In this document: in pieces, positions 1 to 64,000 of the stretch | Layout of the letters: every line of letters starts with the position of its first letter | Position numbering within the stretch: position 1 is the stretch's first letter | Assembly (NCBI GenBank): GCA_024279865.1 | Contig: JAJRRC010000039.1 | Location: 1-64,000 of the forward strand | Reading direction: 5' to 3' | Length of the DNA stretch: 64,000 bases | Origin: Planctomycetota bacterium | GTDB lineage: Bacteria > Planctomycetota > Phycisphaerae > Phycisphaerales > Phycisphaeraceae | Notes under the pieces: model-generated | What the model was told of the DNA's origin: nothing | Database searches by the model: none | Seen by the model: the letters and a program-made list of their open reading frames with translations, nothing else | Translations under genes and position numbers: made by a program

Positions 1-197
1 ACGGCGACGTGGTGCCTCAGGAGGCGACAAGTTGCGGGAGGCCTGGGATGAATTAGAAGTTGATTCGGTCATAATGGATTCCTTTCTGCCGGGCATTATC
101 CCGGTTCGGTTTGGAATCCGCTATTCGTGGGCTACCGCATAATTTAACTTCACTTTTTTTCAATAATTCTTGTGTATTTCGACTATTCCCCAAACCC

Positions 198-650
198 TCA
201 CGCCACATGCCCTGTTTTTTGTGGCATGGGTTCTACTTCAACCCGTGACACCATGCGTACGTCTAATGCATCCAAGACCCGGCTAGCTCGCTCGACGGTG
301 ATACCATGATACTCATTGCGTTCATCACGGGATACCATTGTTTCAGATACGCCTAACAATTCTGCTAATTTGCGTTGTGTGATGCCACGAGCGATGCGTA
401 CGCCAATGAGGGTTTGGCCTATGCCTTGGAAATTTTCTAGCTCGCTGATTTGGCCACGCTTGAGGCGTTCATAGCTTTGAACTTCTTCGACCAACTGCAT
501 ATGGAAGGACTCCAATGGCTCCCTGAGATTGGTAATCTGCTTAGTGGTGAAGCCTTGGCTTTTCCATGCTTTGCAATGCTCGGCTAGGCGAACCTTTTTT
601 TCTTCGATACGGACAATGGCTTGTTGATATTCGGCTTCATTGTGAATCAT
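198..650 (-). CDS. XRE-family regulator with N-terminal helical domain (antitoxin-like)
   Basis: A 150-residue protein. The N-terminal 75 residues are charged and helical, the C-terminal half is a Cro/C1-type helix-turn-helix (GVRIARGITQRKLAELLGVSE, followed by a second helix and an I-T-V-E-R-A-S dimer helix). I start it at the ATG at 650, which has GGAG nine bases upstream; a longer TTG start at 680 is less likely. It sits 31 bp downstream of another XRE gene and reads in the same direction. A truncated paralogue of its N-terminal half lies at 1709-1909, so this gene is part of a duplicated module. Known XRE proteins of this size near toxins act as DNA-binding antitoxins; that role is inferred here. 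Confidence 0.75.
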   Translation of the reverse strand: MIHNEAEYQQAIVRIEEKKVRLAEHCKAWKSQGFTTKQITNLREPLESFHMQLVEEVQSYERLKRGQISELENFQGIGQTLIGVRIARGITQRKLAELLGVSETMVSRDERNEYHGITVERASRVLDALDVRMVSRVEVEPMPQKTGHVA

Positions 651-680
651 AACAAGACGCTCCACTAGCAATACTTCCAA

Positions 681-926
681 TCACACCAACACTTTTTCCA
701 ATGCTTGCATGGTCTTTATTGTCGGGGTCACCTTACCTGATTCGATGCGGGAGATGGTTTCCTGCCTCAGGCCTGCCCGCTTGGCTAGCTCGATTTGGGA
801 GAGTCCTGCTTGCTTGCGGTCCTTGATGAGCTGTTGAGCCATGACAACCCAAACACTTTCAATCATTGGACGGCAGCCATTGCGGTCAGGCTTAGGAAAC
901 TTAGGCATGTTCATGGAATCCCCCAT
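681..926 (-). CDS. XRE-family antitoxin-like regulator, short copy
   Basis: An 81-residue protein that is almost entirely a helix-turn-helix domain (QAGLSQIELAKRAGLRQETI, then an I-E-S-G-K-V-T-P-T-I-K dimerisation helix). Its C-terminal ~60 residues are nearly identical to those of the XRE protein at 1938-2249, but the N-terminal MazE/PHD-like part of that protein is missing, so this copy looks shortened. I use the ATG at 926; the longer frame begins at TTG. A nine-base-pair hairpin (939-961) lies just upstream, and the same hairpin precedes the other copy. It has no adjacent RelE-type toxin, which suggests an orphaned antitoxin left after duplication. Confidence 0.7.
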   Translation of the reverse strand: MGDSMNMPKFPKPDRNGCRPMIESVWVVMAQQLIKDRKQAGLSQIELAKRAGLRQETISRIESGKVTPTIKTMQALEKVLV

Positions 927-938
927 ATAACGCTGCTC

Positions 939-961
939 GCTTTTGTCAGAAGACAAAAGCT
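939..961. repeat. Hairpin GCTTTTGTC-AGAA-GACAAAAGC, copy 1
   Basis: A perfect nine-base-pair inverted repeat with a four-base loop, flanked by GCTC on both sides. The same unit is found at 2288-2310 in front of the paralogous XRE gene, so it was copied with the module. It lies upstream of each antitoxin, where an operator for the XRE protein would be; there is no U-tract that would make it a terminator. Confidence 0.6.
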
Positions 962-968
962 CGGCAGC

Positions 969-1358
969 TTAACCGGCCAGCACAAGGCCACGCTTGGTGA
1001 CAGTATCCACTAATTTACGCAAGCGGTCTACAGCTTTTTTGCCGGGCTTGGCATCTCCTGCCTCCCACTTCTTGATGCTGATCAGGCTGTAATCGAGCTT
1101 CTTGGCCAGCTCTGCCTGAGTGAGCTTCATGGCATCCCGCACTTGGCGAATATAGGCAGGTGACGGGGTATCGGGAGTGTCAATCGCCATGGCCCGGATC
1201 TTGTCGATGAAACGTGTGCCCTCAGGGGTAAACATCATCTCACCACTCCGGTCGTACTCGACACACTGGCCGGGAATGCGGACAAATAACGTGCGACCAT
1301 CGGGAAGTGACATGGTGTAGGGAACCCAATCATTTTGCTTAATCTTTGAAATGCCCAT
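969..1358 (-). CDS. HTH antitoxin of a DUF4258-XRE toxin-antitoxin pair
   Basis: A 129-residue protein. Residues 1-60 form a small beta-rich domain (YTMSLPDGRTLFVRIPGQC), and residues 65-125 form a helix-turn-helix of the HigA/MqsA kind (VRDAMKLTQAELAKKLDYSL, then KKWEAGDAKPGKKAVDRL). The gene begins three bases after the stop of the DUF4258 gene (1362-1658), so the two are almost certainly co-transcribed and form a toxin-first operon. In such pairs the HTH protein neutralises the partner and represses the operon; I infer that by arrangement, no direct motif shows it. Confidence 0.75.
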   Translation of the reverse strand: MGISKIKQNDWVPYTMSLPDGRTLFVRIPGQCVEYDRSGEMMFTPEGTRFIDKIRAMAIDTPDTPSPAYIRQVRDAMKLTQAELAKKLDYSLISIKKWEAGDAKPGKKAVDRLRKLVDTVTKRGLVLAG

Positions 1359-1361
1359 GGC

Positions 1362-1658
1362 TTAGTCCTCAAAATAAATCGTGATCAGAACCACCAGATT
1401 GCCATCATCATCCTGATCGATGACAACCACCAATTCCAGATTCAGCCGATCCGTGGTCTTGCCAGCGACCAACCAACGTGGTCGGCCGTAGTCATCCAAG
1501 CCAGCATTGCGGACCGACTTGGGATGATCAATCACTGCCTGCACATCCGGCCAGAATAACCCGCGTTCGTCCATCCGTTCGCTGAAATGCCGCAGCATCC
1601 GGTAACGATCTTCACTGATACACTGGCAAATGATCCTGATGGCTTCTTGTGACTTCAA
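1362..1658 (-). CDS. DUF4258-type toxin-like protein
   Basis: About 98 residues. The pattern RHFSERMDERGLFWPDVQAV, then D-Y-G-R-P-R-W-L-V-A-G and a C-terminal beta pair ending in L-I-T-I-Y-F-E-D, fits the DUF4258 family, small RelE-like folds found with antitoxins. The start is uncertain: the open frame reaches a TTG at 1691, but AAAAGG ten bases before the TTG at 1658 favours the shorter form, which keeps the whole conserved domain. Two TATAAT-like boxes lie at 1664-1678 on the minus strand and may be the operon promoter. Its partner is the HTH gene just downstream. Confidence 0.65.
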   Translation of the reverse strand: MKSQEAIRIICQCISEDRYRMLRHFSERMDERGLFWPDVQAVIDHPKSVRNAGLDDYGRPRWLVAGKTTDRLNLELVVVIDQDDDGNLVVLITIYFED

Positions 1659-1708
1659 TTGAATTATACCTTTTATTATACCCACAAGCAATACTTTTTA
1701 ATATTGGG

Positions 1709-1909
1709 TTACAAACCTTGGCTGCGTTCGTAATCTTGGACTTCCTCGACCAACTGCATCTGGAAAGACTCAAGAGGTTCTCGCAGATTAATGATTTGCT
1801 TGGGCGTAAAACCTTGATCCTTCCAAGACTGGCAGTGTTCAGCCAAACGTTTGCGTTCATCTTTGATACGGGTAATCGCTTGCTGATATTCGGCTTCATT
1901 GTGAATCAT
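1709..1909 (-). pseudogene. Truncated paralogue of the XRE regulator at 198-650
   Basis: The 66 residues match the N-terminal half of the protein at 198-650 at about three quarters of positions (both share MIHNEAEYQQAI and NLREPLESF), but the reading frame ends after Y-E-R-S-Q-G-L, before the helix-turn-helix. The missing half is replaced by the DUF4258-XRE pair just downstream. I read this as the broken copy of a tandem duplication that spans roughly 1727-2250, rather than as a working gene, although the remaining helical domain could still bind its partner. Confidence 0.65.
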
Positions 1910-1937
1910 AAAGACGCTCCACGAACAATACTCCCAA

Positions 1938-2249
1938 TCACACCAACACTTTTTCCAATGCCTGCATGGTCTTAATGGTCGGGGTTACCTTGCCTGATTC
2001 GATGCGTGATATGGTTTCCTGTCGCAGGCCTGCCCGCTTGGCTAGTTCGATCTGGGAGAGTCCTGCTTGCTTGCGATCCTTGATGAGCTGCTGAGCCATG
2101 ATTGCTCGGGCGGTTTCGACAGCAGGACGGCGGCCCTTGCGGTCAGCCTTGGGTAGTGCGGGAAACTGGCCTTTAACCAATGACTTGTATTCCTTTTCGG
2201 GAATGACAACGTATCGCTGGCCCTGAATGGTAATCGTGTCGGTGTGCAT
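1938..2249 (-). CDS. XRE antitoxin of a RelE-XRE module
   Basis: A 103-residue protein. Residues 1-35 look like a swapped-hairpin/PHD-type linker domain (ITIQGQRYVVIPEKEYKSL), residues 48-103 are the helix-turn-helix that is almost identical to the protein at 681-926. It lies downstream of a RelE-type toxin gene (2334-2582) in the same direction, with an 84-bp gap that holds the GCTTTTGTC hairpin. The order toxin then antitoxin is that of HigBA-like modules. Here the antitoxin is full length, so this copy of the module is probably the working one. Confidence 0.8.
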   Translation of the reverse strand: MHTDTITIQGQRYVVIPEKEYKSLVKGQFPALPKADRKGRRPAVETARAIMAQQLIKDRKQAGLSQIELAKRAGLRQETISRIESGKVTPTIKTMQALEKVLV

Positions 2250-2287
2250 GATTCAAAATTCCTTTCTGCTATGGGGAATCCACTGCT

Positions 2288-2310
2288 CGCTTTTGTCAGG
2301 GGACAAAAGC
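2288..2310. repeat. Hairpin GCTTTTGTC-AGGG-GACAAAAGC, copy 2
   Basis: The second copy of the inverted repeat at 939-961, with the same nine-base-pair arms and flanking CTGCTC/CTCGGCAG. It sits between the RelE gene and its antitoxin, where it could serve as an operator or affect the toxin-to-antitoxin ratio by slowing transcription. Confidence 0.6.
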
Positions 2311-2333
2311 TCGGCAGTTATATACCCCCCCTT

Positions 2334-2582
2334 CTAATCTTCGTAGACCTCTTTGCGATGAGCCACGCGAATGACTATCACGTCATCCATCACTTCAAAA
2401 ACCACACGCCAATCCCCTGTACGAATGGACCAACAACCTGCCCATTGCCCCGATAGCTGCTTGGCTCCGCTAATGTCTGGCCAATGCTTTAAGCGTTCAA
2501 AAACATGGAGAACCCTTGCCTGCACCGGTCGGGGTAACTTGGCGAACTGCTTTGCGGCCTTATCCTCAATTATGACATTCAT
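2334..2582 (-). CDS. RelE/ParE-family toxin
   Basis: An 82-residue protein with the full RelE/ParE pattern: an N-terminal beta strand and helix (AAKQFAKLPRPVQARVLHVF), the core W-P-D-I-S-G-A-K-Q-L-S-G, and the C-terminal strands W-S-I-R-T-G-D-W-R-V-V-F-E then I-V-I-R-V-A-H-R-K-E-V-Y. The basic residues of the R-T-G-D-W-R loop and H-R-K at the end match the ribosome-dependent mRNA interferase subgroup. The adjacent XRE gene (1938-2249) is the likely antitoxin. A -10-like TATAAT/TATATG stretch lies just upstream around 2590-2610. Confidence 0.85.
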   Translation of the reverse strand: MNVIIEDKAAKQFAKLPRPVQARVLHVFERLKHWPDISGAKQLSGQWAGCWSIRTGDWRVVFEVMDDVIVIRVAHRKEVYED

Positions 2583-2639
2583 ATTTTTATCCTATGACAT
2601 TATATGTCTTGTTTTAGTGACAAGCAAGTCTTTTTTATT

Positions 2640-3770
2640 TCATGCTCGGCTTGCTGCTGGGCAGGTTTGCAGGATGTCGAGGTAACCCCACACCGCAGGC
2701 GAAGCCCGCTCAATCGGGGTGGCTAGATTGTCGTTGCCTGTAAAAAAGTCCATGACTTGCGAGGGGGTTTGGCCTGATTCGTGGGCCATGGTGTGAATGC
2801 CGGGCAAGACGCTTCTGCGAAGCCATGCCCCGTATCTGTCCAAGGTGGTTTTGGGTCGTTGAATCTTGACCAAAATGGGATTGATGGATTTTGTAAGATT
2901 GGCCCACCAGTGAGCCAACTTCCGCCGCTTGAGGGAGCGTGACCCGGTATGTTCGCGGAACTCGACGGCTCCCAAGGTCAACTCAGATGCGGTTTGATTC
3001 CAGTTGTCCGAGTGAATCAATTTCATGCAAACCTGATTGGCTGCATCATCAGAGAACTCGGTTTCCCAACGTTCCCACTGGCCCTTTGGAGCGTCACCGG
3101 TTTGAAGCCCTTTGTCATATACACGAACGAAGCGGCCGGAGCCATTCTTCCCACGCTTGCCAAGTTGAATACTGTAGCCCGTGCATAGGCCGTTGGTAAC
3201 ATGCTCATCATCTTTTTTATAAACACGACTGCGGCATAGCTCTTTTCGATGACAAGCATCACGTACCTGATCGATTAAGCCAACATGGCTTGCTTTGAAA
3301 TCCAATCGAACATCAATGCGGGTTGCTCTTGCCAATTGGTTGTAGGCCCAGGTCATTAATTCCATGAGTGAATCATGGCCTAGCTGCTGGCAGGTTTCAC
3401 CCGTTAGCTCAACGCAGCATTCACGGCTGGAATCTGTAAAGGCAACAAACGCACCACTGGCGAATTGATAACGCTCACGATAGCCCCACATGCCCGGCTT
3501 GCTGACATATCTGCCGAGGTACTTTGCAAGTCTATTCGTCATCAGATAACGCCGATTGAAGGGGAGAGTAAAACGGAGCCAATCTAGGCCGACTTCTGCA
3601 TCGTGTAACTTTGCCCCCCGTATTACAGAGGGGGGGCAAGGCGCATCTGGTTCTTTTTTAAGATGAAACGACCCACCAGCCCCATGTCTGCTGGGCGCTT
3701 CGCTTGAGGTCGCTCCGCTTTCATCAGACATGGGTCTGGTGTCCTGTGCGTGTTCTGTGGTAAAATTCAT
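2640..3770 (-). CDS. Replication initiation protein (Rep_trans family)
   Basis: A 376-residue protein of the rolling-circle-type replication initiator family seen in plasmids and integrative elements. After a basic, low-complexity leader of ~55 residues comes the conserved core: GLDWLRFTLPFNRR, T-R-I-D-V-R-L-D-F with paired acidic metal ligands, and F-V-R-V-Y-D-K-G-L-Q with the tyrosine-lysine element typical of these nickases, then W-E-R-W-E-T-E-F. The ATG at 3770 has AAAGGAAG upstream. It shows that the element can, or once could, replicate after excision or transfer. The C-terminal ~90 residues have no feature I recognise. Confidence 0.85.
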   Translation of the reverse strand: MNFTTEHAQDTRPMSDESGATSSEAPSRHGAGGSFHLKKEPDAPCPPSVIRGAKLHDAEVGLDWLRFTLPFNRRYLMTNRLAKYLGRYVSKPGMWGYRERYQFASGAFVAFTDSSRECCVELTGETCQQLGHDSLMELMTWAYNQLARATRIDVRLDFKASHVGLIDQVRDACHRKELCRSRVYKKDDEHVTNGLCTGYSIQLGKRGKNGSGRFVRVYDKGLQTGDAPKGQWERWETEFSDDAANQVCMKLIHSDNWNQTASELTLGAVEFREHTGSRSLKRRKLAHWWANLTKSINPILVKIQRPKTTLDRYGAWLRRSVLPGIHTMAHESGQTPSQVMDFFTGNDNLATPIERASPAVWGYLDILQTCPAASRA

Positions 3771-3962
3771 TTTCTTCCTTTCACCGCTGCTCGTGCACGT
3801 CTCTAAACATCACACGTCAGCGGTTTTTTTATGGTTACTGGGTTTTATGACAAACGATGCTCTGAGCCGCTCTTGTCTAGGCAGGGGCGTCCTACCTGAG
3901 CTGCGACGCGGTCGTCGCCCTGGTCGCGTTGCTCCGTTGGGCGAGCGACGACCGCGACGGTC

Positions 3963-4151
3963 TCAGGCAGGACTTGGACGGTCCTGCTGTGGGGATTGGT
4001 GATGAATCTCGCGGAAGGCAGACAACGCCCTGACCGCGGTGGTGATGACATTGCACCGAAGATTGACTGACGCATCAGCCGGAACATGCTTCAAGGCATG
4101 GAGCGATTGCTCCAACGCTTGACGCGCAACGATAGCTTCCAGTTCATTCAT
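3963..4151 (-). CDS. Small hypothetical protein of the mobile element
   Basis: A 62-residue protein with a mostly helical sequence (ELEAIVARQALEQSLHALKH). I do not recognise a family. The case for a real gene is good: AAGGAG sits eight bases before the ATG, and the start overlaps the stop of the preceding gene as ATGA, which signals translational coupling. The pair lies between the att site and the Rep gene, a place that usually holds excision or regulatory functions. Confidence 0.6.
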   Translation of the reverse strand: MNELEAIVARQALEQSLHALKHVPADASVNLRCNVITTAVRALSAFREIHHQSPQQDRPSPA

Positions 4152-4444
4152 GACTGGTTCTCCTTAGATTGATGATTAACGGAAGATGTAGACGACTCTG
4201 GTCTGTCAGATGGAAGCGAAGCGGCCGGAGGCAAGCTCCTTGCACCGCTTCGCGGACCATCGGTCACAATCGACAGGATGGCATGGCGCTGAACTTCGGT
4301 GAGGCCTGGCCAATTTTCAATAACTTGTTGAAGGCTGGGAGACTCCGCGACGGTTGCTGGCGTTTGTGTCCCTATGTGGGTCCCAACCTCGTTTTTGATG
4401 CTCTTAGGGCTATTTTTTACGGGTTCAAATCCCGTAGGGATCAT
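4148..4444 (-). CDS. Hypothetical protein whose frame begins in the att site
   Basis: A 98-residue frame. Its first codons read backwards through the tRNA remnant (MIPTGFEPVK), a common artefact of frames that start in tRNA DNA. The middle, SLQQVIENWPGLTEVQRHAI, is a motif I have seen in small proteins encoded beside integrases in planctomycetes (W-P-x-L-x-x-x-x-R-x-x-I-L). The tail is Ser/Pro-rich. No other ATG exists in the frame and no ribosome binding site precedes 4444, so the true 5' end may have been lost or swapped by integration. It overlaps the next gene by four bases. Confidence 0.5.
   Translation of the reverse strand: MIPTGFEPVKNSPKSIKNEVGTHIGTQTPATVAESPSLQQVIENWPGLTEVQRHAILSIVTDGPRSGARSLPPAASLPSDRPESSTSSVNHQSKENQS
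4419..4443 (+). other. attR: duplicated tRNA 3' end (T-arm plus acceptor strand)
   Basis: ACGGG-TTCAAAT-CCCGT forms a perfect five-base-pair T-stem with a seven-base loop, followed by AGGGATC as the 3' acceptor strand and A as discriminator. No D-arm or anticodon arm precedes it, so this is only the 3' quarter of a tRNA gene. It is the classic target duplicated by tyrosine-recombinase elements. The intact tRNA should begin with a 5' acceptor strand close to GATCCCT and lie left of the window. Confidence 0.75.
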
Positions 4445-4451
4445 TCTACTT

Positions 4452-4487
4452 AAACCGCTCTGGCAACTTGTCAGAGTGGTTTTTTTG
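4452..4487 (+). terminator. Rho-independent terminator after the tRNA remnant
   Basis: AAACCGCTCTG and CAGAGTGGTTT pair around the loop GCAACTTGT and are followed by a T-run. It was probably the terminator of the tRNA gene that the element used as target. The 400 bases between here and the next gene (4490-4883) hold no gene that I can support. Confidence 0.75.
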
Positions 4488-4883
4488 TGGCCTGAACTAG
4501 CAAACTTTATTCCCCAACGGCATTAAAACACTTCCACCGATGGTCTTGTGCCAAATCCAGCCCTTTTTGCGTCCGTATGGAATAACTGACCACATGGCTC
4601 AGCGTGGTGAATATCACCAATTTTGAGGCCGATCCTGCAACGCCAAAAATCTTCTTCCAACTTCCATGCTTAGGAAAGAACCTCGCTCTCTGCCAAATAA
4701 AAACAGAATCAAAATCGCAATATATTCCCTTAAAAAAAGGGCTTTTTATCCAAAATCGCAATATTTTCATATTGCAAGCCATGTCTGTAACGGAGAAAAT
4801 AGATCGTTAAAGAAAAATTTGTGGCTGTTTCATTCAAAATGCCGTTATCACGCAGCCTAGCCTCTTATGAAAGAAGAAAAACA

Positions 4884-5801
4884 ATGAACAAATCCCTCGC
4901 CCCCGACCCTGACAAGCACCCAATTGGGTTTACCCTGATCGAACTTTTAGTCGTGATTTCGATTATCAGTCTGCTGATCGCCGTCCTGCTGCCAGCACTG
5001 GGTGCTGCACGCCAACGAGCACGTGATCTTCAATGCCAAGTCACCATTCGAGGCCAAGCACAGGGATTTCTTAATTATTCCATCGATAACAACAACTGGT
5101 TTCTCCACGGCCCAATCCCCATGGCCAATATGGCTGGACGAGCTTGGGGGGGCGGCGGTCGTCGAGACTTAACGATGGAAAGAGCCTCAAACTTCAGGTC
5201 CTCAACTCTCTATCTCGGCGGTGGTCTTCTATACCGGATGGGCTATATCAGTAGCCTCCAAGGATTCGTTTGCCCATCTCGAACCAATTTGGACCACGCT
5301 TTCTCGGAGCCTGGCAATTTGGGTGCGGTCCGGAATATGAATGTCCCAGCCAATGGGCCGATTGATGTCGTGGGCGGCAAGACTTTTAGTTCATACATGT
5401 ACAACGTTTATTTACATGGTCAAGTTGACACCTACTCTGAACGCACGGTGAATAATTCCACCTTAAAAATGCAGAGCTATCGCATTGGAGACCGCCCGGG
5501 CCGATCCTTTATTGCGGACTATTGGATGAACCGGGTGGGGAATGCAGGAGGCCCGGGGGACCCTTACGATCCTTTAATGATTCCTCATGCGATCAACGAA
5601 ACCGCCTCTTTTACAGCCTCCTTTGGTGGCGTTTCCACCAACCAAGGCGGCGTCAATGTGGCGTTTGAAGATGGTCATGTCCAGTATGCTGGACATGAAC
5701 GCTACTTGTATGTAAACGGGCGGGCCGCCAATCTCCTCAATACATGGCGGTCTTTCAGCATTGAACTTGCAGGTTACGACACCATCAATGATGAGCGTTA
5801 A
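4884..5801 (+). CDS. Type II/IV pseudopilin-like protein (prepilin N-terminal methylation motif)
   Basis: A 305-residue exported protein. After a 14-residue leader it has the prepilin peptidase motif G-F-T-L-I-E-L-L-V-V-I-S-I-I-S and a 20-residue hydrophobic helix, then a globular domain. Near the C-terminus G-G-V-N-V-A-F-E-D-G-H-V-Q-Y is the DG-H ending typical of the large planctomycete family of such proteins (DUF1559-like). Its role is unknown; members are cleaved by a prepilin peptidase and anchored by the N-terminal helix. The ATG at 4884 (after AAGAAGAAA) is preferred over 4821, because it puts the motif at the right distance. It is single and followed by a terminator. Confidence 0.85.
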   Translation: MNKSLAPDPDKHPIGFTLIELLVVISIISLLIAVLLPALGAARQRARDLQCQVTIRGQAQGFLNYSIDNNNWFLHGPIPMANMAGRAWGGGGRRDLTMERASNFRSSTLYLGGGLLYRMGYISSLQGFVCPSRTNLDHAFSEPGNLGAVRNMNVPANGPIDVVGGKTFSSYMYNVYLHGQVDTYSERTVNNSTLKMQSYRIGDRPGRSFIADYWMNRVGNAGGPGDPYDPLMIPHAINETASFTASFGGVSTNQGGVNVAFEDGHVQYAGHERYLYVNGRAANLLNTWRSFSIELAGYDTINDER

Positions 5802-5873
5802 TTAATCACTCATTCAATACTCTGTTTCAACAGATGGCTTCATAGGCCATGACATGAATATCAAAAATAGAGT

Positions 5874-5911
5874 GGATGATGCACCTGCACGCATCATCCG
5901 CTTTTTTGTTT
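5874..5911 (+). terminator. Rho-independent terminator of the pseudopilin gene
   Basis: GGATGATGC and GCATCATCC form a perfect nine-base-pair stem with an eight-base loop, followed by a T-rich tail. The stretch from here to 6455 has open frames on both strands but none with a family signature or a ribosome binding site, so I see no gene in it. Confidence 0.8.
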
Positions 5912-6455
5912 TCAATTGAGCAAATGCATTGCTGCCATCTGAGCCTCTTGCATATGCAACCAAACGATGTTGGGTGAAGCCAGTCGCACCGCGTGGCCCA
6001 AAGGTTGATTGTCACACCAAGCGACAAGGCTTCTTTAACAATGCTCCACTCCGGATGCCCATCGGCATTGGGAACTTGAACCAGCATCTCCGACCAACTT
6101 TTCAAACCCCCGACGCAAGGCTTGATGATTTACACCAAGCTCTCGAGGCAACGCTTGCTCTAAATGGTAAATGACATCTAAGAATGAACTTCCCGAATTT
6201 CATGCACTCGGCAAGCTGCTCGGAAGCACGGTCGGATTTTAAGTTTGAAACAGGTCTCATAGGCAATACTTCTTCCGATACGCTCTGCGATACGCTTTTC
6301 AATGTATTACCGACGTATCCACCGAAATCAAGAACTATCTTACTATTTTTACCCTTCCCGCAACAAAAACCTCACTTGCCGGGTAAAATAGCATGTCGGT
6401 GCTACGGATTGACCCATTGCATCGGGCAGCCATCCCCATCAAAAAAGGTCTTCAA

Positions 6456-7070
6456 ATGATGAACTATTTAACCCCTGCTATTTTGGTTTTTTCCAGTGCC
6501 ATGTTCTTTGGCTGCCAAACCGTCCCACAAGGGCAATCAGGTGGACGCATTGACCCGTACCGCAGCACCGAAGCGGACCGTGAATCAAACCAAGCCAGCA
6601 TCCCTGCTCTGCTGGAGTTTTGCGATGTGACAGCCCAGCGTTTGGCTCAAGACCTGTGCCAAATCGAAGAACTCCAAGCCCCCGCCCCCGGAATAACCCC
6701 CGGAATAACCCCCAAAGTCACGCTCGAACTTGGCGATCTGTACAACAAAACACGCACGCCTAGCAATGATTATGAATTGATCCAACGACGCTTGCGAGGC
6801 CAATTGTTTGCCAATCCTCAGATCCGCAAGCATTTTAATTTTGTTGCTCGCCGCGCACGCATGAATCGCTTGTCCGAAACCATTGCGGCTGACGGCCAAG
6901 TCGGCAACACAGCTCAATCAGACCCCGCGACCACCTATGTGCTGATGGGCGATTTCCTCGAATCCAATCGTGGCGGACGACGACAATACTATTTTGAGTT
7001 CACCTTAACGAACCTAGCCAAGCGGACGATTGTGTTTCAGAATTCCTATGATCTGGGACAAACCAACTAA
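6456..7070 (+). CDS. LpoB-like lipoprotein (peptidoglycan synthase activator family)
   Basis: A 204-residue lipoprotein: signal helix LTPAILVFSSAMFFGC with the lipobox Cys about residue 19. The remainder follows the LpoB fold family: two helices (EFCDVTAQRLAQDLCQIEEL), a strand with L-G-D-L-Y-N-K-T, a helix with L-R-G-Q-L-F-A-N-P, and the beta strands T-T-Y-V-L-M-G-D-F and Y-F-E-F-T-L-T-N-L. In Gammaproteobacteria LpoB activates a bifunctional penicillin-binding protein; here that role is inferred. A short tandem P-G-I-T repeat lies at residues 78-85. The start is the ATG after AAAAAAGG. It is followed by a paralogue at 7245. Confidence 0.75.
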   Translation: MMNYLTPAILVFSSAMFFGCQTVPQGQSGGRIDPYRSTEADRESNQASIPALLEFCDVTAQRLAQDLCQIEELQAPAPGITPGITPKVTLELGDLYNKTRTPSNDYELIQRRLRGQLFANPQIRKHFNFVARRARMNRLSETIAADGQVGNTAQSDPATTYVLMGDFLESNRGGRRQYYFEFTLTNLAKRTIVFQNSYDLGQTN

Positions 7071-7244
7071 AGAAGATGGGGCTTGGGATCATAAAACCCC
7101 AATAGCTACAAAAAAGACACGAAAAAAGTGTCTGCATTTTTGACCCTGAAGGACATGAAGAGCATGACGTTTTTAAAGTTTGCTTTTTCTTCATACCTGT
7201 CATGGCTTGGTTCGCGTTGGGTACCTCACAAGGTAACGATCACA

Positions 7245-7817
7245 ATGACGGGAAAAATCCAACTGGCCATTGTTTGTTTTCTATTGCTTGGCGGATGTGC
7301 TGGCCCGGCAAGATCAACACGGCTACAACTTTCAGATCTCAATGAGACTGCCAGTCAAATGGCAGTAAGCCTTGCGGGTAGTCAATGGCTTGGTTCGCGT
7401 ACCGCCCGGTCGCCCTTGGCGGTGGTGACTTGTCAGAAAGTTTTGAATTTAACCACCGACCTCATTCCGCCGGCAGAGCAGTGGATGATCATTTCACGCT
7501 TGCGGAGCGCGATGCCGTTGCAGGCATTGAGACGAACGAGGAATCTGGTTTTTCAGTTGCCACCGGAGCGCCAAGTTTGGCTCCGGGAACATGGATTTCC
7601 CTCTAAAACCAAGCCTTCGCTGCAAGCGACGCATGTGCTATCTGCAACGTTTCGCTCAGCCCGCCGCGATGCGCGGCGTAGAACTGACGGGCAGGTATCA
7701 AAGACGGCAGACTATTATTTTCTGGAATTTGAAGTGCATGAAGTCGCTAGCCGTCAGATTGTCTGGTCAGATCGCTTTGAGCTTAAGCGACAGGCATTGG
7801 GCTTGCGGATTGATTGA
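7245..7817 (+). CDS. Second LpoB-like lipoprotein
   Basis: A 190-residue lipoprotein with signal helix IQLAIVCFLLLGGC and lipobox L-L-G-G-C. The order of elements is that of the gene before it (Q-L-S-D-L-N-E-T-A-S helix, a central strand with V-V-T-C-Q-K, and a final Y-Y-F-L-E-F-E-V-H), so I take it as a divergent paralogue. It probably acts at the outer face of the inner membrane or at the outer membrane. The longer frame starts at 7128, but the signal peptide fixes the start at 7245, with AAGG upstream. A 16-base stretch (ATGGCTTGGTTCGCG) is repeated at ~7202 and ~7385. Confidence 0.65.
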   Translation: MTGKIQLAIVCFLLLGGCAGPARSTRLQLSDLNETASQMAVSLAGSQWLGSRTARSPLAVVTCQKVLNLTTDLIPPAEQWMIISRLRSAMPLQALRRTRNLVFQLPPERQVWLREHGFPSKTKPSLQATHVLSATFRSARRDARRRTDGQVSKTADYYFLEFEVHEVASRQIVWSDRFELKRQALGLRID

Positions 7818-7884
7818 TGCATCGAGCATTTCACCAAGCCTAGAGCGTGACTAAACCACCTGTAGCGTTTTCTGTCTTTTTGCA

Positions 7885-7912
7885 GACGCGCAAGCAAGTA
7901 TGCTTGCGGCTA
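7885..7912. repeat. REP-like palindrome, copy 1
   Basis: GACGCGCAAGCA-AGTA-TGCTTGCGGCTA, an eight-base-pair stem. The same palindrome with compensating changes occurs at 30465-30491 and 62626-62652. It lies between the convergent ends of a lipoprotein gene and nuoB. Confidence 0.65.
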
Positions 7913-7975
7913 AAACAATGCCAAGCTTTGAAAATTTGGATTCTTTCTGAATGCGAAAGATCACTGTTAAATGCT

Positions 7976-8545
7976 CTAGCGTGATGCGTTGACGGTGAGT
8001 TCTACGGGCTGACTGGCCACGGCATGGGTGGGTTCGATGGCAACTTGCAGGGGACGACGTTTGCCGTCTTTGGTCACGAGACGGTCTTGGTCGATATACT
8101 GCTGGATGGTCATGATGCCTTCCATCAGGGTTTCAGGCCGAGGCGGACAGCCGGGAACGTAGACATCCACGGGGATGAACTGATCAATGCCTTGCACGAC
8201 GGCATAGGTATCAAACACCCCGCCGGTGGAAGCACAAGCGCCCATGGAAAGAACCCATTTAGGCTCAGCCATCTGTTGATAAATGCGTTGAAGAACAGGC
8301 ATCATTTTGATGCTGACGCGGCCAGCGACAATCATGAGGTCTGCCTGACGGGGACTAAAGCGCATGACTTCAGCACCAAATCGCGCCAAGTCAAAACGGC
8401 TCGATGCGGTGGCCATCAGTTCGATACCACAACAAGCCGTCGCGAACGGCATGGGCCAAACACTCGAACGCCTGGCCCAATTGAGCACCTTCTGGAGTTG
8501 CGTCGTCAAGACCATGTCAGTTGGCAATGCGGTTTCAATACCCAT
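7976..8545 (-). CDS. nuoB: NADH-quinone oxidoreductase subunit B (NuoB)
   Basis: NuoB is the complex I subunit that carries cluster N2 and passes electrons to quinone. The 189-residue protein has the full signature: [12 protein letters not shown] with the double cysteine, [17 protein letters not shown], and [11 protein letters not shown], which together give the four cluster ligands. I prefer the ATG at 8545 because GGAAAGG lies nine bases before it; ATG 8584 would add 13 residues. It stands alone, without other nuo genes on either side, so the complex must be encoded at several loci. The cell uses menaquinone, given mqnC nearby. Confidence 0.92.
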
Positions 8546-8753
8546 CGTGATAGAGACCTTTCCTGTCTTGGGTGAAGAAGACATTTTAGACTTTTTGAGC
8601 AACCGAGCCAAGTTCAACGTCAAAATGCCAAGACAAAAAAACGCATACTTTGGTTTATCTGCTGGTTTTCATCCCTTATTTTTCCAAACCAACCTCGTAA
8701 AAAAACGAGCCAATCACGCTAAAACAAGGTGGCCCCAACGTCGTGGGGGAAAA

Positions 8754-8798
8754 GAATCCGACTCTTCAGCCCCCGAAGGGCTTCAGAGTTCGGCGTTG
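8754..8798. repeat. Hairpin repeat GAATCCGACTCTTC, copy 1
   Basis: CCGACTCT and AGAGTTCGG form the inner arms around a GC-rich loop, with CCCCAACG upstream and CGTTG downstream as imperfect outer arms. Copies of the same unit are at 24632, 29210 and 62584. It is intergenic, between nuoB and the sensor kinase gene. The remainder of 8624-8871 contains nothing else I can name. Confidence 0.7.
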
Positions 8799-8871
8799 TG
8801 ATCACTACAAGTAAAATTAACACCTCCGGGATGCTGATACGCTTCTGGAAGAGGGAGGGGTTTGAGAGACT

Positions 8872-10458
8872 CTAGATATTTGGGTCTGTGGCCATGTCAA
8901 TGGGAATTAGCAGACTAAAGGCGGACCCTTTGCCGACTTCGCTATCCAATTCGATTTCGCCACAGAGCAGTGACGCAAGTTCTTTGCTGATGGTCAATCC
9001 CAAACCGGTGCCTGCATATTCGCGTGTCACGGTGGAATCGAGCTGGATAAACTTGTCAAAAATGCGAGTTTGTAGTTCCTTGGCGATGCCTGGCCCGGTG
9101 TCGATCACGCTGATGCGAATGTGATTGGGGGGCAACGTTGTTGCTTCAAGAGTAATCATTCCGCCTGAGGGCGTGAATTTCACCGCATTGGACAGGAAAT
9201 TAAAGATGATCTGTTGAAATTTACCCACATCGGTGGTGATTAATGGAATCGTGGCGGGGATTTTTAAAAGCAGGTCAATTTCTTTTTTGTCTGCCTGGGG
9301 ACGAATCAAGTTGATGAGCCCTTCGCCGGTATCGGTCAGGCTCATGGCTTCCGAACGCACTTCCATTTTGCCAGCTTCAATTTTGGCAATATCCAGCAAA
9401 TCATTAATCAGGTCCAGTAAATCACGACTGGAACGAATAATGTTGTGAGCATACCGATGGTGCTTGCGGGCCTGATCGTCATCAGCCTCTTTGAGAGAAT
9501 CTTCAAGCACCTCGGCAAACCCCACAATCGAGTTCAACGGCGTGCGGAGTTCATGAGACACATTGGCGAGAAATTCACCTTTGAGCTTGTCGGCCTCGAA
9601 CAGAGCCACGTTGGTTTCAGCCAACTCGCCTAGTTTGAGATCCAAGCTTTTATTGACCCCTCGAAGCTGATCCTCATTACTCTTGAGGTTTTCGAGCATC
9701 TGATTAAAAACCACGGACAAGCGTTCAAACTCGTCGCCTGTGTTAATATCACTGCGAATGTTCAGATCTCCAGCAGCCACTTGCTCGGCCGTATCCCGCA
9801 ACACCCGCAAGGGAGAAAGAATGATGCGTTTGGTGATGTAATAAAACACGCCAATCGCAAGCAAACTGGCAAACAAACCTGCCACAATGATGTAAATCCG
9901 GTTGAGCACCAATTGGCGTTGAGCAAGGTCTGATCGAATTCGAATCAACAGCACCATTTCCAACGGATCATTGATGATCGGCATGTCCAAGCCCGCAGAA
10001 AAACCAGCCTCGGCCCCCCCCCGGATTTTTGCCAAGTCAGATCGACGAATGGCTCGTGCATAGCGGTAATAATGAATCCCCTGCCCTGCCTGGATTGGCC
10101 GAGCATATTCATGGGCCTTTTGACGCATCTCAAACTGCTCAATGGCATGAGCAATAAATTCATCGTTGGAGGCTGCCAAATCAAATTCATCCCGGCGAAT
10201 CAACGTCAGCGTTAACCCTTGATCGATGTCTTTGCGGGAGGAGAGTTCTTCAAATGTCATCAGTGCCCCGCCGAGCTGAATCATGTCACTGAGCCAGGCA
10301 TTGGCGAGGTTACGTGCGTTTTCATGCTGTTCTTGACGCACCAGTGCCTGCATACGAATCCATGCCACAGACAAGGCTGCCGCGAGGATCAAGACCACCG
10401 CTGCTCCAAAGAGAATTTGGCATTTATTGGCTAGACTGATGCGAACCGATTTGGGCAT
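8872..10458 (-). CDS. Membrane sensor histidine kinase (HAMP-HisKA-HATPase)
   Basis: A 528-residue protein. Transmembrane helix 1 spans ~14-35 and helix 2 ~188-208, enclosing a 150-residue periplasmic sensor domain. A HAMP linker follows (209-262), a coiled stretch, then the HisKA dimerisation domain with F-L-A-N-V-S-H-E-L-R-T-P-L-N (phospho-acceptor His302), and the ATPase domain with N (FNFLSNAVKF), G1 (D-T-G-P-G-I-A), and G2 (G-T-G-L-G-L-T-I) boxes. All catalytic residues are present. No response regulator lies next to it, so it is an orphan kinase; its signal is unknown. Confidence 0.92.
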   Translation of the reverse strand: MPKSVRISLANKCQILFGAAVVLILAAALSVAWIRMQALVRQEQHENARNLANAWLSDMIQLGGALMTFEELSSRKDIDQGLTLTLIRRDEFDLAASNDEFIAHAIEQFEMRQKAHEYARPIQAGQGIHYYRYARAIRRSDLAKIRGGAEAGFSAGLDMPIINDPLEMVLLIRIRSDLAQRQLVLNRIYIIVAGLFASLLAIGVFYYITKRIILSPLRVLRDTAEQVAAGDLNIRSDINTGDEFERLSVVFNQMLENLKSNEDQLRGVNKSLDLKLGELAETNVALFEADKLKGEFLANVSHELRTPLNSIVGFAEVLEDSLKEADDDQARKHHRYAHNIIRSSRDLLDLINDLLDIAKIEAGKMEVRSEAMSLTDTGEGLINLIRPQADKKEIDLLLKIPATIPLITTDVGKFQQIIFNFLSNAVKFTPSGGMITLEATTLPPNHIRISVIDTGPGIAKELQTRIFDKFIQLDSTVTREYAGTGLGLTISKELASLLCGEIELDSEVGKGSAFSLLIPIDMATDPNI

Positions 10459-10465
10459 GATGTGT

Positions 10466-10575
10466 TATACGCATTGCGTATTTTTATTGCGCGTTGAGAA
10501 TTTTATAAAGTCTTGTCAATTTAATCTCCGCGAATAACAAAACGCACGAGTTTTAAACATGATGGGTATTATACC
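10466..10575 (-). repeat. ~100-bp dispersed repeat, copy D
   Basis: Read on the minus strand this runs from ACCCATCATGTTTAAAAC through GTGCGTTTTGTTATTCGCGG and TTTATAAAATTCTCAACGCG to the near-palindrome ATACGCAATGCGTAT. The same order of blocks is found at 37707-37808, 44850-44951 and 55629-55707. It lies immediately upstream of the sensor kinase start and could carry its promoter region. Confidence 0.8.
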
Positions 10576-10637
10576 ACAAAGACTGCCCAGCACGATGGGA
10601 ACACAACCCAAGCGGCAATCGCCTCAACAGGCCACGT

Positions 10638-10755
10638 TATACCAATGGTGATTGAGTTTTCCCGATCGCTTGTGTACATGGCGGCTTGTTTTTTTGCATC
10701 GCGTTCAAAGCACTTTTATCGCGGGAAGTCTCATACCCGATGGGTATACATGCTC
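10638..10755 (+). pseudogene. Relic of an IS200-type left end with the first ~35 transposase codons
   Basis: The stretch aligns with the reverse complement of the left end of the intact IS at 37.8-38.4 kb: TATACCAAT at the tip, TTTTCCCG, then the transposase codons for A-C-F, R-S, F-x-R-G-K and H-T-R-W-V-Y, with the internal palindrome ATACCCGATGGGTAT unchanged. After that codon the similarity ends. Frame is kept in this part, with several third-base changes. The body and right end are gone, so this is a dead remnant between the sensor kinase and panD. Confidence 0.75.
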
Positions 10756-10793
10756 CGAAACAACTTCTTGGGACAGGTGACTTCGATCACGCC

Positions 10794-11183
10794 TTACGGA
10801 CAGGGGGCTTCGATCAAGCTGTTATAGGAATAGGTTTCGGCAGGACGGTTTTGGTCATCTGCAATGACCGTTTGAGAAATGTGGTTTTCCACTTCTTCTT
10901 CAGTCAACATGGCATACGTGACAATAATGACCTTGTGGCCTGGCTCGACGAGTCTGGCCGCAGCGCCGTTGATACCGATGATCCCAGATCCCGGTTCCCC
11001 GCGAAACACATAGGTTTCAAACCGGGCTCCGTTGTCGATATCCAGCACATGCACCGACTCATTGGGCCGAATGTTAATGGCCGCCAACAAGTTTGCATCA
11101 ATCGTAATCGAGCCGACATAGTCAGGGTCACACTGGGTGACGGTGGCTCGGTGAATTTTGGCTCGCATCATTTTTCTGAACAT
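10794..11183 (-). CDS. panD: Aspartate 1-decarboxylase (PanD)
   Basis: PanD makes beta-alanine for pantothenate and coenzyme A. It is a pyruvoyl enzyme that cleaves itself between Gly24 and Ser25, which are present as D-Y-V-G-S-I-T-I-D. Also present are the catalytic neighbourhood Y-V-F-R-G-E-P-G-S-G, N-G-A-A-A-R and the C-terminal Y-A-x-L-T-E-E-E-V motif. Length (129) is normal. It is a single gene with AGGTGTCC upstream of the ATG. The stretch 11184-11415 upstream holds no other feature that I see. Confidence 0.95.
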   Translation of the reverse strand: MFRKMMRAKIHRATVTQCDPDYVGSITIDANLLAAINIRPNESVHVLDIDNGARFETYVFRGEPGSGIIGINGAAARLVEPGHKVIIVTYAMLTEEEVENHISQTVIADDQNRPAETYSYNSLIEAPCP

Positions 11184-11415
11184 AGGACACCTCTAAAGGG
11201 CTAGCGCTGCATTATAGCGTCCGCGACCAGATAGGTCGATGCGTTCTCGAAAAAAGGGTTGAATTGTGATCAAATGGTTCAATCAGTAAGTCACAAGCCG
11301 TCTCTTTGAACCTGCTCAAGCTAGATCGAGGCCACTTCAAAAACAAACTTGAGACATAAAGAGCTTATGAGTAAAGACTTCTAAAATCCCACCCAAAATC
11401 AGAGGATGGATTGCA

Positions 11416-12951
11416 TTACCAAGGACTGGCCGATGAGTTGGTCGAGATAATTTCAATGGTAGACTCTTGACCTTCAGCAGCATTGTAGATCACGATTTTG
11501 TTTTTACCTGTCTTTTTCGCTCGGTACAAAGCGTGGTCCGCCTTGGCGAGCAACTGCTCTGAATCACGTACGTTGGCTTGCGACATGATTGCCACGCCCA
11601 TACTCATGGTGACTTTGTTGTTCATCACGGTATCGCCTAGAAGGGTTTGCATTTCCCGTGTAAACAATTCTCCCAAGCGGATTGCCACGGCAATGGCAGC
11701 TTCTTCATCAGCCCTAGGTAGCAGCAGTACAAACTCATCGCCGCCGTACCGTCCCGCCACATCGCCGCCTCGGCTTGCTCGGGTCAACGCTCTGGCGGTC
11801 TGCTGTAAAACTTGATCTCCCATGAGATGCCCAAGGGTATCGTTGAGTTGCTTAAAGCCATCGATGTCCAGCATGACACACGCAAGGTCAGACTTCCAGC
11901 GTTTGGCATCATAGTACGCATGCTGAAGCGCATCACCAATCGCGCGACGGTTTGCCACGCTTGTCAAAGGATCCGTTGCCGCGAGCGTTTCAAATTGCCT
12001 CGCGGTGCGTTCGAGCTGTTCGTTGAGATGCTCAAGCTCTTTGGTTCGCAAAGCCACCTTGCGTTCGAGTTCTTCTTGAGCGTGATGTTGCAATTCTCGA
12101 GCAGTTGTTAATTTTACCGTCATGTAGTTAAACGCATCAGCCAACAAACCTATTTCATCTTGACGATTCACCGACACAGGAAGCGGAACTTCGCCTTCAG
12201 CCAAGGCAAGGCTCGCATTAAACAATTGCACCAACGGCTGAACCGTCTTGCGAACCAACAGCACCGCCACGGGCAACAGCAACAGGCAAATCACGGCGGC
12301 CCCGGTGAACTGGGCGACCCATAACTCGCTAAGCGACTGAGATAAACCCGGCTCATTCATGCCAATGGTGATATAACCCAACAACCTGCGACTCTCTTTC
12401 ATCGGCAAACCTGTGATCATTTGAGAGGAGAAGACCAACGGCGGATCCCAGATCGGCACGCGATGCACAGCCAAATCGCCGGTCCTGCCCAAAATCACAG
12501 GGGCTCCAACATCCACGATAGCTGCATGGCCTGCGGCATCACGCCATTGCTGATAGGTAACCCAGGCTTGAGCATCCAACGCATGGCGAAATAACAAATG
12601 GTGCGACGGATCCGTCACCGAAACAAATGACAAACGTTGATCAATATTTAAAACACGAAGCTTCGACTCCACCACCGCAGCATTCATCCCATCGGAATGG
12701 GTTGCGAGGCTCGCAGCCAAGGCATGCGTCAAAAGCGCCACATTACGGGAATGATGCCGACTCATCGCATGGCCGGTCATGTTGCTCACCCACCAAACAC
12801 ACGCAAACGTGGGCACTGCCACAAAAACCAACAACCACAGCAACATCTTGTGCTGAAGCAAGATACGAGGGCGGGCCATGGACGGTGAAGGCGGTCCAAA
12901 ACCATCCGACGGATTTTTAAGCCAATGTGTGGTCATCTCCGTAAGGCTCAT
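11416..12951 (-). CDS. Membrane diguanylate cyclase (HAMP-GGDEF)
   Basis: About 511 residues from the ATG at 12951. A cytoplasmic leader is followed by a transmembrane helix (LLWLLVFVAVPTFACVWWVS), a periplasmic domain of ~150 residues, a second helix (FTGAAVICLLLLPVAVLLV), a HAMP domain, a coiled coil and a GGDEF domain with the intact active site R-Y-G-G-D-E-F. An R-G-G-D lies five residues before GGDEF, which is the inhibitory I-site. It should synthesise cyclic di-GMP with product feedback. The frame extends to 13080 inside mqnC, but that would add a basic, unlikely N-terminus. Confidence 0.9.
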   Translation of the reverse strand: MSLTEMTTHWLKNPSDGFGPPSPSMARPRILLQHKMLLWLLVFVAVPTFACVWWVSNMTGHAMSRHHSRNVALLTHALAASLATHSDGMNAAVVESKLRVLNIDQRLSFVSVTDPSHHLLFRHALDAQAWVTYQQWRDAAGHAAIVDVGAPVILGRTGDLAVHRVPIWDPPLVFSSQMITGLPMKESRRLLGYITIGMNEPGLSQSLSELWVAQFTGAAVICLLLLPVAVLLVRKTVQPLVQLFNASLALAEGEVPLPVSVNRQDEIGLLADAFNYMTVKLTTARELQHHAQEELERKVALRTKELEHLNEQLERTARQFETLAATDPLTSVANRRAIGDALQHAYYDAKRWKSDLACVMLDIDGFKQLNDTLGHLMGDQVLQQTARALTRASRGGDVAGRYGGDEFVLLLPRADEEAAIAVAIRLGELFTREMQTLLGDTVMNNKVTMSMGVAIMSQANVRDSEQLLAKADHALYRAKKTGKNKIVIYNAAEGQESTIEIISTNSSASPW

Positions 12952-12974
12952 CGACCTAAAAAAGGGTAACCTTA

Positions 12975-12999
12975 ACGAAAATAACTTATTTTCGGACCT
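12975..12999 (-). terminator. Possible terminator hairpin after mqnC
   Basis: CGAAAATAA and TTATTTTCG form a perfect but AT-rich inverted repeat with a one-base centre just downstream of the mqnC stop. Its arms are weak, so termination is only a possibility; it could also be a binding site in front of the cyclase gene. Confidence 0.3.
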
Positions 13000-13033
13000 A
13001 CTTTTTCTCTTCCGATCAAAGACCCCGTTGATC

Positions 13034-14404
13034 CTACGAAGAGACTGGCAAAGAGACCGCAGGCCCATCGGTTTTTTCATCGGTATGTTGACGCAAACGG
13101 GCCACGCGATGGTCCGCCCAATTGGTCACCGCCAAGTCTGGCGACTGTGCAGATTCATGAACCTGAAGCATCTGATAATCACTGTCACGCTGAGCAGGAA
13201 CAAACCCCGCTTCGCGGATCAACCGACACAACAACGCTTCATCCAAACAATAAGTCGTCCCCGCAGCACTCACCACATTTTCCTCGATCATGACACTGCC
13301 CATGTCATTGGCACCATAGAACAAACCCAATTGCCCGATGTGCGGCCCCATCGTGACCCAAGACGCGCCAATGGAATGAATATTATCGAGAAACAGCCTG
13401 GAAATCGCTTGCATCCGCAGGTATTCCGTCGCCCCGGCCATGCGAAGCACCTTCCCAAACAAAGGATGATCGGGGTCTTCGCCCGGAAATTCACCCTGAC
13501 GGTCCCAGTCGGGCAAACGGCCCATCGGCGTATTCTCACGCTGAAAAGGCCAGGAAATAAACGCGTGATAACGACCAGCCCAATTCCCCTCAATGGCCTG
13601 ATCCTGTGCATTACGAATTCGCTTCATGTGATCAAACCGATCAGCAATCGACTCAATGTGACCAAACATCATCGTCGCACTGGTATTCATCCCCCGACGA
13701 TGAGCTGCCCCCATCACCTCTAGCCATTGGTCGACACTGGCTTTGCCTCGCCCGATGCGACTGCGAACCGCAGGGGCAAAAATTTCGCCGCCGCCGCCGG
13801 GAATCGAATCCAATCCCGCTTTTTGCAATCGCCTCAGAATCACATCCAGTTTGGCGTCCCACACATCCTTGGGAAATTCATCACTGCGGCCCGGTTCGGT
13901 ACTTGGGAACCCAGGCACATGACACACTGCCACGAATTCGACAAACTCAGGCGGGCTAAAAGCATGTAAATGAATCTGAGGAAAGTCTGCCTTGAGCCAA
14001 CGCAGCAAGTCTTCATAAAAAGACAAGGGTAAATCCGGGTGCATTCCCCCTTGAAGTAAAATCTGCGTTCCGCCCAGATTCACCAGTTCCGTCAGCTTGC
14101 TCTTGATCTGCTCTTTGCTGAGGGTATAAGCATCGGAGTCATCCACGTCCCGCCGAAATGCACAAAACGTACAACGAGCCGAGCAAACGTTGGTGTAATT
14201 AATATTGCGGTCAATGATGTAAGAACGATGCGTTTTGCCATGAATCCGGTCGCACATAGCCGAGGCCCATCGTCCCAGATCATGAAGCGAAGCTTCGTGG
14301 TAAAGAGCCGTCGCTGCTGCGATATCCAGACGGGCGTTGCCGTCAATCACCTGTTCAATATGGGTGGGGTCAAGGGTCATACCGGGCATTGTAGCCCAAT
14401 CCAT
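13034..14404 (-). CDS. mqnC: Cyclic dehypoxanthinyl futalosine synthase (MqnC), radical SAM
   Basis: MqnC cyclises dehypoxanthine futalosine in the futalosine route to menaquinone. The 456-residue protein has the radical SAM C-x3-C-x2-C motif (Cys74, Cys78, Cys81, N-V-C-S-A-R-C-T-F-C), then L-G-G-T-Q-I-L-L-Q-G-G, the GLDSIPGGGGEIF substrate loop, and S-W-V-T-M-G-P-x-I-G-Q-L near the C-terminus, which separate it from MqnE and from CofH. The N-terminal extension of ~25 residues and a ~25-residue insertion after S-P-P-E are longer than usual. No other mqn gene is close by. It is divergent from the IclR gene with a 63-bp spacer. Confidence 0.93.
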   Translation of the reverse strand: MDWATMPGMTLDPTHIEQVIDGNARLDIAAATALYHEASLHDLGRWASAMCDRIHGKTHRSYIIDRNINYTNVCSARCTFCAFRRDVDDSDAYTLSKEQIKSKLTELVNLGGTQILLQGGMHPDLPLSFYEDLLRWLKADFPQIHLHAFSPPEFVEFVAVCHVPGFPSTEPGRSDEFPKDVWDAKLDVILRRLQKAGLDSIPGGGGEIFAPAVRSRIGRGKASVDQWLEVMGAAHRRGMNTSATMMFGHIESIADRFDHMKRIRNAQDQAIEGNWAGRYHAFISWPFQRENTPMGRLPDWDRQGEFPGEDPDHPLFGKVLRMAGATEYLRMQAISRLFLDNIHSIGASWVTMGPHIGQLGLFYGANDMGSVMIEENVVSAAGTTYCLDEALLCRLIREAGFVPAQRDSDYQMLQVHESAQSPDLAVTNWADHRVARLRQHTDEKTDGPAVSLPVSS

Positions 14405-14432
14405 CAAACATGCGGAAAACGCTATCTTTTTC

Positions 14433-14461
14433 TTGACAATTCCATATAAAGAACATATATT
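14433..14461 (+). promoter_or_regulatory. Sigma-70 promoter of the IclR-sulfatase operon (leaderless)
   Basis: TTGACA (14433-14438), a 17-base spacer and TATATT (14456-14461). The transcription start is expected six to seven bases after the -10 box, at 14468, which is the A of the ATG. There is no ribosome binding site. The transcript should therefore have no 5' leader. Confidence 0.65.
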
Positions 14462-14474
14462 CCATATATGGAAT
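14459..14474. promoter_or_regulatory. Palindromic operator over the -10 box and start codon
   Basis: ATTCCATATATGGAAT is a perfect 16-base palindrome that covers the end of the -10 box, the predicted transcription start and the ATG. A second half-site, AATTCCATATA, lies at 14438-14448. IclR-family proteins bind such palindromes, so the gene most likely represses itself. Confidence 0.6.
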
Positions 14475-15226
14475 CATGGTTCCCCACTCCCATTGACGAC
14501 GATCAGACCCCGGCCCTCACGCGTGGTTTAACTTTGCTGAGTCTTCTGAATCGTGACGGCGCTTGTTCGCTTGAATCCTTGGTAAGCCGAACGCGTTGGC
14601 CTAAAACCTCGGTTTTGCGCATTCTTCAAACCCTGTGCCAAGGGGGAGCTGTCCAGAGAGAAGAAGCGACCAAACGGTATACCTCTCTGGTTCAACTACA
14701 CGCCCGAGCAAGCCAAAGCCTCCCACTAAGCCAGCGTGTCCGTGAAGCGATGGTTCAGCTATGCCAGCAAATCGGGCACACTTCTGAGTGGTTCCGTCTC
14801 ACGGAGACCGGGTTGATCATGTCCGACCGTGCTGAGCCCGACGAGGCCAGCGTCATGGCGGTGGCGCGCATTGGTCACCAAAGAGACCTCTACGAATGTG
14901 ATGCGATGAGTTTGATTTGTCGTGCGCATACGGACATGGATGCCCCCACACGTGGATGCTGGTACTGGGATGCCAATGCCTGCAAAAAACAAATGTCTGC
15001 CTCGGCTCTGCGTCAACAACTTCCTCAGACGAGGCTCCAAGCGGTCACCGTAGACCCCGGGGTCAATTCTCGTGGCGTGCGTCGCTATGCCACCGCTCTG
15101 TTTAAAAACAAAAAACTCTGGGGCATCCTGACTATTGCCCAAGCAGTCTCTCGATCCGCAGACGAACCAGACCCTGCGATCATTCTGGCCTTGGCTCAAA
15201 TACAACAAACACTTTCTGATGAATAA
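14468..15226 (+). CDS. IclR-family transcriptional regulator
   Basis: A 252-residue protein. The N-terminal winged helix-turn-helix (ALTRGLTLLSLLNRDG, then W-P-K-T-S-V-L-R-I-L-Q-T-L) follows IclR. The effector domain behind it is divergent; Y-A-T-A-L-F and G-V-N-S-R-G-V-R-R are the elements that remain from the IclR ligand domain. The start at 14468 lies on the operator palindrome and has no ribosome binding site. The sulfatase gene begins 24 bases after its stop with AAAGGAAC, so the regulator probably controls it. Confidence 0.8.
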   Translation: MESWFPTPIDDDQTPALTRGLTLLSLLNRDGACSLESLVSRTRWPKTSVLRILQTLCQGGAVQREEATKRYTSLVQLHARASQSLPLSQRVREAMVQLCQQIGHTSEWFRLTETGLIMSDRAEPDEASVMAVARIGHQRDLYECDAMSLICRAHTDMDAPTRGCWYWDANACKKQMSASALRQQLPQTRLQAVTVDPGVNSRGVRRYATALFKNKKLWGILTIAQAVSRSADEPDPAIILALAQIQQTLSDE

Positions 15227-15249
15227 ATCACGTTGAAAGGAACTTTTCG

Positions 15250-16737
15250 ATGCGTATTCTCTATCTTGATCTTGATGCTTTGAACCCCAGCCACCTCGGC
15301 TGTTATGGCTACCACCGCAACACGTCCCCCACCATTGACCGGTTGGCCGGTGGTGGCGTGAGGCTCACCAATTGTTACGCTTCGGATGCACCTTGTTTGC
15401 CTTCACGGACCGCTTTTTGTTCCGGGCGCTTTGGCATTCAAACCGGCGTCGTCGGACATGCCGGGACCGCAGCTCAACCTAAAAACCTTGGGCCGGACCG
15501 ATTTTTTAATGACTCCTATCTCACCGAGGGCTTGGCTGGCCGCCTGCAAAAAGCGGGCTTTCATACCGCCATGATTTCGCCGTTTGGGCAGCGTCATGCC
15601 GCATGGCATTTTTATGCTGGGTTTAAAGAAATTCACAACACAGGCAAAGGAGGTATGGAAAGTGCCGAGGAAGTCATGCCCGCCGTCGACCGTTGGCTCG
15701 ACACCAACGCAGCCTCGGATCAATGGTTCTTACATCTGAACTTTTGGGATATTCACACCCCCTATCGCGCGCCAGCAGAGTATGGCAATCCCTTTGAAAA
15801 TGAACCTGTTGCCGACTGGTTCACCGATGACGTACTCGCCAAGCACATAAAAAAAACGGGGCCACACTCAGCGTCCGATTTGTTTATGTACAGAGACACC
15901 AATACGGAAATTTGGCCTCGTGTTCCCAAACGCATCGTCGACCGCGAGACCCTCAAGCAATGGATTGATGGCTATGACACTGCCATCCGCTATGTCGATG
16001 ACAAAATCCAGCAAATTATTGACAAGCTCAAAGCTGCGGGCGTGTACGACGACACCGTCATCATCATCTCAGCAGACCATGGCGAGAACCAGGGAGACCT
16101 TGGCGGCATCTATGGCGAACATGGAACTGCCGACCACGCCACTTGCCACATCCCCATGATCGTTCGATGGCCCAACCAACAGCAAAACCTCGTGGCCAAG
16201 GGACTGCACTACAACTTGGACCTGGCTCCCACTTTGATGCAAATGATCGGCCAAGAGTCGCCGGACCTCTGGGACGGCAAATCCTTTGCAGACACCCTTA
16301 CCGCGGGACAAGATGTCGGCCACGATGAATTGATCGTTTCACAATGCGCCCATGTCTGCCAACGATCTGTCCGCTTTGAAAACTGGATCTACATCCGAAC
16401 CTATCACGATGGCTTCCATTTGTTCGACAAGGAAATGCTCTTTGATCTTGAGGCAGACCCACACGAACAAAACAACCTCGCAAGCCAGCACCCCGAACTT
16501 TGCAAAGAAGGTCTTTGGCGTTTAATGAATTGGCATGACCAGCAAATGATCAAAATGGTCAAGCACTGCAATGATGTGGTGGACCCACTTTGGACGGTAA
16601 TGCGAGAAAATGGCCCATTTCATGCACAGACGGAACACCTGCGTCCTTATCTCGAGCGTCTCAAAGAGACCGGCCGCGCCGATGGAGCCGCGAGGTTGGC
16701 GGAGAAATACGCAACAGAATTAGCCGCGGCACAATGA
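15250..16737 (+). CDS. Type I sulfatase, cytoplasmic
   Basis: A 495-residue sulfatase. The metal-binding start I-L-Y-L-D-L-D-A-L-N-P-S-H-L-G-C-Y-G-Y, the formylglycine signature C-L-P-S-R (Cys49 to Arg53, A-P-C-L-P-S-R-T-A-F), H-L-N-F-W-D-I-H-T-P-Y, and S-A-D-H-G-E-N-Q-G are all in place. There is no signal peptide, so it should act in the cytosol on a small imported sulfate ester or on a desulfated intermediate; the substrate cannot be read from the sequence. An anaerobic or FGE-type maturase is required and not present here. Confidence 0.9.
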   Translation: MRILYLDLDALNPSHLGCYGYHRNTSPTIDRLAGGGVRLTNCYASDAPCLPSRTAFCSGRFGIQTGVVGHAGTAAQPKNLGPDRFFNDSYLTEGLAGRLQKAGFHTAMISPFGQRHAAWHFYAGFKEIHNTGKGGMESAEEVMPAVDRWLDTNAASDQWFLHLNFWDIHTPYRAPAEYGNPFENEPVADWFTDDVLAKHIKKTGPHSASDLFMYRDTNTEIWPRVPKRIVDRETLKQWIDGYDTAIRYVDDKIQQIIDKLKAAGVYDDTVIIISADHGENQGDLGGIYGEHGTADHATCHIPMIVRWPNQQQNLVAKGLHYNLDLAPTLMQMIGQESPDLWDGKSFADTLTAGQDVGHDELIVSQCAHVCQRSVRFENWIYIRTYHDGFHLFDKEMLFDLEADPHEQNNLASQHPELCKEGLWRLMNWHDQQMIKMVKHCNDVVDPLWTVMRENGPFHAQTEHLRPYLERLKETGRADGAARLAEKYATELAAAQ

Positions 16738-16741
16738 GACG

Positions 16742-17274
16742 TTACCCACCCATTTGCTGGATCACACGAGCCACAATTTGCTGAACCGCATCTTGATCCA
16801 CCTGAGGATTGGCACAGCCACCGGCGGGTGGATCAACGAGGCCATGCTCAGCAATGAGGCATTAAATCGAACGAGCAATCCCCTCAATATTTAATTCACT
16901 GGCAGCAGATTGATGCTGCCCTGGCTCATGGAAAAATAATACGGAGCGATCAACGCACCAGATCGAGCACCCAAGTCTGCATAGTAATTGAGCGTATCCA
17001 CAGTCAGATCAATATGCGATTCATACGCGCCAGCCAAGATCGGCACATCACGGCCACTGCGTTGGCTGACCTCGCAGTTAATTTCAATCACGCGGCGGCG
17101 TTCTTCGTAGGTCAACCGGGTAAATGCACCCGTCGAACCGTTGGGATACAACCCGTGAATTCCCTTGTCGATTAAAAATTCTAGAATGCTGCGAAGCTCC
17201 CCTTCATCAATGCTCCCCGCATCATTAAAGGGAATCATGTGAGGCGTGTAAATACCTTGAATCTGACCAGCCAT
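16742..17274 (-). pseudogene. Broken DapA/aldolase-family gene
   Basis: The first 122 residues fit the class I aldolase (DHDPS/NAL) family: G-I-Y-T-P-H-M-I-P-F-N, G-L-Y-P-N-G-S-T-G-A-F and P-I-L-A-G-A-Y-E-S, then stop soon after A-P-Y-Y-F-S-M-S-Q where a normal protein has about 170 residues more, with the Schiff-base lysine. Beyond the stop, in another frame, 16742-16854 encodes AEHGLVDPPAGGCANPQVDQ and a terminal amphipathic helix ending in Q-Q-M-G-G, which reads like the original C-terminus. So an internal deletion plus frameshift destroyed the gene. Confidence 0.7.
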
Positions 17275-17319
17275 ATCGGTCTTCCTTCGTACAATAAGAC
17301 AAGCCAGCTAATTTACCAG

Positions 17320-18027
17320 TTATGACTTGCAAGGATTTAACGTGAACGAAATTTTCTCTTGCGAAGTCTGAACACGCAACGTCAAAACATCGGTCAACGG
17401 CCAAGGGTCAAGCGTGAATCCCAAGCCTGCCTGCCGCCCCACGGACAGCGATGCTTGCGTCTCTCCAAAATCAAGACCCTCCCATGTCGCCCGCCAAGGA
17501 ATCGTGCCAAGCATCTGCAAACTCAGCCCATCAAAGAACGCTAACAACGACGCGGCAGCCATCAGAGAAACCGGTTCAATGCCAGCTTGATCGTCGGCAC
17601 TTCCCTTAGTCAATTGAGCGGTCTGTTGCTTAATACGACTTTCTAGTTCTTTGACAAAAAGACGTTCCACTTCACCACAATGCGAATGTTCGTGATAAAG
17701 CTTGCACGCGAATATGCTCACCAAAAGACCTGCAAACAAATCACGCTGGGCGACTCGGTCTAAACTGAGTTTCCAAATTTTAATATGCTGTTCGGAAGGC
17801 ATGTGCAGAAAATCGTATGGCCGACCCTGGGCATCAAGCATGGGGTGTTGATCCGCTTCTTCCCAACCATCATCATGATGGCCCGCAGCTAAAATCACCC
17901 GATCCCAATTCGCAGAACTGATCAATGAGGGCCGTTGCCAAGCGGCTGCGATCTGACGGCACATCTTGGCGTGATCCATTTGATGAACCAAACGCCAGCG
18001 GCACTGAGCATGAGGAAGAACAATCAT
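17320..18027 (-). CDS. DUF3891 family protein
   Basis: A 235-residue protein of the DUF3891 family. It shows Q-M-D-H-A-K-M-C-R-Q-I-A, A-G-H-H-D-D-G-W-E and Y-H-E-H-S-H-C-G, a set of histidines and aspartates like those of HD-type metal enzymes, but no activity is established that I know of. The ATG at 18027 has GAGGGGG nine bases upstream; it overlaps the region after the M3 peptidase stop, so argG, the peptidase and this gene form one operon. Confidence 0.8.
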   Translation of the reverse strand: MIVLPHAQCRWRLVHQMDHAKMCRQIAAAWQRPSLISSANWDRVILAAGHHDDGWEEADQHPMLDAQGRPYDFLHMPSEQHIKIWKLSLDRVAQRDLFAGLLVSIFACKLYHEHSHCGEVERLFVKELESRIKQQTAQLTKGSADDQAGIEPVSLMAAASLLAFFDGLSLQMLGTIPWRATWEGLDFGETQASLSVGRQAGLGFTLDPWPLTDVLTLRVQTSQEKISFTLNPCKS

Positions 18028-18040
18028 CAAATGCCCCCTC

Positions 18041-19744
18041 TTAAGACAACGTATTGAGTTCCTGTTGAACAGCCTCAATCAGCGGGCCAAGCGTCTCGAC
18101 CGTAAAATCGAATTGAATCCCTGCCACGTCGAATAATTCAGGCAACGGCCGCGACCCGCCCAACGCAAACGCACGTCGCAAATTCTTCAACGTCGTCTGA
18201 GGGTCTTGCTTAAACTGCTGCCAAATCTGAAGCGCGCCCAATTGAGCAATGCCATATTCAACATAATAAAACGGATAGTGAAAAATGTGGAGCTGAGCAT
18301 GCCAGCGAGCTTCGTGAGAAGCCTCGTGACCCGTCCAATCCACCACGCCACTGGAGAATCGATTGTAAACCTCCAGCCATGTGGCTGTCCGCGTCTGGGC
18401 ATCGGTCCTTTGCGTGGTATAAAGCTTCTGCTGAAAGCCATCGATGGTTGCCATCCATGGGAAAAACCGCAGGATGCCTTCGAACTGTTGTGCTTTGGCG
18501 CGGGCCGCGTCGGCGGCATCGTAGAACACGTCTAAATAATCGCAGCCGATCAATTCCATCGACATACTGGCGACTTCGCAAAACTCCAGCGGTGCATGAC
18601 GCGCAAACATCAAAGGTTCTTCGCAGGCTTCCATGTAATGAAACGCGTGACCTGCTTCGTGCAGCAAGGTTTCCACATCACGATGCGAACCTGCCGCGTT
18701 CATAAAAATAAACGGCTGACGAACCTGCTCCAGTGAACTTTGATAGCCGCCGGGACGCTTGCCAGGACGACTACCCAAATCCAAATTCCGTTCAGGCTTC
18801 AATTGTGAAAATTGCTCTGCAAGCTCGGGACTGACTTTCTCAAAAATCTTGCCCACGCCCGCCACCATGTCCATCGGACGCTGGGCATCAAATGGATTCA
18901 AAGGTGAACGCCCCTTTGGGTCCACCGCCAAGTCCCATGGACGTAGCGAGTCCACACCTAAATCTGCCTGACGCTGACGATCTAGCTCCACGACCCTCGG
19001 CACACAAACTTCTTCAATCGCATCGGCAAAATTCAAACAAGCCTCAGGCGTGTAATCAAACCGTTCCATGGCCTGCCATGTGTATTGACGATAGTCTGCC
19101 AAGTCCGCGTTTTGCGCCATCTTCGCACGCAACGCAAACATTTCATCAAACACATCGTCCATGGCTTTGCGGTCTTGAAGCCGCCGACTTGCAGCCAATT
19201 CCCACGCATCTTGACGAACTTGACGGTCGGTCTGTTCGCCGAATCGAGCGAGTTGTTGGAGGGTTAATTGCTTGCCTTGAAATTCGACCAGCATATCGCC
19301 ACAGAGCTTACCGTACTGGGTCGTGAGCTGGGTGATCTGCGTTTGCAGCGGAATGTTCTCCTCACGATAGAGGGCCACCTCCGTCTCCCATTGCCGAACC
19401 AGTTGACGGTACTTGGGCGCGGTCTGTGCCAAAGCGTCCACATGGCCACAAGCGAGCATTTTCTTTTGACATGCAAAGTCCAACGGCTTGATCTTGGGAA
19501 TAATCTCACCGACAAACTGGAGATACCGTTTTTCAATGGCCTCGTCATCGGTGTGACAGCTATGCTCAATTTGCCGACGTGATCCATATTCAGAAACCAC
19601 ACAGGCAAAATCAGAATAATCCGCGAGCCAATCTTCAAGTGTTTGGAGAGAGTCGATATCCCGGTCGAGCAATTGTTGATACAACGGCTCAAGCTGCTCG
19701 AAATCGGAACAATCCAAATCTACAGGGGCAAACAAATTCGCCAT
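18041..19744 (-). CDS. M3-family oligoendopeptidase (PepF-like)
   Basis: A 567-residue zinc peptidase. The zinc site is L-L-H-E-A-G-H-A-F-H-Y with the third ligand in the E-x-x-S-M motif (F-C-E-V-A-S-M-S-M-E). A coiled N-terminal half and the C-terminal F-Y-Y-V-E-Y-G-I-A-Q-L-G are those of oligoendopeptidase F. It should degrade short peptides in the cytosol. The stop of argG and this start overlap as TAATG, which indicates translational coupling, so the ATG at 19744 is the true start rather than 19774. Confidence 0.9.
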   Translation of the reverse strand: MANLFAPVDLDCSDFEQLEPLYQQLLDRDIDSLQTLEDWLADYSDFACVVSEYGSRRQIEHSCHTDDEAIEKRYLQFVGEIIPKIKPLDFACQKKMLACGHVDALAQTAPKYRQLVRQWETEVALYREENIPLQTQITQLTTQYGKLCGDMLVEFQGKQLTLQQLARFGEQTDRQVRQDAWELAASRRLQDRKAMDDVFDEMFALRAKMAQNADLADYRQYTWQAMERFDYTPEACLNFADAIEEVCVPRVVELDRQRQADLGVDSLRPWDLAVDPKGRSPLNPFDAQRPMDMVAGVGKIFEKVSPELAEQFSQLKPERNLDLGSRPGKRPGGYQSSLEQVRQPFIFMNAAGSHRDVETLLHEAGHAFHYMEACEEPLMFARHAPLEFCEVASMSMELIGCDYLDVFYDAADAARAKAQQFEGILRFFPWMATIDGFQQKLYTTQRTDAQTRTATWLEVYNRFSSGVVDWTGHEASHEARWHAQLHIFHYPFYYVEYGIAQLGALQIWQQFKQDPQTTLKNLRRAFALGGSRPLPELFDVAGIQFDFTVETLGPLIEAVQQELNTLS

Positions 19745-20979
19745 TAACGGCCTACTTTCTGTTTGTGGCCACAAACCTGCATCGGCAAGCCGAACAGATC
19801 AATAAAGCCTCGCGCAGCGGTAATGTCGTAGCCGTCCATCGCAAAGCTCGCAAGGTCGGTGTCGTAAAGACTCTTGGGAGATTGGGATTCAATCGCCATC
19901 GCGCGTCCCTTGTAAAGCTTAAGGGTCACTTTGCCGGTGACGACTTTATTGGCGTGGGTCATAAACGCATCCAGTGCTTCACGCAGTGGGTGGAACCACT
20001 GGCCGTAGTAGGTCAGTTCTGCATAGCGTTGGGCCAACTGCTGTTTGTAGTGATACATTTCACGTTCGAGGCAAAGCTGTTCGAGCGCTTTGTGAGCTTC
20101 GTAGAGAATCGTTCCGCCTGGGGTTTCATAGACGCCGCGACTTTTCATGCCGACGAGTCGGTTTTCGGTCAACACGATTTGGCCCACGGCATGACGACCG
20201 CCAATTTCGTTGAGATGGGCGATAAGGTCATGGGCTGCCATCTTTTTACCGTCAACAGCAATGGGAGTGCCTGCTTTAAATTGCACTTCAATATTCTGCG
20301 GCTTGTTGGGCGCTTTTTCCACTGGCACAGAAATTACCAAGCAGTGCTTCCAATTGGGCTCGCACGCGGGGTCTTCGATTTCAGCACCTTCATGGCTGAT
20401 ATGCCAAAGGTTGCGGTCACGGCTATAGATTTTCTTTTTGCTCTGATCAATTGGAATCTTGTGCTTCAGGGCATAGTCCACAGCCGTCTCGCGGTCGGTG
20501 AGACCTGACTCTAAAAAGGCGGGGTCTTTCCATGGGCTGATAATTTGTAGCTTGGGATTGAGCGCTTTGTACGTCAATTCAAAACGCACCTGATCATTGC
20601 CCTTGCCCGTCGCGCCATGGCCCACCGCGTCGGCCCCGGTCTGCTTGGCGACGAGAACCTGGTGCTTGGCAATCAACGGCCGAGCGATGCTGGTTCCCAA
20701 CAAATAATCACTTTCATAAATCGCATGCGCACGCAACAACGGCCAGCAATACTGCTCTGCAAATTCTTTGCGAAGATCCTTGACGATCACTTCGTCAGCA
20801 CCGCTGGCGTAAGCTTTCTTTTCAATACCTTTGAGTTCATCACCTTGGCCGAGTTCCGCGGCAAATGCCACAAGCTTCACGCCGGGATAACGCTCTTTGA
20901 GCCAAGGTAAAATGACCGAGGTGTCCAGACCGCCAGAATAGGCGAGCACGATTTTTTTGGGAGGCTTAGAAGATGCCAT
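19744..20979 (-). CDS. argG: Argininosuccinate synthase (ArgG)
   Basis: ArgG joins citrulline and aspartate with ATP in arginine synthesis. The 411-residue protein has the ATP pyrophosphatase loop A-Y-S-G-G-L-D-T-S near its N-terminus, G-H-G-A-T-G-K-G-N-D-Q-V-R-F-E and Y-G-x-W-F-x-P-L-R-E in the C-terminal domain. The start at 20979 (MASSKPPKK) is preferred to 21012. It leads an operon with the M3 peptidase and the DUF3891 gene. Confidence 0.95.
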   Translation of the reverse strand: MASSKPPKKIVLAYSGGLDTSVILPWLKERYPGVKLVAFAAELGQGDELKGIEKKAYASGADEVIVKDLRKEFAEQYCWPLLRAHAIYESDYLLGTSIARPLIAKHQVLVAKQTGADAVGHGATGKGNDQVRFELTYKALNPKLQIISPWKDPAFLESGLTDRETAVDYALKHKIPIDQSKKKIYSRDRNLWHISHEGAEIEDPACEPNWKHCLVISVPVEKAPNKPQNIEVQFKAGTPIAVDGKKMAAHDLIAHLNEIGGRHAVGQIVLTENRLVGMKSRGVYETPGGTILYEAHKALEQLCLEREMYHYKQQLAQRYAELTYYGQWFHPLREALDAFMTHANKVVTGKVTLKLYKGRAMAIESQSPKSLYDTDLASFAMDGYDITAARGFIDLFGLPMQVCGHKQKVGR

Positions 20980-21235
20980 AATTGAAGGGTTCCTATTGAA
21001 ATAATTTTGCAAAGCACAATTAGGATACCAGCCACGGAAAATCCCGGCAAAACAGGTCCGGGGCTTGATCCTATCTGTAGATCAGCTAGTATCTTTCTTC
21101 TGTGCTGCGTTTGGCCAAAAGGCCAGGCATTGCAAAATTGGCGTAACCCACTGATAACTCAAGGCTACGCACAAAACTGGAACACAAAAACCAATTTAAA
21201 TTGGTGCAAACCCCTAGACAAAGGAACTTTTTCCC

Positions 21236-21847
21236 ATGGCCGAACAAGTCGCAACAAACATCACTTGGCACGAAGGCGACGTCACCGCTGAAGAACGCCG
21301 AGCCAACATGAACCAAACAGGCTGCACCATCTGGATGACCGGTCTGTCCGCCAGCGGTAAAAGCACCATCGCAGTGGTTCTCGAACAAGTCCTCCTCCAA
21401 CGTGGCAAGCATGCTTACCGTCTCGATGGCGACAACGTGCGGATGGGCCTCAACAAAAACTTGGGCTTCAGCGCTGATGATCGTGCTGAAAACATTCGTC
21501 GCATCGGCGAAGTCTCCAAGCTCTTCGCTGACGCAGGCGTGATCTGCATCGCCAGCTTCATCAGCCCTTACGTGGCCGACCGTGACGCAGCCCGCGCGTT
21601 GCATGACGATAGCAACTTGCCGTTCTTCGAAGTTTTTGTCAATCCTCCCCTCTCCGCCTGCGAAGAGCGTGACCCCAAAGGACTCTACAAAAAAGCCCGT
21701 GCTGGCGAAATCAAAGGCTTTACCGGCATTGACGATCCATACGAAGAACCCAAGAATCCTGAACTGCTCCTGCCCACCCATGAGCTGAGCGTGGAACAGG
21801 CAACCGAAAAAATCTTAGAACTCCTCGAAGCCAAGGGCATCATCTAA
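21236..21847 (+). CDS. cysC: Adenylylsulfate kinase (CysC)
   Basis: CysC phosphorylates APS to PAPS. The 203-residue protein has the Walker A loop G-L-S-A-S-G-K-S-T (36-44), [14 protein letters not shown] and [19 protein letters not shown]. It is complete and single, with AAAGGAAC upstream and a strong terminator downstream. PAPS can serve sulfation as well as assimilation, which is of interest given the sulfatase at 15250, but no sulfotransferase is near. Confidence 0.95.
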
Positions 21848-21957
21848 GACCCCGACCCCCGGACCCCCCGGACCCCCGGGGCGGGAAGTTTTCTTTTGGT
21901 ATTGCCTAGCTTGCTGGGATACCGATAGAAAATTTCCACGACATTTGTTTTAATCAA

Positions 21958-21996
21958 GCCCACGGATGGTTACCGCCTCCGTGGGCTTGTTTTTTG
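21958..21996 (+). terminator. Rho-independent terminator of cysC
   Basis: GCCCACGGA and TCCGTGGGC pair around an 11-base loop and are followed by TTGTTTTTTG. Upstream, 21856-21880 is a C/G-rich stretch with CCCCCGG repeats related to the poly-C motif. The rest of 21848-22181 has the 19-base repeat at 22055 and short imperfect tandem repeats of CTGATAACTT before the PHP gene. Confidence 0.85.
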
Positions 21997-22054
21997 TCAA
22001 CCCAGCGGGTATTTCATATCCTGTAGTAAGAGAGAAAGTTTGGCTGACGCAAAA

Positions 22055-22073
22055 GTGCATCACACGCTCTAGA
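22055..22073. repeat. 19-base repeat GTGCATCACACGCTCTAGA, copy 1
   Basis: An exact copy of this sequence lies at 57035-57053, and shorter relatives occur near 7840 and 7976. It is outside genes here. At 57035 it overlaps the stop codon of the E2-like gene. Confidence 0.55.
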
Positions 22074-22181
22074 ACACCCCAAACCCAAACATGCAGTCAA
22101 GAGAAGTTCTCTCCCTTTGCTCCCTCTTCTCTTACTGACAACTGATAGCTGATAACTTAAAACAACTGATAACTTAAAAAA

Positions 22182-23063
22182 ATGACTTTTGTCGACCTAC
22201 ATACCCACAGCACCGCATCCGACGGCACCGTCCACCCACGCGAACTAGCCCAACTGGCCAAAGACGCAGGACTTGCCGCCATCGCGCTCACCGACCACGA
22301 TACCACCGTCGGCCTCCCACCTTGCAATCAAGCATGCCAAGAGGTCGGAATTGAATTTGTCCCAGGAATTGAAATATCAACCGACCCGGGGCCACGCATA
22401 AATACCGATGGCATCGAACGACGACGAGGCACGCTGCACCTGTTGGGATTGTTTATTCGACATGACGATGAGAAACTCGCCCAAGTGGCTGATCGAATGA
22501 GAAAAGCCCGTGACAGCCGCAATCCCGCAGTCATTGCCAAGCTTCAGGAATTGGGCGTTCGCATTGAATATGAAGAAGTCCTCAAACTCGCCCGTGAGCA
22601 AAACACCAAAATTATCGGACGGCCACACATCGCCCAAATCCTCGTTCAAAAAAGCTACGCCAAGTCCATTACCGATGCCTTTACCAAATATCTTAAATTT
22701 GGCTGCCCCGCCTTTGTCAGGCGTAACTACCTCTCACCCCAGCAAGCCATCGATGCCATTCACCATGCAGGCGGCTTAGCCATCCTCGCCCACCCGGTGC
22801 AACTGGTAATGCCCGACCCCGATGAACTTGAATACGCCATCGCCAAGCTCAAAGAACTGGGCCTTGACGGCCTCGAAGCCCGCCACAGTGATCACACCCC
22901 CGCTCAAGTCCGTCAATACGAAGCTTTGGCAGACCGCTTTGACCTGCTCACCTCCGGCGGCAGTGATTTTCATGGCCACCGCAAACCCATCGAAATTGCC
23001 AGTCAAAATGTGCCTTATGCTGTTTATAAAAAACTCAAACAGGCTCACGAACAACGAAAATAA
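22182..23063 (+). CDS. PHP-domain phosphoesterase (RNase AM/TrpH-like)
   Basis: A 293-residue protein with the PHP metal motifs: D-L-H-T-H-S-T-A-S-D-G (first two histidines), L-T-D-H-D-T, V-P-G-I-E-I-S, G-R-P-H-I-A, I-L-A-H-P and G-S-D-F-H-G. This matches the YciV/TrpH group, which hydrolyses 3',5'-bisphosphonucleotides and trims RNA 5' ends. No ribosome binding site is evident before the ATG, which follows an A-rich stretch. Confidence 0.88.
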   Translation: MTFVDLHTHSTASDGTVHPRELAQLAKDAGLAAIALTDHDTTVGLPPCNQACQEVGIEFVPGIEISTDPGPRINTDGIERRRGTLHLLGLFIRHDDEKLAQVADRMRKARDSRNPAVIAKLQELGVRIEYEEVLKLAREQNTKIIGRPHIAQILVQKSYAKSITDAFTKYLKFGCPAFVRRNYLSPQQAIDAIHHAGGLAILAHPVQLVMPDPDELEYAIAKLKELGLDGLEARHSDHTPAQVRQYEALADRFDLLTSGGSDFHGHRKPIEIASQNVPYAVYKKLKQAHEQRK

Positions 23064-23078
23064 ATTTGGGAAGCGCAT

Positions 23079-23109
23079 AAAAAAAGCTGGGGTTTCGAAA
23101 AACCCCAGC
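23079..23109 (-). terminator. Terminator of tRNA-Tyr
   Basis: On the minus strand GCTGGGG and CCCCAGC pair around TTTTTCGAAA, followed by seven T. It lies directly downstream of the tRNA gene. Confidence 0.85.
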
Positions 23110-23111
23110 AA

Positions 23112-23194
23112 TGGGCGCGGTTGGATTCGAACCAACGAAGGCATAAGCCAACAGATTTACAGTCTGCCCCGTTTGACCACTCCGGCACACACCC
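23112..23194 (-). tRNA. tRNA-Tyr (GTA)
   Basis: The cloverleaf is complete: acceptor GGGTGTG with CGCGCCC (two G-U pairs), anticodon loop CTGTAAA with GTA, a long variable arm (GGCTTATGCC) as expected for a class II tRNA, and T-arm GTTGG-TTCGAAT-CCAAC. CCA is not encoded. It lies alone between the convergent PHP gene and the divergent glycosyltransferase. Confidence 0.95.
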
Positions 23195-23292
23195 GACTGA
23201 GCCTAGAAATTCTACCGAATTTGAATTGAAAATCAACTCTCCCAAACCTTTTTTTTAACCTTTGACATTGTATTCTTCTGGAGAAGGTCAAT

Positions 23293-24510
23293 TTGCCGAT
23301 AAAAACAGCAATGCCTAACGATTCTGTTGAACTGGTGATTTTTTCTGACGATTGGGGCAAGCACCCTTCAAGCTGTCAACATCTAATCCAACACCGACCC
23401 CGTCACCATCAAATTCTCTGGGTCAATACCCTGGGCACACGCATGCCTCGCCTGTGCGTTGCAGACTTCAAAAAAATCCTAACCCGACTCACCCAATGGC
23501 TCCCCCCCCCCGGAAGTTTGTCCCGGAAAAATCCATCTACTGCCGAAGCTACTCAAACGTCTACTTCAAAGACCTCGGACGCGTCTTCCGAATCACAAAA
23601 ACCCGTGCGGGTGATTTCCCCACGCATGTATCCGGGCTTTCGTACCCACTGGCAACGCAAACTCAATGCCCGATGGATCAGTCGTCAGGTCAATGCCGCG
23701 TTGGGTCCACGCAAGACTGGCATCCGCCGCATCGTCATTGCCACCATCCCCATCGTGGCGGACTTGGTGGGCAAGCTGGACGTGGATCGGTGGGTTTATT
23801 ACTGCGTGGATGATTTTTCGGTTTGGCCTGGCCTTGATAGCCAAGTCATGCAAGAAATGGAAGGCAATCTCGTTCAGCATATGGACGAAGTGATTGCTGT
23901 TTCTCAAACACTCAAGCAACGTCTCAACGCAAACCATCTATTGACCCATGGCATTGATTTGCCGCACTGGCGTCAACCCGCCGATGCCACACGGAACAAT
24001 CCTTCTTGGGCAGAGGACCGAAGTGAGCCTATCTTTTTATTCTGGGGATTGATTGATCAACGTCTGGATTTGTCTTGGTGTGAAGCACTTTCAAAGCGGG
24101 GGCGTTTGGTTTTGGTTGGACCAACTCAATCGCCGGACTCTGCCTTGAGTCAATTCGCCACGTTGGCGGGACCTGCTTCGTATGCGGAGTTACCTCAGCT
24201 TGCCCAGGCTGCGGATGTGTTGGTCATGCCTTATGCGGATTTGCCGGTAACGCGAGCGATGCAGCCATTGAAGTTCAAGGAGTACCTTGCCACAGGCAAG
24301 CCGGTGGTGGGCCGTTGTTTACCGGGGGTAGTGAATTGGGCCGATGCCGCGGATTTAGTGCAGACAGCCGAGGCATGTGTTGATGCTGCTGTTGGCCGGG
24401 CGGCAGAAGGGTTAACCGAATCTCAACAGGTTGCCCGTCAGCGTTTGGAACAGGAAACCTGGGCACACAAAGCGACCCTTTGGATGCCTTGGTTAGAAGC
24501 GGAGAAATAG
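23293..24510 (+). CDS. Glycosyltransferase, GT-B fold (family 4/1-like)
   Basis: About 405 residues. The pattern is that of GT-B enzymes: an N-terminal half with I-P-I-V-A-D-L-V-G and W-V-Y-Y-C-V-D-D-F-S-V-W-P-G, and a C-terminal half with L-P-Q-L-A-Q-A-A-D-V-L-V-M-P-Y, K-F-K-E-Y-L-A-T-G-K-P-V-V. This resembles UDP-galactopyranose/mannose transferases of polysaccharide clusters. The TTG at 23293 has GGAGAAGG five bases upstream and is preferred; ATG 23311 is the other choice. A ten-C run followed by GGAAGTTT (23502-23518) lies inside the gene and encodes P-P-P-G-S, part of a Ser-rich insert (residues ~70-100) not expected in the family. Confidence 0.82.
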   Translation: MPIKTAMPNDSVELVIFSDDWGKHPSSCQHLIQHRPRHHQILWVNTLGTRMPRLCVADFKKILTRLTQWLPPPGSLSRKNPSTAEATQTSTSKTSDASSESQKPVRVISPRMYPGFRTHWQRKLNARWISRQVNAALGPRKTGIRRIVIATIPIVADLVGKLDVDRWVYYCVDDFSVWPGLDSQVMQEMEGNLVQHMDEVIAVSQTLKQRLNANHLLTHGIDLPHWRQPADATRNNPSWAEDRSEPIFLFWGLIDQRLDLSWCEALSKRGRLVLVGPTQSPDSALSQFATLAGPASYAELPQLAQAADVLVMPYADLPVTRAMQPLKFKEYLATGKPVVGRCLPGVVNWADAADLVQTAEACVDAAVGRAAEGLTESQQVARQRLEQETWAHKATLWMPWLEAEK

Positions 24511-24580
24511 CGGCAAGGATCGTTACTTCCTTTTGGAGAAGGACGTCTGCAAGATAACTTCTGTAATCAATTTCCCGGGG

Positions 24581-24598
24581 AAAACTTCCGGGGGGGGG
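24581..24598. repeat. Poly-G motif ACTTCCGGGGGGGGG
   Basis: One of six near-identical copies of ACTTCC followed by nine or more G (or its complement). Other copies are at 23502, 29098, 38601, 53979 and 62811. It lies between the glycosyltransferase and nusG. Confidence 0.7.
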
Positions 24599-24631
24599 TT
24601 AACTCACGAAGCCCAATGTCGCATCTGATAA

Positions 24632-24660
24632 GAATCCGACTCTTCGGCGTTGGGGAAAAA
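24632..24660. repeat. Hairpin repeat GAATCCGACTCTTC, copy 2 (shortened)
   Basis: GAATCCGACTCTTCGGCGTTGGGG; the inner loop and one arm of the hairpin are missing compared with copies 1 and 3. It lies 34 bases after the poly-G motif. Confidence 0.65.
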
Positions 24661-24701
24661 CGCGTCGTTTTACATTGATCTTTTTAACAGATCGTTCATC
24701 C

Positions 24702-24742
24702 CATAAAAAAAACGCACAAGCGGCTAGCTCATGCGTTTTTTT
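24702..24742. terminator. Bidirectional terminator between nusG and the glycosyltransferase
   Basis: AAAAAAACGCA and TGCGTTTTTTT pair around CAAGCGGCTAGCTCA, giving T-runs in both directions. It closes the tuf-nusG block on the minus strand and the glycosyltransferase gene on the plus strand. Confidence 0.8.
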
Positions 24743-24775
24743 GTTTAGCTTTTAATTGTGATTGGTAAAAAAGGT

Positions 24776-25501
24776 TTACTCGTCGACTTTTTCGATCAAC
24801 CAGTATTCCAGTTCGACGGGGGTGGCGCGGCCAAAGATCATGACGATCACGCGAACCTTGCCTTGATCGGGCAAAAGCAGGTCCACGGTACCTTCCATGT
24901 TCTCGAAGGGACCTTCCATAATCTTGATGTTGTCCCCTTTTTGGAACTCCATCTTGACTTCTGGCTGCTGTTCGGCAGGCATGGAAGCTTGCTGCATTTT
25001 TTCGATTTCAGGGACCGACATCGCTGCAGGTCTGCCAGCGGTTCCGATAAAATCGCCCACGCCTGTGGTTTCCTTGATCAAGAAAAAGACATCCTGAGGG
25101 ATACGGCCATCTTCTTCAAGTCGCATTTCCACAAAGACGTAGCCGGGATACAGTTTCTTTTCAAAGATGCGTTGTTTGCCACCTTTGATGGTTTTCTGTT
25201 TTTCGGTAGGCACTAAAATTCGATTGACCAAGTGAGGCAGGTCTTCGATTTTAATTTTTCGTAAGAGTGTTTCTCGAACGGAATCTTCTTTATTGGAAGC
25301 TACGCGAAGAACAAACCAGTTCATACCCGGGGTAATCAAGGGTTCTTCGTCGGATTCCTCGGACGTTTGAGGAGCTTCATCCGCCACGGCTTCGTCAACG
25401 ACTTCATCGACAGAAGCTTCGGGCGTATTTTCAGTGGAAGCTTTTGGGGTGGATTCCTGCTCAGCAGCTTCTTGTTGTGTCAATTCCTGATCTTCGGACA
25501 T
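24776..25501 (-). CDS. nusG: Transcription termination/antitermination factor NusG
   Basis: NusG binds RNA polymerase and modulates pausing and Rho. The 241 residues contain an acidic leader of ~58 residues (many Glu, Ala, Thr), the NGN domain (N-W-F-V-L-R-V-A-S-N-K-E, Y-P-G-Y-V-F-V-E-M) and the KOW domain (F-Q-K-G-D-N-I-K-I-M-E-G-P-F-E-N-M-E-G). The acidic leader is longer than in E. coli and is an unusual point. It is the last gene of the block; rplK does not follow, as it does in many bacteria. Confidence 0.95.
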   Translation of the reverse strand: MSEDQELTQQEAAEQESTPKASTENTPEASVDEVVDEAVADEAPQTSEESDEEPLITPGMNWFVLRVASNKEDSVRETLLRKIKIEDLPHLVNRILVPTEKQKTIKGGKQRIFEKKLYPGYVFVEMRLEEDGRIPQDVFFLIKETTGVGDFIGTAGRPAAMSVPEIEKMQQASMPAEQQPEVKMEFQKGDNIKIMEGPFENMEGTVDLLLPDQGKVRVIVMIFGRATPVELEYWLIEKVDE

Positions 25502-25528
25502 AATCCTGATCCCTCTCTTGTGTGCGAA

Positions 25529-25939
25529 TTAGCCGCCAGCATCCAAAATCCCGATAATATTAAACAATCGGAAGAAGCCAATGTTAATCAGCGTTAAAAA
25601 GATGGCAATCAATGCGGTTCCGCAGATCACCACCCAAGTAGACCCCACAAGCTCTCGCTGTGTTGGCCAATTCACTTTACGCATTTCTGATTCAGTAGCG
25701 ATCATAAAGTCCACGATTCGAGGCTTGTTCAAAACCCAGAACAAGATCCCACCACCACCAAGTCCGATGGCAATTGCAACCACCGCTTGAACGGTGCTGC
25801 GAGTGCTGTCATCGACAATGACGCCTTCGAGTTCAGCCCATGCCCAAACTAGGCCAGAAGCAAGCAGCACCCCGGCACCAATCGCGCTGAGCATGCGAGT
25901 CCAATACCCTTGACCTGATTTGTAAATTGACAATGCCAT
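25529..25939 (-). CDS. secE: Protein translocase subunit SecE
   Basis: A 136-residue SecE with two extra N-terminal helices. The conserved amphipathic part is S-E-M-R-K-V-N-W-P-T-Q-R-E-L-V-G-S-T, followed by the essential transmembrane helix WVVICGTALIAIFLTLIN. Two hydrophobic helices precede it (~17-37 and ~50-67), so this is a three-helix SecE, as in E. coli. Position between tRNA-Trp and nusG is the classic one. Confidence 0.93.
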   Translation of the reverse strand: MALSIYKSGQGYWTRMLSAIGAGVLLASGLVWAWAELEGVIVDDSTRSTVQAVVAIAIGLGGGGILFWVLNKPRIVDFMIATESEMRKVNWPTQRELVGSTWVVICGTALIAIFLTLINIGFFRLFNIIGILDAGG

Positions 25940-25979
25940 GGATGTGTACCAACTTAAAAAGCCTGTTTCAAACCAAAAA

Positions 25980-26052
<73 letters not shown>

Positions 26053-26088
26053 ATCACCGAACCGGTGGATGCAAGACCCACGGGCCCT

Positions 26089-26271
26089 TTACTTACGCTT
26101 AATTTTATGAAGCGTATGCTTTCTGAGTCGAGGACTGTATTTCATCAGTCCTGCTTTGATCTTCTCGGCAATACCGCCTTTAACCCGAATCGGGGTGCGG
26201 TAGTTCAGGTCACCGGTTTCGGTGCACTGAAGCCAGACATTCTCAACAGCATCGCCTTTTTTCTTCGCCAT
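26089..26271 (-). CDS. rpmG: 50S ribosomal protein L33
   Basis: A 60-residue L33: V-W-L-Q-C-T-E-T-G-D-L-N-Y-R-T and K-Y-S-P-R-L-R-K-H-T-L-H-K. It has a single cysteine, so it is the zinc-free form that does not depend on zinc supply. Genes on either side (tuf, tRNA-Trp, secE, nusG) fit the standard order. Confidence 0.93.
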   Translation of the reverse strand: MAKKKGDAVENVWLQCTETGDLNYRTPIRVKGGIAEKIKAGLMKYSPRLRKHTLHKIKRK

Positions 26272-26330
26272 GACTCAGTCTCCACCCTTGAAGGAGTAAT
26301 ATCCCAAGGGTTTCTATTAAGCCGCAGAAA

Positions 26331-26376
26331 CCGGCGGCCGCACGATTCATTTTATTGTATCGTCACGGCCGCCGAT
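26331..26376 (-). promoter_or_regulatory. Long GC-rich hairpin between tuf and rpmG
   Basis: CGGCGGCCG and CGGCCGCCG are the outer arms, extended inward by CACGAT/ATCGT, around an AT-rich loop. There is no T-run, so I see it as a processing or partial attenuation site that separates tuf from the genes after it. Confidence 0.45.
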
Positions 26377-26426
26377 TGCAGCTTAAAATATCTAATTCTT
26401 AGACGAACAATCGTCTAAGCTAATTC

Positions 26427-27632
26427 CTACTCAAGGATCTTGGTGACAACACCAGAACCCACGGTTCGGCCACCTTCGCGGACGGCAAAGCGGGATTGCT
26501 CTTCCATCGCGATTGGTTTGCCCAATTCGATTTCCACGGTGATGTTATCGCCAGGCATGCACATTTCAGCACCGCCGAGCAATTTGATCGAACCGGTCAC
26601 GTCTGTCGTGCGGAAGTAGAACTGAGGTTTGTAGCCACTGAAGAATGGGCTATGACGGCCACCTTCTTCTTTGGTCAACACATAAACTTCAGCTTCGCAG
26701 CGGACGTGAGGATTAATCGTGCCGGGCTTGGCCAGAACTTGACCACGCTCAAGATCTTCTTTGTCCACACCACGGAGCAGGCAGCCAACGTTATCGCCAG
26801 CTTCGCCTTCACCCATGGTCTTGTTGAACATTTCAACACCCGTGATGGTGGTTTTGATGGTGTCACGCAGACCAACCACTTCAACCACATCGCCGACTTT
26901 GACCATACCGCGTTCGATACGACCGGTACCGACGGTACCACGACCCTTGATGGAGAAGACGTCTTCGATGGACATCAGAAAATCCTGATCGGTTGCACGA
27001 ACGGGATCAGGGATAAAGGTGTCCAGTGCATTCATCAGTTCGGTGATGCACTTGGCGGCATCAGCGTCTTCTGGTTTCTGTAGTGCGGGGAATGCAGCAC
27101 CGTGGATCACAGGGGTATCGTCGCCGGGGAAATCGTACTTGCTGAGCAATTCACGGACTTCCAACTCGACGAGTTCGAGAAGTTCTTCGTCATCGACGAG
27201 GTCACATTTATTGAGGAACACGACGAGAGTTGGCACATTCACCTGGCGTGCCAGAAGCACATGTTCGCGGGTCTGAGGCATGGGGCCATCAGATGCGGAA
27301 ACCACGAGAATTGCACCGTCCATCTGAGCAGCACCGGTGATCATGTTCTTCACATAATCAGCATGGCCTGGGCAGTCGACGTGAGCGTAGTGACGGTTTT
27401 CTGATTCATATTCAACGTGGGACGTTGCAATGGTCAGAATCTTCGTGGCATCACGACGACCTTCGGACTCGGATGCTTTTGCAACGTCGTCATAAGCCTT
27501 AAAAGTAGCCAGACCTTTGGCAGCCTGAACCGCTGTGATTGCAGCAGTCAGAGTGGTTTTCCCATGGTCAACATGGCCAATCGTTCCCACGTTTACATGG
27601 GGTTTTGTACGTTCAAAAACATCTTTTGCCAT
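26427..27632 (-). CDS. tuf: Elongation factor Tu
   Basis: EF-Tu carries aminoacyl-tRNA to the ribosome. The 401-residue protein has G1 (G-H-V-D-H-G-K-T), D-C-P-G-H (G3), N-K-C-D (G4) and all three domains. Switch I is unusual: where most bacteria have E-x-x-R-G-I-T-I, this one has [11 protein letters not shown]. The magnesium-binding threonine is kept, but the Arg-Gly pair is replaced and a few residues are inserted. It has its own promoter ~280 bases upstream and precedes rpmG. Confidence 0.97.
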
Positions 27633-27796
27633 CGCGAACCAATCCTCTCGGTAACTAGAGTTCTTTTATTTCGGGGCCAGGCGATCTCATCCGCCACCCC
27701 ACCGCTTCCTAAATTTTTGACTTTGGCGACTTTCGTCAAAGCCATGACACCCGTGACACGCGCATCGGGCATCTATCCGTTTTACGATTAAACAGA

Positions 27797-27824
27797 GAGC
27801 CTCGGGATTATCCCAAAGCCTCAT
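27797..27824 (-). promoter_or_regulatory. Hairpin in the tuf leader
   Basis: On the minus strand GAGGCTTTGGGA and TCCCGAGGCTC form an imperfect stem around TAA, ~165 bases before the tuf ATG. It may be a control element of the long leader; no known motif is recognisable. Confidence 0.35.
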
Positions 27825-27910
27825 CATCTGTCAAGTCGTCAAGTATAGAAAACATGAACTGACAATGCCAGTCTGCACATGCGTCCAAACAATCACGACC
27901 CGATCAAGTT

Positions 27911-27940
27911 AGTGTATCCAAAAGGCCCGATACCTGTCAA
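27911..27940 (-). promoter_or_regulatory. Sigma-70 promoter of tuf
   Basis: On the minus strand TTGACA (27940-27935), an 18-base spacer and TACACT (27916-27911). It is the best promoter in the 400-bp gap upstream of tuf and predicts a leader of ~270 bases. Confidence 0.6.
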
Positions 27941-28028
27941 TCAAGCAAGGTCGTTCTGAATATCGCCCTAAAGCCAAAGCATTGGAGCCTTGGGGCCACC
28001 CACCGGGCCGCTACAAACACAGGGGATT

Positions 28029-29078
28029 TTATTTAAGGATCGACAGGTGTTCTTGGGAGTCGATGCGATAGGCCTGAGTAGCCTTTTTTTCGGTGAACAA
28101 AGCGTTGCCTTCGATCTCAAAACCCGCCTCGCGGATCATACGATACGTCTTGTCCACGCCATGCCCACGCGTGGTGAGGTAACCTTCGACAAACAAAGAG
28201 TTTGCTGGCCATAACGCCAGTGGTTCAAGCGATTTAAGATGGCCTTCACGACCAGCAGCCGCACGGATCTCTGCCGTCGGATTGACCAAACGCAGCAAAC
28301 ATAAAACCGCCAAGCAACGCTCTGGCGTGAGGGTTCCGTCAGAGACCACGGGGTTGCCTTCAATGGGAATCAGAAAGTTGACGGGGATCGAAGGAACTTC
28401 CAGTTCACGCAGCGTAAAGGCCACTTCTAAAATATCTTCGGTGGTTTCCTGCATCCCGACAATAAGCCCGCTGCAAGATTCCAACCCCGCCCGCTTGGCG
28501 GACTGCAACGTGTTTAGGCGATCCTGATAGGTATGCGTGGTACAAATTTTTTCGTACATTCGCTCCGAGGTATTCAAATTGTGATTCAGTCGATCCAGCC
28601 CAGCCTCGGCAAGCACGTTGGCCTTGGCGTCGTCAATCAACCCACAACTGAGGCAAACCTCAATGGGATAGGTCTCTTTGATCTGACGGATCAATTGAGC
28701 AAACTGCTCCGTGCGATCCATCGACGGGCCACGACCAGCCAAAACCATGCAATAACGAGAGGCCCCTGCCTCGGCGGCTGCTTTGGCCTCGGCGAGAATC
28801 TGGGCATCGTCCTTCATCGAATAAGGCTCAATCGGCGCGTCCGAGTCACGAGACTGAGAGCAATAACCACAGTCCTCCCCACAACGACCCTTTTGCACAT
28901 TGTTGAGAATCTGCACTTTGACCGTCCGCCCAAAGTGTTTGTGGCGAGGGAGATAGGCTGCCTGCAACAACGGCATCAACTCAACGTCCGACCCATCGAG
29001 AATCCATCGAGCGTCTTCCATTGAGGGCAACTCATTGGCAAGCGCGCCCTCAGCTAATTTTTCATAACGTTTAAACAT
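28029..29078 (-). CDS. bioB: Biotin synthase (BioB), radical SAM
   Basis: BioB inserts sulfur into dethiobiotin. The 349-residue protein has the radical SAM triad Cys66, Cys70 and Cys73 (G-R-C-G-E-D-C-G-Y-C-S-Q-S), Y-x-x-N-L-N-T-S-E, and the R-A-A-A-G-R-E region with the arginine that ligates the auxiliary [2Fe-2S] cluster. The start MFKRYEK at 29078 fits the family; the frame reaches 29297, but that part lies over repeats. No other bio gene is nearby. Confidence 0.94.
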   Translation of the reverse strand: MFKRYEKLAEGALANELPSMEDARWILDGSDVELMPLLQAAYLPRHKHFGRTVKVQILNNVQKGRCGEDCGYCSQSRDSDAPIEPYSMKDDAQILAEAKAAAEAGASRYCMVLAGRGPSMDRTEQFAQLIRQIKETYPIEVCLSCGLIDDAKANVLAEAGLDRLNHNLNTSERMYEKICTTHTYQDRLNTLQSAKRAGLESCSGLIVGMQETTEDILEVAFTLRELEVPSIPVNFLIPIEGNPVVSDGTLTPERCLAVLCLLRLVNPTAEIRAAAGREGHLKSLEPLALWPANSLFVEGYLTTRGHGVDKTYRMIREAGFEIEGNALFTEKKATQAYRIDSQEHLSILK

Positions 29079-29097
29079 AACCCAAAGGATAGCATAT

Positions 29098-29122
29098 CCC
29101 CCCCCCGGAAGTTCCCCGGAAC
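29098..29122. repeat. Poly-C motif CCCCCCCCGGAAGTTCC
   Basis: Eleven C followed by GGAAGTTCCCCGGAACTT, where AAGTTCC and GGAACTT also form a hairpin. It begins 20 bases before the bioB start and may lie in its leader. Confidence 0.7.
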
Positions 29123-29195
29123 TTTTCCCTAGGCTAGGCCTTGCGTCATAAACAAGCGTCCTGATCGTTTCGACGAAGAAGTCTTTTTGCGATGC

Positions 29196-29264
29196 CCCAA
29201 ACGCAACGGGAATCCGACTCTTCGGCCCCCGGGGGGACCTCAGAGTGCGGCGTTGGGGAAAACG
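29196..29264. repeat. Hairpin repeat GAATCCGACTCTTC, copy 3 (most complete)
   Basis: Outer arms CCCCAAACGC and GCGTTGGGG, inner arms CCGACTCT and AGAGTGCGG, GC-rich loop. This copy shows the whole imperfect palindrome of ~65 bases. It lies between the glycosyltransferase operon and bioB. Confidence 0.7.
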
Positions 29265-29306
29265 CCCACGCCAAGGTGCACGCCAAAACCATTTCAAAAC
29301 ATGATT

Positions 29307-30428
29307 TCAAGAAGGGGTGATTGCGTTGAGCATCTGGTCCACACAATGCTTCCATGTGAATTCACGGGCTCGCTGACGACCGCGCTGAATCATTTTTTCC
29401 CGCAGAGTCGTATTAGAATAAAGCGAGGTGATTCGTTCAATAACTTCACCGGCCTGGTCGGGGTCCACGATCAGACCGGCATTGCCGACGACATGGGGCA
29501 ACGCTGCGTGATGAGAAACCACCACGGGCGTACCTGCGGCCATTGCTTCCACCGCGGGCATGCCGAAGCCTTCGTATCGTGACAAAAACAGCAAGCAGGC
29601 AGACTGAGCCATGAGCGAAGGCATGGCCGTGTCTTGAACGTAACCCAACAAGTGAACGTTAGGGCATTCACGGGCAAGCTCAATGTATGGGACGGAACTT
29701 TTACCTGCCACCAGTAGCTGCATATCAGGGGGCAATTGGCGGGCGGCGTTGAGAATGGCCTGGGCGTTTTTTCGCTCTGTCAAGCCGCCGACGACCAAGA
29801 CATAGGGTTGCTCTGTTGGGCGTTTGGCCGTGAGGTCCGGGGTGAGGTCCGGGGTGAGGTCCGGGGTAAAATAAACATCGCTGACCCCGTTGCCAATGAC
29901 GGTGATTTTTTTGGGATCTGCATCGAGCAACTGCACCATGCGTTCTTTGGTGAACGCGGAGACGGCTAGGAGTTGATCTGCATGAGCGACGATTTGCCGA
30001 CACCGTCGAGACCAGCGTTTACCCGCTGCCTGGTGTTCGGGTGTATTGGACCATGGCAAATCTTTTTCCATGAAATAAAGATCATGAATGGTCACCACAC
30101 TCTTTGTTTTTCGTGTGGGGACAAATGTTTCAGCAGGACAGTAAATCCAATCTGAATCCGGACACCATCGCTCAGCAGGTGGATACCGACATATTCGCCA
30201 AAGAGCTTCCATCGAACGCTGAGCCAGGGGGTAGCCATGAGCAGAGAAATCAGACAAGGGATATTGCGACTGGATATTGCCCGCGGCATCAAGCTGCGTC
30301 CGTGACACCAACAAATCCACATCAATGCCGTCACGGCGAGCAAGCTCTCGAACCATTTCAATCATGTGCACGCCCACGCCGGTGGGAGTTAAGGTACGAC
30401 GCAATTGTGTCAGAGCAGTGATTTTCAT
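29307..30428 (-). CDS. Glycosyltransferase family 4
   Basis: A 373-residue GT-B enzyme. The N-terminal half has P-T-G-V-G-V-H-M-I-E-M, S-V-V-T-I-H-D-L-Y-F, and the C-terminal donor domain has V-I-G-N-G-V, the S-R-Y-E-G-F-G-M-P-A-V-E-A-M-A-A-G-T-P-V-V motif with the catalytic E-x7-E, all those of mannosyltransferases of capsule loci. A tandem repeat of DLTP (29836-29872) expands a surface loop. The ATG overlaps the stop of the next gene upstream as ATGA, so this is the last gene of the 33606-29307 operon. Confidence 0.9.
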   Translation of the reverse strand: MKITALTQLRRTLTPTGVGVHMIEMVRELARRDGIDVDLLVSRTQLDAAGNIQSQYPLSDFSAHGYPLAQRSMEALWRICRYPPAERWCPDSDWIYCPAETFVPTRKTKSVVTIHDLYFMEKDLPWSNTPEHQAAGKRWSRRCRQIVAHADQLLAVSAFTKERMVQLLDADPKKITVIGNGVSDVYFTPDLTPDLTPDLTAKRPTEQPYVLVVGGLTERKNAQAILNAARQLPPDMQLLVAGKSSVPYIELARECPNVHLLGYVQDTAMPSLMAQSACLLFLSRYEGFGMPAVEAMAAGTPVVVSHHAALPHVVGNAGLIVDPDQAGEVIERITSLYSNTTLREKMIQRGRQRAREFTWKHCVDQMLNAITPS

Positions 30429-31375
30429 GCTTGTTTTTTTGCCCCCTTGCCCGTGGAGGCCCCCGACGCGCACGCAGTATGCGTGCGGCTATTGAAGATT
30501 GCTTTGATTGGAAATCCAATGAGAAATCGCCAACGACCCAAAGCTAAATTCCATGCAAAACTTTGACGGTACAACGACCACGCAACCTTGCGTTGACCTT
30601 GACGCAGACAGGCCAAAGCGGCTGGCCTGATATGACGAGTCAAAATGGTCAACAGTGCTTGGGGGTTGCCTTTGGGGTAGTGGTTGTTTTTGTATTGGCT
30701 GATGAGGTATTGCACACCTTGCACGTTGCGGTCGGTTTCATGCGAAACGTTTTGATCATGCCAACGTCTACCCGAGCAGATCGGTTGGCGGATTGCGACA
30801 AACCCCGGTTCGTTGCCGAGCTTGAGCCAAAGGTCGCAATCTTCTTGATTCACCTTGGCGTTATTAAACCCACCGACGGCTAAAAGCGTGGTTCGTTTGG
30901 CTGCGACCACACTGGCTCCGATCCAGAAGTCTTCCTTTGCAGCTGCGAAATAATCTGCGTAACCATCCATGGCCAAAACTTCTTGCATGATCTGCTTCAG
31001 CTCATTTTCTTCGGCAAATTCTTTCGCAGCACTGATCAGCATCGATGGTTCATCAGCCTGTTCAATCGCGTCGGCATACGTCTGCAACGTCCAAGGCAAA
31101 TACAGATCATCACTATCTAAAAACGCAATGTAGTCGCCGGCCGCCTGCTGCATCCCTCGATTGCGGGCGGCTCCTGGACCGGCATTGGCCTGTTGCATCA
31201 ACGTGACCCGATCATCTGCCAGATCACGTAAAACTTCGAGCGTGCCGTCGGTCGAGCCGTCATCGACCACAATCAATTCAAAATCAGCGAAGGTCTGATT
31301 CAAAACAGACTCGACCGCTGCGCGGATTAGATGATGGCGGTTGTACGCGGGCATAATGACACTAAAGCGAGGCAT
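30425..31375 (-). CDS. Glycosyltransferase family 2
   Basis: A 316-residue GT-A enzyme: F-S-V-I-M-P-A-Y-N-R, V-V-D-D-G-S-T-D-G-T, the D-x-D motif F-L-D-S-D-D-L, and E-D-C-D-L-W. The final ~20 residues (N-S-R-T-H-T-A-C-A-S-G) come from a REP-like palindrome (30465-30491) that lies inside the end of the gene and has given it a new tail. The next gene upstream (31362) overlaps the start by 14 bases. Confidence 0.9.
   Translation of the reverse strand: MPRFSVIMPAYNRHHLIRAAVESVLNQTFADFELIVVDDGSTDGTLEVLRDLADDRVTLMQQANAGPGAARNRGMQQAAGDYIAFLDSDDLYLPWTLQTYADAIEQADEPSMLISAAKEFAEENELKQIMQEVLAMDGYADYFAAAKEDFWIGASVVAAKRTTLLAVGGFNNAKVNQEDCDLWLKLGNEPGFVAIRQPICSGRRWHDQNVSHETDRNVQGVQYLISQYKNNHYPKGNPQALLTILTRHIRPAALACLRQGQRKVAWSLYRQSFAWNLALGRWRFLIGFPIKAIFNSRTHTACASGASTGKGAKKQA
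30465..30491. repeat. REP-like palindrome, copy 2, inside a gene end
   Basis: GACGCGCACGCA-GTA-TGCGTGCGGCTA. It is the same element as at 7885 and 62626. Here it is in the coding sequence of the GT2 gene, 38 bases before the stop. Confidence 0.65.
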
Positions 31376-32294
31376 CGGTACGCCTCCTTCGTTTTAGATG
31401 AATCATGGCCTTGAACAACGGCGGACATAAATTTGCCACAGCGTAAACCAAGCGATAGTTCCACGAGAGATGTCCTTGGGCGAGCTGACGCAAACGGCTG
31501 GCCCAGGGTTCCTCCGCTTCATGAAACGCCACACTCATCGCCCGTTTGGCGTAGGCATTGACCCGTTGATCAAACAGAGGCATGTCATAAGCTTGTTGAT
31601 TGCGGGTCAAGGCTTGTAAATCATAGTAGGCCACTTGAATTTGATTGCGTGAAATACTGCCTGGGGTTTGATTGCGATATGCCGCGGCAGGTCCCGGCGA
31701 ATAAACCCAACGATGGCGGTGAATCATCCGAAGCCACAAGTCAATGTCATGACGGCGGACCTGAGAAATTTCAAACCCGCCGACTTCACAAAATCGGCGA
31801 CGAGAATAAATCACCGTCGAATGGCCAAAGTGCATACTCTGGTGCATGAGCTGAACATAGTCTGCATCGGTGAGATCCGCATGCACCTCCTCCCAGCCGG
31901 GCCAATAGCAGTTGGGCATCGCAAAGGTGTGGCCGTCGTTGTCCATAAAGTCATGACCTGCGCAGTAGGCTACGTGATCGGAATTTTCTAAAAGCGTTGC
32001 GGCATCTGCCAAATGATTCGGATACCAATGGTCATCCGCATCGAGCAAGGCAATCCAATCAGAAGTTGCCATTTCCACACCCGCATTGCGAGCTTGCCCG
32101 GCATTGCCCAAATCCGTTTCAATAATCTGAATCGGCAAGCCCGACTGACGCACCACCGAAAGCGAATCATCGGTACATCGATCCGCCACGACGATCACCT
32201 CAGCAGGCTGATGGGTCTGCGCCGTGACCGAGGCCAGTGTCGAAGCGATCCACTGCTGGGCATTGTGACAGGGAATAATGACTGAAAACTGCAA
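31362..32294 (-). CDS. Glycosyltransferase family 2
   Basis: A GT-A enzyme of about 310 residues: F-S-V-I-I-P-C-H-N, V-V-A-D-R-C-T-D-D-S, L-L-D-A-D-D-H-W, and a C-terminal helical region. No ATG is in place: the frame runs to a GTG at 32387 inside the upstream gene, but AGGAG sits ten bases before the TTG at 32294, which gives the normal N-terminus of the family. I choose that. The AGGAG overlaps the stop of the preceding gene, so the two are coupled. Confidence 0.82.
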   Translation of the reverse strand: MQFSVIIPCHNAQQWIASTLASVTAQTHQPAEVIVVADRCTDDSLSVVRQSGLPIQIIETDLGNAGQARNAGVEMATSDWIALLDADDHWYPNHLADAATLLENSDHVAYCAGHDFMDNDGHTFAMPNCYWPGWEEVHADLTDADYVQLMHQSMHFGHSTVIYSRRRFCEVGGFEISQVRRHDIDLWLRMIHRHRWVYSPGPAAAYRNQTPGSISRNQIQVAYYDLQALTRNQQAYDMPLFDQRVNAYAKRAMSVAFHEAEEPWASRLRQLAQGHLSWNYRLVYAVANLCPPLFKAMIHLKRRRRTDASL

Positions 32295-32307
32295 AAGGAA
32301 ACGGCTC

Positions 32308-33606
32308 CTAGGACAAAGGTTTTTGACACCACTGACGGTAATTTTGAATTTGTTGATCGTTGAGTTTATCGATATTAAAATGTTCACAAGCGTACGCGTT
32401 TCCCTGCTTGCCGAGGGTTTGCCATTGATCGGGATGGTCGAGCAAGTGGGAGAGTTTTTGCGCCAGTGCCTCTACATCCCGTTCAGGAACAAGGTGGCCG
32501 GATTGGCCATCTTGAATCATTTCGGGAATGCCGCTGTGATAGGTGCTTAAAACGGGTAAGCCCATCATCATCGCTTCGACAATGGCGGTGGGTGTTCCCT
32601 CCTGGTCACCTGCGGTGGCCGTCACGCTTGGGGCCAACAACAGGTGTGCTTCACGCAGTGCAGGGACCACTTGTTGTTGAGTTTGCCAGCCGGCAAGCTC
32701 GATGAGGTGGCCGAGATTTTTCTCATCAATGCGTTGTTGCAATTCGTTTCGCAAGGGACCATCGCCGATGATTTTGTAGTGAAAATCTTGTCGATGGGCC
32801 GCTACTTTTGCAATGGCGTCAATGGCGTAGATCAACCCTTTTTTTTCTGCCAATCGAGCAATGCTAAGCAATTTTGCTGGCTCGTCGTTTTTTTTGGTTC
32901 GTGGCAAAAATTCAAAACGAGCCGGATCAACCCCCAGATGATGGATATGCACTTTAGAAGCCGGGCAACCCAAAGCGATGAGTTGATCTGCCATGACCTG
33001 ACTCAAGGCCAGCACGGCCGTGGCCTGTTCAAACAGGGTGTCGTAATAGCCAGGCGGTTCGATCTGCGGGCGTTGAGAAATATCAAAGCCATAAAAGCTC
33101 ACGACCAAGGGGCCTTTGAGCAAGCCGAGTTGTCGCAAGCGGGCCACTTTTTGGCCGATGTGGCCGAAGTGGCAATGGATCATGTCATAGTTGGGGGCGG
33201 TTAAAAAAGGAGCTGCCTCGTGGATCAACCGCAAGGATCGGGCATGACTGCCATGCTTGAATACATTGACCGCTCGTAGCGAATAAAGAGGATGCTTCAG
33301 ACCAATGCCAAGAGCCTTGGCCATGCGGGCGAGTTTGCTTGGCGCGGGCGGGGGCGCGTACCGCGTGCGATCCAAGAGTTTGTACCGCAAAACATCTTCA
33401 TGAGCTTGAGATCGGTCACGCTTACCAAAGGCATAAAGGTCCAGCTCACAACCACGATCAATCAACCCGGTCATTTGATTCAAAAGGAAGGTTTCAGAGA
33501 GCATAGGAAACTCATCAAGCACGCAGGCAATGCGCAAACTCCGCGTTGCTTGGGCTTGGCCCCCAAGCGAAGTTATTCGGACCTTGTCCTGTAAATCGGT
33601 TCCCAT
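32308..33606 (-). CDS. Glycosyltransferase family 4 (WcaL/AmsK-like)
   Basis: A 432-residue GT-B enzyme similar to the colanic acid transferase group: F-P-x-L-S-E-T-F-L-L-N-Q-M, D-M-I-H-C-H-F-G-H-I-G, V-S-F-Y-G-F-D-I-S, H-H-L-G-V-D-P-A-R-F, and the donor-site motif E-G-T-P-T-A-I-V-E-A-M-M-M-G-L-P-V. It is the first gene of the four-gene glycosyltransferase operon, which presumably builds a cell-surface or exopolysaccharide chain. No polymerase or flippase is in the window. Confidence 0.9.
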   Translation of the reverse strand: MGTDLQDKVRITSLGGQAQATRSLRIACVLDEFPMLSETFLLNQMTGLIDRGCELDLYAFGKRDRSQAHEDVLRYKLLDRTRYAPPPAPSKLARMAKALGIGLKHPLYSLRAVNVFKHGSHARSLRLIHEAAPFLTAPNYDMIHCHFGHIGQKVARLRQLGLLKGPLVVSFYGFDISQRPQIEPPGYYDTLFEQATAVLALSQVMADQLIALGCPASKVHIHHLGVDPARFEFLPRTKKNDEPAKLLSIARLAEKKGLIYAIDAIAKVAAHRQDFHYKIIGDGPLRNELQQRIDEKNLGHLIELAGWQTQQQVVPALREAHLLLAPSVTATAGDQEGTPTAIVEAMMMGLPVLSTYHSGIPEMIQDGQSGHLVPERDVEALAQKLSHLLDHPDQWQTLGKQGNAYACEHFNIDKLNDQQIQNYRQWCQKPLS

Positions 33607-33708
33607 ACTGTTAAAAGTCGGTCGATCAAGGCAAAGGGCTTAATGGATCACGCCCAATCCCCGATAAAAAAACACGCTGTCAGGTCATCACTTTGTTTCT
33701 GATTGGGA

Positions 33709-33714
33709 TATAAT
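33709..33714 (+). promoter_or_regulatory. -10 box TATAAT before the small RNA candidate and dnaK
   Basis: A perfect -10 hexamer preceded by TGGGA (an imperfect extended -10). A good -35 box is missing at 17 bases, which suggests an activator or a different sigma factor. Transcription would begin near 33721. Confidence 0.45.
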
Positions 33715-33720
33715 CAGTTT

Positions 33721-33811
33721 CAGCTAGTGGGTAAAATACACCAATGCCCGTCAAATGTCAGCCCTGAGGTTTTCCACAGGGCCAAGAGGAAATGGTCTTG
33801 CGGGCTTTTTT
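33721..33811 (+). ncRNA. Candidate structured small RNA or leader attenuator upstream of the Hsp70 gene
   Basis: Two hairpins are nested: an outer stem GCCCG (33746-33750) with CGGGC (33801-33805), and an inner perfect stem GCCCTG (33761) with CAGGGC (33782). A T-run follows the outer arm directly. With the TATAAT at 33709 this gives a short, terminated transcript of ~90 bases. It could be an independent RNA or an attenuator of the Hsp70 gene 50 bases downstream. I see no match to 4.5S, 6S or tmRNA. Confidence 0.35.
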
Positions 33812-33861
33812 ACGCCACACACAACCAGCGTTAGTGTTTTATATACAGGAGTTTAGCGGCC

Positions 33862-35682
33862 ATGAGCCGAGCCAAGAAAACCAAACGCTATATCGGAATT
33901 GACTTGGGAACCACGTTTAGCGCGATGGCGTATTTAGATCCTCATGGCAGCCCGGTCACGATCCCCAATGCCGAGGGGACCTTGACAACGCCTTCGGTGG
34001 TTTATTTTGAACCCAGTGGTGAAGTGGTGGTGGGTGCGCCGGCTCGCCTAGCAGCCGTTGAACATCCAGAGCTGGTCGTGCAATGCGTCAAGCGTGAAAT
34101 GGGTGAGCGTTTTTATCCACGAACCATTTTGGGACGCAAGATTCCTCCGCCAGCCATCAGTGCGTTGATCCTTAAAAAACTCAAACAAGATGCCGAGGCC
34201 AAGATCGGCCCCATCGACGGAGCCGTCATTACCGTCCCAGCCTATTTTGACGAAGGTCGCCGTCAGGCCACCATTGCCGGCGGACAGATTGCCGGGCTCG
34301 AAGTGCTGGACATTCTCAATGAACCGACGGCAGCCTCGCTGGCCTTTGCCTATCGGAATATCAAACGCAAAAGCGATGGCCTCGATGATGTCCTTCAACT
34401 CATTGATGACAAACGCGCCCACCGAATTGCTGCCGTCTACGACCTTGGCGGCGGAACGTTTGATGTCACCGTGTTAAAAATCGAAGGCAACAACCTCACC
34501 GTCCTAGCGACCGATGGCGACGTACGGCTCGGCGGCAAGGACTGGGACGACAAGCTGCTTCAAGCGGCCGCCAATGCCTTCAAAACCAAATACAAAACCG
34601 ACCCACGCGAAGATGAGCACAGCTATGAAGCTCTGCTTGCGGCTTCAGAAGAATGTAAATGTGCCTTGTCCACTAGCGACCGGTCTCGCTTAAGCATGAC
34701 CCACCAAGGGAAACACGCGTCAATTGAAGTGACCCGCGCCCAGTTTGAAGAAATGACCGCGAGCTTGCTTTATCGCACAGAAAACAGGCTTAATCGGGTG
34801 ATTGAAGCTGCTAAATTGCCTTGGAATCAGGTCGATGAGGTGCTGACGGTGGGCGGTTCAACGCGGATGCCTCAGGTCTTGGACATGCTCCAACGGGTCA
34901 CCGGGCAGAAGCCCAATACATCGCTCTCACCTGATGAAGTGGTCGCCCACGGGGCTGCGATTCACGCAGCCATCACCCAGCTCAAAAACTATCAAGACTC
35001 GGTCAAAACAGCCCCGGTCCCCGTGTCAGGCCCTTCACTTATGGATGATGACGCGGCCTTGCCGATGCTCGACGCAGAACCTCCTTTGGCGGTCCCGACG
35101 ATTGAGGCTCCAGTCGACCCAGCGGATCAAACCGTGGCATTGGGTACGGGCCTTGCGCCCTTGGCGGATGAAGCGGACCAACTCGCTGATTTGGCAGAGC
35201 AGGCCAATCCTTCTGAGCAATATGATGACAACGAGGCCACTGATGTACTGCGGGCCATTACCACTTCCAACGTCAACGCACATAGCCTTGGCGTGGTCAT
35301 GACTCAGGGGGACAAAGTCAAGACCAATTCAACGGTCATTCCCAAAAACACCAATCTTCCCACCAGTGTGACTAGGCGATACGGGACAGTGATACCCAAT
35401 CAGACCTCTGTTTCGGTGGTGATTGTGGAGGGGGACTCGTCGGACCCGGATCAGTGCATTCCCATCGGCAAGTGTACGATTGAAAAGTTGCCTTGGGGCT
35501 TGCGTAAAGGGTCCACGATTTATGTGACCCTCAGTTATGACAACAGTGGTCGTCTGGACGTCAAAGCCACCGAAGCGACCTCCGGCTCCACCGCCCAAAC
35601 CACCATTGATCGTACCAATGCCATGAACGCGTCAGAAATTGACCAAGCTCAACAAGCTGTCGAGAAAATGGAAGTTCGATAA
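33862..35682 (+). CDS. Hsp70-family chaperone with acidic linker and no lid
   Basis: A 606-residue DnaK relative. The nucleotide-binding domain is intact: G-I-D-L-G-T-T-F-S, V-P-A-Y-F-D-E-G-R-R-Q-A-T, N-E-P-T-A-A-S-L-A, Y-D-L-G-G-G-T-F-D-V and V-G-G-S-T-R-M-P-Q. Residues ~385-470 are an acidic, Ala/Pro-rich insert in place of the short DnaK linker, and the beta substrate domain follows (N-A-H-S-L-G-V, I-P-K-N-T-N-L-P). The alpha-helical lid is missing. It is thus not the housekeeping DnaK. The next gene encodes a membrane protein with a J-like domain and is its likely partner. Confidence 0.88.
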   Translation: MSRAKKTKRYIGIDLGTTFSAMAYLDPHGSPVTIPNAEGTLTTPSVVYFEPSGEVVVGAPARLAAVEHPELVVQCVKREMGERFYPRTILGRKIPPPAISALILKKLKQDAEAKIGPIDGAVITVPAYFDEGRRQATIAGGQIAGLEVLDILNEPTAASLAFAYRNIKRKSDGLDDVLQLIDDKRAHRIAAVYDLGGGTFDVTVLKIEGNNLTVLATDGDVRLGGKDWDDKLLQAAANAFKTKYKTDPREDEHSYEALLAASEECKCALSTSDRSRLSMTHQGKHASIEVTRAQFEEMTASLLYRTENRLNRVIEAAKLPWNQVDEVLTVGGSTRMPQVLDMLQRVTGQKPNTSLSPDEVVAHGAAIHAAITQLKNYQDSVKTAPVPVSGPSLMDDDAALPMLDAEPPLAVPTIEAPVDPADQTVALGTGLAPLADEADQLADLAEQANPSEQYDDNEATDVLRAITTSNVNAHSLGVVMTQGDKVKTNSTVIPKNTNLPTSVTRRYGTVIPNQTSVSVVIVEGDSSDPDQCIPIGKCTIEKLPWGLRKGSTIYVTLSYDNSGRLDVKATEATSGSTAQTTIDRTNAMNASEIDQAQQAVEKMEVR

Positions 35683-35788
35683 CCAAGCTATCCGCGTTCA
35701 GCCAGAACAGATATGATAGATGATGTAATAGAGTCAACCTTCTGTTGTTTAAGCGGGTTGCTTGTGGTTTGCTTAAAAAAGGTGCCCG

Positions 35789-37042
35789 ATGGCTAACGAT
35801 TTGTATCAGGAATGGTTGAATATTGACTCGGCAACACACGAACCGGGCATGCCACCGAACCACTATGCGTTGCTGGGATTGCCAGCCTTTTGCCATCATA
35901 GCGGAGCCATCGCACTTGCAGCCAAACAGCGTTTAGAAAAACTCGATGCGTATACGATGCTTCCGGACCGAGCCAAACGAGACGCTGCCACGCGAATCAT
36001 GAACGAAATCGCCACCGCCAAGGTCGCTCTCACCGATCCCAAACATTACAAACCCTATGATCAACGACTGGCCCAACAGCTAGGCGTGATGGTCCCACAG
36101 CAGGAAGTTTCACCTCCTTCAAACCTCATTCCACTTGATGGGCAAGATTATGACCTTGAGTTGGACGATGAAGCCCCGCCGCCGCCGACGGATCAGGGAG
36201 GCGTTGCACCACTGGATGCGTCACTCATGGATGTGGATGGACCCCAACTGGACGCTCAGGCAGATTTATCAGCTCCACGGGACAAGCCCACCACGGCTGT
36301 GCCGTTTGTCGCCATTGCGGTGTCTTTGGGTGTTTTGGTATTGCTGATTCTGGGGATTGTGATTGCGGTGATTATGATGGTCCAGCCGGAGACGACAGAC
36401 CCTGGCGCAGAAACCACGGCCCCCACAGCCCAAACAACCGAACAAGCAAACGACCCCGAAGCATTTGACCAACCCGCCACGCCCACCACACCGGTCGCAC
36501 CAGCCAATCAACCAGACGCCATCGATACCTTTGGCAGACCTCTGCTCGGCCCCAACTATCGCATTCGCACATCCGAAGGCAAAGGCGCCATTATTGCTGA
36601 CCACAAAATGCTCCTGGTCCTCGGCGGTAAAGAATACGGCCAAACCCGCGTCGAATATACGCCCATGGCCTCGCAAAAATCGATCAAACACATCAGCTTG
36701 ACCATGGCACTGGATCACAAAGCCACTTTCACCATTGCCATTGCCAACAACCGCCTTCGCCTCACCCTTAAACACACCAATGCGGGCATCGAAGTCAAAG
36801 CTTCTCCCGGATCACCGCCTGGCAATGAAATCAATTGGCCAATCATTGAATCCACAGCAGACAACCTGCAACTACAAATCGAACGAAACCCTGAATCTGT
36901 CACGTGGCGAATCAATAACCAAATCGTCGCAACCAGCCCCACGATCAACCCCCGAAAAACGCCCACCATCACCTTTGAACTCGCGGGCATCGGGGGAACC
37001 ACCACAGCCATCAGCAATCTCAAAGTTTGGTACAGCCAATGA
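35789..37042 (+). CDS. Membrane protein with a J-like N-terminal domain
   Basis: A 417-residue protein. Residues 20-95 have the helical order of a J domain (PPNHYALLGLPAFCHHSGAI, then K-Q-R-L-E-K-L and the final Y-K-P-Y-D-Q-R-L), but the HPD tripeptide needed to stimulate Hsp70 is not there. A transmembrane helix lies at ~170-193 (AVPFVAIAVSLGVLVLLILG), then a Thr/Pro-rich stretch and a C-terminal beta-sandwich (DUF1080/lectin-like; F-E-L-A-G-I-G-G-T-T). It is downstream of the Hsp70 in the same direction and overlaps the next start. I infer a membrane-bound partner or target of the chaperone. Confidence 0.7.
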   Translation: MANDLYQEWLNIDSATHEPGMPPNHYALLGLPAFCHHSGAIALAAKQRLEKLDAYTMLPDRAKRDAATRIMNEIATAKVALTDPKHYKPYDQRLAQQLGVMVPQQEVSPPSNLIPLDGQDYDLELDDEAPPPPTDQGGVAPLDASLMDVDGPQLDAQADLSAPRDKPTTAVPFVAIAVSLGVLVLLILGIVIAVIMMVQPETTDPGAETTAPTAQTTEQANDPEAFDQPATPTTPVAPANQPDAIDTFGRPLLGPNYRIRTSEGKGAIIADHKMLLVLGGKEYGQTRVEYTPMASQKSIKHISLTMALDHKATFTIAIANNRLRLTLKHTNAGIEVKASPGSPPGNEINWPIIESTADNLQLQIERNPESVTWRINNQIVATSPTINPRKTPTITFELAGIGGTTTAISNLKVWYSQ

Positions 37043-37701
37043 CTTTGCCCCTGAGTGTGGACCTTTGGCAATTGAATTTGTGCGATCCGCCGTTCACACT
37101 TGAGCAAGCCCTCGCCCAACTCACCGACACAGAACGCCAACGCGCTCAACGGTATCAATTCGACATTAAACGCAGAGAGTTTGCGTTCACCCGGGCTGCT
37201 TTGCGTCATTGCCTTGGGCATTACCTCCAGACCAACGCAGTCCTCACGGTCACCGCTCAAGGCAAGCCGATCCTCCGCGATCATGCGTTGGCGTTCAATG
37301 TTTCTCATTCGGGTGAGCTTGCATTGCTGGCGTTTACCATGTTGCCTACCGTGGGTGTGGATGTGGAACAGGTGGTCGCCAAACCCCATTGCTTAAAATT
37401 GGCCAAGCGTTTTTTTTCGCCTCGAGAATTTGAAGCAATCCAGGCTCTCCCACCCAATCTGCACGAACGCGCTTTTTTCGCCACTTGGACAAGAAAAGAA
37501 TCTTTTATCAAAGCCCAAGCCAGCAGCATTGGTGCGGGGCTGGACCAATTTGATGTCTCAGTTCACCCCGACCAACCGCCAGCTTTGCTGCGTAGCAATG
37601 ACGACCAGTCGTGGCGTTTATACGATTTGGCATTGCCCGCAGGCTATGTCGGGGCGATCACTTGTCCAGAAGCTGTCACGTTGACCCACCGACAATTTTG
37701 A
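37039..37701 (+). CDS. 4'-phosphopantetheinyl transferase (Sfp family)
   Basis: A 220-residue enzyme that loads acyl or peptidyl carrier proteins from CoA. It shows F-N-V-S-H-S-G-E-L-A-L-L-A, G-V-D-V-E and F-F-A-T-W-T-R-K-E-S-F-I-K-A, the magnesium and CoA sites of the Sfp/EntD type. The start at 37039 overlaps the previous stop as ATGA. No carrier-protein synthase is nearby; the enzyme may serve the fatty-acid carrier protein. Confidence 0.92.
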   Translation: MTLPLSVDLWQLNLCDPPFTLEQALAQLTDTERQRAQRYQFDIKRREFAFTRAALRHCLGHYLQTNAVLTVTAQGKPILRDHALAFNVSHSGELALLAFTMLPTVGVDVEQVVAKPHCLKLAKRFFSPREFEAIQALPPNLHERAFFATWTRKESFIKAQASSIGAGLDQFDVSVHPDQPPALLRSNDDQSWRLYDLALPAGYVGAITCPEAVTLTHRQF

Positions 37702-37706
37702 AATAA

Positions 37707-37808
37707 TCCCAATCATGTTTAAAAATCGTGCGTTTTGTGATTCGCGGAGACAGAATGGACAAAACTTTATAAAACTCTCACCGCGCAACTAAAATACGCA
37801 ATGCGTCT
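37707..37808 (+). repeat. ~100-bp dispersed repeat, copy A
   Basis: Blocks in order: CCCAATCATGTTTAAAAATC, GTGCGTTTTGTGATTCGCGG, ACTTTATAAAACTCTCACCG, ATACGCAATGCGTCT. It lies directly downstream of the Sfp gene and directly abuts the right end of the IS200 element. Confidence 0.8.
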
Positions 37809-38377
37809 AAACCACTACCGGCTGAAGCCGGTAGGTTAGAAAAAGATTCGTGAGCTACGGACTGAAGTCCTTCGCTCACGAAGGAGTCACATGAAAATCA
37901 TCGCCGCCATCGCCAGGCTCAGCCCCCTCCTGTTCCCGAATGTAGGCCGTGATCGCTTCGTCGGTTACATTACCGCTGCTGGCTACAAAGTACCCGCGAG
38001 CCCACAGATGACGGCCCCAATACTGTTTCTGAAGGTGACGGAATTCCATGAGCAACTTCCGGGAACTTTTGCCCTTGAGATACTGCATCACCTTACTCGG
38101 CGACACGTTCGGCGGACAAGACAGAAACACATGCACATGGTCACTCCCCACAGAACCCTGCAAAATCTCAACCTCGTTCGTCCGACAAATTTCACGGATC
38201 AATTCACGCAAACGGATGCCCACCTCACCAGACAGAATCCTTTTGCGATACTTCGTCACCCAAACGAAGTGGTATACCCATCGGGTATGAATTTTCCCGC
38301 GATGAAAGTCGTTTGAACGCTTAAAACAAGCTGTCGCGTGCACAAGAAAACGGGAAAATTCAATTGCGATTGGTATA
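37809..38377 (-). mobile_element. IS200-type insertion sequence
   Basis: About 570 bases with one transposase gene and no terminal inverted repeats. The right end has the subterminal hairpins ACCGGCTGAAGCCGGT and GTGAGC-(GGACT-GAA-GTCC)-GCTCAC, the left end carries ATACCCATCGGGTAT; such imperfect hairpins are what single-strand transposases of the IS200/IS605 family recognise. The left tip is defined by homology with the relic at 10638. The element could be active. Confidence 0.8.
37876..38343 (-). CDS. tnpA: IS200/IS605-family transposase (Y1, HUH)
   Basis: A 155-residue Y1 transposase that moves single-stranded DNA. It has Y-H-F-V-W-V-T-K-Y-R-K, the HUH motif D-H-V-H-V-F-L-S, L-K-G-K-S-S-R-K-L, and Y-F-V-A-S-S-G-N-V-T-D-E followed by A-Y-I-R-E-Q, which holds the nucleophilic tyrosine. 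It starts at GTG (38343), though the left-end palindrome ATACCCGATGGGTAT lies in the first codons. No TnpB is encoded. Confidence 0.92.
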   Translation of the reverse strand: MHATACFKRSNDFHRGKIHTRWVYHFVWVTKYRKRILSGEVGIRLRELIREICRTNEVEILQGSVGSDHVHVFLSCPPNVSPSKVMQYLKGKSSRKLLMEFRHLQKQYWGRHLWARGYFVASSGNVTDEAITAYIREQEGAEPGDGGDDFHVTPS

Positions 38378-38600
38378 CTTCAAGTCATAACGCGTATGGG
38401 GGCCTGTTCGATAATTTTCCATGAACACAGTTTAAGCAAATAGAACAAAACCTAAAGGAGTCGCCTGAAGGCGAGGGTTTTAAACCCATCGTGGTGACAA
38501 TAAAAAGATTGAACAAACAATCTTCTATCCCCCGCCCAGCTTAGGAACTGGAAAAATATCCCTCTTTCAGCGTCAACACAGAGAAAATGAACCGAAGGAT

Positions 38601-38616
38601 ACTTCCGGGGGGGGGT
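38601..38616. repeat. Poly-G motif ACTTCCGGGGGGGGG
   Basis: Same 15-base sequence as at 24584 and 62811. It lies in the otherwise empty stretch between the IS200 (38378) and tRNA-Leu (38661). Confidence 0.7.
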
Positions 38617-38660
38617 ATTTGACGCTAGGGGTTGCATCTAGGACAATACCCCGCCTTATT

Positions 38661-38746
38661 GCCGGTGTGGCGGAATTGGCAGACGCGACGGATTCAAAAT
38701 CCGTTCCGGTTCACCCCGGGTGTGGGTTCGAGTCCCACCTCCGGTA
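38661..38746 (+). tRNA. tRNA-Leu (CAA)
   Basis: Acceptor GCCGGTG with CTCCGGT (one mismatch), anticodon stem-loop ACGGA-TTCAAAA-TCCGT with CAA, a class II variable arm, and T-arm GTGGG-TTCGAGT-CCCAC. It decodes UUG. A terminator follows at once. Confidence 0.93.
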
Positions 38747-38753
38747 TTAAGCA

Positions 38754-38790
38754 GGCGGCCTTTTTTAACGAAAAGGCCGCTTTTTTTTTA
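38754..38790 (+). terminator. Terminator of tRNA-Leu
   Basis: GCGGCC and GGCCGC pair around TTTTTTAACGAAAA and are followed by nine T. Confidence 0.85.
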
Positions 38791-38818
38791 ATCCGCTGTC
38801 ATGAGAATCCACAGCATT

Positions 38819-39625
38819 CTAATGGTGTTTGTACCACCCAACGCCTTTAATGTCAGGCCAGGAGGTCGTTTGATGACAGGCAAAGCATTCACGGACTTTT
38901 GCTTTGTGTTTCCCGGCCACGGTCTGCGAGATCATGCCAAAGTGCATCATGTAATGGCTTGGAGGAGCCTGATGGCATTGCGAACAATCTCGCGAGGATG
39001 AGGATGGATGGCGATATTGGGGAATATCCCATTGTTGAACGGTGTGGCATTGGGCACAATCTTTTCCGAACAGGCTAAAGTGCTGGTCATCGTTTTGATG
39101 GCAAGTGTAACAGTTCAATAATTTCTCCATCGGCTTGAGGTTCTCGCCTCCAACACGAGTGTTATTCATTTGCATCCAATGCTTGAGATTCGCCAAAGCA
39201 ACCTGATCACCGCTTTGTGGGTCTTTGTTTCGCGACAAGGCTCTCATACCGATTTTCGCCATGGCGGCATGATCCATACCCGTCGGCAGCATGTTCTTGC
39301 CGTTGTGTTCAAGATGGCATTCCTTACAACTTGTCACGTGCGCATGGAATGCCGTGGGTTGTCTTTTGAGAAGGTCTGTGTTGTTGGCATGGCACACAAT
39401 ACATTTGGATGGTTCGACGCCTGTGACCGGGGCATGGCAGGCGGCACAGTTGTTTTCCAGAAAGGCATGGGACTCAGAAAGAGGGCCGGGGCTTGTGAGG
39501 CTTTGCCAAACATTGGCATGTTTAAACCTTGCGTCATCTGGCGTCAAGAACCAGACCACGCCGAGCAGAATGAATGCGCCAGCAAGTATCCAAGGCCATT
39601 TGTTTTTTTTCTTTTTCTTTGCCAT
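38819..39625 (-). CDS. Seven-haem c-type cytochrome, membrane anchored
   Basis: A 268-residue protein with a Lys-rich N-terminus, one transmembrane helix (WPWILAGAFILLGVVWFL) and seven C-x-x-C-H haem sites (C-A-A-C-H, C-I-V-C-H, C-K-E-C-H, C-Y-T-C-H, C-A-Q-C-H, C-S-Q-C-H, C-F-A-C-H). Additional histidines are present for distal ligation. It resembles the cytochrome c3/c7 group used as periplasmic electron wires. It is the last gene of a cluster with a cytochrome b and a flavo-iron-sulfur protein, which points to electron exit across the inner membrane. Confidence 0.88.
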   Translation of the reverse strand: MAKKKKKNKWPWILAGAFILLGVVWFLTPDDARFKHANVWQSLTSPGPLSESHAFLENNCAACHAPVTGVEPSKCIVCHANNTDLLKRQPTAFHAHVTSCKECHLEHNGKNMLPTGMDHAAMAKIGMRALSRNKDPQSGDQVALANLKHWMQMNNTRVGGENLKPMEKLLNCYTCHQNDDQHFSLFGKDCAQCHTVQQWDIPQYRHPSSSSRDCSQCHQAPPSHYMMHFGMISQTVAGKHKAKVRECFACHQTTSWPDIKGVGWYKHH

Positions 39626-39638
39626 GCCTTAACCACGC

Positions 39639-41213
39639 TTATGTTCTTTTTTTGATCGCATCCGCCTGTGCGGTGTCGTTCAGGGTCCAATCATGTTCAA
39701 AAAACTCTATTTTCAGTTTGTCCTCATTGGCTTTGATCCATGCGGTGTGCTTTGCTGGAGCATATTTCAGTACAAAGTCGATCAGAGTCGGATTTTCTTT
39801 TCCATCAAAGAGGTCTTTGTCTGCTTTGAGTATCCATGAGAGTGTTATTTTCATCTCATTTTTTTGAATGCTTAAACCCTTTGTTCGATTGGCGAAAAGG
39901 TTTCGAACCATGTCGTCGAGTTGCTTGTTGAGGTTCTTGCCATAAAAAATGGAATCCGTGCGATCAGGACAACTGACCGCGGCACAACTGACGGCAAAGA
40001 TAATTCTCAGGTCTTTGAATTTGCCCAATAAGATTTCTTTTTCGATTTGACGCAGGCCATAGTTTTTGCCACCGATTTCCACAGCGTCAAGCCCCCATGG
40101 GTCTCCACGCCAACTGATTTTCTTGTCGGTAATCGAATCGACCGGATACTGTTCCGCCACAAGTTTCATAGCTGCAAAATTATAAACATTGATCCAAAAC
40201 GCTTTTTTCTGATCTGTGTTTTGAAAGCCATGGGGATTGATGCGTCGCAGGGATGTCACTGCCTGATTAAAATCGGACTGGGAGATTTTAGATTCTTTAG
40301 CCAACCCTGCGTAATTGAAAACCGTGGTTCGATAGCCGTGGATGGTCACATTGGGGCGCCAGTGTTCTTTGTACAAGCGGGCAAAAGAATTGGAAAATTT
40401 TTCGGGTGCGTCGTCCGACGTGATCGCTGGCTGATATTGCGATGTTAATGTGGTTGGAGCCCATGAATCGCTCCAACGCAAGCCAAAATGAACCGCTCCC
40501 CAGACATGCATCACCAGTAATCCGAAAAGTATCCATGAGATGGCAAAGTGGACCTTGAGCCATTTTCCGAACCATCCTTTGAATGTTTCATGAGACTTGA
40601 TGGCATATTCAAGGTCCGCGATGGATTCTGAAAGACGGATCGCCCGCACTTCGACGGGGAGGGCAAATTCGGGTTCTTTTTCGATTGAAAGAAAAAATTT
40701 CGAAAGCATCCCTGTGAATGATTTGATGGCGATTCGTTGATCCGGGCGGGCTTGTAATTCCGTCATGGTTTGCTGATACATGTCTTGGGCGTTGGTCAGC
40801 AATAATTTTTTTTCACGGACTTCCGTGGAAATATGTTTCAAAAGATAACGGCCAATGTACCCGCTGATCACAACGACAATGGTCATGGCGGTCAAGGTCA
40901 TGCCCAAGGTGCTTTCAAACTTGTGCCCGGTATGCATCAGGACCAGGATCGGGCCTAAGATGCCTGCGTAGATATGAATGGTCAGCAAGGACCGCATGGA
41001 AATGAATTTCGTGATGCGTGTTTTGAGCCATTTGATGCGTTTGGCGAAAACATACGCAAAGGGAACCATCATCAATGCAGAGCCTGAAATAGCGAGTATT
41101 CCCCCCGCAAGGCTACCTGCGAATCGAGAGGAACTGTGCGCTAAAAAGCCCAGCCACAAGACGAGCATGAAGACGGTCAGTGACCCGATGATAAGGGATT
41201 CGCGTTCTTTCAT
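39639..41213 (-). CDS. Cytochrome b-type membrane protein fused to DUF547
   Basis: A 524-residue fusion. Residues 1-240 have about five transmembrane helices with pairs of histidines on facing helices (L-T-I-H-I-Y-A-G, L-M-H-T-G-H, V-H-F-A-I-S-W, M-H-V-W-G-A-V-H), as in di-haem cytochrome b. Residues ~285-480 are a DUF547 domain (A-F-W-I-N-V-Y-N-F-A-A-M and the F-A-V-S-C-A-A-V-S-C-P pair of cysteines), facing the periplasm. I do not know this combination from characterised proteins. Next to it are the seven-haem cytochrome and the FNR-ferredoxin fusion, so it likely takes electrons from the latter. Confidence 0.8.
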   Translation of the reverse strand: MKERESLIIGSLTVFMLVLWLGFLAHSSSRFAGSLAGGILAISGSALMMVPFAYVFAKRIKWLKTRITKFISMRSLLTIHIYAGILGPILVLMHTGHKFESTLGMTLTAMTIVVVISGYIGRYLLKHISTEVREKKLLLTNAQDMYQQTMTELQARPDQRIAIKSFTGMLSKFFLSIEKEPEFALPVEVRAIRLSESIADLEYAIKSHETFKGWFGKWLKVHFAISWILFGLLVMHVWGAVHFGLRWSDSWAPTTLTSQYQPAITSDDAPEKFSNSFARLYKEHWRPNVTIHGYRTTVFNYAGLAKESKISQSDFNQAVTSLRRINPHGFQNTDQKKAFWINVYNFAAMKLVAEQYPVDSITDKKISWRGDPWGLDAVEIGGKNYGLRQIEKEILLGKFKDLRIIFAVSCAAVSCPDRTDSIFYGKNLNKQLDDMVRNLFANRTKGLSIQKNEMKITLSWILKADKDLFDGKENPTLIDFVLKYAPAKHTAWIKANEDKLKIEFFEHDWTLNDTAQADAIKKRT

Positions 41214-41224
41214 TGATATCCCAC

Positions 41225-43084
41225 TTACGCGTCCACAATCAGATTGCCATTGGATTTAGCCTGACAAGCGAGAATCAATCCTTCGGCTTTTTCGTCAGGG
41301 TCCAGACCATCGTCACATTCCATGGTCACTTCGCCTGATAACAGTTTGACGATGCAGGTGCCACAACTGCCGTCTCGGCAGGAATAGTCAATTTCCACGC
41401 CGAGGTCTTCCGCCACATCAAGTACAACCTTGTCCGGGGGTAGTGCGGCTGATTTTGCCGACTGTTTGAAGGTTACACTCGCAGCTTCAGCGGCGGTGGG
41501 AATGACTGTTGGTTCGACGGCAGGCTCTGAAATTGTTTGTGGAGGCGTTTCTTTTTTTGAGGGAGAGGGGCCACCGAAGGCTTCGAGTTGAATTTGATCT
41601 TGGGGAACACCCAATTCAACCAAGATGTTTTTGGTCGCTTCCATCATGGAATTCGGGCCGCAGATATGGGTGAGGCTCGAAACAATCTCAGGGACGCATT
41701 GCTTGATTTTATCCTTATCAAAACGGCCACGAAGTCCGGTCCAGGTATCTTCTGTTTCACGCGTCGCGGAGATATGGACATTGAGATTGGCGTGACGTTT
41801 TTGCAGATAGTCCAGTTCTTGCTGGAAAATAATATCCTGTGCGGTTTTGCAGGCAAACAACAGGTTGATTTCATTTTTCCAGCCGGTATCCAACAAATAA
41901 CGGATGACACTCATCAACGGGGTGATTCCCACGCCAGCCCCGATGAGGACAATTTTGTTAGCTTCTTTTCCGGTAAAGGTAAAATCACCCCGAGGCGCGG
42001 ACAGTTCTAGGGTATCGCCTTCTTTGAGTTCATCGGTCAGATATCGGGAGACGAGTCCTTTTTCTTCTCGTTTGACGGTGATTTCGCAATACGATTTTCT
42101 CGTTGGTGTCGAGGCAATGGTGTAACTTCTCTTGACGCGTTTGCCGCTTAGATTCAGTTTGAGTGTCAGGAATTGGCCAGGCAGATAGTGAAACGGGATA
42201 TCGCCACCCTGAGGATTGACGAGTCGAAACGTATGAACGTCGTTGGTTTCTTTGTAAATGCGGGCAAGGATCAGTGTGCCTGAAAAGAGTTTGGGCTTTT
42301 GGGCGGTTTCGGTTGTGGCATTGACGATCGTGGGTGTGGATGCAGTGGGCGTGTCTTTTTTCGGGGAAGCTTCTTTCCCCGGTGGCTGCGTGAGGGCTTG
42401 CATTAACGCAGCCGCTCGTTTCATTTTGAAGAAGTACATCCAAATCATCAAGACAAAAAACAGGATCAAGAGCGTCATGGTAATCAGATGAAACCAGGAG
42501 ATGCCAAAGGGGCCATGGGGCGAAGCATACATGGTTGTTGAAACGAGGTTCATCTCTTTTTTGAACCATTGCAGGGCCACATTGCGGGGAGCTTTGCCTT
42601 CTTCTAATGCGCGATGTGCCGCGAGCCCGCTTTCAAATTGTGCGGAACCTGAGCGGAATTTTCCCATCGCCTTTTGCATGGTTAAGAAATCATCCTTCGA
42701 GGCTGCGTTGATCAGGATGTCCAGAGCCTGTGCCATCAAGGTGGTGCCCTCTGCCATCCTCTGACGTGCGAGGGCCTTGATTTCCATTCGCTTTTCCGGG
42801 GGTAGATCAGGCAGGTCCATCAGTGATGGGTAAATATCTTTGGGCTTTGGGGCGCCCATTTTTTTCATCATGCCACCCATACCACCCTTACCGCCCATAC
42901 CACCGCTGCCGCCCATCATGCCGCCTTTTTTCTCACTACTTTTGGCATCCTTTGCCCCAGCAGGGTGGTGTTTTTTGTGATCTTTGCCGGACTGGGCCAA
43001 GGCTGGGCTGATCGCGAGGGTTAAAAAAAACAAGAGAGCCAATGTCCAGACAGGGACCGGCAGGTATTTTAGATATTTTTTCAT
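41225..43084 (-). CDS. Membrane FNR-type reductase fused to a [2Fe-2S] ferredoxin, with periplasmic N-terminal domain
   Basis: A 619-residue protein. Signal peptide (1-30), Gly/Met-rich spacer with M-G-G repeats (~55-80), a helical domain (~85-190), a transmembrane helix (~205-222), an FAD-binding domain with R-S-Y-T-I-A-S, a NAD-binding domain with G-A-G-V-G-I-T-P-L-M-S, and a C-terminal plant-type ferredoxin with C-R-D-G-S-C-G-T-C and a distal cysteine in L-A-C-Q-A-K. It should oxidise NAD(P)H in the cytosol and hand the electrons to the cytochrome b encoded 11 bases downstream. The periplasmic Met-rich head suggests contact with a metal. Confidence 0.87.
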   Translation of the reverse strand: MKKYLKYLPVPVWTLALLFFLTLAISPALAQSGKDHKKHHPAGAKDAKSSEKKGGMMGGSGGMGGKGGMGGMMKKMGAPKPKDIYPSLMDLPDLPPEKRMEIKALARQRMAEGTTLMAQALDILINAASKDDFLTMQKAMGKFRSGSAQFESGLAAHRALEEGKAPRNVALQWFKKEMNLVSTTMYASPHGPFGISWFHLITMTLLILFFVLMIWMYFFKMKRAAALMQALTQPPGKEASPKKDTPTASTPTIVNATTETAQKPKLFSGTLILARIYKETNDVHTFRLVNPQGGDIPFHYLPGQFLTLKLNLSGKRVKRSYTIASTPTRKSYCEITVKREEKGLVSRYLTDELKEGDTLELSAPRGDFTFTGKEANKIVLIGAGVGITPLMSVIRYLLDTGWKNEINLLFACKTAQDIIFQQELDYLQKRHANLNVHISATRETEDTWTGLRGRFDKDKIKQCVPEIVSSLTHICGPNSMMEATKNILVELGVPQDQIQLEAFGGPSPSKKETPPQTISEPAVEPTVIPTAAEAASVTFKQSAKSAALPPDKVVLDVAEDLGVEIDYSCRDGSCGTCIVKLLSGEVTMECDDGLDPDEKAEGLILACQAKSNGNLIVDA

Positions 43085-43119
43085 AAAATGACTCTTTGGA
43101 AAAGTCGTGGGAAGGGATT

Positions 43120-43935
43120 TTATTTCGCTTCTTGTGTATCACCAGAACCCTCGTCGGGCATGTCTTGCATCATGCCTGTCAGGGTTTTTTGCTGCTCTTG
43201 GGTCAAGACACCAGCCGCTTTCCCAATGAAACGGATGAAGGCGAGACGCTGATTGCCTTTGACCTTTTCAATTTCTCGGATTTTCTTCTCGATGAATTCA
43301 ATTTTGGGCTGATCGGAACTGGTCATTTCCCATAAGTCCTGCTCCGCCTGCTCGACGGTTCTTTCAAACGTGGCATGACTTAACAATGCCTTCTCTTTGA
43401 ACTGGTTTAATTTGGCTTGTTGTTGGGTGGACAGTGAAATGTGGTCGGCATGATTCAGAAAAAATCCTGTCGAGCCAATATGATAAAGGTGCGATGTGCC
43501 GGGAAATCCGGGAAGTGCCGATTGGGCCATCTGCTTTTGACGCATTTTTCCCATCATGCCCATGCTGCCCTGACCCATCATGCCCATACCCATTTTCATG
43601 GATTTCATTTTGCCCATGCTCTTTTTTTTCATGGTGGCACCCATTTTCATGGGAGATTTTTTCTTCATTTTATCCATGGATTTCATTTTGCCCATGGATT
43701 TCATGTCCATCGATTTCTCCGGCATGTCAGCGGTCTCTTCAATGCCAAGTTTGGCTTCTAATTGTGTGATCTTTTCCCGAAGCTCAGTCAATTGGCTGAC
43801 CAAGGGCGTTTCACCATTGGGTGATTCGTTTTCTTGTGCAGACACAAAGCCATCCACACTTGCGACGGCCACAAAAACGAACAAGGTTAAAAAAAGAGAA
43901 GAGAACTTTTCAAAGAGATGATTGGCGGGCATCAT
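43120..43935 (-). CDS. Exported Met/Lys-rich CpxP/Spy-like protein
   Basis: A 271-residue exported protein. After a signal peptide and a coiled stretch (L-T-E-L-R-E-K-I-T-Q-L-E-A-K-L) come ~70 residues made of short repeats of K-S-M-x-K-M-K and G-M-M-G, a striking Met/Lys array. The C-terminal 130 residues are helical with two L-T/S-x-x-Q motifs (L-S-T-Q-Q-Q, L-T-Q-E-Q-Q), as in Spy/CpxP metal-stress sensors. Methionine arrays of this sort bind copper or silver. The start at 43935 has AGGAAAAAT upstream. It opens the electron-transfer cluster, which might therefore be a metal-reduction or metal-defence system. Confidence 0.75.
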   Translation of the reverse strand: MMPANHLFEKFSSLFLTLFVFVAVASVDGFVSAQENESPNGETPLVSQLTELREKITQLEAKLGIEETADMPEKSMDMKSMGKMKSMDKMKKKSPMKMGATMKKKSMGKMKSMKMGMGMMGQGSMGMMGKMRQKQMAQSALPGFPGTSHLYHIGSTGFFLNHADHISLSTQQQAKLNQFKEKALLSHATFERTVEQAEQDLWEMTSSDQPKIEFIEKKIREIEKVKGNQRLAFIRFIGKAAGVLTQEQQKTLTGMMQDMPDEGSGDTQEAK

Positions 43936-43993
43936 GATTTTTCCTGTTTTTTTAAAAGAACATGAACGTGACATTTTTAAGTGTAACAGAGTT

Positions 43994-44518
43994 TTAACGC
44001 AAAGCATTCGCCAAGCGAAGTGTTTCATCACACAGTTCTTCAATGCGGCCTTGGATTTTTTCATCCACCACCTGCCCATCTTTAAATGCTTCCCCCGTCG
44101 CATACACAAACCGAGGCACCACCAAGGTGCGAAAGTCCAACATCAAATCACCCGCTAGCCCCATCACCGAGGCGTAGCTGCTATGCCCGCCTGCTGCACA
44201 GATAAAACCCACAATCTGATCCGTCCAAGCGTCCCGACCCGTTAACTCCACCAAATTCTTGGCCGCTGCATTGATATCAAAATTGTAAATCGGCACTGCC
44301 ATGATAACTGCCTTCGCCCCGGCAATCATCTGCTTCAACGGCTCCACACGCCGATGGGCATAAGCACTGCCGCCATCACAAAACGGTAAATCCTCATCCT
44401 GCAAATCCAACCAAGATGTGGCAACCTCCTTGCTCTGCAAATAAGCCTGGGCCTGGCGAGCCATCACCCTTGAGTGACTGGTGGGTTTTAGTGAACAACT
44501 TAAAAGTAAAATAGACAT
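43994..44518 (-). CDS. NADPH-dependent FMN reductase
   Basis: A 174-residue flavodoxin-fold protein. L-S-C-S-L-K-P-x-S-H-S-R is the FMN phosphate loop, V-P-I-Y-N-F-D-I-N-A-A-A-K-N is the second flavin contact, and the central A-A-G-G-H-S-S-Y loop fits the family. It can supply reduced FMN or reduce quinones or metals. It starts with AGGAACCC. It lies 58 bases before the CpxP-like gene and may belong to the same unit. Confidence 0.9.
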   Translation of the reverse strand: MSILLLSCSLKPTSHSRVMARQAQAYLQSKEVATSWLDLQDEDLPFCDGGSAYAHRRVEPLKQMIAGAKAVIMAVPIYNFDINAAAKNLVELTGRDAWTDQIVGFICAAGGHSSYASVMGLAGDLMLDFRTLVVPRFVYATGEAFKDGQVVDEKIQGRIEELCDETLRLANALR

Positions 44519-44551
44519 GAGGGTTCCTGTTTTCTGAAAAAATAGCTTGTT

Positions 44552-44842
44552 TTAAGACTGATTCAGTTGATGCCATGCGCGAACACAATCACAACAGATA
44601 CATGCTTTGCTGCGTAAATGCCGCGGCACCTGATCCAAAAGTTCTTTCGCAATGGTAACCGACTCACACCAACACCCCCCGCCCCCGCCCCCGGAAGTGT
44701 CCTCGAAAATGCTTCCTGAATTCCCCGCCAGATCATCCCCGGACATGACCCCAGAGCAATTTTGGGGATCAAGCATTGATTCCATCGCCATCACACAGCC
44801 ATTGGGCTTGCCACAAATCGGACAACAGGTTGGGTCAATCAA
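44552..44842 (-). CDS. Cysteine-rich CWC family protein, with glycine-tract insertion
   Basis: A 96-residue protein of the cysteine-rich CWC family: C-C-P-I-C-G-K-P-N-G-C, C-W-C-E-S-V and C-I-C-C-D-C-V, probably a zinc-binding small protein of unknown role. Between the first and second cysteine groups ~30 residues appear to be inserted (with S-G-G-G-G-G-G); they are encoded by a copy of the poly-C motif (44675-44698). No ATG is in frame; translation would begin at TTG 44842, directly beside repeat copy B. So the gene may have lost its original 5' end. Confidence 0.65.
   Translation of the reverse strand: MIDPTCCPICGKPNGCVMAMESMLDPQNCSGVMSGDDLAGNSGSIFEDTSGGGGGGCWCESVTIAKELLDQVPRHLRSKACICCDCVRAWHQLNQS
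44675..44698. repeat. Poly-C motif variant in the CWC gene
   Basis: CACCCCCCGCCCCCGCCCCC followed by GGAAGTGT. It differs from the other copies by two G interruptions, and encodes the glycine tract. Confidence 0.6.
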
Positions 44843-44849
44843 TGCGTCA

Positions 44850-44951
44850 TACCAATCATGTTTAAAACTCGTGCGTTTTGTGATTCGCGAAGACTGAATT
44901 GATGATACTTTATAAAACTCTCAACGCGCAATAAAAATATGCCATGCGTAT
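44850..44951 (+). repeat. ~100-bp dispersed repeat, copy B
   Basis: ACCAATCATGTTTAAAACTC, GTGCGTTTTGTGATTCGCGA, ACTTTATAAAACTCTCAACG and ATGCCATGCGTAT in order. It lies upstream of the CWC gene. The rest of 44952-45145 holds no gene. Confidence 0.8.
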
Positions 44952-45145
44952 CAGTCATCTCTATGCTTGTAGCCTGCCCAAGCCTCAAAAACAAGTTCAC
45001 TGAATATCTACACAGAGAATTGCAATGCTACCATGGATCGCGGCATGACAGGAGGCCATCAATGATTTGATCTTGAAAGACCACCCGCCACGTACACAAA
45101 AACCCGGGGGGAGAGGGGAAAACTCAACCGTAATCTGTATATTTC

Positions 45146-47248
45146 CTAAGGATTCAGGCTAATAAGACTAGGTACGCCATTGAGCGACGGCACAGAATCA
45201 ACGGCCGCAGCGGCTAAAACACGAGCTTTCTTTTTCGGATATCCCTTCACCGACTGCGCCAAAACGACTGCACGCGAACGATCCTGTAATTGCACCTGTG
45301 GGCAGGTCGCCAACACCCAGGCCAATTCCAATTTGAGCAATTCCTCCGTCGGCTTCAAGGCCAAGGCCCGTTCTAAAAACAGCAACGCTTCCCCAGTCCG
45401 ACCCTGAAGATAGGCCACCTGTCCATTGGTCCACAAAACAGCAGAGCTGTTCGGAGCCAAGGCCAAGGCATGACGAAACTGCTTGGCTGCCGCGGGATAG
45501 TCCCCTTGTTTTAACAATAACATTCCCAGTTCCTGTGGCGCGGCTGGGCTTTGCGGACGCTGACGAATCACCTCTAAAAAATGCGCCTTCGCCTGCGAGA
45601 AGTTTCCTTTTTGTACCAGCAAACGAGCCAAATGATGATGTGCCGAAACATAGCCAGACCAGATTTTTACCGCTTGGGTATAGTGAATGATCGCCCGTTC
45701 TTTCTCACCTGTTTGGTCCAATGCCAGGCCCAGATGATAATGGCCTTGAGGCAAATCAGGCTGCAGTTCAATGGAACGTTCTAGTAAAGGAATTGCCTGG
45801 GCAGGCTTCCCTAATTTTAAAAGCACACTGGCAAGATTGTGATGCAGTTGAGCAAATTCCTGATGTAACTGTAACCCTTTTTCATAATCAGCTTGAGCCA
45901 AATGAAGATACTCAACTTGGCGTGTTTGATTAAAGGCTCGCTCCCACGCCACCCCACGATAGTTGTAGGCCATCCACGACTGAGGGTTGTCCACCAATGC
46001 CTGTGTCCACAAGGTCACCGGATTGGCAAACGTCCGGGCATGGGACAAACTCGACAAGCTCAAGAACCCCAGCAAACACACCAGTAGCACACGGGAAGCC
46101 CACTTGGGCAGCCGTTGAAAAATTGCGATCAGTACACCTGCCAAGAGAATGATCACGCCGATACTTGCGTGGTAGCTGAAATGGTCCGCCACGAATGAAA
46201 ACCGCATCGGATACACATCAAAAAATCCCGACGCAGGCAACAACGACCCCAGATAAAACAGCCATGCTGCCAACGGCCACAAACTCAACCGCCCCCGCCA
46301 ATGCCACAATGCCCCCGCAATCAAAACCACCAACGCGGGAAAACCAAACTGCCACCCTTGGGAAGCATCAATCGTCCAACGTGGATAATTAAACATAAAA
46401 ACGTCTGGCCAAAAAATCTTATGGGCATAAAACATCGCCACCCGACCAGCAATCAAAAAACGCTCCACAGGCGTTTGATTCCAAGCACTTCCCAAAGCGC
46501 CCACGTCATTGATCTCCATACTCACCGTGATGGCACTGAGCGACAGGCCAATGACAAAAAAGGGGATTAACTTCAGGCCATGTCGCCAAGGCAGCCGTTG
46601 CCACAAATCTCTAAGTCGCATGTCTCCCCCGCTCATTTGCTGACACCACAGCACAAGAAACATCGCAGCAGGCCAAGTGGCTGTCACCGTTTTACATAAC
46701 AACGCACAGACATAACACAGCAACGCCAGCGTATACCACCGCCAGCGATTGGCCTTCGTGAAATTCAAATAGGCTAAAAAGGCAGAAAGAAAAAACAAAC
46801 ACGAAAGTACATTTTTACGTTCGGTAATCCAGGCTACCGTCTCGACACCAAGCGGGTGTACCGCAAACAACATGGCAGTGAGCCAAGCACCTTGCGTCCA
46901 GCCCAACTTCCACAAAACCCGCCACAACAACAACGCATTGAGGACATGTAAAATCAAATTGACGATATGAAAACCCGGTGCCCAAAGTTCCCAAACATGG
47001 TACTCCAGCCAAAACGTGGTATGCACCAAGGGATAATATTGAGGCACCGCACCCCGCACCGTCCAGATACGCCAAAGCCCTTCGACCGATCTTAATTGTA
47101 GATTGCCTTGCACGTAGCCGTCGTCGTCCCAGATAAAGCCGTTGGACAAACTTGGGGCATACGCCAAAAGCGTCCACCCCAACAGCACCCCAGCCAAAAG
47201 CCAGGTACGACGAGAATTCACAGGAGCAAGACCGGCAGACATGTTCAT
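45146..47248 (-). CDS. TMTC/PMT-like membrane glycosyltransferase with TPR tail
   Basis: A 700-residue protein. Around 11 transmembrane helices make up the N-terminal 410 residues, with the W-D-D-D motif after helix 1 (F-I-W-D-D-D-G-Y) and H-P-L-G-V-E-T-V-A-W-I-T-E-R-K-N in the loop after helix 3, both marks of the GT39/TMTC class of lipid-linked sugar transferases. The C-terminal 260 residues contain six to seven TPR units (Y-E-K-G-L-Q-L, A-I-P-L-L-E-R-S-I-E-L-Q-P-D). It probably O-glycosylates exported proteins, a class common in planctomycetes. Confidence 0.85.
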   Translation of the reverse strand: MNMSAGLAPVNSRRTWLLAGVLLGWTLLAYAPSLSNGFIWDDDGYVQGNLQLRSVEGLWRIWTVRGAVPQYYPLVHTTFWLEYHVWELWAPGFHIVNLILHVLNALLLWRVLWKLGWTQGAWLTAMLFAVHPLGVETVAWITERKNVLSCLFFLSAFLAYLNFTKANRWRWYTLALLCYVCALLCKTVTATWPAAMFLVLWCQQMSGGDMRLRDLWQRLPWRHGLKLIPFFVIGLSLSAITVSMEINDVGALGSAWNQTPVERFLIAGRVAMFYAHKIFWPDVFMFNYPRWTIDASQGWQFGFPALVVLIAGALWHWRGRLSLWPLAAWLFYLGSLLPASGFFDVYPMRFSFVADHFSYHASIGVIILLAGVLIAIFQRLPKWASRVLLVCLLGFLSLSSLSHARTFANPVTLWTQALVDNPQSWMAYNYRGVAWERAFNQTRQVEYLHLAQADYEKGLQLHQEFAQLHHNLASVLLKLGKPAQAIPLLERSIELQPDLPQGHYHLGLALDQTGEKERAIIHYTQAVKIWSGYVSAHHHLARLLVQKGNFSQAKAHFLEVIRQRPQSPAAPQELGMLLLKQGDYPAAAKQFRHALALAPNSSAVLWTNGQVAYLQGRTGEALLFLERALALKPTEELLKLELAWVLATCPQVQLQDRSRAVVLAQSVKGYPKKKARVLAAAAVDSVPSLNGVPSLISLNP

Positions 47249-47283
47249 CGCATCATCATAGCCTGAGGACGCATGGACCCCAA

Positions 47284-47724
47284 TCAGGGGGTGATCAGTT
47301 GAGAGACAATGTGATCGTAGATGAGGTTTGCCTGTTCACGGTTTTCGGTCCGATTGATGCCGAAGATTTCGATTCGTGTTTTGGTTGCTTTGAGGCCGGT
47401 GATCAGAATCCGAAACGCCCGGTTGTTGGCATTTTTAAAATGCAGTGATGCGTCAATGGCGGTGGTGGCCAATTGAATTTCCTGTAATTGCAGCCGTTGC
47501 AAGGTTGCCACCGAGGTTTGCACCACCCGAACGGGCTCGACATTGATGACATGGCGGACCAAGACTTTGTACATCTCATCATTTCGCTTGAGCGGGTTCG
47601 AAACACACCCAGCCAAACCAAACAACAGGCCCAACATCAAAACATGCGTAATAATTCGGTTCATAGCCCAATCGTCGGCCCATTGGGGGGTTTGTCTTGA
47701 TTCTTTGAAGATACTGCCACGCAT
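47284..47724 (-). CDS. Lipoprotein of unknown function (DUF3568-like)
   Basis: A 146-residue protein. The signal helix MNRIITHVLMLGLLFGLAGC, with lipobox L-A-G-C, is preceded by an unusual 20-residue N-terminal stretch. I start it at 47724 since AAAGGAGG lies six bases upstream, whereas the ATG at 47664, right at the signal helix, has no clear site. The mature part (V-A-T-L-Q-R-L-Q-L-Q, strands with F-R-I-L-I-T-G-L and T-R-I-E-I-F-G-I-N) resembles small DUF3568-type lipoproteins. Function unknown. Confidence 0.65.
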   Translation of the reverse strand: MRGSIFKESRQTPQWADDWAMNRIITHVLMLGLLFGLAGCVSNPLKRNDEMYKVLVRHVINVEPVRVVQTSVATLQRLQLQEIQLATTAIDASLHFKNANNRAFRILITGLKATKTRIEIFGINRTENREQANLIYDHIVSQLITP

Positions 47725-47819
47725 GGCCGCCTCCTTTATTGACACGCCAAGCAAACAAGATTTACGGTATGAATATCGCCATCCCCATGATCGTTGCATA
47801 TCACAAAGGAGCAGCTTTC

Positions 47820-48176
47820 ATGGCCATCACCAAAGCAGACATTACTTTCCAGGCATCGGCGTCAAATGCCGCAGACGCCACCACCACCGCCACCGGCGTG
47901 AACCTCTCGACCGGCTATGGCGCCACCATCAACGTTCGTATCACCAATGGCGCAACCGCCCCCACCATCGCATGCCAATGTGATATCGAAGTTTCAAACG
48001 ATGGATCAGACTGGTACGTCTATCGCACGGTCTATGGCAACACCGTCAACAGCGATGTCACCGAAGCCAGTATCGAAATCCCCATCGGCCATCAATACGT
48101 CCGCACGTCTTTCCATGGCAACACCGGCCAAGCGGTCACCATTGAAGCCGACGGCTCCAACGTCACGGGAGTATGA
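47820..48176 (+). CDS. Small beta-rich protein of a LamG cassette
   Basis: A 118-residue protein, Thr/Ala-rich with regular beta strands (V-N-L-S-T-G-Y-G-A-T-I-N-V-R-I-T-N-G). AAAGGAG precedes the ATG. Three bases after its stop is the start of the LamG protein, so the pair is one unit. I do not recognise a family; in composition it resembles phage virion or tail proteins from planctomycete prophages. No signal peptide. Confidence 0.65.
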   Translation: MAITKADITFQASASNAADATTTATGVNLSTGYGATINVRITNGATAPTIACQCDIEVSNDGSDWYVYRTVYGNTVNSDVTEASIEIPIGHQYVRTSFHGNTGQAVTIEADGSNVTGV

Positions 48177-48179
48177 TAG

Positions 48180-49796
48180 ATGGGACAAGAACAATCCCAT
48201 TTATCGGTTGATTGGCAAAATCCTTTTAACAAAAATCACCTATTAAACAGGGGGTTAATAGGGTGGTGGCTTAATGCACCTCCATTGCAAGGTGGGTATA
48301 CCCATTTTGACCTTACAGGGAAGCATCACGGAAAACTCACGAATATGGACCCGGCAACGGATTGGATTCATCATGCTAGGCCAGGTGGGTTTGGTGCATT
48401 GGATTTTGATGGGGTCAATGATGCGGTCACCATACCAGACCACACAGACCTGAACCCTTCGGCAATTACAATATCATTATGGACAAACCTACGGTCTTTA
48501 TCCGGCTATGGGAACTTTGTTGAAAAAGATTTTAATTCTGGATACCGGGTCAGAATTGAACCGGATGGTAAGCTCCGTTTTTTAAATAATGGGGGCAGCA
48601 ATGGCTTAACCACCACCGGCACAATTGCAATCGACACTTGGGTGTTTCTCGCATTCACAGCGGATGGGTTTGGTTTTAATGCTTACATCGATGGAACACT
48701 AGATAGGTCTGGTGGAGCACCATATATACAATCAGCGGAAGTAAATGATCTACATATTGGTAGTGGGTTCCAAGGAGGAGCCCCTTTTGAACTAATAAAC
48801 GGACAAATAGACGATGTCCGTTTGTACAATCGTGCTCTATCTGCCGATGAAATCAATGAGTATTATTGGCGAAGCAAGCAAGGCTATGCAGACTTATTCA
48901 ATCGAGTATTGCCTGCCAAAACATTCCTTTTCGCCACACCCCCAACACCACCAACAAGTCAGTCTGAACGAAGTAATAACAGTGCGAGGCCTCCGGCTCA
49001 CACCCCCATTGACGCATCACATGAGATCGGTAAGCACATTGTCCAAGCCTGGGGAACCAATTCTTTTACCGGAAACAAAGTCATCGATATTTCCGGCCGA
49101 GGTGAAGACGGAACCGTCACAGGCTCACCACCAACGATCAACACCCGCTATGGCAAAGCCATAGATTTTGAAGGGACATCTGGTGATGATAAAATCAAAG
49201 CTAATAACACACCAATCACCAGCTATCCCTTTACACTTGTCTCGCGGTTTCGAGCCGACGTTGTAGCCACCAACGACGCATTGGCTTTGGGAAACTCAAT
49301 AAATAACAGTGATTTTGTATACATCCGAACAAACTCGTTTACGAATAACTTGGCCTTGGGGATTGCACGTGGATCGGGTGAGACCATTTCAGGCGGCTCG
49401 TACTCGGTCGGGGACATTATTGAAGTCGCTGGCGTGTTCGCATCCACCACAGACCGAAAACTATACGTCAATGGAGTTTTAGAAAACTCCAGCACCGTCA
49501 ATGTTGGATTCCCTTCTGGACTGGATCGTTCATCGATGGGCCTCTCGTCGGGTGAGTTGGACACAGCGTTGTTCAACGGTCCCATTTTCTGGGGCTATTG
49601 GCTTGATGCGGCCTTGACGGCCGAGCAGGTCAAATCACTTTATGAAGATCCATTCCAGGTATACGCACAAGCACCCGCCTTGCCGCCGTTTTTACTGATG
49701 CCACCACCCGCCGCTGGTGGCCTAGCCTGGCCCGTGATTGGCAGCGCGGTTTTAAGCAGCGATGTTTTTGGCAGTATGGGAATCCGCGCAGGCTAA
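48180..49796 (+). CDS. Double LamG/concanavalin-like lectin protein, phage-tail-like
   Basis: A 538-residue protein with two LamG/laminin-G-like lectin domains. The first (residues ~20-230) has W-W-L-N, D-L-T-G-x-x-H-G, L-D-F-D-G-V-N-D and G-Q-I-D-D-V-R-L-Y-N-R-A-L-S. The second (~285-500) has V-I-D-I-S-G-R-G-E-D-G, I-D-F-E-G-T-S-G and A-L-T-A-E-Q-V-K-S-L-Y-E-D-P. There is no signal peptide. Bases 48220-48860 are clearly richer in A+T than the second half and the neighbours, which suggests that the first domain came from elsewhere. It ends four bases into dapB on the other strand. Confidence 0.78.
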   Translation: MGQEQSHLSVDWQNPFNKNHLLNRGLIGWWLNAPPLQGGYTHFDLTGKHHGKLTNMDPATDWIHHARPGGFGALDFDGVNDAVTIPDHTDLNPSAITISLWTNLRSLSGYGNFVEKDFNSGYRVRIEPDGKLRFLNNGGSNGLTTTGTIAIDTWVFLAFTADGFGFNAYIDGTLDRSGGAPYIQSAEVNDLHIGSGFQGGAPFELINGQIDDVRLYNRALSADEINEYYWRSKQGYADLFNRVLPAKTFLFATPPTPPTSQSERSNNSARPPAHTPIDASHEIGKHIVQAWGTNSFTGNKVIDISGRGEDGTVTGSPPTINTRYGKAIDFEGTSGDDKIKANNTPITSYPFTLVSRFRADVVATNDALALGNSINNSDFVYIRTNSFTNNLALGIARGSGETISGGSYSVGDIIEVAGVFASTTDRKLYVNGVLENSSTVNVGFPSGLDRSSMGLSSGELDTALFNGPIFWGYWLDAALTAEQVKSLYEDPFQVYAQAPALPPFLLMPPPAAGGLAWPVIGSAVLSSDVFGSMGIRAG

Positions 49797-50590
49797 GCGT
49801 TCAATCCCAGCACATCAGGCATGCCGTAGCGGCCATGAGGTTTGTCAGCCAGCCATTGAGCTGCTTTGAGTGCGCCATGGACAAACACATCCCGCGAAGT
49901 TGCCAGATGGGTCAATTGTAATTCTTCGCCCAAGGTGCCAAAGCTGACGGTGTGTCGTCCGATTTGATCGCCCAATCGCAGTGCGTGCATGCCGATTTCG
50001 CCTCGCTTGCGGGCCACTTCATCACCCTGACGGCCGTGAACGACATCTTCATTGATGTCTTTGCCCGTGGCGTTGCAAATGGCTTGAGCAATTCCAAGGG
50101 CTGTGCCTGAAGGTGCGTCCACTTTGAAGCGATGATGCGATTCAACGATCTCGATGTCGTAATCATCGCCAAGTTGCTTGGCGACCTGAGCCGCAAGAGC
50201 GAATAAAAGATTCACGCCCAAGCTCATATTAGGGGCCTGGAGAATGGCAATGGATTTTCCTGCTTCATCAATGGCGGCATGATCTTCGTCGGTCAGGCTG
50301 GTGGTCCCGATGACCAAGCTGGTATTGGATGCCACGCATGAAGCAATGGTTTTTTGGGTCACGCCCCCTGCTGCAAAATCAATCACCACATCTGCATCCG
50401 TCGGCAACGTGTCCGTCAAGGCCACGCCCAGCGTGCCCACGCCAGCCAAAAGGCCCACATCGGTCCCCAACTGCTCATGAGCCGAACGTTCAACGGCTCC
50501 CACAAGTTGAAGCTTGTCATTTTCAGACGTCAACGCGACCAATCGCTGACCCATACGGCCAGCGGCACCATGAATTACGACTCGTATCAT
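49793..50590 (-). CDS. dapB: 4-hydroxy-tetrahydrodipicolinate reductase (DapB)
   Basis: DapB makes tetrahydrodipicolinate for lysine and diaminopimelate. The 265-residue protein has G-A-A-G-R-M-G-Q (NAD(P)H site), D-F-A-A-G-G-V-T, A-P-N-M-S-L-G-V-N-L and E-S-H-H-R-F-K-V-D-A-P-S-G-T-A. The start at 50590 (MIRVVIHGA) is the family one. Diaminopimelate supply fits with a peptidoglycan wall, in line with the LpoB-like genes. Its 3' end overlaps the LamG gene by four bases in convergent direction. Confidence 0.95.
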   Translation of the reverse strand: MIRVVIHGAAGRMGQRLVALTSENDKLQLVGAVERSAHEQLGTDVGLLAGVGTLGVALTDTLPTDADVVIDFAAGGVTQKTIASCVASNTSLVIGTTSLTDEDHAAIDEAGKSIAILQAPNMSLGVNLLFALAAQVAKQLGDDYDIEIVESHHRFKVDAPSGTALGIAQAICNATGKDINEDVVHGRQGDEVARKRGEIGMHALRLGDQIGRHTVSFGTLGEELQLTHLATSRDVFVHGALKAAQWLADKPHGRYGMPDVLGLNA

Positions 50591-50828
50591 TCTTGAACCA
50601 CTTCCAAAATTAAAAATTTTCAATTAAAAACCTCCAACATAACATAATAGAGGTTTCGATGAAAACCGGGAAGCCCACAAGCCCATCACCCCAAATTCCC
50701 GGGGAATCTGAGGAATTTAGAACAATTGACGGCCATGGATCGCAGGCCCACAACGGGTCCAATACATGGACAAGGTTGCCCAGGCGATCCTCGATAGCCA
50801 AATCCGCTACACCTCAATGCCGGGGACT

Positions 50829-51113
50829 CTAATGCTCAAAGAAATCGTGAGAAGGGCGACCTGCCAGAATCTGTTCCTTGCCCCAGTTGGTGACGCTACG
50901 GAATTCGTCTGAGGCAATAAACGCATCAAACGTCCCTCGATCCGACCAGTCAGACAGAATCAAGTAACGCTGTGCGTCGTTGACATCATTAAAGAGGAAA
51001 GACTTGGTGTGGCCTTCCATTCCGTCCATTTTCTCGATAATGGCATTGCACACCTTTTCGAATTCAGCGTTTTTACCCGGGATAATTTGATAATTCATAC
51101 CAATGGTCAGCAT
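50829..51113 (-). CDS. ABM-type monooxygenase-like dimeric protein
   Basis: A 94-residue ferredoxin-like alpha/beta protein: I-G-M-N-Y-Q-I-I-P-G-K-N-A-E-F-E-K-V, L-I-L-S-D-W-S-D-R-G-T-F-D-A-F, as in the antibiotic-biosynthesis-monooxygenase superfamily (which also includes haem-binding members). AAAGGAGC precedes the ATG. It stands alone; its substrate is unknown. Confidence 0.8.
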   Translation of the reverse strand: MLTIGMNYQIIPGKNAEFEKVCNAIIEKMDGMEGHTKSFLFNDVNDAQRYLILSDWSDRGTFDAFIASDEFRSVTNWGKEQILAGRPSHDFFEH

Positions 51114-51305
51114 TATAAAGCTCCTTTGTTGCCCAGAAGATACGACAGGGACAATCCGCTGGCAAATCCAGCCCACAAAACGCCTTAGCCTTCTATCATC
51201 AGACAGTTTTATCCTTCAAGCAAACTCCCACGCTTGCATTGACCGGCGAGCTTGTTAGACTACGTGGCTCGTTGATCAGTATGCATCCTAGAAAAGGACC
51301 GGACG

Positions 51306-51566
51306 ATGCCAAAGCTTAAGACACATAAAGGTCTCGCCAAACGTATTAAAATCACTGCCAAAGGCAAAGTGAAGTTTAAAAAAGCGTTTAGCGGACATCT
51401 CATGAGCCACAAGACCGGTAAAAAATGCCGTCACCTACAGCTCAAAGGTTTGGTCAAAAGTGGCGACATTGGTCGCCTGGCCAAAATGCTACATCGCCCT
51501 TTAACTCGTGGCGATGGTCAGGCAACCGCTCCAGCAGCTTCTTCTGAGGCTGTCGCAGCTGGATAA
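51306..51566 (+). CDS. rpmI: 50S ribosomal protein L35
   Basis: An 86-residue L35: [20 protein letters not shown]. It has an Ala-rich C-terminal extension of ~20 residues. rplT follows 102 bases downstream. infC, which usually leads this operon, is not upstream here. Confidence 0.95.
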
Positions 51567-51668
51567 CTGATTGTTTGTAAGACATTCCATGATTGGTGTC
51601 ACTGTGAATCGGGTTTCAAGCGTCGAAACGAATCGGCCCCCGTACTCGCGTGAATAGGAGATTACACC

Positions 51669-52022
51669 ATGCCTCGTACAAGAAAAGGCGCAGCCCGCCG
51701 ACAATCCAAGGTTCGTTGGTTCAAACAGGCCAAAGGTAACCGTGGTAACCGCAGTAAAAACTGGCGTACCGTCAAACAGACCGTCATCCGCTCAGGCGTT
51801 TATGCCACGCGTGACCGTCGTTTGGTCAAACGTGATTATCGCCAGCTTTGGATCACTCGTATTAGCGCTGCTTGTCAGATGCGTGACATCAACTACAGCC
51901 GCTTCATCAGTGGTTTGAAGAAAGTCAGCATCACACTCAATCGCAAAATGCTCAGCGAAATTGCGATTGCGGACCCTGAAACTTTTGACCAGATCGTCGA
52001 TCAGGTCAAAGCAGCAGCCTAA
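51669..52022 (+). CDS. rplT: 50S ribosomal protein L20
   Basis: A 117-residue L20: M-P-R-T-R-K-G, Y-A-T-R-D-R-R-L-V-K-R-D-Y-R-Q-L-W-I-T-R-I and Y-S-R-F-I-S-G-L-K. The start has TAGGAG upstream. L20 commonly represses its operon by binding the leader; the 102-base gap before this gene would be where to look. Confidence 0.96.
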   Translation: MPRTRKGAARRQSKVRWFKQAKGNRGNRSKNWRTVKQTVIRSGVYATRDRRLVKRDYRQLWITRISAACQMRDINYSRFISGLKKVSITLNRKMLSEIAIADPETFDQIVDQVKAAA

Positions 52023-52042
52023 ATCCCCACTTGAAAAAACCC

Positions 52043-52086
52043 TTCAGCGAACATCTTTGTCCCAAAGGGCAAAGATGTTCGCTGAA
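52043..52086 (+). terminator. Long hairpin after rplT
   Basis: TTCAGCGAACATCTTTG and CAAAGATGTTCGCTGAA form a perfect 17-base-pair stem. No T-run follows, so it may stop transcription with help from Rho or protect the 3' end. The remaining 52090-52285 contains no gene. Confidence 0.6.
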
Positions 52087-52285
52087 AGTCTATCCCAAGC
52101 TCCTTGGGGGTAGAAGGGAATTTTACCTCTCTCTATTTACCCTGCTACCAAAAGCTACTGGCCTCGGCGACGCTTTTGGCATGAGATTGATCATTCTCTA
52201 AACAGCATGGCAAACACAAGTGGCCCGCTTCTGTCGTACGACCTCCCCTGTTTTTAAGTCTCCCGCTTGATCAACTGCTTATCGC

Positions 52286-52314
52286 GGGACATTTTCAGAC
52301 CCCAAGGGTATAAT
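52286..52314 (+). promoter_or_regulatory. Promoter of the amidohydrolase gene (leaderless)
   Basis: GGGACA (52286-52291), a 17-base spacer and a perfect TATAAT (52309-52314). The ATG at 52321 lies seven bases after the -10 box, where transcription should begin, and no ribosome binding site exists. Confidence 0.6.
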
Positions 52315-52320
52315 CGCCCC

Positions 52321-53229
52321 ATGATTGTTGATGTTCATACACACCTATGGGAACAGCCCGAGCAATGGGGCGAACAAACCGTCCAGCGCCTCGCGGCCAT
52401 GCGACAAGAGCAACCCATCACCGTCACAAGCTGGGCCTTTGACCAAGCCATGTCCCCCGTGGACGTAGCTATTATCCTCGGCTTTGAAAGCCAACACCTC
52501 GACACCGCCATCTCATCACAGCAAATAGCCGATTATGTCGCCCGGCGGCCCAATCAATACCTCGGCTTTGCCGGGATCGACCCACTTTTGCCAGGCTGGA
52601 ATGACCGCCTCACCGAAGCGATGGAACTGGGACTTGTCGGCGTGACATTAAGCCCCGCTGCCCAAGCCTGCCATCCGACCCATACCCAAGCCATGAAGCT
52701 TTACGAGCGATGTGAAAAGCAAGGCATCCCCCTATTGATCCATCCCGGCACACACATGTCGCATTCATCGATCATGGCCTTCAGCCAGCCATATCTCTTT
52801 GACGAAGTCGGCCGCAGCTTTCCTGAATTACGATTGGTCCTTGCTCAAGTCGGACATCCGTGGCTCGATGAAACCCTGGTCCTGCTGAGCAAACACCCAC
52901 ATTTTTACGCAGACCTTTCGGACATTTCCGCCAAGCCCTGGCCACTCTACAACCTTCTGGTCAAAGCCATGCAGTGGCAGGTCACCGACCATTTGCTGCT
53001 GGGTAGCGACTTCCCGTTCTGCACACCCCAACAAGCTATTTTCAATATTTACTCTGCCAACAACCATGTCAAAGGAACGTCTTTGCCGACGATCCCACGT
53101 CAAATTTTGAGCCGTATTATCGAACAAGACGCATTGGCGTGCTTGGGACTTTCACACAAAATAACGCAGCCCGTTGCGCAACTGACTGCCGACGATCATA
53201 CAGAGGACAACCATCAGGATGATGTATAA
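52321..53229 (+). CDS. Amidohydrolase-2 family metal-dependent hydrolase
   Basis: A 302-residue TIM-barrel protein: D-V-H-T-H-L-W (first two metal ligands), G-F-A-G-I-D-P, G-V-T-L-S-P-A, L-L-I-H-P-G, L-A-Q-V-G-H-P-W and G-S-D-F-P-F. This is the ACMSD/gamma-resorcylate decarboxylase class; the substrate is not deducible. It overlaps the following gene by 11 bases and lies in the same direction. Its promoter predicts a leaderless transcript. Confidence 0.82.
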   Translation: MIVDVHTHLWEQPEQWGEQTVQRLAAMRQEQPITVTSWAFDQAMSPVDVAIILGFESQHLDTAISSQQIADYVARRPNQYLGFAGIDPLLPGWNDRLTEAMELGLVGVTLSPAAQACHPTHTQAMKLYERCEKQGIPLLIHPGTHMSHSSIMAFSQPYLFDEVGRSFPELRLVLAQVGHPWLDETLVLLSKHPHFYADLSDISAKPWPLYNLLVKAMQWQVTDHLLLGSDFPFCTPQQAIFNIYSANNHVKGTSLPTIPRQILSRIIEQDALACLGLSHKITQPVAQLTADDHTEDNHQDDV

Positions 53230-53896
53230 ACCAACTCCGGACGCGACCTGTCCATCTCATGCCAAACGCAACTCTTTGGCCCTTGGCTCCTTTTTCTGTT
53301 TCATTCTGTTTATCGGGTTTGTCCCTGGTTGTGGCACGATTGATACGATCAAACAGATCAGCGGAAAACAACTCAGCGAACTTGCTGTACGCAGTTTAGA
53401 CCATGAAGACACCGTCCTTCAAGGCAACTTCCAAACCCGTCTGTATCATTATCATGATGACAACCGCCTCACCATCTTGCTCATTGAGGGTGAAGTGGAA
53501 AACCCCAGCCAAGTTCTTATTATCCGAATGCTCTGGCGACCTCGCGGTTCCAAAACCCCCGTCAGCGCCAATGCCACCAACGCCACCTTTCGCCACCTTG
53601 TTTTTGCAGGCAACAACAGCGTGGGGATCTACGGCGGCGGAGGTTATTTCTATCCCAAAGGCAAGCTAGGCAAAGCTAAAATCAAAGGCGCCATCTGGGA
53701 TGGCACCCTGGCGTTGCAGCACAAAGCCCCCAACTTTGTCGACCGCCTGGGACGAGCTAAAATCGAAGGAAAATTTAAACTTCAACGCGACGATGCAGCC
53801 GTCAACGCCCTGTTGAAGAAAATCAATATCCTCGTACGCCAAAAACTGGGATATCCCGTTCTTGTCAAAATCTCTAAACCCATCACAGAAGGGTAA
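53219..53896 (+). CDS. Lipoprotein of unknown function
   Basis: A 225-residue exported protein with hydrophobic helix LALGSFFCFILFIGFVPGCG; the Cys in V-P-G-C may be lipidated. The body is beta-rich (L-T-I-L-L-I-E-G-E-V-E-N, G-N-N-S-V-G-I-Y-G-G-G-G-Y-F). I recognise no family. It overlaps the amidohydrolase gene and is six bases before the next gene, so all three are probably transcribed together. Confidence 0.65.
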   Translation: MMYKPTPDATCPSHAKRNSLALGSFFCFILFIGFVPGCGTIDTIKQISGKQLSELAVRSLDHEDTVLQGNFQTRLYHYHDDNRLTILLIEGEVENPSQVLIIRMLWRPRGSKTPVSANATNATFRHLVFAGNNSVGIYGGGGYFYPKGKLGKAKIKGAIWDGTLALQHKAPNFVDRLGRAKIEGKFKLQRDDAAVNALLKKINILVRQKLGYPVLVKISKPITEG

Positions 53897-53902
53897 AATC
53901 CA

Positions 53903-55621
53903 TTGATCATTGCCAATCGTCGTCACTGGATCATCTCACTGGTACTACTGGCAATGACCATGCCCTGCCTGGCCCAATCCCCCCCCCCGGAAGTTACAAA
54001 AGGAATACCAACCGAAGCGACGACGGCAGCCGAAGTTTTGTCTGAACACGAAACCTCGCCCACCCTTGAAGAATCACTGAGCAAAATTTTTGGCAAAGTC
54101 AACAGCGTACTAGTGAGCACCCTCTTTGGAGATATCTCCTTTGGCGCGTTTCAAAAACCACAACTTGATGACAAAAATAAACCCATCCTTGATGACGACG
54201 GCAAGCCAAAAGTAGAGGGGCCAACCGTCCCCTTCGTGGTGGCGTTGCTTGCCTTTGGCGCAACCTTCTACACCCTCTTCTACGGCTGGATTAACGTTCG
54301 AGGCTTCCGCCATGCGATCAATGTCGTGCGAGGCAAATTTGATAAACCACACGATGAAGGGGAAATCACCCACTTTCGAGCCTTAACCAGCGCACTCTCG
54401 GCGACCGTCGGATTGGGCAACATCGCAGGTGTCGCCATTGCGGTGAAAACCGGCGGGCCCGGTGCGATCTTCTGGATGCTCCTGCTGGCTGTCTTCGGCA
54501 TGACCGCCAAGTTCCACGAATGTACCCTCGCCCAAATGTTCCGACGACAAAACCCAGACGGAACCATCAGTGGCGGACCGATGTTCTACCTCCACGCGGG
54601 CTTGAAAAAAGTACACGGCGGCCTTGGACCTATCGGCAAATTACTCGCCATCCTCTTTGCCTTTATGTGCATGGGCGGCGCACTCGGCGGCGGCAATATG
54701 TTTCAAGCCAACCAATCATGGGAAGCCTTTCGAACCGCTTTTGAAATTCCCGCAGACAATCTCTGGGCCGCCCGAGGCTACGGCATCGTCATGGCGGGAC
54801 TCGTCGGCGCGGTCATCCTCGGCGGTATCCAACGCATCGGTAGCGCCACCTCACGAATCGTCCCGGCCATGTGTGGCCTTTACGTCATCGCGTCACTCAT
54901 CATCATCTTGACCAACTTCAACCAAATCCCCGCAGCATTGATGACCATCATCACCAGTGCCATTCACCCAGAAGCAGCCTTCGGTGGATTCATCGGCGTC
55001 ATGATCACCGGCTTCAAACGAGCAGCCTTCTCCAATGAAGCTGGACTCGGCAGTGCAGCGATTGCTCATGCAGCAGCCAAAACAGATGAACCCGTGCGAG
55101 AAGGCATTGTCGCCATGCTTGGCCCGTTCATTGATACGATTGTGATTTGCCTCATGACCGCGCTGGTCGTCATCATCACCAGCGCCCACACCGAAGCACC
55201 CGAAGGTGCCAACGGTGCAGCCATCACCATGTACGCATTCCACGCACTCCCCTCGGTGCTAGGCCATGTATTCCCGTTTATCCTTTCCATCTGCATTGTG
55301 CTCTTCGCTTACTCAACAATGATCTCTTGGTGCTACTACGGCGAACGAGCTTGGATCAGCCTCTTTGGCCAACGCACCTTGCTGATCTTCCGTCTTGTTT
55401 TTGTGGTCTTCGTTTTCTTGGGATCGATCATGGTCCTCGATGATGTCTTGCTCTTTTCAGACCTCATGATTCTCTGCATGGCGTTCCCCAATATCCTCGG
55501 AGGCATCTTCCTTGCCCCCATGGTCAAACGCGAACTCAACAACTATTGGCAACGCTACACCCGAGGCCAAATGGTCCCCACAGCCCAAAAAACCAAGTCC
55601 GATGATCAGTATGAAATTTAA
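53903..55621 (+). CDS. AGCS-family sodium:alanine/glycine symporter
   Basis: A 572-residue transporter. A signal-like first helix (1-23) and a ~90-residue extracytoplasmic stretch precede the AGCS core of ~11 helices: F-R-A-L-T-S-A-L-S-A-T-V-G-L-G-N-I-A-G-V-A, F-W-M, N-E-A-G-L-G-S-A-A-I-A-H-A-A-A, and G-P-F-I-D-T. Start at TTG 53903. The N-terminal stretch contains a copy of the poly-C motif (53979-53995) that encodes S-P-P-P-E-V just after the signal cleavage region. Confidence 0.9.
   Translation: MIIANRRHWIISLVLLAMTMPCLAQSPPPEVTKGIPTEATTAAEVLSEHETSPTLEESLSKIFGKVNSVLVSTLFGDISFGAFQKPQLDDKNKPILDDDGKPKVEGPTVPFVVALLAFGATFYTLFYGWINVRGFRHAINVVRGKFDKPHDEGEITHFRALTSALSATVGLGNIAGVAIAVKTGGPGAIFWMLLLAVFGMTAKFHECTLAQMFRRQNPDGTISGGPMFYLHAGLKKVHGGLGPIGKLLAILFAFMCMGGALGGGNMFQANQSWEAFRTAFEIPADNLWAARGYGIVMAGLVGAVILGGIQRIGSATSRIVPAMCGLYVIASLIIILTNFNQIPAALMTIITSAIHPEAAFGGFIGVMITGFKRAAFSNEAGLGSAAIAHAAAKTDEPVREGIVAMLGPFIDTIVICLMTALVVIITSAHTEAPEGANGAAITMYAFHALPSVLGHVFPFILSICIVLFAYSTMISWCYYGERAWISLFGQRTLLIFRLVFVVFVFLGSIMVLDDVLLFSDLMILCMAFPNILGGIFLAPMVKRELNNYWQRYTRGQMVPTAQKTKSDDQYEI
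53979..53995. repeat. Poly-C motif inside the AGCS gene
   Basis: Ten C followed by GGAAGTT, in the coding region right after the signal peptide. It is in frame and adds Pro codons. Confidence 0.65.
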
Positions 55622-55628
55622 GACACAT

Positions 55629-55707
55629 TCCTTTTGTTATTCGTGGAGACTGAATTGACCAAACTTGATAAAACTCTCAACGCGCCACAAAAATGCACCA
55701 TACGTAT
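55629..55707 (+). repeat. ~100-bp dispersed repeat, copy C (5' shortened)
   Basis: CCTTTTGTTATTCGTGGAG, ACTTGATAAAACTCTCAACG and the TACGTAT end match the other copies, while the first ~25 bases are missing. It begins eight bases after the symporter stop. Confidence 0.75.
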
Positions 55708-55750
55708 TCGCCCTGTTTTTAACTTGTACACACAAAAGAAAAAGTAACGC

Positions 55751-56953
55751 ATGACCACACCAATCAAAAAAGTCGTAATTCTAGGGTTTGGAAACCGAGG
55801 CCAGTGTTATGCCAAAGGTTTTCGTAGTTCTCTAGGCAGCCTCATCGAAGTAATCGCGGTGGTAGACCCGCAGATCCCGCAAACGACAAAAACGCTCAGT
55901 CAAATGGGCATTTCTGCCAAAGTTTACGCCACCCCAGAAGCGTTCATCGCAGCCAACCCAGAAATTGATGGCATCATCATCACCACGCCTGACAACTGCC
56001 ATCTTGAATCCTTCAAGGCAATTGCTCATCTGAACAAACCAATTCTGATTGAAAAGCCGTTAGAAGGAGATAAAGAGAACTTCCATGAATTGGCCCCTCT
56101 ACTCCTAGCCTATGAAGCTCCCATTCTCGTAGGCCATTGCATGCGTCATGCTCCGATTCTCAAAAAAGCCAAGGAGCTGCTTGAACACAACGAGATCGGC
56201 AAAATAACGTCCATGCGTTTTGTACAGAACTGTCATTACGGGGACGTTTTCTTCCGAGGCTGGCATCGACGCAGTGAAGCGATCACCTCTCTTTATTTAG
56301 AAAAAGCATCGCATGACTTTGACATCATGCACATGCTCAACGGCGACAACTATGCCAAATCAATCTTTGCTTTTTCACAACGCTATAAATTCGGCGGAGA
56401 CAAACCCAACGACCTTTCTTGCCATGAATGTCCAGAGCAAGTGAGCTGTCCTGAAAGCGTTTTAAATCAACAAGCCACCATCCAAGGGAGCAACGTCATT
56501 GAAGAAAGCGCCGGCCGTCACAAATGCGTCTGGGCTCAAGAGGCAGACATCGGCGATGATGAAATGTGCATGATCGAATTTTCCAACGGCGTGCAAGGTT
56601 CCTATATCCAAACCTTCTACACCCCCCAAAACTATAAAGGACGCGTCTACACCGTCGTCGGGACCGAAGGCCTCATGGAAATTGACATCGGCCATCACCA
56701 TGGAACCATTGCCGTGCATCAACGCTATGGAACCAAAGGCGATAGCGTACAGCACCACTTTGATTACCTCGGCCGCACCCATTACAACGGCGACACCTAT
56801 CTTGTTCGTAATTTCCTAGGCATCATGCAGGGAACCGAAGAACCATTCACCACGGCAGAGGCTGCCATTGCAGCAGAAAACACCGGCCTCGCGGCAGTCA
56901 AAAGTGTGCAAAGCCACCAGCTTCAAAGCGTAGCGACCCTTACATCTGCTTAG
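55751..56953 (+). CDS. Gfo/Idh/MocA-family oxidoreductase
   Basis: A 400-residue NAD(P)-dependent sugar oxidoreductase: V-I-L-G-F-G-N-R-G (Rossmann), T-T-P-D-N, I-E-K-P-L-E and the C-terminal beta-sheet domain with F-Y-T-P-Q-N-Y-K-G-R. A C-H-E-C-P-x4-C-P-E-S segment (about residues 219-229) is a four-element cysteine cluster that may bind a metal. Its role in sugar metabolism is a guess. There is no ribosome binding site beyond AAAGAAAAAG. Confidence 0.85.
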   Translation: MTTPIKKVVILGFGNRGQCYAKGFRSSLGSLIEVIAVVDPQIPQTTKTLSQMGISAKVYATPEAFIAANPEIDGIIITTPDNCHLESFKAIAHLNKPILIEKPLEGDKENFHELAPLLLAYEAPILVGHCMRHAPILKKAKELLEHNEIGKITSMRFVQNCHYGDVFFRGWHRRSEAITSLYLEKASHDFDIMHMLNGDNYAKSIFAFSQRYKFGGDKPNDLSCHECPEQVSCPESVLNQQATIQGSNVIEESAGRHKCVWAQEADIGDDEMCMIEFSNGVQGSYIQTFYTPQNYKGRVYTVVGTEGLMEIDIGHHHGTIAVHQRYGTKGDSVQHHFDYLGRTHYNGDTYLVRNFLGIMQGTEEPFTTAEAAIAAENTGLAAVKSVQSHQLQSVATLTSA

Positions 56954-57034
56954 AACAAATGGGATGGGAGGCGATGCTGGGGAAATGCTCGTGAAAAATC
57001 CCCGTGGGGGAAAACAAGTATGCTGGGGTTAAAC

Positions 57035-57053
57035 GTGCATCACACGCTCTAGA
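57035..57053. repeat. 19-base repeat GTGCATCACACGCTCTAGA, copy 2
   Basis: Identical to 22055-22073. It covers the last codon and stop of the E2-like gene. Confidence 0.55.
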
Positions 57054-57678
57054 CCAACTCGCCCACCACAGCCACGTTGCGGCTATCAATCGGCAAACGC
57101 TTGATATTTAAATCCGACCACATCGCGGCTTGGGCATTTAAAGGACTCTTAATGTTGTAAGCCTGGTAAGCAATCATCTCGCCGATGCGAATAATCAACA
57201 AAGACAAATCTTCGCCAGCGGTCCAATGATCGCCAATGCAAATGGCACTCTCATCGATGTTCGGATGGAAAATCGGCGTGAGCATCCGACACTGTGGCGG
57301 CAAACGGGGATAGTCCTTGACCATCTTGATCTCAACTTCGTGCAACGCGCATTGCACGGGTTCATTGTCCCGATTCAAACGCAAGCCTCGAACTTGATAC
57401 TGAACGCGATACACCTCGGCAGGATCGCCGGTGTGAGCCACCACGCGAATCAACGGCGTATTCACAAACGCATCCATCACGGCTTGCTGGTCGGCAATCA
57501 ACCGGCGTGTCCGCATGGGAACCGACAGTAAATCCGATTGGCCAGATGACACCTCAACAGAGGTCGGCATCGGGGCCATGATCGCCCCCCCACACGTCTT
57601 GCATTTCCCGTTACGCCCAGCATAACTGTCAGGCACAGAAAACGGCGTTCCACAATGATCACAAGAAAACTGAATCAT
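57049..57678 (-). CDS. E2-like ubiquitin-conjugating protein with N-terminal zinc ribbon
   Basis: A 209-residue protein. Residues 1-32 form a zinc ribbon (Cys6, Cys9, Cys26, Cys29). Residues ~55-195 follow the UBC fold: helix RRLIADQQAVMDAF, beta meander, the Y-P-R-L-P-P turn, the HPN motif (F-H-P-N-I, 138-140), and a cysteine eight residues after it (Cys147 in A-I-C-I-G-D-H-W-T), the place of the E2 nucleophile; then P-L-N-A-Q-A-A. The spacing and the tryptophan after the cysteine are those of eukaryotic E2s. The start overlaps the stop of the FHA/RING gene as ATGA. It is the last gene of the ubiquitin-like operon and should accept the modifier from the E1. Confidence 0.88.
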   Translation of the reverse strand: MIQFSCDHCGTPFSVPDSYAGRNGKCKTCGGAIMAPMPTSVEVSSGQSDLLSVPMRTRRLIADQQAVMDAFVNTPLIRVVAHTGDPAEVYRVQYQVRGLRLNRDNEPVQCALHEVEIKMVKDYPRLPPQCRMLTPIFHPNIDESAICIGDHWTAGEDLSLLIIRIGEMIAYQAYNIKSPLNAQAAMWSDLNIKRLPIDSRNVAVVGELV

Positions 57679-58910
57679 TCGAATCTACCTCCAAAACTGA
57701 TCCAGCCAAGCTGCGATAAATACTGGAATCCAAACCATCCCCCCACCGTCCCGACCAAACAAAGAACCATGCCAAGAACCATCGCAACGCGAGAAAATTG
57801 TGACCTGCGTTGTAACGCCATCCCAAACATCATCACCACAAACAACAGTGCATTGGGAATACCCGCGGTAAACGGACCCACCAACAGACCAAACGAGGCT
57901 GCGGCGACAAACATCCAATCCCAAGGCACACGGGCACTGCGTGAATCAATTTTTTGACGCGGCTGACGACGACGCACCACGGCTGGCTCGACCACCGACT
58001 CTTTGGGAACCAAGCATCCCACATCCTGACAGCCATAGGTCGAACAGCCTTCCATTTCGTACCAACAATCTTCGTGATACACCCCGTCGCAACTGGAACA
58101 AGTCTTCTTGGCCATGTTCGACAACACAGGCGTTTGGCACACGCTGCACTCACCGATCTGTGTGGGTAACTGAGGCGTGACCACAGCCACGTCATCACCA
58201 TCGTCACACCATTCGATCAGATCGCTGGCATGATTGGATTTTTCAGGGGCAAGTTCAGGCTGAGGTGGCACTTCAAGCGTAGCGGTTTGCGTTTGAATCT
58301 GAGTCTGCATTTGCACATCTGAATCGTCCAAAGTTTCAGCGGGCATGGAAATACCGACGGCAGTTTTTTCTGAATCATGAAGCGGCCCAGATAACTGCGA
58401 ATGCTCTAACGTGGGCGCGGGCGCTTCAGCTCGTTCGCAAGCCTCAGCAATCACTGCTGAACGGGCAGGAATAATCAACCTTGTCTGACAGGACAAACAT
58501 CGCCCGGCCGAGCCGATCCGCAACGGCTTGGATCGCAGCACTGATTTACATTTCGGACAGCGAAAAACCACGTCCCGCGTCGCAGGATCGCGGGGGACAA
58601 TACGCTCAATGCCATGAGGCAATTCATCGAGCTGTCGAAAGCTCAGCGTCGCGCGGCCGATGTGAATCAAATCGCCTGGAAGCAATTCATGACGATCCAT
58701 GATCGCCTCCTGATTCACAAACGTGCCATTACGACTACCGAGGTCTTCAATCCACCAACGACCATCCTGCTCAACGACCAGTGAATGGATGCGTGAAACA
58801 CCCTGGATTTTCAGATCAATATCCAAACCTGTGACACGTCCGATGACGGCCAACTCGTTGAGGACCAGTCCGCGACTGTCTTTTCCGTTTTCAATTACAA
58901 GGACAGGCAT
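57675..58910 (-). CDS. FHA / RING-like zinc finger membrane protein (candidate E3)
   Basis: A 411-residue protein. Residues 1-95 are an FHA domain (V-I-G-R, S-R-I-H-S, S-R-N-G-T-F-V-N) that would bind phosphothreonine. A zinc ribbon follows (Cys118, Cys121, Cys138, Cys141), then a ~100-residue low-complexity linker, then a cross-brace pattern C-x2-C (255, 258), C-x2-C (271, 274), H-x2-C (279, 282), C-x4-C (289, 294), as in RING fingers. Two to three transmembrane helices (~330-398) end the protein. The RING pattern in an operon with E1 and E2 makes it the likely ligase, fixed to the membrane. Confidence 0.82.
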   Translation of the reverse strand: MPVLVIENGKDSRGLVLNELAVIGRVTGLDIDLKIQGVSRIHSLVVEQDGRWWIEDLGSRNGTFVNQEAIMDRHELLPGDLIHIGRATLSFRQLDELPHGIERIVPRDPATRDVVFRCPKCKSVLRSKPLRIGSAGRCLSCQTRLIIPARSAVIAEACERAEAPAPTLEHSQLSGPLHDSEKTAVGISMPAETLDDSDVQMQTQIQTQTATLEVPPQPELAPEKSNHASDLIEWCDDGDDVAVVTPQLPTQIGECSVCQTPVLSNMAKKTCSSCDGVYHEDCWYEMEGCSTYGCQDVGCLVPKESVVEPAVVRRRQPRQKIDSRSARVPWDWMFVAAASFGLLVGPFTAGIPNALLFVVMMFGMALQRRSQFSRVAMVLGMVLCLVGTVGGWFGFQYLSQLGWISFGGRFE

Positions 58911-58936
58911 GCTGTCACCTCTCGATTCATTTAAAG

Positions 58937-60202
58937 TCAGCTTAACGCAACGGATTGCTTACGTTCTTGGAATTCAAAGATAGACGCTCCGATTTGGATC
59001 TCATCGCCACCATGCAAACGCACACGTTCGACGGGTTCGCCGTTGACATAGGTTTGTGGCGTTTCGTTGAGATCTTCAATTTCGTATCTGCCGTTCACCA
59101 CATGGATGGCTGCATGGTGATCGCTGACCTGGGGATCTTTAAAGAGATAAATTTCACAAACAGGCGAACTCCCCAAGAAGGTGGGATTGCGATACACGAT
59201 GAATTGCTTGCCGGTGATAACACCGCCGGTGACCTTGAGCCAACCGGACTTGGCTGCGGATTCGAGCAAGCCTGTGGTCAGACCTGCAAGACAGCCAATG
59301 GCAACAAACGCCAACAAACGGCTCATGGCAGCACTTTGCAGCCAGAGGTCCACCGGGTCAAACAACAGCCCGCCGAGGAACCCACCAATGGCTCCACCAA
59401 GGATGCCAAGGATTAATTTCTTACGGCTCTTCATGACCACCCCCGACGCCACCGTCAGGAACATGCCAAACACCGACCAGACGACGGCCCGAGCGACCAT
59501 CTGTCGCATGAGACTGGCTTCGAGCAAACCGCCGCCGAGCAGATGATAAATTCGATTGATGAACAGCCCCACAATCGCAGCCCCCAACAGGGCGATGCCG
59601 ATGGCAACTGCGCCATTGGTCACCACACCTCGCCGATTGCGTGACATCAGTGGATCAGCCACTGCCAAGCAGACGGCAAACATCACGCCGATGATGGCGT
59701 ACCAGAGAAAACGATGCACAAAGTTTACGATTAAATCCTGTCCAACCCGTTGGTTTACCGCGTCTTGCTGTTGGTCCATGCTCAGCGTCAGATCACCTAG
59801 GATCTGGGCATAAGGGTTGTCTGCATAGTCTGCATAGAGCGTCGCCAACTTGGCTTCTGCTTCAAATTCCAACAAGTTGCCGTTGTCCAAACTTTGGAGA
59901 ATGTACAAGCGTTGTTGTTCAAGTTCTTGCATCTGCATGTAGCGATTGGGAATGATCTGGGTAAAGGCTTCACTGATCCCCCACGCGGCCAATCCGCCGA
60001 GCAGGCCGAACAAGGCCATGTAGACAATCGCGTTGTAGAAAAACTTGCTTTTACCGGGCTTGACCACCGGCGGACCGTCGACACCATGTTGATTGACATA
60101 ATGGGCGTGCGCTTTTTCAAGTGCTGCGGAGTGTTCGAGTTTTTTCTCCACCGCAGGACTGTGCAAGTCCTCAATTGTAATTGTAATTTTTTCTTCGGCC
60201 AT
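58937..60202 (-). CDS. Multi-pass membrane protein with C-terminal FHA domain
   Basis: A 421-residue protein with a cytoplasmic N-terminal tail (1-52), about seven transmembrane helices between ~53 and ~320, many Gly-rich (L-G-G-A-I-G-G-F-L-G-G-L-L), and a C-terminal FHA domain (R-N-P-T-F-L-G-S, D-P-Q-V-S-D-H-H-A-A-I, T-Y-V-N-G). The segment between helices 1 and 2 is a ~90-residue helical domain. It may recruit phosphorylated proteins to the conjugation machinery. GGAG precedes the ATG. Its place between JAMM and RING genes ties it to the system. Confidence 0.8.
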   Translation of the reverse strand: MAEEKITITIEDLHSPAVEKKLEHSAALEKAHAHYVNQHGVDGPPVVKPGKSKFFYNAIVYMALFGLLGGLAAWGISEAFTQIIPNRYMQMQELEQQRLYILQSLDNGNLLEFEAEAKLATLYADYADNPYAQILGDLTLSMDQQQDAVNQRVGQDLIVNFVHRFLWYAIIGVMFAVCLAVADPLMSRNRRGVVTNGAVAIGIALLGAAIVGLFINRIYHLLGGGLLEASLMRQMVARAVVWSVFGMFLTVASGVVMKSRKKLILGILGGAIGGFLGGLLFDPVDLWLQSAAMSRLLAFVAIGCLAGLTTGLLESAAKSGWLKVTGGVITGKQFIVYRNPTFLGSSPVCEIYLFKDPQVSDHHAAIHVVNGRYEIEDLNETPQTYVNGEPVERVRLHGGDEIQIGASIFEFQERKQSVALS

Positions 60203-60285
60203 CGGCCATACTCCGGTTCATCCCTCTCGGGCATTCAAAAAAAACTCAGATTCTTTTCTTTCCACATATCTTCAACGAACAATCC

Positions 60286-60864
60286 TTAGCCGTCATACAT
60301 CACCATGGGCCACACCACGAGCCAGCCCACCGCCACGACAAAAATAGCAACCATCACCGCGAGTAAGACACTCAAACGGTTTTGCCACTGACGTAATTTT
60401 TCAATTTTTTGAAGCTTCATATCCTTGCGTTGCTCACGCGTATCATCTTCGACTGCATAGTCCGTCTGACAGACGGCCCCTTGATCCCAGCCAAACAGGC
60501 CCCGTTCCTCACGAACAGGGTCATAGACATAGGCGATTTGCCAAGGCAAATTAAAAAACTGTTCGTGAATGAACATATCCATTTCAGACAGAAAAATGCC
60601 AAACCCTGGATGGGTGTGATACCAGCCGACAATTTTCTGGTCGGGATATTGTTCATCCATGGTCTGCTGAATATGGGTCCAGGTATCGGCGGTAAACGTG
60701 ACCGCGCCTGCCTGATGCGTGGCGTGACGACCTTCGATCACTGCCTGGGCACAGGTCACGTCATTGCGAACTTGTCCCACGAACACGCCACAAACTTCGA
60801 CGTGCGAATTATCGCGGCCGAAGGATTCAATCGCATCAAGCACAGATTGACGAATTACGACCAT
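60286..60864 (-). CDS. JAMM/MPN+ metalloprotease with C-terminal membrane anchor (candidate deconjugase)
   Basis: A 192-residue protein. The JAMM zinc site is complete: Glu23 (V-E-V-C-G-V-F-V-G), His83 and His85 with Ser93 and Asp96 (H-T-H-P-G-F-G-I-F-L-S-E-M-D). After a basic, coiled linker (145-163) a single hydrophobic helix (~164-186) ends in W-P-M-V-M-Y-D-G, so it is a tail-anchored protein with its protease in the cytosol. Its first ten bases overlap the E1 gene. It should cut isopeptide bonds or mature the modifier. Confidence 0.9.
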   Translation of the reverse strand: MVVIRQSVLDAIESFGRDNSHVEVCGVFVGQVRNDVTCAQAVIEGRHATHQAGAVTFTADTWTHIQQTMDEQYPDQKIVGWYHTHPGFGIFLSEMDMFIHEQFFNLPWQIAYVYDPVREERGLFGWDQGAVCQTDYAVEDDTREQRKDMKLQKIEKLRQWQNRLSVLLAVMVAIFVVAVGWLVVWPMVMYDG

Positions 60865-62099
60865 TCGATCTGCTCCTGTGTTTGAACCAAAGAGCCAAGC
60901 ACCAAAGGCGCATCCCCGGTCAATTCAAACCCCACACTTCGCCGCCCTCCAGAAGCCTCCCCGGCCATGCCTCTGGCCACGACAATATCAAACGCAGGCA
61001 CACCAATTGAGGCCAGTGTTCGATTGGCAAAAGGCTCATCGCCACGAATTTTGAAAAAGGTTTTCACCTCGCGTAATTCATGCCCACAAGCAGAACATGC
61101 AGCATCGGCTTCGGTTACTTTGCCAAGCGAGGTGAACCATTCTTCTTCGTGATGACACTTGGGACAGACGAGGCTTTGGAGCATTTCACGGGCCAGCTCC
61201 AGTTCAACATTTTCGCCGAGTAATTTTTTTGCGCGAGCGATCAACTGGGCCGCAGTGATGTCAGCAACCCCTTCGTCGAGGCTGATGATTTCATCGAGCG
61301 TATCATGACTGTAGCATTCTTCTTTGCGTTGGTAGGCCACGGTGTACGCTTCGGTGGTCAGGCCGTTGAACATCCATCCATTGCCTTGGATGCTTTGCAT
61401 GCCATGCAAAAGTTTGACGGCTTCTTGAGCTTGGACCCCTGCGATGATGGCACTGATGGTGGGCGTGGTGGGTGTTTTGCCTTGGGTCATTTGGCTACGG
61501 CTAAGCAGATTGCACGACCGTCGCATTTGCAAGAGCTTCCAGTCCATTTCGGACATGGTGCATTCATAACACGGGCCAGGCGGTGCAAAGACCCGCACCA
61601 AACCTTGAATTTGTTCAATCGCGCCATCGACCCAGGGACGATTCACTTTGTAGCAAGCTCGATTGATGGTGAGCCTTGCTTCGCGGTTATCCAGTCCGCC
61701 GAGGATGACATCCGCCCAGCGATAAACGCCCAAGCCAAGGTCATGAACAATATTGCCACAAAACGGTTGCACACGGATATCGGGATAGATATCTTTGGCA
61801 GCTTTTGCTGCGACTTGGGCTTTGGGTTGGCCGTTGTTTTTTTCCCGGAACAGGACTGAGCGTGACAAGTTAGAATTTTCGACATGATCCATGTCTGCCA
61901 CGAGGACTTGGCCTACGCCTAGCAGTGCGAGGTTTTTGACCAGTTCATTGCCCAGCGCACCGGCTCCGACCACCAGCACATTGGCAGAGGATAGCCGTGA
62001 CTGATCCCACCAACTGATCAGTTTGAATCGATCAAACCGACCATCTGCCGAGGCTTCGGTGTCGGCATGTGAAATTGTAACGGAGGCTTGCTGACCCAT
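60855..62099 (-). CDS. E1-like activating enzyme (ThiF/MoeB fold) with C-terminal zinc ribbon
   Basis: A 414-residue protein. The adenylation domain has V-V-G-A-G-A-L-G-N-E (45-51), D-M-D-H-V-E-N-S-N-L-S-R-S-V-L-F, G-Q-P-K-A and P-T-T-P-T-I-S-A-I-I-A-G. Cys196 in R-R-S-C-N-L-L is a candidate for the thioester cysteine. C-Y-E-C (177-180) is the first half of the usual zinc site. After residue ~300 comes an added module: zinc ribbon C-P-K-C (312-315) with C-S-A-C (335-338) and a ~70-residue beta domain. The extra module distinguishes it from MoeB and ThiF. It lies 32 bases after the modifier gene. Confidence 0.9.
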   Translation of the reverse strand: MGQQASVTISHADTEASADGRFDRFKLISWWDQSRLSSANVLVVGAGALGNELVKNLALLGVGQVLVADMDHVENSNLSRSVLFREKNNGQPKAQVAAKAAKDIYPDIRVQPFCGNIVHDLGLGVYRWADVILGGLDNREARLTINRACYKVNRPWVDGAIEQIQGLVRVFAPPGPCYECTMSEMDWKLLQMRRSCNLLSRSQMTQGKTPTTPTISAIIAGVQAQEAVKLLHGMQSIQGNGWMFNGLTTEAYTVAYQRKEECYSHDTLDEIISLDEGVADITAAQLIARAKKLLGENVELELAREMLQSLVCPKCHHEEEWFTSLGKVTEADAACSACGHELREVKTFFKIRGDEPFANRTLASIGVPAFDIVVARGMAGEASGGRRSVGFELTGDAPLVLGSLVQTQEQIEWS

Positions 62100-62131
62100 G
62101 TTCTCTACTGACCCTCTTCATCTGTGAGTAA

Positions 62132-62401
62132 TTAACCGGCCGTGATTTCTGGCTGCAATCGCAAGACATCACCTTCATTCACACCTGCGTCGTCAAACGA
62201 CTGGCCGTCAAGCAGTTGTCTGCCTGAAGCTTTGTGGTGGAATTTATAACTTAAAGGTTGGCCATCTGGCGCGTACTGAGGCATGCTCATACGATCGAGC
62301 AGCACCGCGACAATCCGGCTAATCGGCGCATCAGATGGTAATTCCACATCTTGCCGTTTGTTACCAGTGGCGTCCCATACTTGAACTGTCATCGTCGCCA
62401 T
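62132..62401 (-). CDS. Ubiquitin-like modifier (YukD/EsaB-like beta-grasp)
   Basis: An 89-residue beta-grasp protein: strand M-T-V-Q-V-W-D-A-T-G, strand D-V-E-L-P-S-D-A-P, helix ISRIVAVLLDRMSMP, strand L-S-Y-K-F-H-H-K-A-S-G-R-Q-L, then S-F-D-D-A-G-V-N-E-G-D-V-L-R-L-Q-P-E. It ends in E-I-T-A-G with a C-terminal glycine and no tail beyond it, so it needs no processing to be activated. GGGAG precedes the ATG. It opens the operon and is the probable substrate of the E1. Confidence 0.88.
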   Translation of the reverse strand: MATMTVQVWDATGNKRQDVELPSDAPISRIVAVLLDRMSMPQYAPDGQPLSYKFHHKASGRQLLDGQSFDDAGVNEGDVLRLQPEITAG

Positions 62402-62583
62402 GACGAACTCCCTTAATGATGGATGAACTTTTACTACTTCCGAATCCTAATCCCTCTTTTCAAGGCCGGTCGGAAAAAAAGAGTCCAAAGCGTAAAGAAG
62501 TTGCCGATTGTGGCGATCATAGGAATCAAAACAGATGGGAGAGGGTTTTAGCGCGTTCTGAATTCATCTGTAGCGTTTGGAAA

Positions 62584-62620
62584 GAATCCGACTCTTCGAA
62601 AGACCTCAGCGTTCGGCTTG
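62584..62620. repeat. Hairpin repeat GAATCCGACTCTTC, copy 4
   Basis: GAATCCGACTCTTCGAAAG-ACCTCAGCGTTCGGC, preceded by CGTTTGG. It lies upstream of the modifier gene. Confidence 0.65.
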
Positions 62621-62625
62621 AAAAA

Positions 62626-62652
62626 TAGTCGTACGCATCCTGCGTGCGCGTC
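62626..62652. repeat. REP-like palindrome, copy 3
   Basis: TAGTCGTACGCA-TCC-TGCGTGCGCGTC, the inverse of copies 1 and 2. Confidence 0.65.
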
Positions 62653-62695
62653 CGATGTTTTTTTACACGCGACGCTTGGATTTTTCATATTCCAG

Positions 62696-62826
62696 AAGCT
62701 CCCCCGGTTCCCCCGGAAGTGTTCCTCGGTTTTTCCCGGGGGAACCGGGGGAACCGGGGGAACCGGGGGAGCCGGGGGAGCCGGGGGAGCTTCTGAAACT
62801 TCCGAGGGGAACTTCCGGGGGGGGGC
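62696..62826. repeat. C/G-rich tandem repeat block with the poly-G motif
   Basis: AGAAGCTCCCCCGGTTCCCC and the downstream tract of about seven nine-base units GGGGGAACC/GGGGGAGCC (62739-62788), which can fold back on the first part, then ACTTCCGAGGGG and ACTTCCGGGGGGGGG (62811-62825). It fills the gap between the modifier operon and fabI. Confidence 0.7.
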
Positions 62827-62873
62827 AAAAAAATGCTGGCGACAAACTCTGTTAAGAGTTGTATCGCCAGCGT
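62826..62873 (-). terminator. Rho-independent terminator of fabI
   Basis: On the minus strand GCTGGCGA and TCGCCAGC pair around a 21-base loop, which itself holds AACTCTTAACAGAGTT, followed by ATTTTTTT. Confidence 0.8.
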
Positions 62874-62919
62874 TGAAGTTTATTTTATTGTGCGAGGCAT
62901 GATGCCACGCTTTTAAAAT

Positions 62920-63705
62920 TTATAGGCCGATGATGTTGTAGCCTGCATCGACATAGATATTTTCGCCCGTGACACCGGTGGACAAATCACTGATCAGGTA
63001 GACGGCAGTGTTGCCGACTTCTTCACCGGTAATATTGCGGCGAAGGGATGCTTTGCGTTCCATATGTTCGAACATATCACCAATGCTCCCCACTGCCGAG
63101 GCTGCCAAGGTTCGCAATGGACCGCCTGAGATGGTGTTGACACGGATGTTCTGCTGGCCCAGGTCATAGGCCAAGTATCGGGTGGTGTGTTCGAGGGCTG
63201 CTTTGGCGACACCCATGACGTTGTAGCCTGGGATGACTTTTTCGCCGCCGAAGTAACTCATCGCCAAGATTGATCCGCCGTCAGGCATGATCGCTTCAGC
63301 TCGCTGGGCCATCGCCAGCAAGGAGTAAGCACTGATATCCAACGCCAAAGCCCAAGCTTCGCGGGAGGTTTTGTAGAAGTTCCCCATTTTGAGGTATTTA
63401 CGGTCTGCGTAAGCGACAGCATGAATCACAAAATCGATTTTGCCAAAGTCTTCCTTGAGCTTGCCGAAGACTTCATCTAGGCTTTCATCGCTGGAGACAT
63501 TGCAAGGCATGAGCCATGGGTCTTCGATTCCCAAGTCCTTGATGGCGGAGCGACAGCGTCGTTCCATTTTGCCCTTTTCATCGGGTAAATGCGTGAAAAC
63601 ACACTCGGCACCTTGAGCCATCAGCTGCTTGGCAATGAACCACGCATAACTGCGATCATTGGCGATGCCAAAAACAATACCACGCTTACCATCAAGTAGA
63701 CCCAT
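62920..63705 (-). CDS. fabI: Enoyl-ACP reductase (FabI)
   Basis: FabI carries out the last step of fatty-acid elongation. The 261-residue protein has G-I-A-N-D-R-S-Y-A-W near the N-terminus, the catalytic Tyr151, Tyr161 and Lys168 (Y-N-V-M-G-V-A-K) and S-G-G-P-L-R-T-L-A-A, all at the FabI spacing. The start M-G-L-L-D-G-K is normal. It is transcribed alone, towards the repeat block. Confidence 0.95.
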   Translation of the reverse strand: MGLLDGKRGIVFGIANDRSYAWFIAKQLMAQGAECVFTHLPDEKGKMERRCRSAIKDLGIEDPWLMPCNVSSDESLDEVFGKLKEDFGKIDFVIHAVAYADRKYLKMGNFYKTSREAWALALDISAYSLLAMAQRAEAIMPDGGSILAMSYFGGEKVIPGYNVMGVAKAALEHTTRYLAYDLGQQNIRVNTISGGPLRTLAASAVGSIGDMFEHMERKASLRRNITGEEVGNTAVYLISDLSTGVTGENIYVDAGYNIIGL

Positions 63706-63950
63706 CGGTTTTATCTCTCCAAGGAGGAATAGAGGTTCAGTTCAGAATGCCATAGTGTAACCAGATATGCCGGCTTGTGCAGCCACCCGAAAATTCCCTT
63801 GCCTTTGAGCCTTGAGAGCCTCCTTGGAAAAATACTCTCCAAGAAGCCTCATGCAAGATACCCATCGGTTCAAACCTCTCTATAATGCCCCACGATTTGG
63901 CTACCGCAGTATGAGGGCAAGCGAAGTCTGCTTGCAATGAGGAATTTGCC

Positions 63951-64000
63951 ATGGCGCGTTTGCTTGTTTTTTTGTTTCCAGCCTTGATTGACTTGGCCCT
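63951..64000 (+). CDS. Start of an unidentified gene, cut by the window end
   Basis: ATG at 63951 with GAGG eight bases upstream, then M-A-R-L-L-V-F-L-F-P-A-L-I-D-L-A, an N-terminus that looks like a transmembrane or signal helix. Too short to name. Confidence 0.5.
   Translation, partial: MARLLVFLFPALIDLA

Follow-up and report, generated by a model that had tools for sequence, protein, structure and literature searches.

Four adjacent genes in a 64,000-nucleotide stretch of DNA from a Planctomycetota bacterium (GCA_024279865.1 JAJRRC010000039.1:1-64000; the window) raise the question of where a chain of redox proteins, predicted to span the inner membrane, delivers its electrons. The sequence-only reading had described a path from NAD(P)H over FAD, [2Fe-2S] and haem b to haem c, had linked the methionine-rich segments to copper or silver and had proposed a metal reductase, a detoxifier or an extracellular electron exit.

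Layout of the cluster and its flanks

The four genes lie at 38819-43935 on the minus strand, separated by gaps of 35, 11 and 13 bp, and the coordinates and the strand first assigned to them were both correct (Table 1).

Table 1. Positions of the cluster features in the window and the evidence for each
Feature	Position	Strand	Evidence
Met/Lys-rich Metal_resist (Spy/CpxP/LTXXQ-like) protein, periplasmic	43120-43935	-	composition, homologues, shared gene position
Membrane flavoprotein (FNR-ferredoxin)	41225-43084	-	Pfam, conserved residues, model, Foldseek
Cytochrome b-DUF547 fusion, whole gene	39639-41213	-	Pfam DUF547, HX13H pairs
Cytochrome b part of the fusion	40464-41213	-	conserved HX13H pairs, topology, structure comparison
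DUF547 domain, C-terminal part of the fusion, predicted periplasmic	39639-40463	-	Pfam
Heptahaem cytochrome c, inner-membrane-anchored	38819-39625	-	CXXCH count, N-terminal anchor

Upstream on the same strand, the stretch 43994-44842 encodes an FMN reductase and a Cys-rich CWC protein. An interval of 58 bp separates the end of the FMN reductase gene (43994-44518) from the Met-rich gene, and the FMN reductase did not recur as a conserved companion in the module neighbourhoods of the relatives. The pair possibly shares a transcript with the module, although it is not conserved with it. Promoter-like sites in the cluster region were no more numerous than expected by chance. At the other end, a tRNA-Leu (CAA) gene with its own terminator hairpin (38660-38782) stands directly behind the cytochrome c gene on the opposite strand, followed by an IS200-like transposase (37876-38343). 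A tRNA gene and a mobile element next to the cluster are what is typically seen at an island edge.

Conservation and spread of the unit

The same four genes were found in the same order in 7 related planctomycete genomes, where the cytochrome b is about 45-57% identical. Among 84,980 species genomes scanned with a cytochrome b profile, 234 relatives were confirmed, and the best 80 of these were analysed. These best 80 come from the Planctomycetota, Nitrospirota, Nitrospinota, Hydrogenedentota, Verrucomicrobiota, Myxococcota, Chloroflexota and Elusimicrobiota as well as from the Alpha- and Gammaproteobacteria, Legionella included. At 63 loci, one of them the window, the flavoprotein, cytochrome b and cytochrome c genes could all be called, and in 62 of these they lie side by side in the same orientation, which argues that the arrangement is more than chance. 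The Met-rich protein is encoded near the module in 43 of the best 80 loci. The sequence-only reading had named a lack of conservation as a unit as a result that would refute it, and the conservation found here speaks in favour of a unit. The module is a mobile and very widespread protein set.

A sister arrangement was observed in the planctomycete loci L136, L137 and L038, where a [4Fe-4S] thioredoxin-reductase-like flavoprotein accompanies a cytochrome b that is homologous to that of the module and shares its HX13H pairs. L136 and L137 also encode a large multihaem cytochrome c, and in L038 the flavoprotein and the cytochrome b are fused into one protein of 766 aa. About 54 of 392 genomes of the phylum have only distant matches of this sister type.

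The DUF547 domain of the window protein is recognised by Pfam with an E-value of 1.6e-17, and the motif SCAAVSCPDR is invariant in the aligned DUF547-fused set. The fusion, at first counted as part of the system, occurs in only 13 of the best 80 of 234 loci besides the window, in Planctomycetota, Hydrogenedentota and Nitrospinota, and its distribution on the tree is patchy, requiring at least 3 changes. DUF547 was therefore rejected as an essential part; it is a recurrent optional accessory. A multicopper oxidase is encoded beside 1 of the 13 fused loci as against 33 of the 67 others (p 0.006, uncorrected for relatedness and contig size), a difference that is no more than a lead, and the fused modules often adjoin a P1B-type ATPase. 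The papers found on DUF547 dealt almost entirely with plants.

The proposed electron path across the membrane

The flavoprotein matched the Pfam families FAD_binding_6, NAD_binding_1 and Fer2, all far above the cut-off, and NAD_binding_6 (Ferric reductase NAD binding) with 26.2 bits. The FAD, NAD and four-cysteine Fer2 features of a plant-type [2Fe-2S] ferredoxin reductase of the PDR/PaaE type are all present, the best Foldseek match was phthalate dioxygenase reductase (2pia, E 4e-25), and the Fer2 cysteines C569, C574, C577 and C607 are invariant in 49 sequences. Two hydrophobic segments, a signal at 5-33 and a transmembrane segment at about 191-224, place the Met/Gly-rich head in the periplasm and the FNR part in the cytosol. 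The periplasmic head contains a His cluster (H36/H39/H40), a Met/Gly segment and, in the model, a helical hairpin at 96-177; the three histidines are nearly invariant in the homologues and the Met residues are conserved. The head was also compared with hhalign as a candidate second Metal_resist domain, which was rejected as no match was obtained.

The cytochrome b has five transmembrane helices, with H80 and H94 in TM3 and H222 and H236 in TM5. Both pairs are of the form HX13H and are invariant across 56 homologues. The NOX, Fre and MsrQ proteins have the same haem-ligand layout, with the ligands on helices III and V. Two haems b are predicted, one at the cytosolic side between H80 and H222 and one at the periplasmic side between H94 and H236. 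The positive residues between TM2 and TM3 suggest that a long helical hairpin (125-220) is in the cytosol, as in the predicted topology, and DUF547 in the periplasm. The cytosolic hairpin could be the docking site for the flavoprotein.

The cytochrome b part of the window protein had no Pfam match above the cut-off, and Ferric_reduct (PF01794) was matched by 2 of 8 relatives (best E 0.0047), the window protein not being listed. When the model was compared with known structures, the NADPH oxidase of S. pneumoniae was found with a Z score of 9.4 over 121 residues at 4.0 A, a score that unrelated helical proteins reach as well. Cytochrome b561, duodenal cytochrome b and NOX5 were also among the better matches in this noisy helical background. 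Duodenal cytochrome b is a ferric/cupric reductase. Foldseek gave no significant match with the cytochrome b model (best E 0.84), and searches by sequence found no solved relatives of the cytochrome b, the cytochrome c or the Met-rich protein. Some homologues are named 'iron reductase' in RefSeq. Sequence and fold comparison agree weakly with the NOX/Fre/MsrQ layout.

The cytochrome c has seven CXXCH motifs, one N-terminal anchor and a conserved GWYKHH at its end. Seven haems were counted in 73 of 73 scored homologues, nearly all of which end in YKHH. The NrfH model matched weakly, at 23 bits where the cut-off is 134. Since no conserved terminal reductase follows it, the cytochrome c may itself be terminal.

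The proposed order of carriers from NAD(P)H to haem c is supported by these features, and from them we infer the direction of the electron flow and the step from [2Fe-2S] to haem b. Cytosolic NAD(P)H would reduce the FAD of the flavoprotein, and the plant-type [2Fe-2S] domain would pass single electrons to the haem at the cytosolic side of the cytochrome b. The electrons would cross to the haem at the periplasmic side and then reach the anchored heptahaem cytochrome c.

The Met/Lys-rich protein

The fourth gene encodes a protein of 271 aa with 28 Met and 31 Lys residues. The 10.3% Met of its open frame, against a window mean of 2.8%, is the highest of all long ORFs in the window, and the motif LPGFPGxSHxYHIGxTGFFLxH is conserved. 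The earlier label of a CpxP-like protein holds by way of the homologues, 7 of 7 of which matched Metal_resist in the alignment (best E 1.2e-8), whereas the window protein alone scored below the cut-off against the profile (PF13801, PF07813 group; E 0.11). Judged by these homologues, the protein belongs to the Metal_resist/LTXXQ group. A Variovorax 'periplasmic heavy metal sensor', encoded at the same gene position, is 51% identical to it over 156 aa.

Copper and heavy-metal genes near the module

The connection to copper, or more widely to heavy metals, was borne out by the gene neighbourhood in many phyla. A gene for a multicopper oxidase, a P1B-type ATPase, a CusA/CusB-like protein or CopB was found within about 10 kb in 47 of the 59 loci longer than 15 kb, and in 1 of 20 controls (p 2.6e-9), which were arbitrary 20-kb stretches from five module-bearing planctomycete genomes only. 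When Legionella and the Nitrospirales were left out, a marker was still present in 32 of 44 long loci (p 2.4e-7). The other 12 of the 59 long loci had none of these markers within about 10 kb. CopB was found in 5 of 8 related genomes with the module as against 4 of 93 without it (p 8e-5), and in two relatives the operon continues into DUF1622, a multicopper oxidase and CopB.

Most of the plasmid copies examined sit in metal-resistance islands (Alteromonas, Methylophaga, Legionella fallonii, Sphingobium, Variovorax and Spirosoma), and several adjoin NADPH-making enzymes. The genes in Variovorax run from 'periplasmic heavy metal sensor' over the flavoprotein, 'hypothetical' and 'cytochrome c3' to alcohol dehydrogenase, followed by the metal genes, namely a four-helix copper protein, a CopA-type oxidase and CopB, and by gnd and zwf. 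The Alteromonas pAM1A3 island encodes CopC, CopD, a copper-binding protein and a NiFe hydrogenase near the module. The plasmid-bearing Alteromonas strain showed a higher resistance to Zn, Hg and Cu (PMC4781885), and the papers on this island mention no cytochrome. Mercury genes are present in the Methylophaga island. Besides the hydrogenase of Alteromonas, the plasmid contexts beyond copper include glycogen enzymes in Pontibacter, and the Bradyrhizobium copy had no copper marker in the stretch examined.

Neither CopB nor a multicopper oxidase was found in the surroundings of the window or in its genome, which is about 96% complete; three P-type ATPases were detected, one of them with Cu+-type motifs. 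The module therefore seems independent of a multicopper oxidase, so that feeding such an oxidase is less likely to be its only role, and neither this oxidase nor CopB seems to be required.

Genes that could supply the electrons were also found. Glutamate dehydrogenase is encoded in 33 of the best 80 of 234 loci as against 0 of 20 controls, and zwf and gnd lie near the module in Sphingobium, Bradyrhizobium and Variovorax, joined by transaldolase in Bradyrhizobium. The nearby glutamate, glucose-6-phosphate and phosphogluconate dehydrogenases fit a system that consumes NAD(P)H.

Two further groups of neighbours were noted. A complete second F-type ATP synthase operon lies directly upstream of the flavoprotein gene in the Legionella loci L090-L093, L097, L112, L114, L121, L122 and L124, and a second F-type ATP synthase is encoded near the module on plasmid II of Legionella fallonii. 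Glycogen-related genes recur near the module in loci L031-L033, L037, L067, L116-L119, L159 and L189; they encode small AMPK/CBM48 glycogen-binding proteins, alpha-glucan phosphorylase, isoamylase and GH15.

Discussion

We tentatively favour a transmembrane metal-stress reductase with Cu(II) as the most likely acceptor, a reading to which we give slightly less than an even chance. It is built on the domains, the predicted topology, the conserved haem ligands, the gene order, the breadth of occurrence and the enrichment of copper and heavy-metal genes. The heptahaem protein would most likely reduce Cu(II) to Cu(I), which is the form handled by Met-rich sites, Cus-type pumps and P1B-1 ATPases, and copper would be kept nearby by the flavoprotein, through its His/Met head, and by the Met-rich Metal_resist protein. 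Of the metal reductase first proposed, the link to metal has held through the neighbourhood; that metal, and copper in particular, is what takes up the electrons is our inference. The many copper islands that encode a Cu(I)-oxidising multicopper oxidase speak against it, as this enzyme would oppose a cupric reductase. So do the 12 long loci that lack the markers, the missing CopB and multicopper oxidase genes of the window's genome and the plasmid contexts that go beyond copper. A more specific version is possible but more doubtful, namely a horizontally spread, dedicated periplasmic cupric reductase driven by NAD(P)H, in which a split cytochrome b of the NOX/Fre kind is coupled to a heptahaem cytochrome c and to Met-rich proteins that hold copper, and which is often powered by the pentose-phosphate or glutamate dehydrogenase genes of its island.

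The main rival, which we consider rather unlikely, is a periplasmic repair or antioxidant reductase. The electrons would keep the Met-rich copper proteins, or thiols or peroxide, reduced in the manner of MsrPQ, the heptahaem protein replacing MsrP. MsrQ is likewise a haem b membrane protein of the ferric-reductase type, and Met-rich partners are kept beside the module. This rival ranks first because MsrPQ is induced by copper and repairs the methionines of the copper chaperone CusF in E. coli (PMC9302797). However, the four genes of the module encode neither a molybdopterin MsrP nor an Msr domain, no MsrP was seen among the recurrent neighbour clusters scanned, and no heptahaem cytochrome is known to reduce methionine sulfoxide.

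It is less probable still that the module is an electron sink or respiratory bypass that drains NAD(P)H to oxygen, a multicopper oxidase or another periplasmic acceptor when copper damages the respiratory chain. NAD(P)H-producing genes, the hydrogenase of Alteromonas and the second ATP synthase of Legionella adjoin it in some islands, but no terminal oxidase or reductase partner is conserved and the window genome has no detected multicopper oxidase.

The mercury genes of Methylophaga and the heavy-metal regulators and efflux pumps of other islands would suit a reductase that acts on a toxic metal other than copper (silver, mercury, gold, chromate or tellurite). We regard this as improbable, as the copper-specific markers dominate (CopB, multicopper oxidase, CopC/CopD and four-helix copper proteins).

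The extracellular electron exit to minerals or an electrode, of the Mtr/Omc kind, has been largely abandoned as very improbable: the multihaem cytochrome c and its weak match to the MtrC/MtrF domain (E 2.1e-7) point to it, but conserved multihaem partners are lacking, with proteins of three or more haems besides the cytochrome c in only 2 of 80 loci, and a single cytochrome anchored in the inner membrane is unable to cross the outer membrane.

In the open-access literature that was searched, no description of the module was found, nor by way of DUF1622 and copper. Its genes are mostly annotated 'hypothetical protein'. The parts are of known kinds, and their combination in copper islands is undescribed as far as this search shows. 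As the module occurs in cultured strains, it is directly testable.

The proteins of the ferric reductase superfamily (yeast Fre, STEAP and the NADPH oxidases, including NOX of S. pneumoniae) resemble the module in that an NAD(P)H-FAD domain feeds a membrane cytochrome b with two haems on HX13H-type pairs of two helices, from which the electrons exit at the outer face. The module shares the two HX13H pairs on two transmembrane helices and has the FAD/NAD(P)H partner gene adjacent in 62 of 63 loci. It differs in that flavoprotein and cytochrome b are separate proteins and in the addition of a plant-type [2Fe-2S] domain, the heptahaem cytochrome c and the metal-binding periplasmic head. MsrPQ of E. 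coli also delivers electrons to the periplasm through a haem b membrane protein and is linked to copper stress (PMC9302797), whereas the module has a dedicated flavoprotein and the heptahaem cytochrome instead of MsrP. CcoG, proposed for Cu(II) reduction and the first specific membrane protein for it in bacteria according to a review (PMC7558416), is of a different family, with two [4Fe-4S] clusters and neither a haem chain nor an NAD(P)H domain. The NapC/NrfH-type and Mtr/Omc cytochromes are likewise anchored periplasmic multihaem cytochromes c, but are fed by quinol or are part of outer-membrane conduits. The sister planctomycete clusters L136 and L137 follow the same logic with the homologous cytochrome b and differ in their flavoprotein, which is thioredoxin-reductase-like with 4Fe-4S, and in their larger cytochrome c. 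Accounts of copper resistance centre on export, the oxidation of Cu(I) and sequestration; the module would add a redox arm to these and may be a missing copper-reducing or copper-stress repair machine of bacteria.

Follow-up and report, generated by a model that had tools for sequence, protein, structure and literature searches.

The window, a stretch of 64,000 nucleotides from a Planctomycetota contig, carries six genes in a row on its minus strand, running from position 62401 to position 57049 in the order UBL, E1, JAMM, 6TM-FHA, FHA-RING-TM and E2 (Table 1). The preliminary description of this DNA had proposed a six-gene operon holding a full set of ubiquitin-like modifier (Ubl), E1, E2, RING-like protein and JAMM protease, and all of these open reading frames are indeed found in place, adjacent and co-directional, with Pfam assignments and gene order in relatives that agree. 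The RING and E2 genes share an ATGA overlap (57675–57678), the E1 and JAMM genes overlap by ten bases (60855–60864), and spacers of 26, 32 and 83 bases separate the others. In the profile HMM check suggested earlier, YukD, ThiF, JAB, FHA (in both proteins) and UQ_con all exceeded the curated Pfam cut-offs. Terminator-like consensus matches, such as the one past the E2 gene, are no more numerous in the region than expected by chance.

Table 1. Features of the conjugation operon and its downstream end, in window coordinates.
Feature	Position	Strand	Description
UBL	62132..62401	-	First gene of the operon; 89-aa YukD-family beta-grasp modifier, C-terminus ...QPEITAG; PF08817 1.6e-11
E1	60855..62099	-	ThiF/UBA3-like adenylating enzyme, candidate catalytic Cys196; PF00899 1.2e-53
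JAMM metalloprotease	60286..60864	-	PF01398 1.1e-12; one C-terminal membrane helix, residues 166-184
6TM-FHA	58937..60202	-	Six predicted membrane segments and C-terminal FHA, PF00498 3.3e-16
FHA-RING-TM	57675..58910	-	N-terminal FHA (PF00498 2.5e-15), zinc ribbon, C4HC3 RING-like domain 253-297, two C-terminal membrane helices
E2	57049..57678	-	UBC fold, PF00179 (UQ_con) 9.4e-11; HPN 138-140, predicted catalytic Cys147
Terminator-like hairpin with T-run	56999..57012	-	Consensus match only, ~37 bases past the E2 stop

I surveyed the conservation of this arrangement across Planctomycetota. The order UBL, E1, JAMM, 6TM-FHA, RING protein(s), E2 is kept in all 17 complete loci, which span seven GTDB families of the phylum, and the expectation that the gene set would recur as a unit is confirmed by identical genes in identical order in 15 genomes. 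Among the close relatives compared, dN/dS is ∼0.02–0.10 for all six genes, and the catalytic residues of the enzymes are unchanged in the alignments; as estimated from these sequences, the operon is under strong purifying selection. Since the gene order is kept in 15 genomes and dN/dS is low, the operon is more than a chance arrangement. Its distribution is patchy: of 101 genomes, six gave an E2 match above cut-off, one of these being the genome of the window itself, and this counts against a role in a ubiquitin-type cascade. For the order- and phylum-wide searches with the E2 profile, the zinc ribbon (residues 1–50) inflated the first results, and only matches over approximately residues 55–205 were counted. 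A single-sequence scan of genome contigs matched UBA7800 only.

The first gene product had been described as a beta-grasp modifier ending in glycine, and both the YukD assignment and the end at Gly89 agree with this. Terminal Ala-Gly is present in 36 of 37 Ubls. In the relatives the PEITAG motif is invariant and is followed either by the stop or by a variable tail: of 35 Ubls compared, 13 end at Ala-Gly and 22 run on into unconserved tails. Judging by sequence, the tailed forms resemble ubiquitin precursors. The C-terminus is nonetheless AG, not the GG of canonical ubiquitin, which is a point against the cascade reading.

The E1 has three CxxC pairs (C177/180, C312/315 and C335/338) and a cysteine, Cys196, that is invariant in an alignment of 22 E1s and is the candidate catalytic residue. 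Its profile best matches the eukaryotic UBA7, UBA1 and UBA3 rather than ThiF (2.7e-48 versus 3e-36), and structure alignment likewise returned UBA3. Residues 18–396 superimpose on SAE2 with a Z score of 28.4 (rmsd 3.5 over 302 residues), and on UBA1 and UBA7 with Z scores of 26–27 (rmsd 4.4–5.7). Over residues 267–396 the structural alignment reaches the UFD end of SAE2, UBA1 and UBA7, and this C-terminal region is, in the model, UFD-like. These features bear on whether the Ubl and E1 might instead belong to a non-conjugating pathway, either as a YukD component of type VII secretion or as a ThiS/MoaD-like sulfur carrier. The Ubl does match the YukD/EccD families, and the E1 is ThiF-like, but such a role is very improbable given the invariant Cys196 and UFD-like C-terminus, the terminal AG with removable-looking tails, and the E2, RING and JAMM genes in the same operon. 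A type VII secretion role for the YukD-like protein was also rejected on genome content, as no WXG100 match was obtained in the six genomes of the family that carry the operon.

The E2 begins with an MJ0042-type zinc ribbon (residues 1–35), followed by the UBC domain. The fold expected for this product is supported by the PDB comparison, where the matches listed are UBC enzymes, and an AlphaFold2 model was obtained with a pLDDT of 90.7. An HPN motif with a cysteine eight residues later had been noted; H138-P-N140 and C147 are present and invariant, but the cysteine lies seven residues past Asn140. Alignment places Cys147 where known E2s have their catalytic residue. Arg125 and Ala154-Gly155 occupy the positions at which RING-binding eukaryotic E2s, such as UbcH5b, have Phe and Pro-Ala; any contact between E2 and RING would therefore differ, which is a further point against the cascade reading.

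This last point is relevant to the function of the RING-like domain. The eight-ligand pattern pointed out initially is genuine, with C255, C258, C271, C274, H279, C282, C289 and C294 invariant in the eight closest operons, and the protein is a candidate E3 from its sequence. It could alternatively be a zinc or membrane-interaction module, with conjugation relying on E1 and E2 only, or with the 6TM protein positioning the E2. In the window, the match to Prok-RING_1 (PF14446) is weak, at 14.9 bits for a cut-off of 29.1; relatives also match C1/PHD-like models weakly, the sister operons L094 and L098–L104 have neither RING nor FHA by the models used, and the canonical RING-contact residues of the E2 are not kept. 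Against this, the eight ligands are invariant in the closest operons and no complete operon of the clade lacks a RING, which occurs in up to three copies; orthologues in other genomes do exceed the Prok-RING_1 cut-off. Within 15 genomes, nine domains were above this cut-off, all inside these operons, and genome scans of six family members lacking the E2 gave none. The Prok-RING_1 family was itself defined from operons of this type. I consider a module without E3 function unlikely, if by no means negligible. Related treble-clef domains may serve other roles.

The two FHA domains differ in their phosphate-binding residues. In the RING protein, residue comparison indicates that the GR, SRxH and SRNG phosphate-contact residues are kept in all six sequences. 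In 6TM-FHA, G-[SCGA]-[SA]-x replaces the canonical Gly-Arg in 20/20 sequences, and the phosphate-contact arginine is missing; phosphothreonine binding by this protein is therefore unlikely, and I rejected it as a phosphate reader, a result that weighs against the cascade. The proposal of phosphorylation-dependent tagging is thus supported only in part: the RING protein may read phosphate through its FHA, and the phylum-wide 6TM-FHA probably does not.

Anchoring of three members in the membrane, the JAMM, 6TM-FHA and RING proteins, had been claimed as well, and a hydropathy/TM scan bears this out, with helices predicted in the window and in all relatives checked. The catalytic domain of the JAMM protein is predicted to be cytosolic from hydropathy. 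Its zinc motif, H83-x-H85-x7-S93-x2-D96, is as first described and is invariant (8/8), and its best solved relative is Rpn11 (5e-15). With three components at the membrane, the protease among them, the Ubl might be joined to a lipid or membrane anchor, as for Atg8, rather than to proteins. This is improbable: the E2 is of the canonical UBC type, with HPN, and not Atg3-like, and the operon includes a RING protein.

This kind of operon is already known, and the window holds a lineage variant of it. Burroughs, Iyer and Aravind (Mol Biosyst 7:2261, 2011) reportedly predicted it by comparative genomics, with YukD-like Ubls and TM-bearing RINGs. Ubl, E1, E2, RING and JAB in one operon are common to that type and to the window, where the genes are adjacent, the E1 has its cysteine and UFD-like end, and the UBC E2 has HPN and a predicted catalytic cysteine. 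The window may differ in its FHA-RING fusion and invariant 6TM-FHA partner. In a 2014 review, planctomycete Ub/E1/E2/RING operons are credited to Burroughs et al. 2011 (PMC4197634). The archaeon Caldiarchaeum subterraneum has a comparable operon encoding Pro-Ub, E1, E2, a small RING E3 and an Rpn11-like JAMM that trims pro-Ub (PMC5654768; PMC6043591). The modifier, E1, E2, RING and Rpn11-like JAMM are thus shared, whereas in the window the mature terminus is AG rather than GG, the Ubl is of the YukD type, and both membrane anchors and FHA domains are added.

Bacterial E1, E2 and JAMM sets are frequently defensive, and the set in the window might likewise act against phages, as in Bil, Bub or CBASS-II, with the Ubl or E2 tagging phage or defence proteins. 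Bil (BilABCD) also combines Ubl, E1, E2 and JAMM in one operon, but BilA carries two Ubl domains and BilB a CEHH motif (PMC11354881). The window has a single 89-aa Ubl domain, an HPN-type E2 (HPN...CIGDHW), RING and FHA partners and a housekeeping context. CBASS type II (Cap2/Cap3) and Bub share the E1, E2 and JAB chemistry; here E1 and E2 are separate genes, not a Cap2-like fusion, the operon has its own Ubl and a RING, and it contains no CD-NTase. The PADLOC E1-E2, JAB and BilD models match weakly, the E2 match is marginal (0.024), and no Ubl match was obtained; an effector or a CapW/CapH/CapK-type regulator is likewise not seen in the operon. In the window the operon is flanked by fabI, a Gfo/Idh oxidoreductase, a Na:Ala symporter and rplT; its neighbours in relatives are TetR, dapB and cytidylyltransferase genes. 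The constant gene order and the strong purifying selection on the operon also argue against defence, which I regard as a minor possibility. A mobile or defence origin was rejected, as no E2 relative was confirmed in viral contigs and the plasmid search returned one distant E2 match, which is cyanobacterial. The E1 matches in phage records are of the ThiF/MoeB type. In family assignments, PF00227 takes in HslV as well as proteasome subunits.

Comparison of sequences and structures provides the families, the residues, the conservation of the operon, the precursor-like tails and the predicted topology described above. The operon probably encodes a conjugation cascade of the ubiquitin type that comes together at the inner membrane, for which I infer the reactions, E3 activity, targets and role below. 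JAMM would trim the Ubl precursors that carry a tail, the window Ubl being already mature with its Gly89 end. Gly89 would be adenylated by E1 and form a thioester on Cys196, and the Ubl would then pass to Cys147 of the E2, whose basic N-terminal helix (R56, R58, R59) may dock on the UFD-like C-terminal region of E1. The membrane-anchored FHA-RING protein would recruit the charged E2 and steer the Ubl onto a target in or near the membrane, and its FHA may select phosphorylated targets or partners. 6TM-FHA could form the structural membrane core of the complex, and the anchored JAMM would take the tag off.

RING-dependent ubiquitin-type conjugation has been shown in eukaryotes and some archaea; I found no native bacterial case in the literature, nor a report of an experimental test of the RING-bearing planctomycete operon type. 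A compact, phylum-wide set of UBA3/UBA1-like E1, UBC E2, Rpn11-like JAMM and RING makes a true bacterial E1-E2-RING cascade, and its membrane targets, a directly testable question, and bears on the origin of the eukaryotic arrangement.

Operons in sister families add a RING-TM-trypsin protease (RING-trypsin fusions), and on this ground the most likely role of the system would be to regulate envelope proteins or to control their quality. The trypsin protein is absent in the window's clade, a point against this reading. More tentatively, and with the balance leaning against it, an inner-membrane E3 may couple cytosolic Ubl tagging to envelope proteolysis, the FHA-RING fusion gating E3 recruitment by phosphorylation in the window's sub-clade. 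The fusion is confined to that sub-clade.

The preliminary description proposed a complete ubiquitin-like conjugation operon, and this core claim is upheld and strengthened here by protein families, residues and operon conservation. On checking the sequence, the six minus-strand genes (UBL, E1, JAMM, 6TM-FHA, FHA-RING-TM and E2, from 62401 to 57049) were found in place, with overlaps and gaps matching those first reported, and a profile search returned YukD, ThiF, JAB, FHA (twice) and UQ_con above the curated Pfam cut-offs. In the window protein the RING-like domain falls below its Pfam cut-off; the orthologues exceed it.

The UBC fold proposed for the E2, with Cys147 as catalytic residue, is borne out by the predicted structure (pLDDT 90.7), of which residues 53–196 align with UBC enzymes (Z ∼13, rmsd ∼3 Å), and by a profile alignment placing Cys147 on the catalytic cysteine. 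H138, N140, C147 and W152 do not vary among 29 E2s, and Arg56, Arg58 and Arg59 sit where the first helix begins, the site at which the E1 UFD docks on eukaryotic E2s. The E1 aligns structurally with UBA1, UBA7 and SAE2 over residues 18–396 and shares 37 percent identity with UBA3 over 225–228 structurally aligned residues; Cys196 and three CxxC pairs are conserved without exception across 22 E1s. For JAMM, the closest solved structure is Rpn11.

I searched for the E2 family in 101 genomes, 100 of them relatives of the one that contains the window. It exceeded the cut-off in six, all within the window's family, and each carries the same six genes in unchanged order. Two of these (G030 and G044) additionally hold a divergent second operon, with no FHA on its RING protein and no zinc ribbon on its E2. 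Loci from a sample of the phylum were also annotated with profiles built from close relatives. The gene set, expected to recur as a unit, does so: all 17 complete loci, which come from 15 genomes in seven GTDB families, keep the order UBL, E1, JAMM, 6TM-FHA, RING(s), E2. In an E1 tree these 17 loci form one supported clade (95/98), with a single long branch at the base. Comparison of close relatives gives a dN/dS of ∼0.02–0.10 for each of the six genes; dS in these comparisons approaches saturation. A Prok-RING_1 search of 15 genomes, including six family members as comparison, placed all nine domains above cut-off within these operons, and none in the six comparison members. The six family genomes carrying the operon yielded no WXG100 proteins. 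The 6TM-FHA gene of G030 is matched in two overlapping frames (L018:6929-8153), suggesting a frameshift or sequence error.

Hydropathy and charge, from which orientation was inferred, suggest that JAMM is tail-anchored, that the 6TM protein has a cytosolic FHA, and that the RING protein has two C-terminal helices with FHA and RING cytosolic. Phosphorylation-dependent tagging, also proposed initially, stands in part: the FHA fused to the RING, a fusion found in the window's sub-clade only, keeps GR, SRxH and SRNG (6/6), but GR is present in none of 20 6TM-protein FHA sequences. Any phospho-gating would therefore depend on the fusion protein.

Ala-Gly, not Gly-Gly, closes the Ubl domain in 36 of 37 Ubls found. 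Among 35 whose tails were compared, selected for carrying AG, the chain ends at the Gly in 13; the other 22 continue with tails, most of them 1 to 11 residues long, that differ from one another in both length and sequence. PEITAG, by contrast, stays invariant across the FHA/RING clade. This matches the pattern of a ubiquitin precursor whose C-terminus is processed.

Burroughs et al. in 2011 reportedly proposed that YukD-like Ubls are conjugated and that E1s of this type contain a UFD. Operons of this kind have been predicted before; the one in the window is a lineage variant (FHA-RING fusion, no trypsin gene). Relatives of the archaeal Ub operon are stated to occur in Actinobacteria, Planctomycetes and Acidobacteria (PMC4197634, citing Burroughs et al., 2011). 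Prokaryotic RINGs are C4HC3 with a longer last spacing (PMC11354881), as is the RING here. Reconstitution has been achieved for the Caldiarchaeum cascade, with RING E3 and JAMM trimming; for the planctomycete type, the literature searched contained no experiments. A role in envelope quality control or signalling may be inferred.

Several families have a RING-TM-trypsin gene ahead of E2, its trypsin part probably periplasmic, and a DUF2752 membrane protein after E2. Other planctomycete clades (L094, L098-L104) have a second system, E1-UBL-E2-JAMM, in which the same profile models detected no FHA or RING; its Ubl ends TSTFVAG and its E2 retains a WSPA motif. No other Ub-system gene was detected near the orphan E2-like proteins.

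Variants and related loci in other genomes
Feature	Coordinates
Single protein combining a RING domain, membrane helices and a trypsin-like protease, within this operon type in other families	L085:10086-11450, L087:9924-11231, L096:8218-9534
DUF2752 membrane protein adjoining operon	L085:8715-9227, L087:8648-9199, L011:16789-17202
Orphan E2-like proteins without catalytic Cys (IYLEEHW, LHVDLRW)	L091:9365-10165, L092:9488-10294, L093:9171-9887
Operon with two E2-like, two JAMM, one E1, one UBL and one RING gene	L107:8023-13874
E2 with intact Cys near contig end, other operon genes absent upstream	L078:9346-9852
Plasmid pCRI9333.03 of the cyanobacterium Crinalium, carrying E1, E2, JAMM and two small Ubl-like proteins in tandem	L128:5995-9472

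The operon is flanked by housekeeping genes. A tandem 9-base unit (CCGGGGGAA, 5.9 copies) lies between fabI and the operon at 62736-62788, and the contig beyond the window carries two tandem flagellin-like genes of ∼500 residues each (L010:12966-16411).
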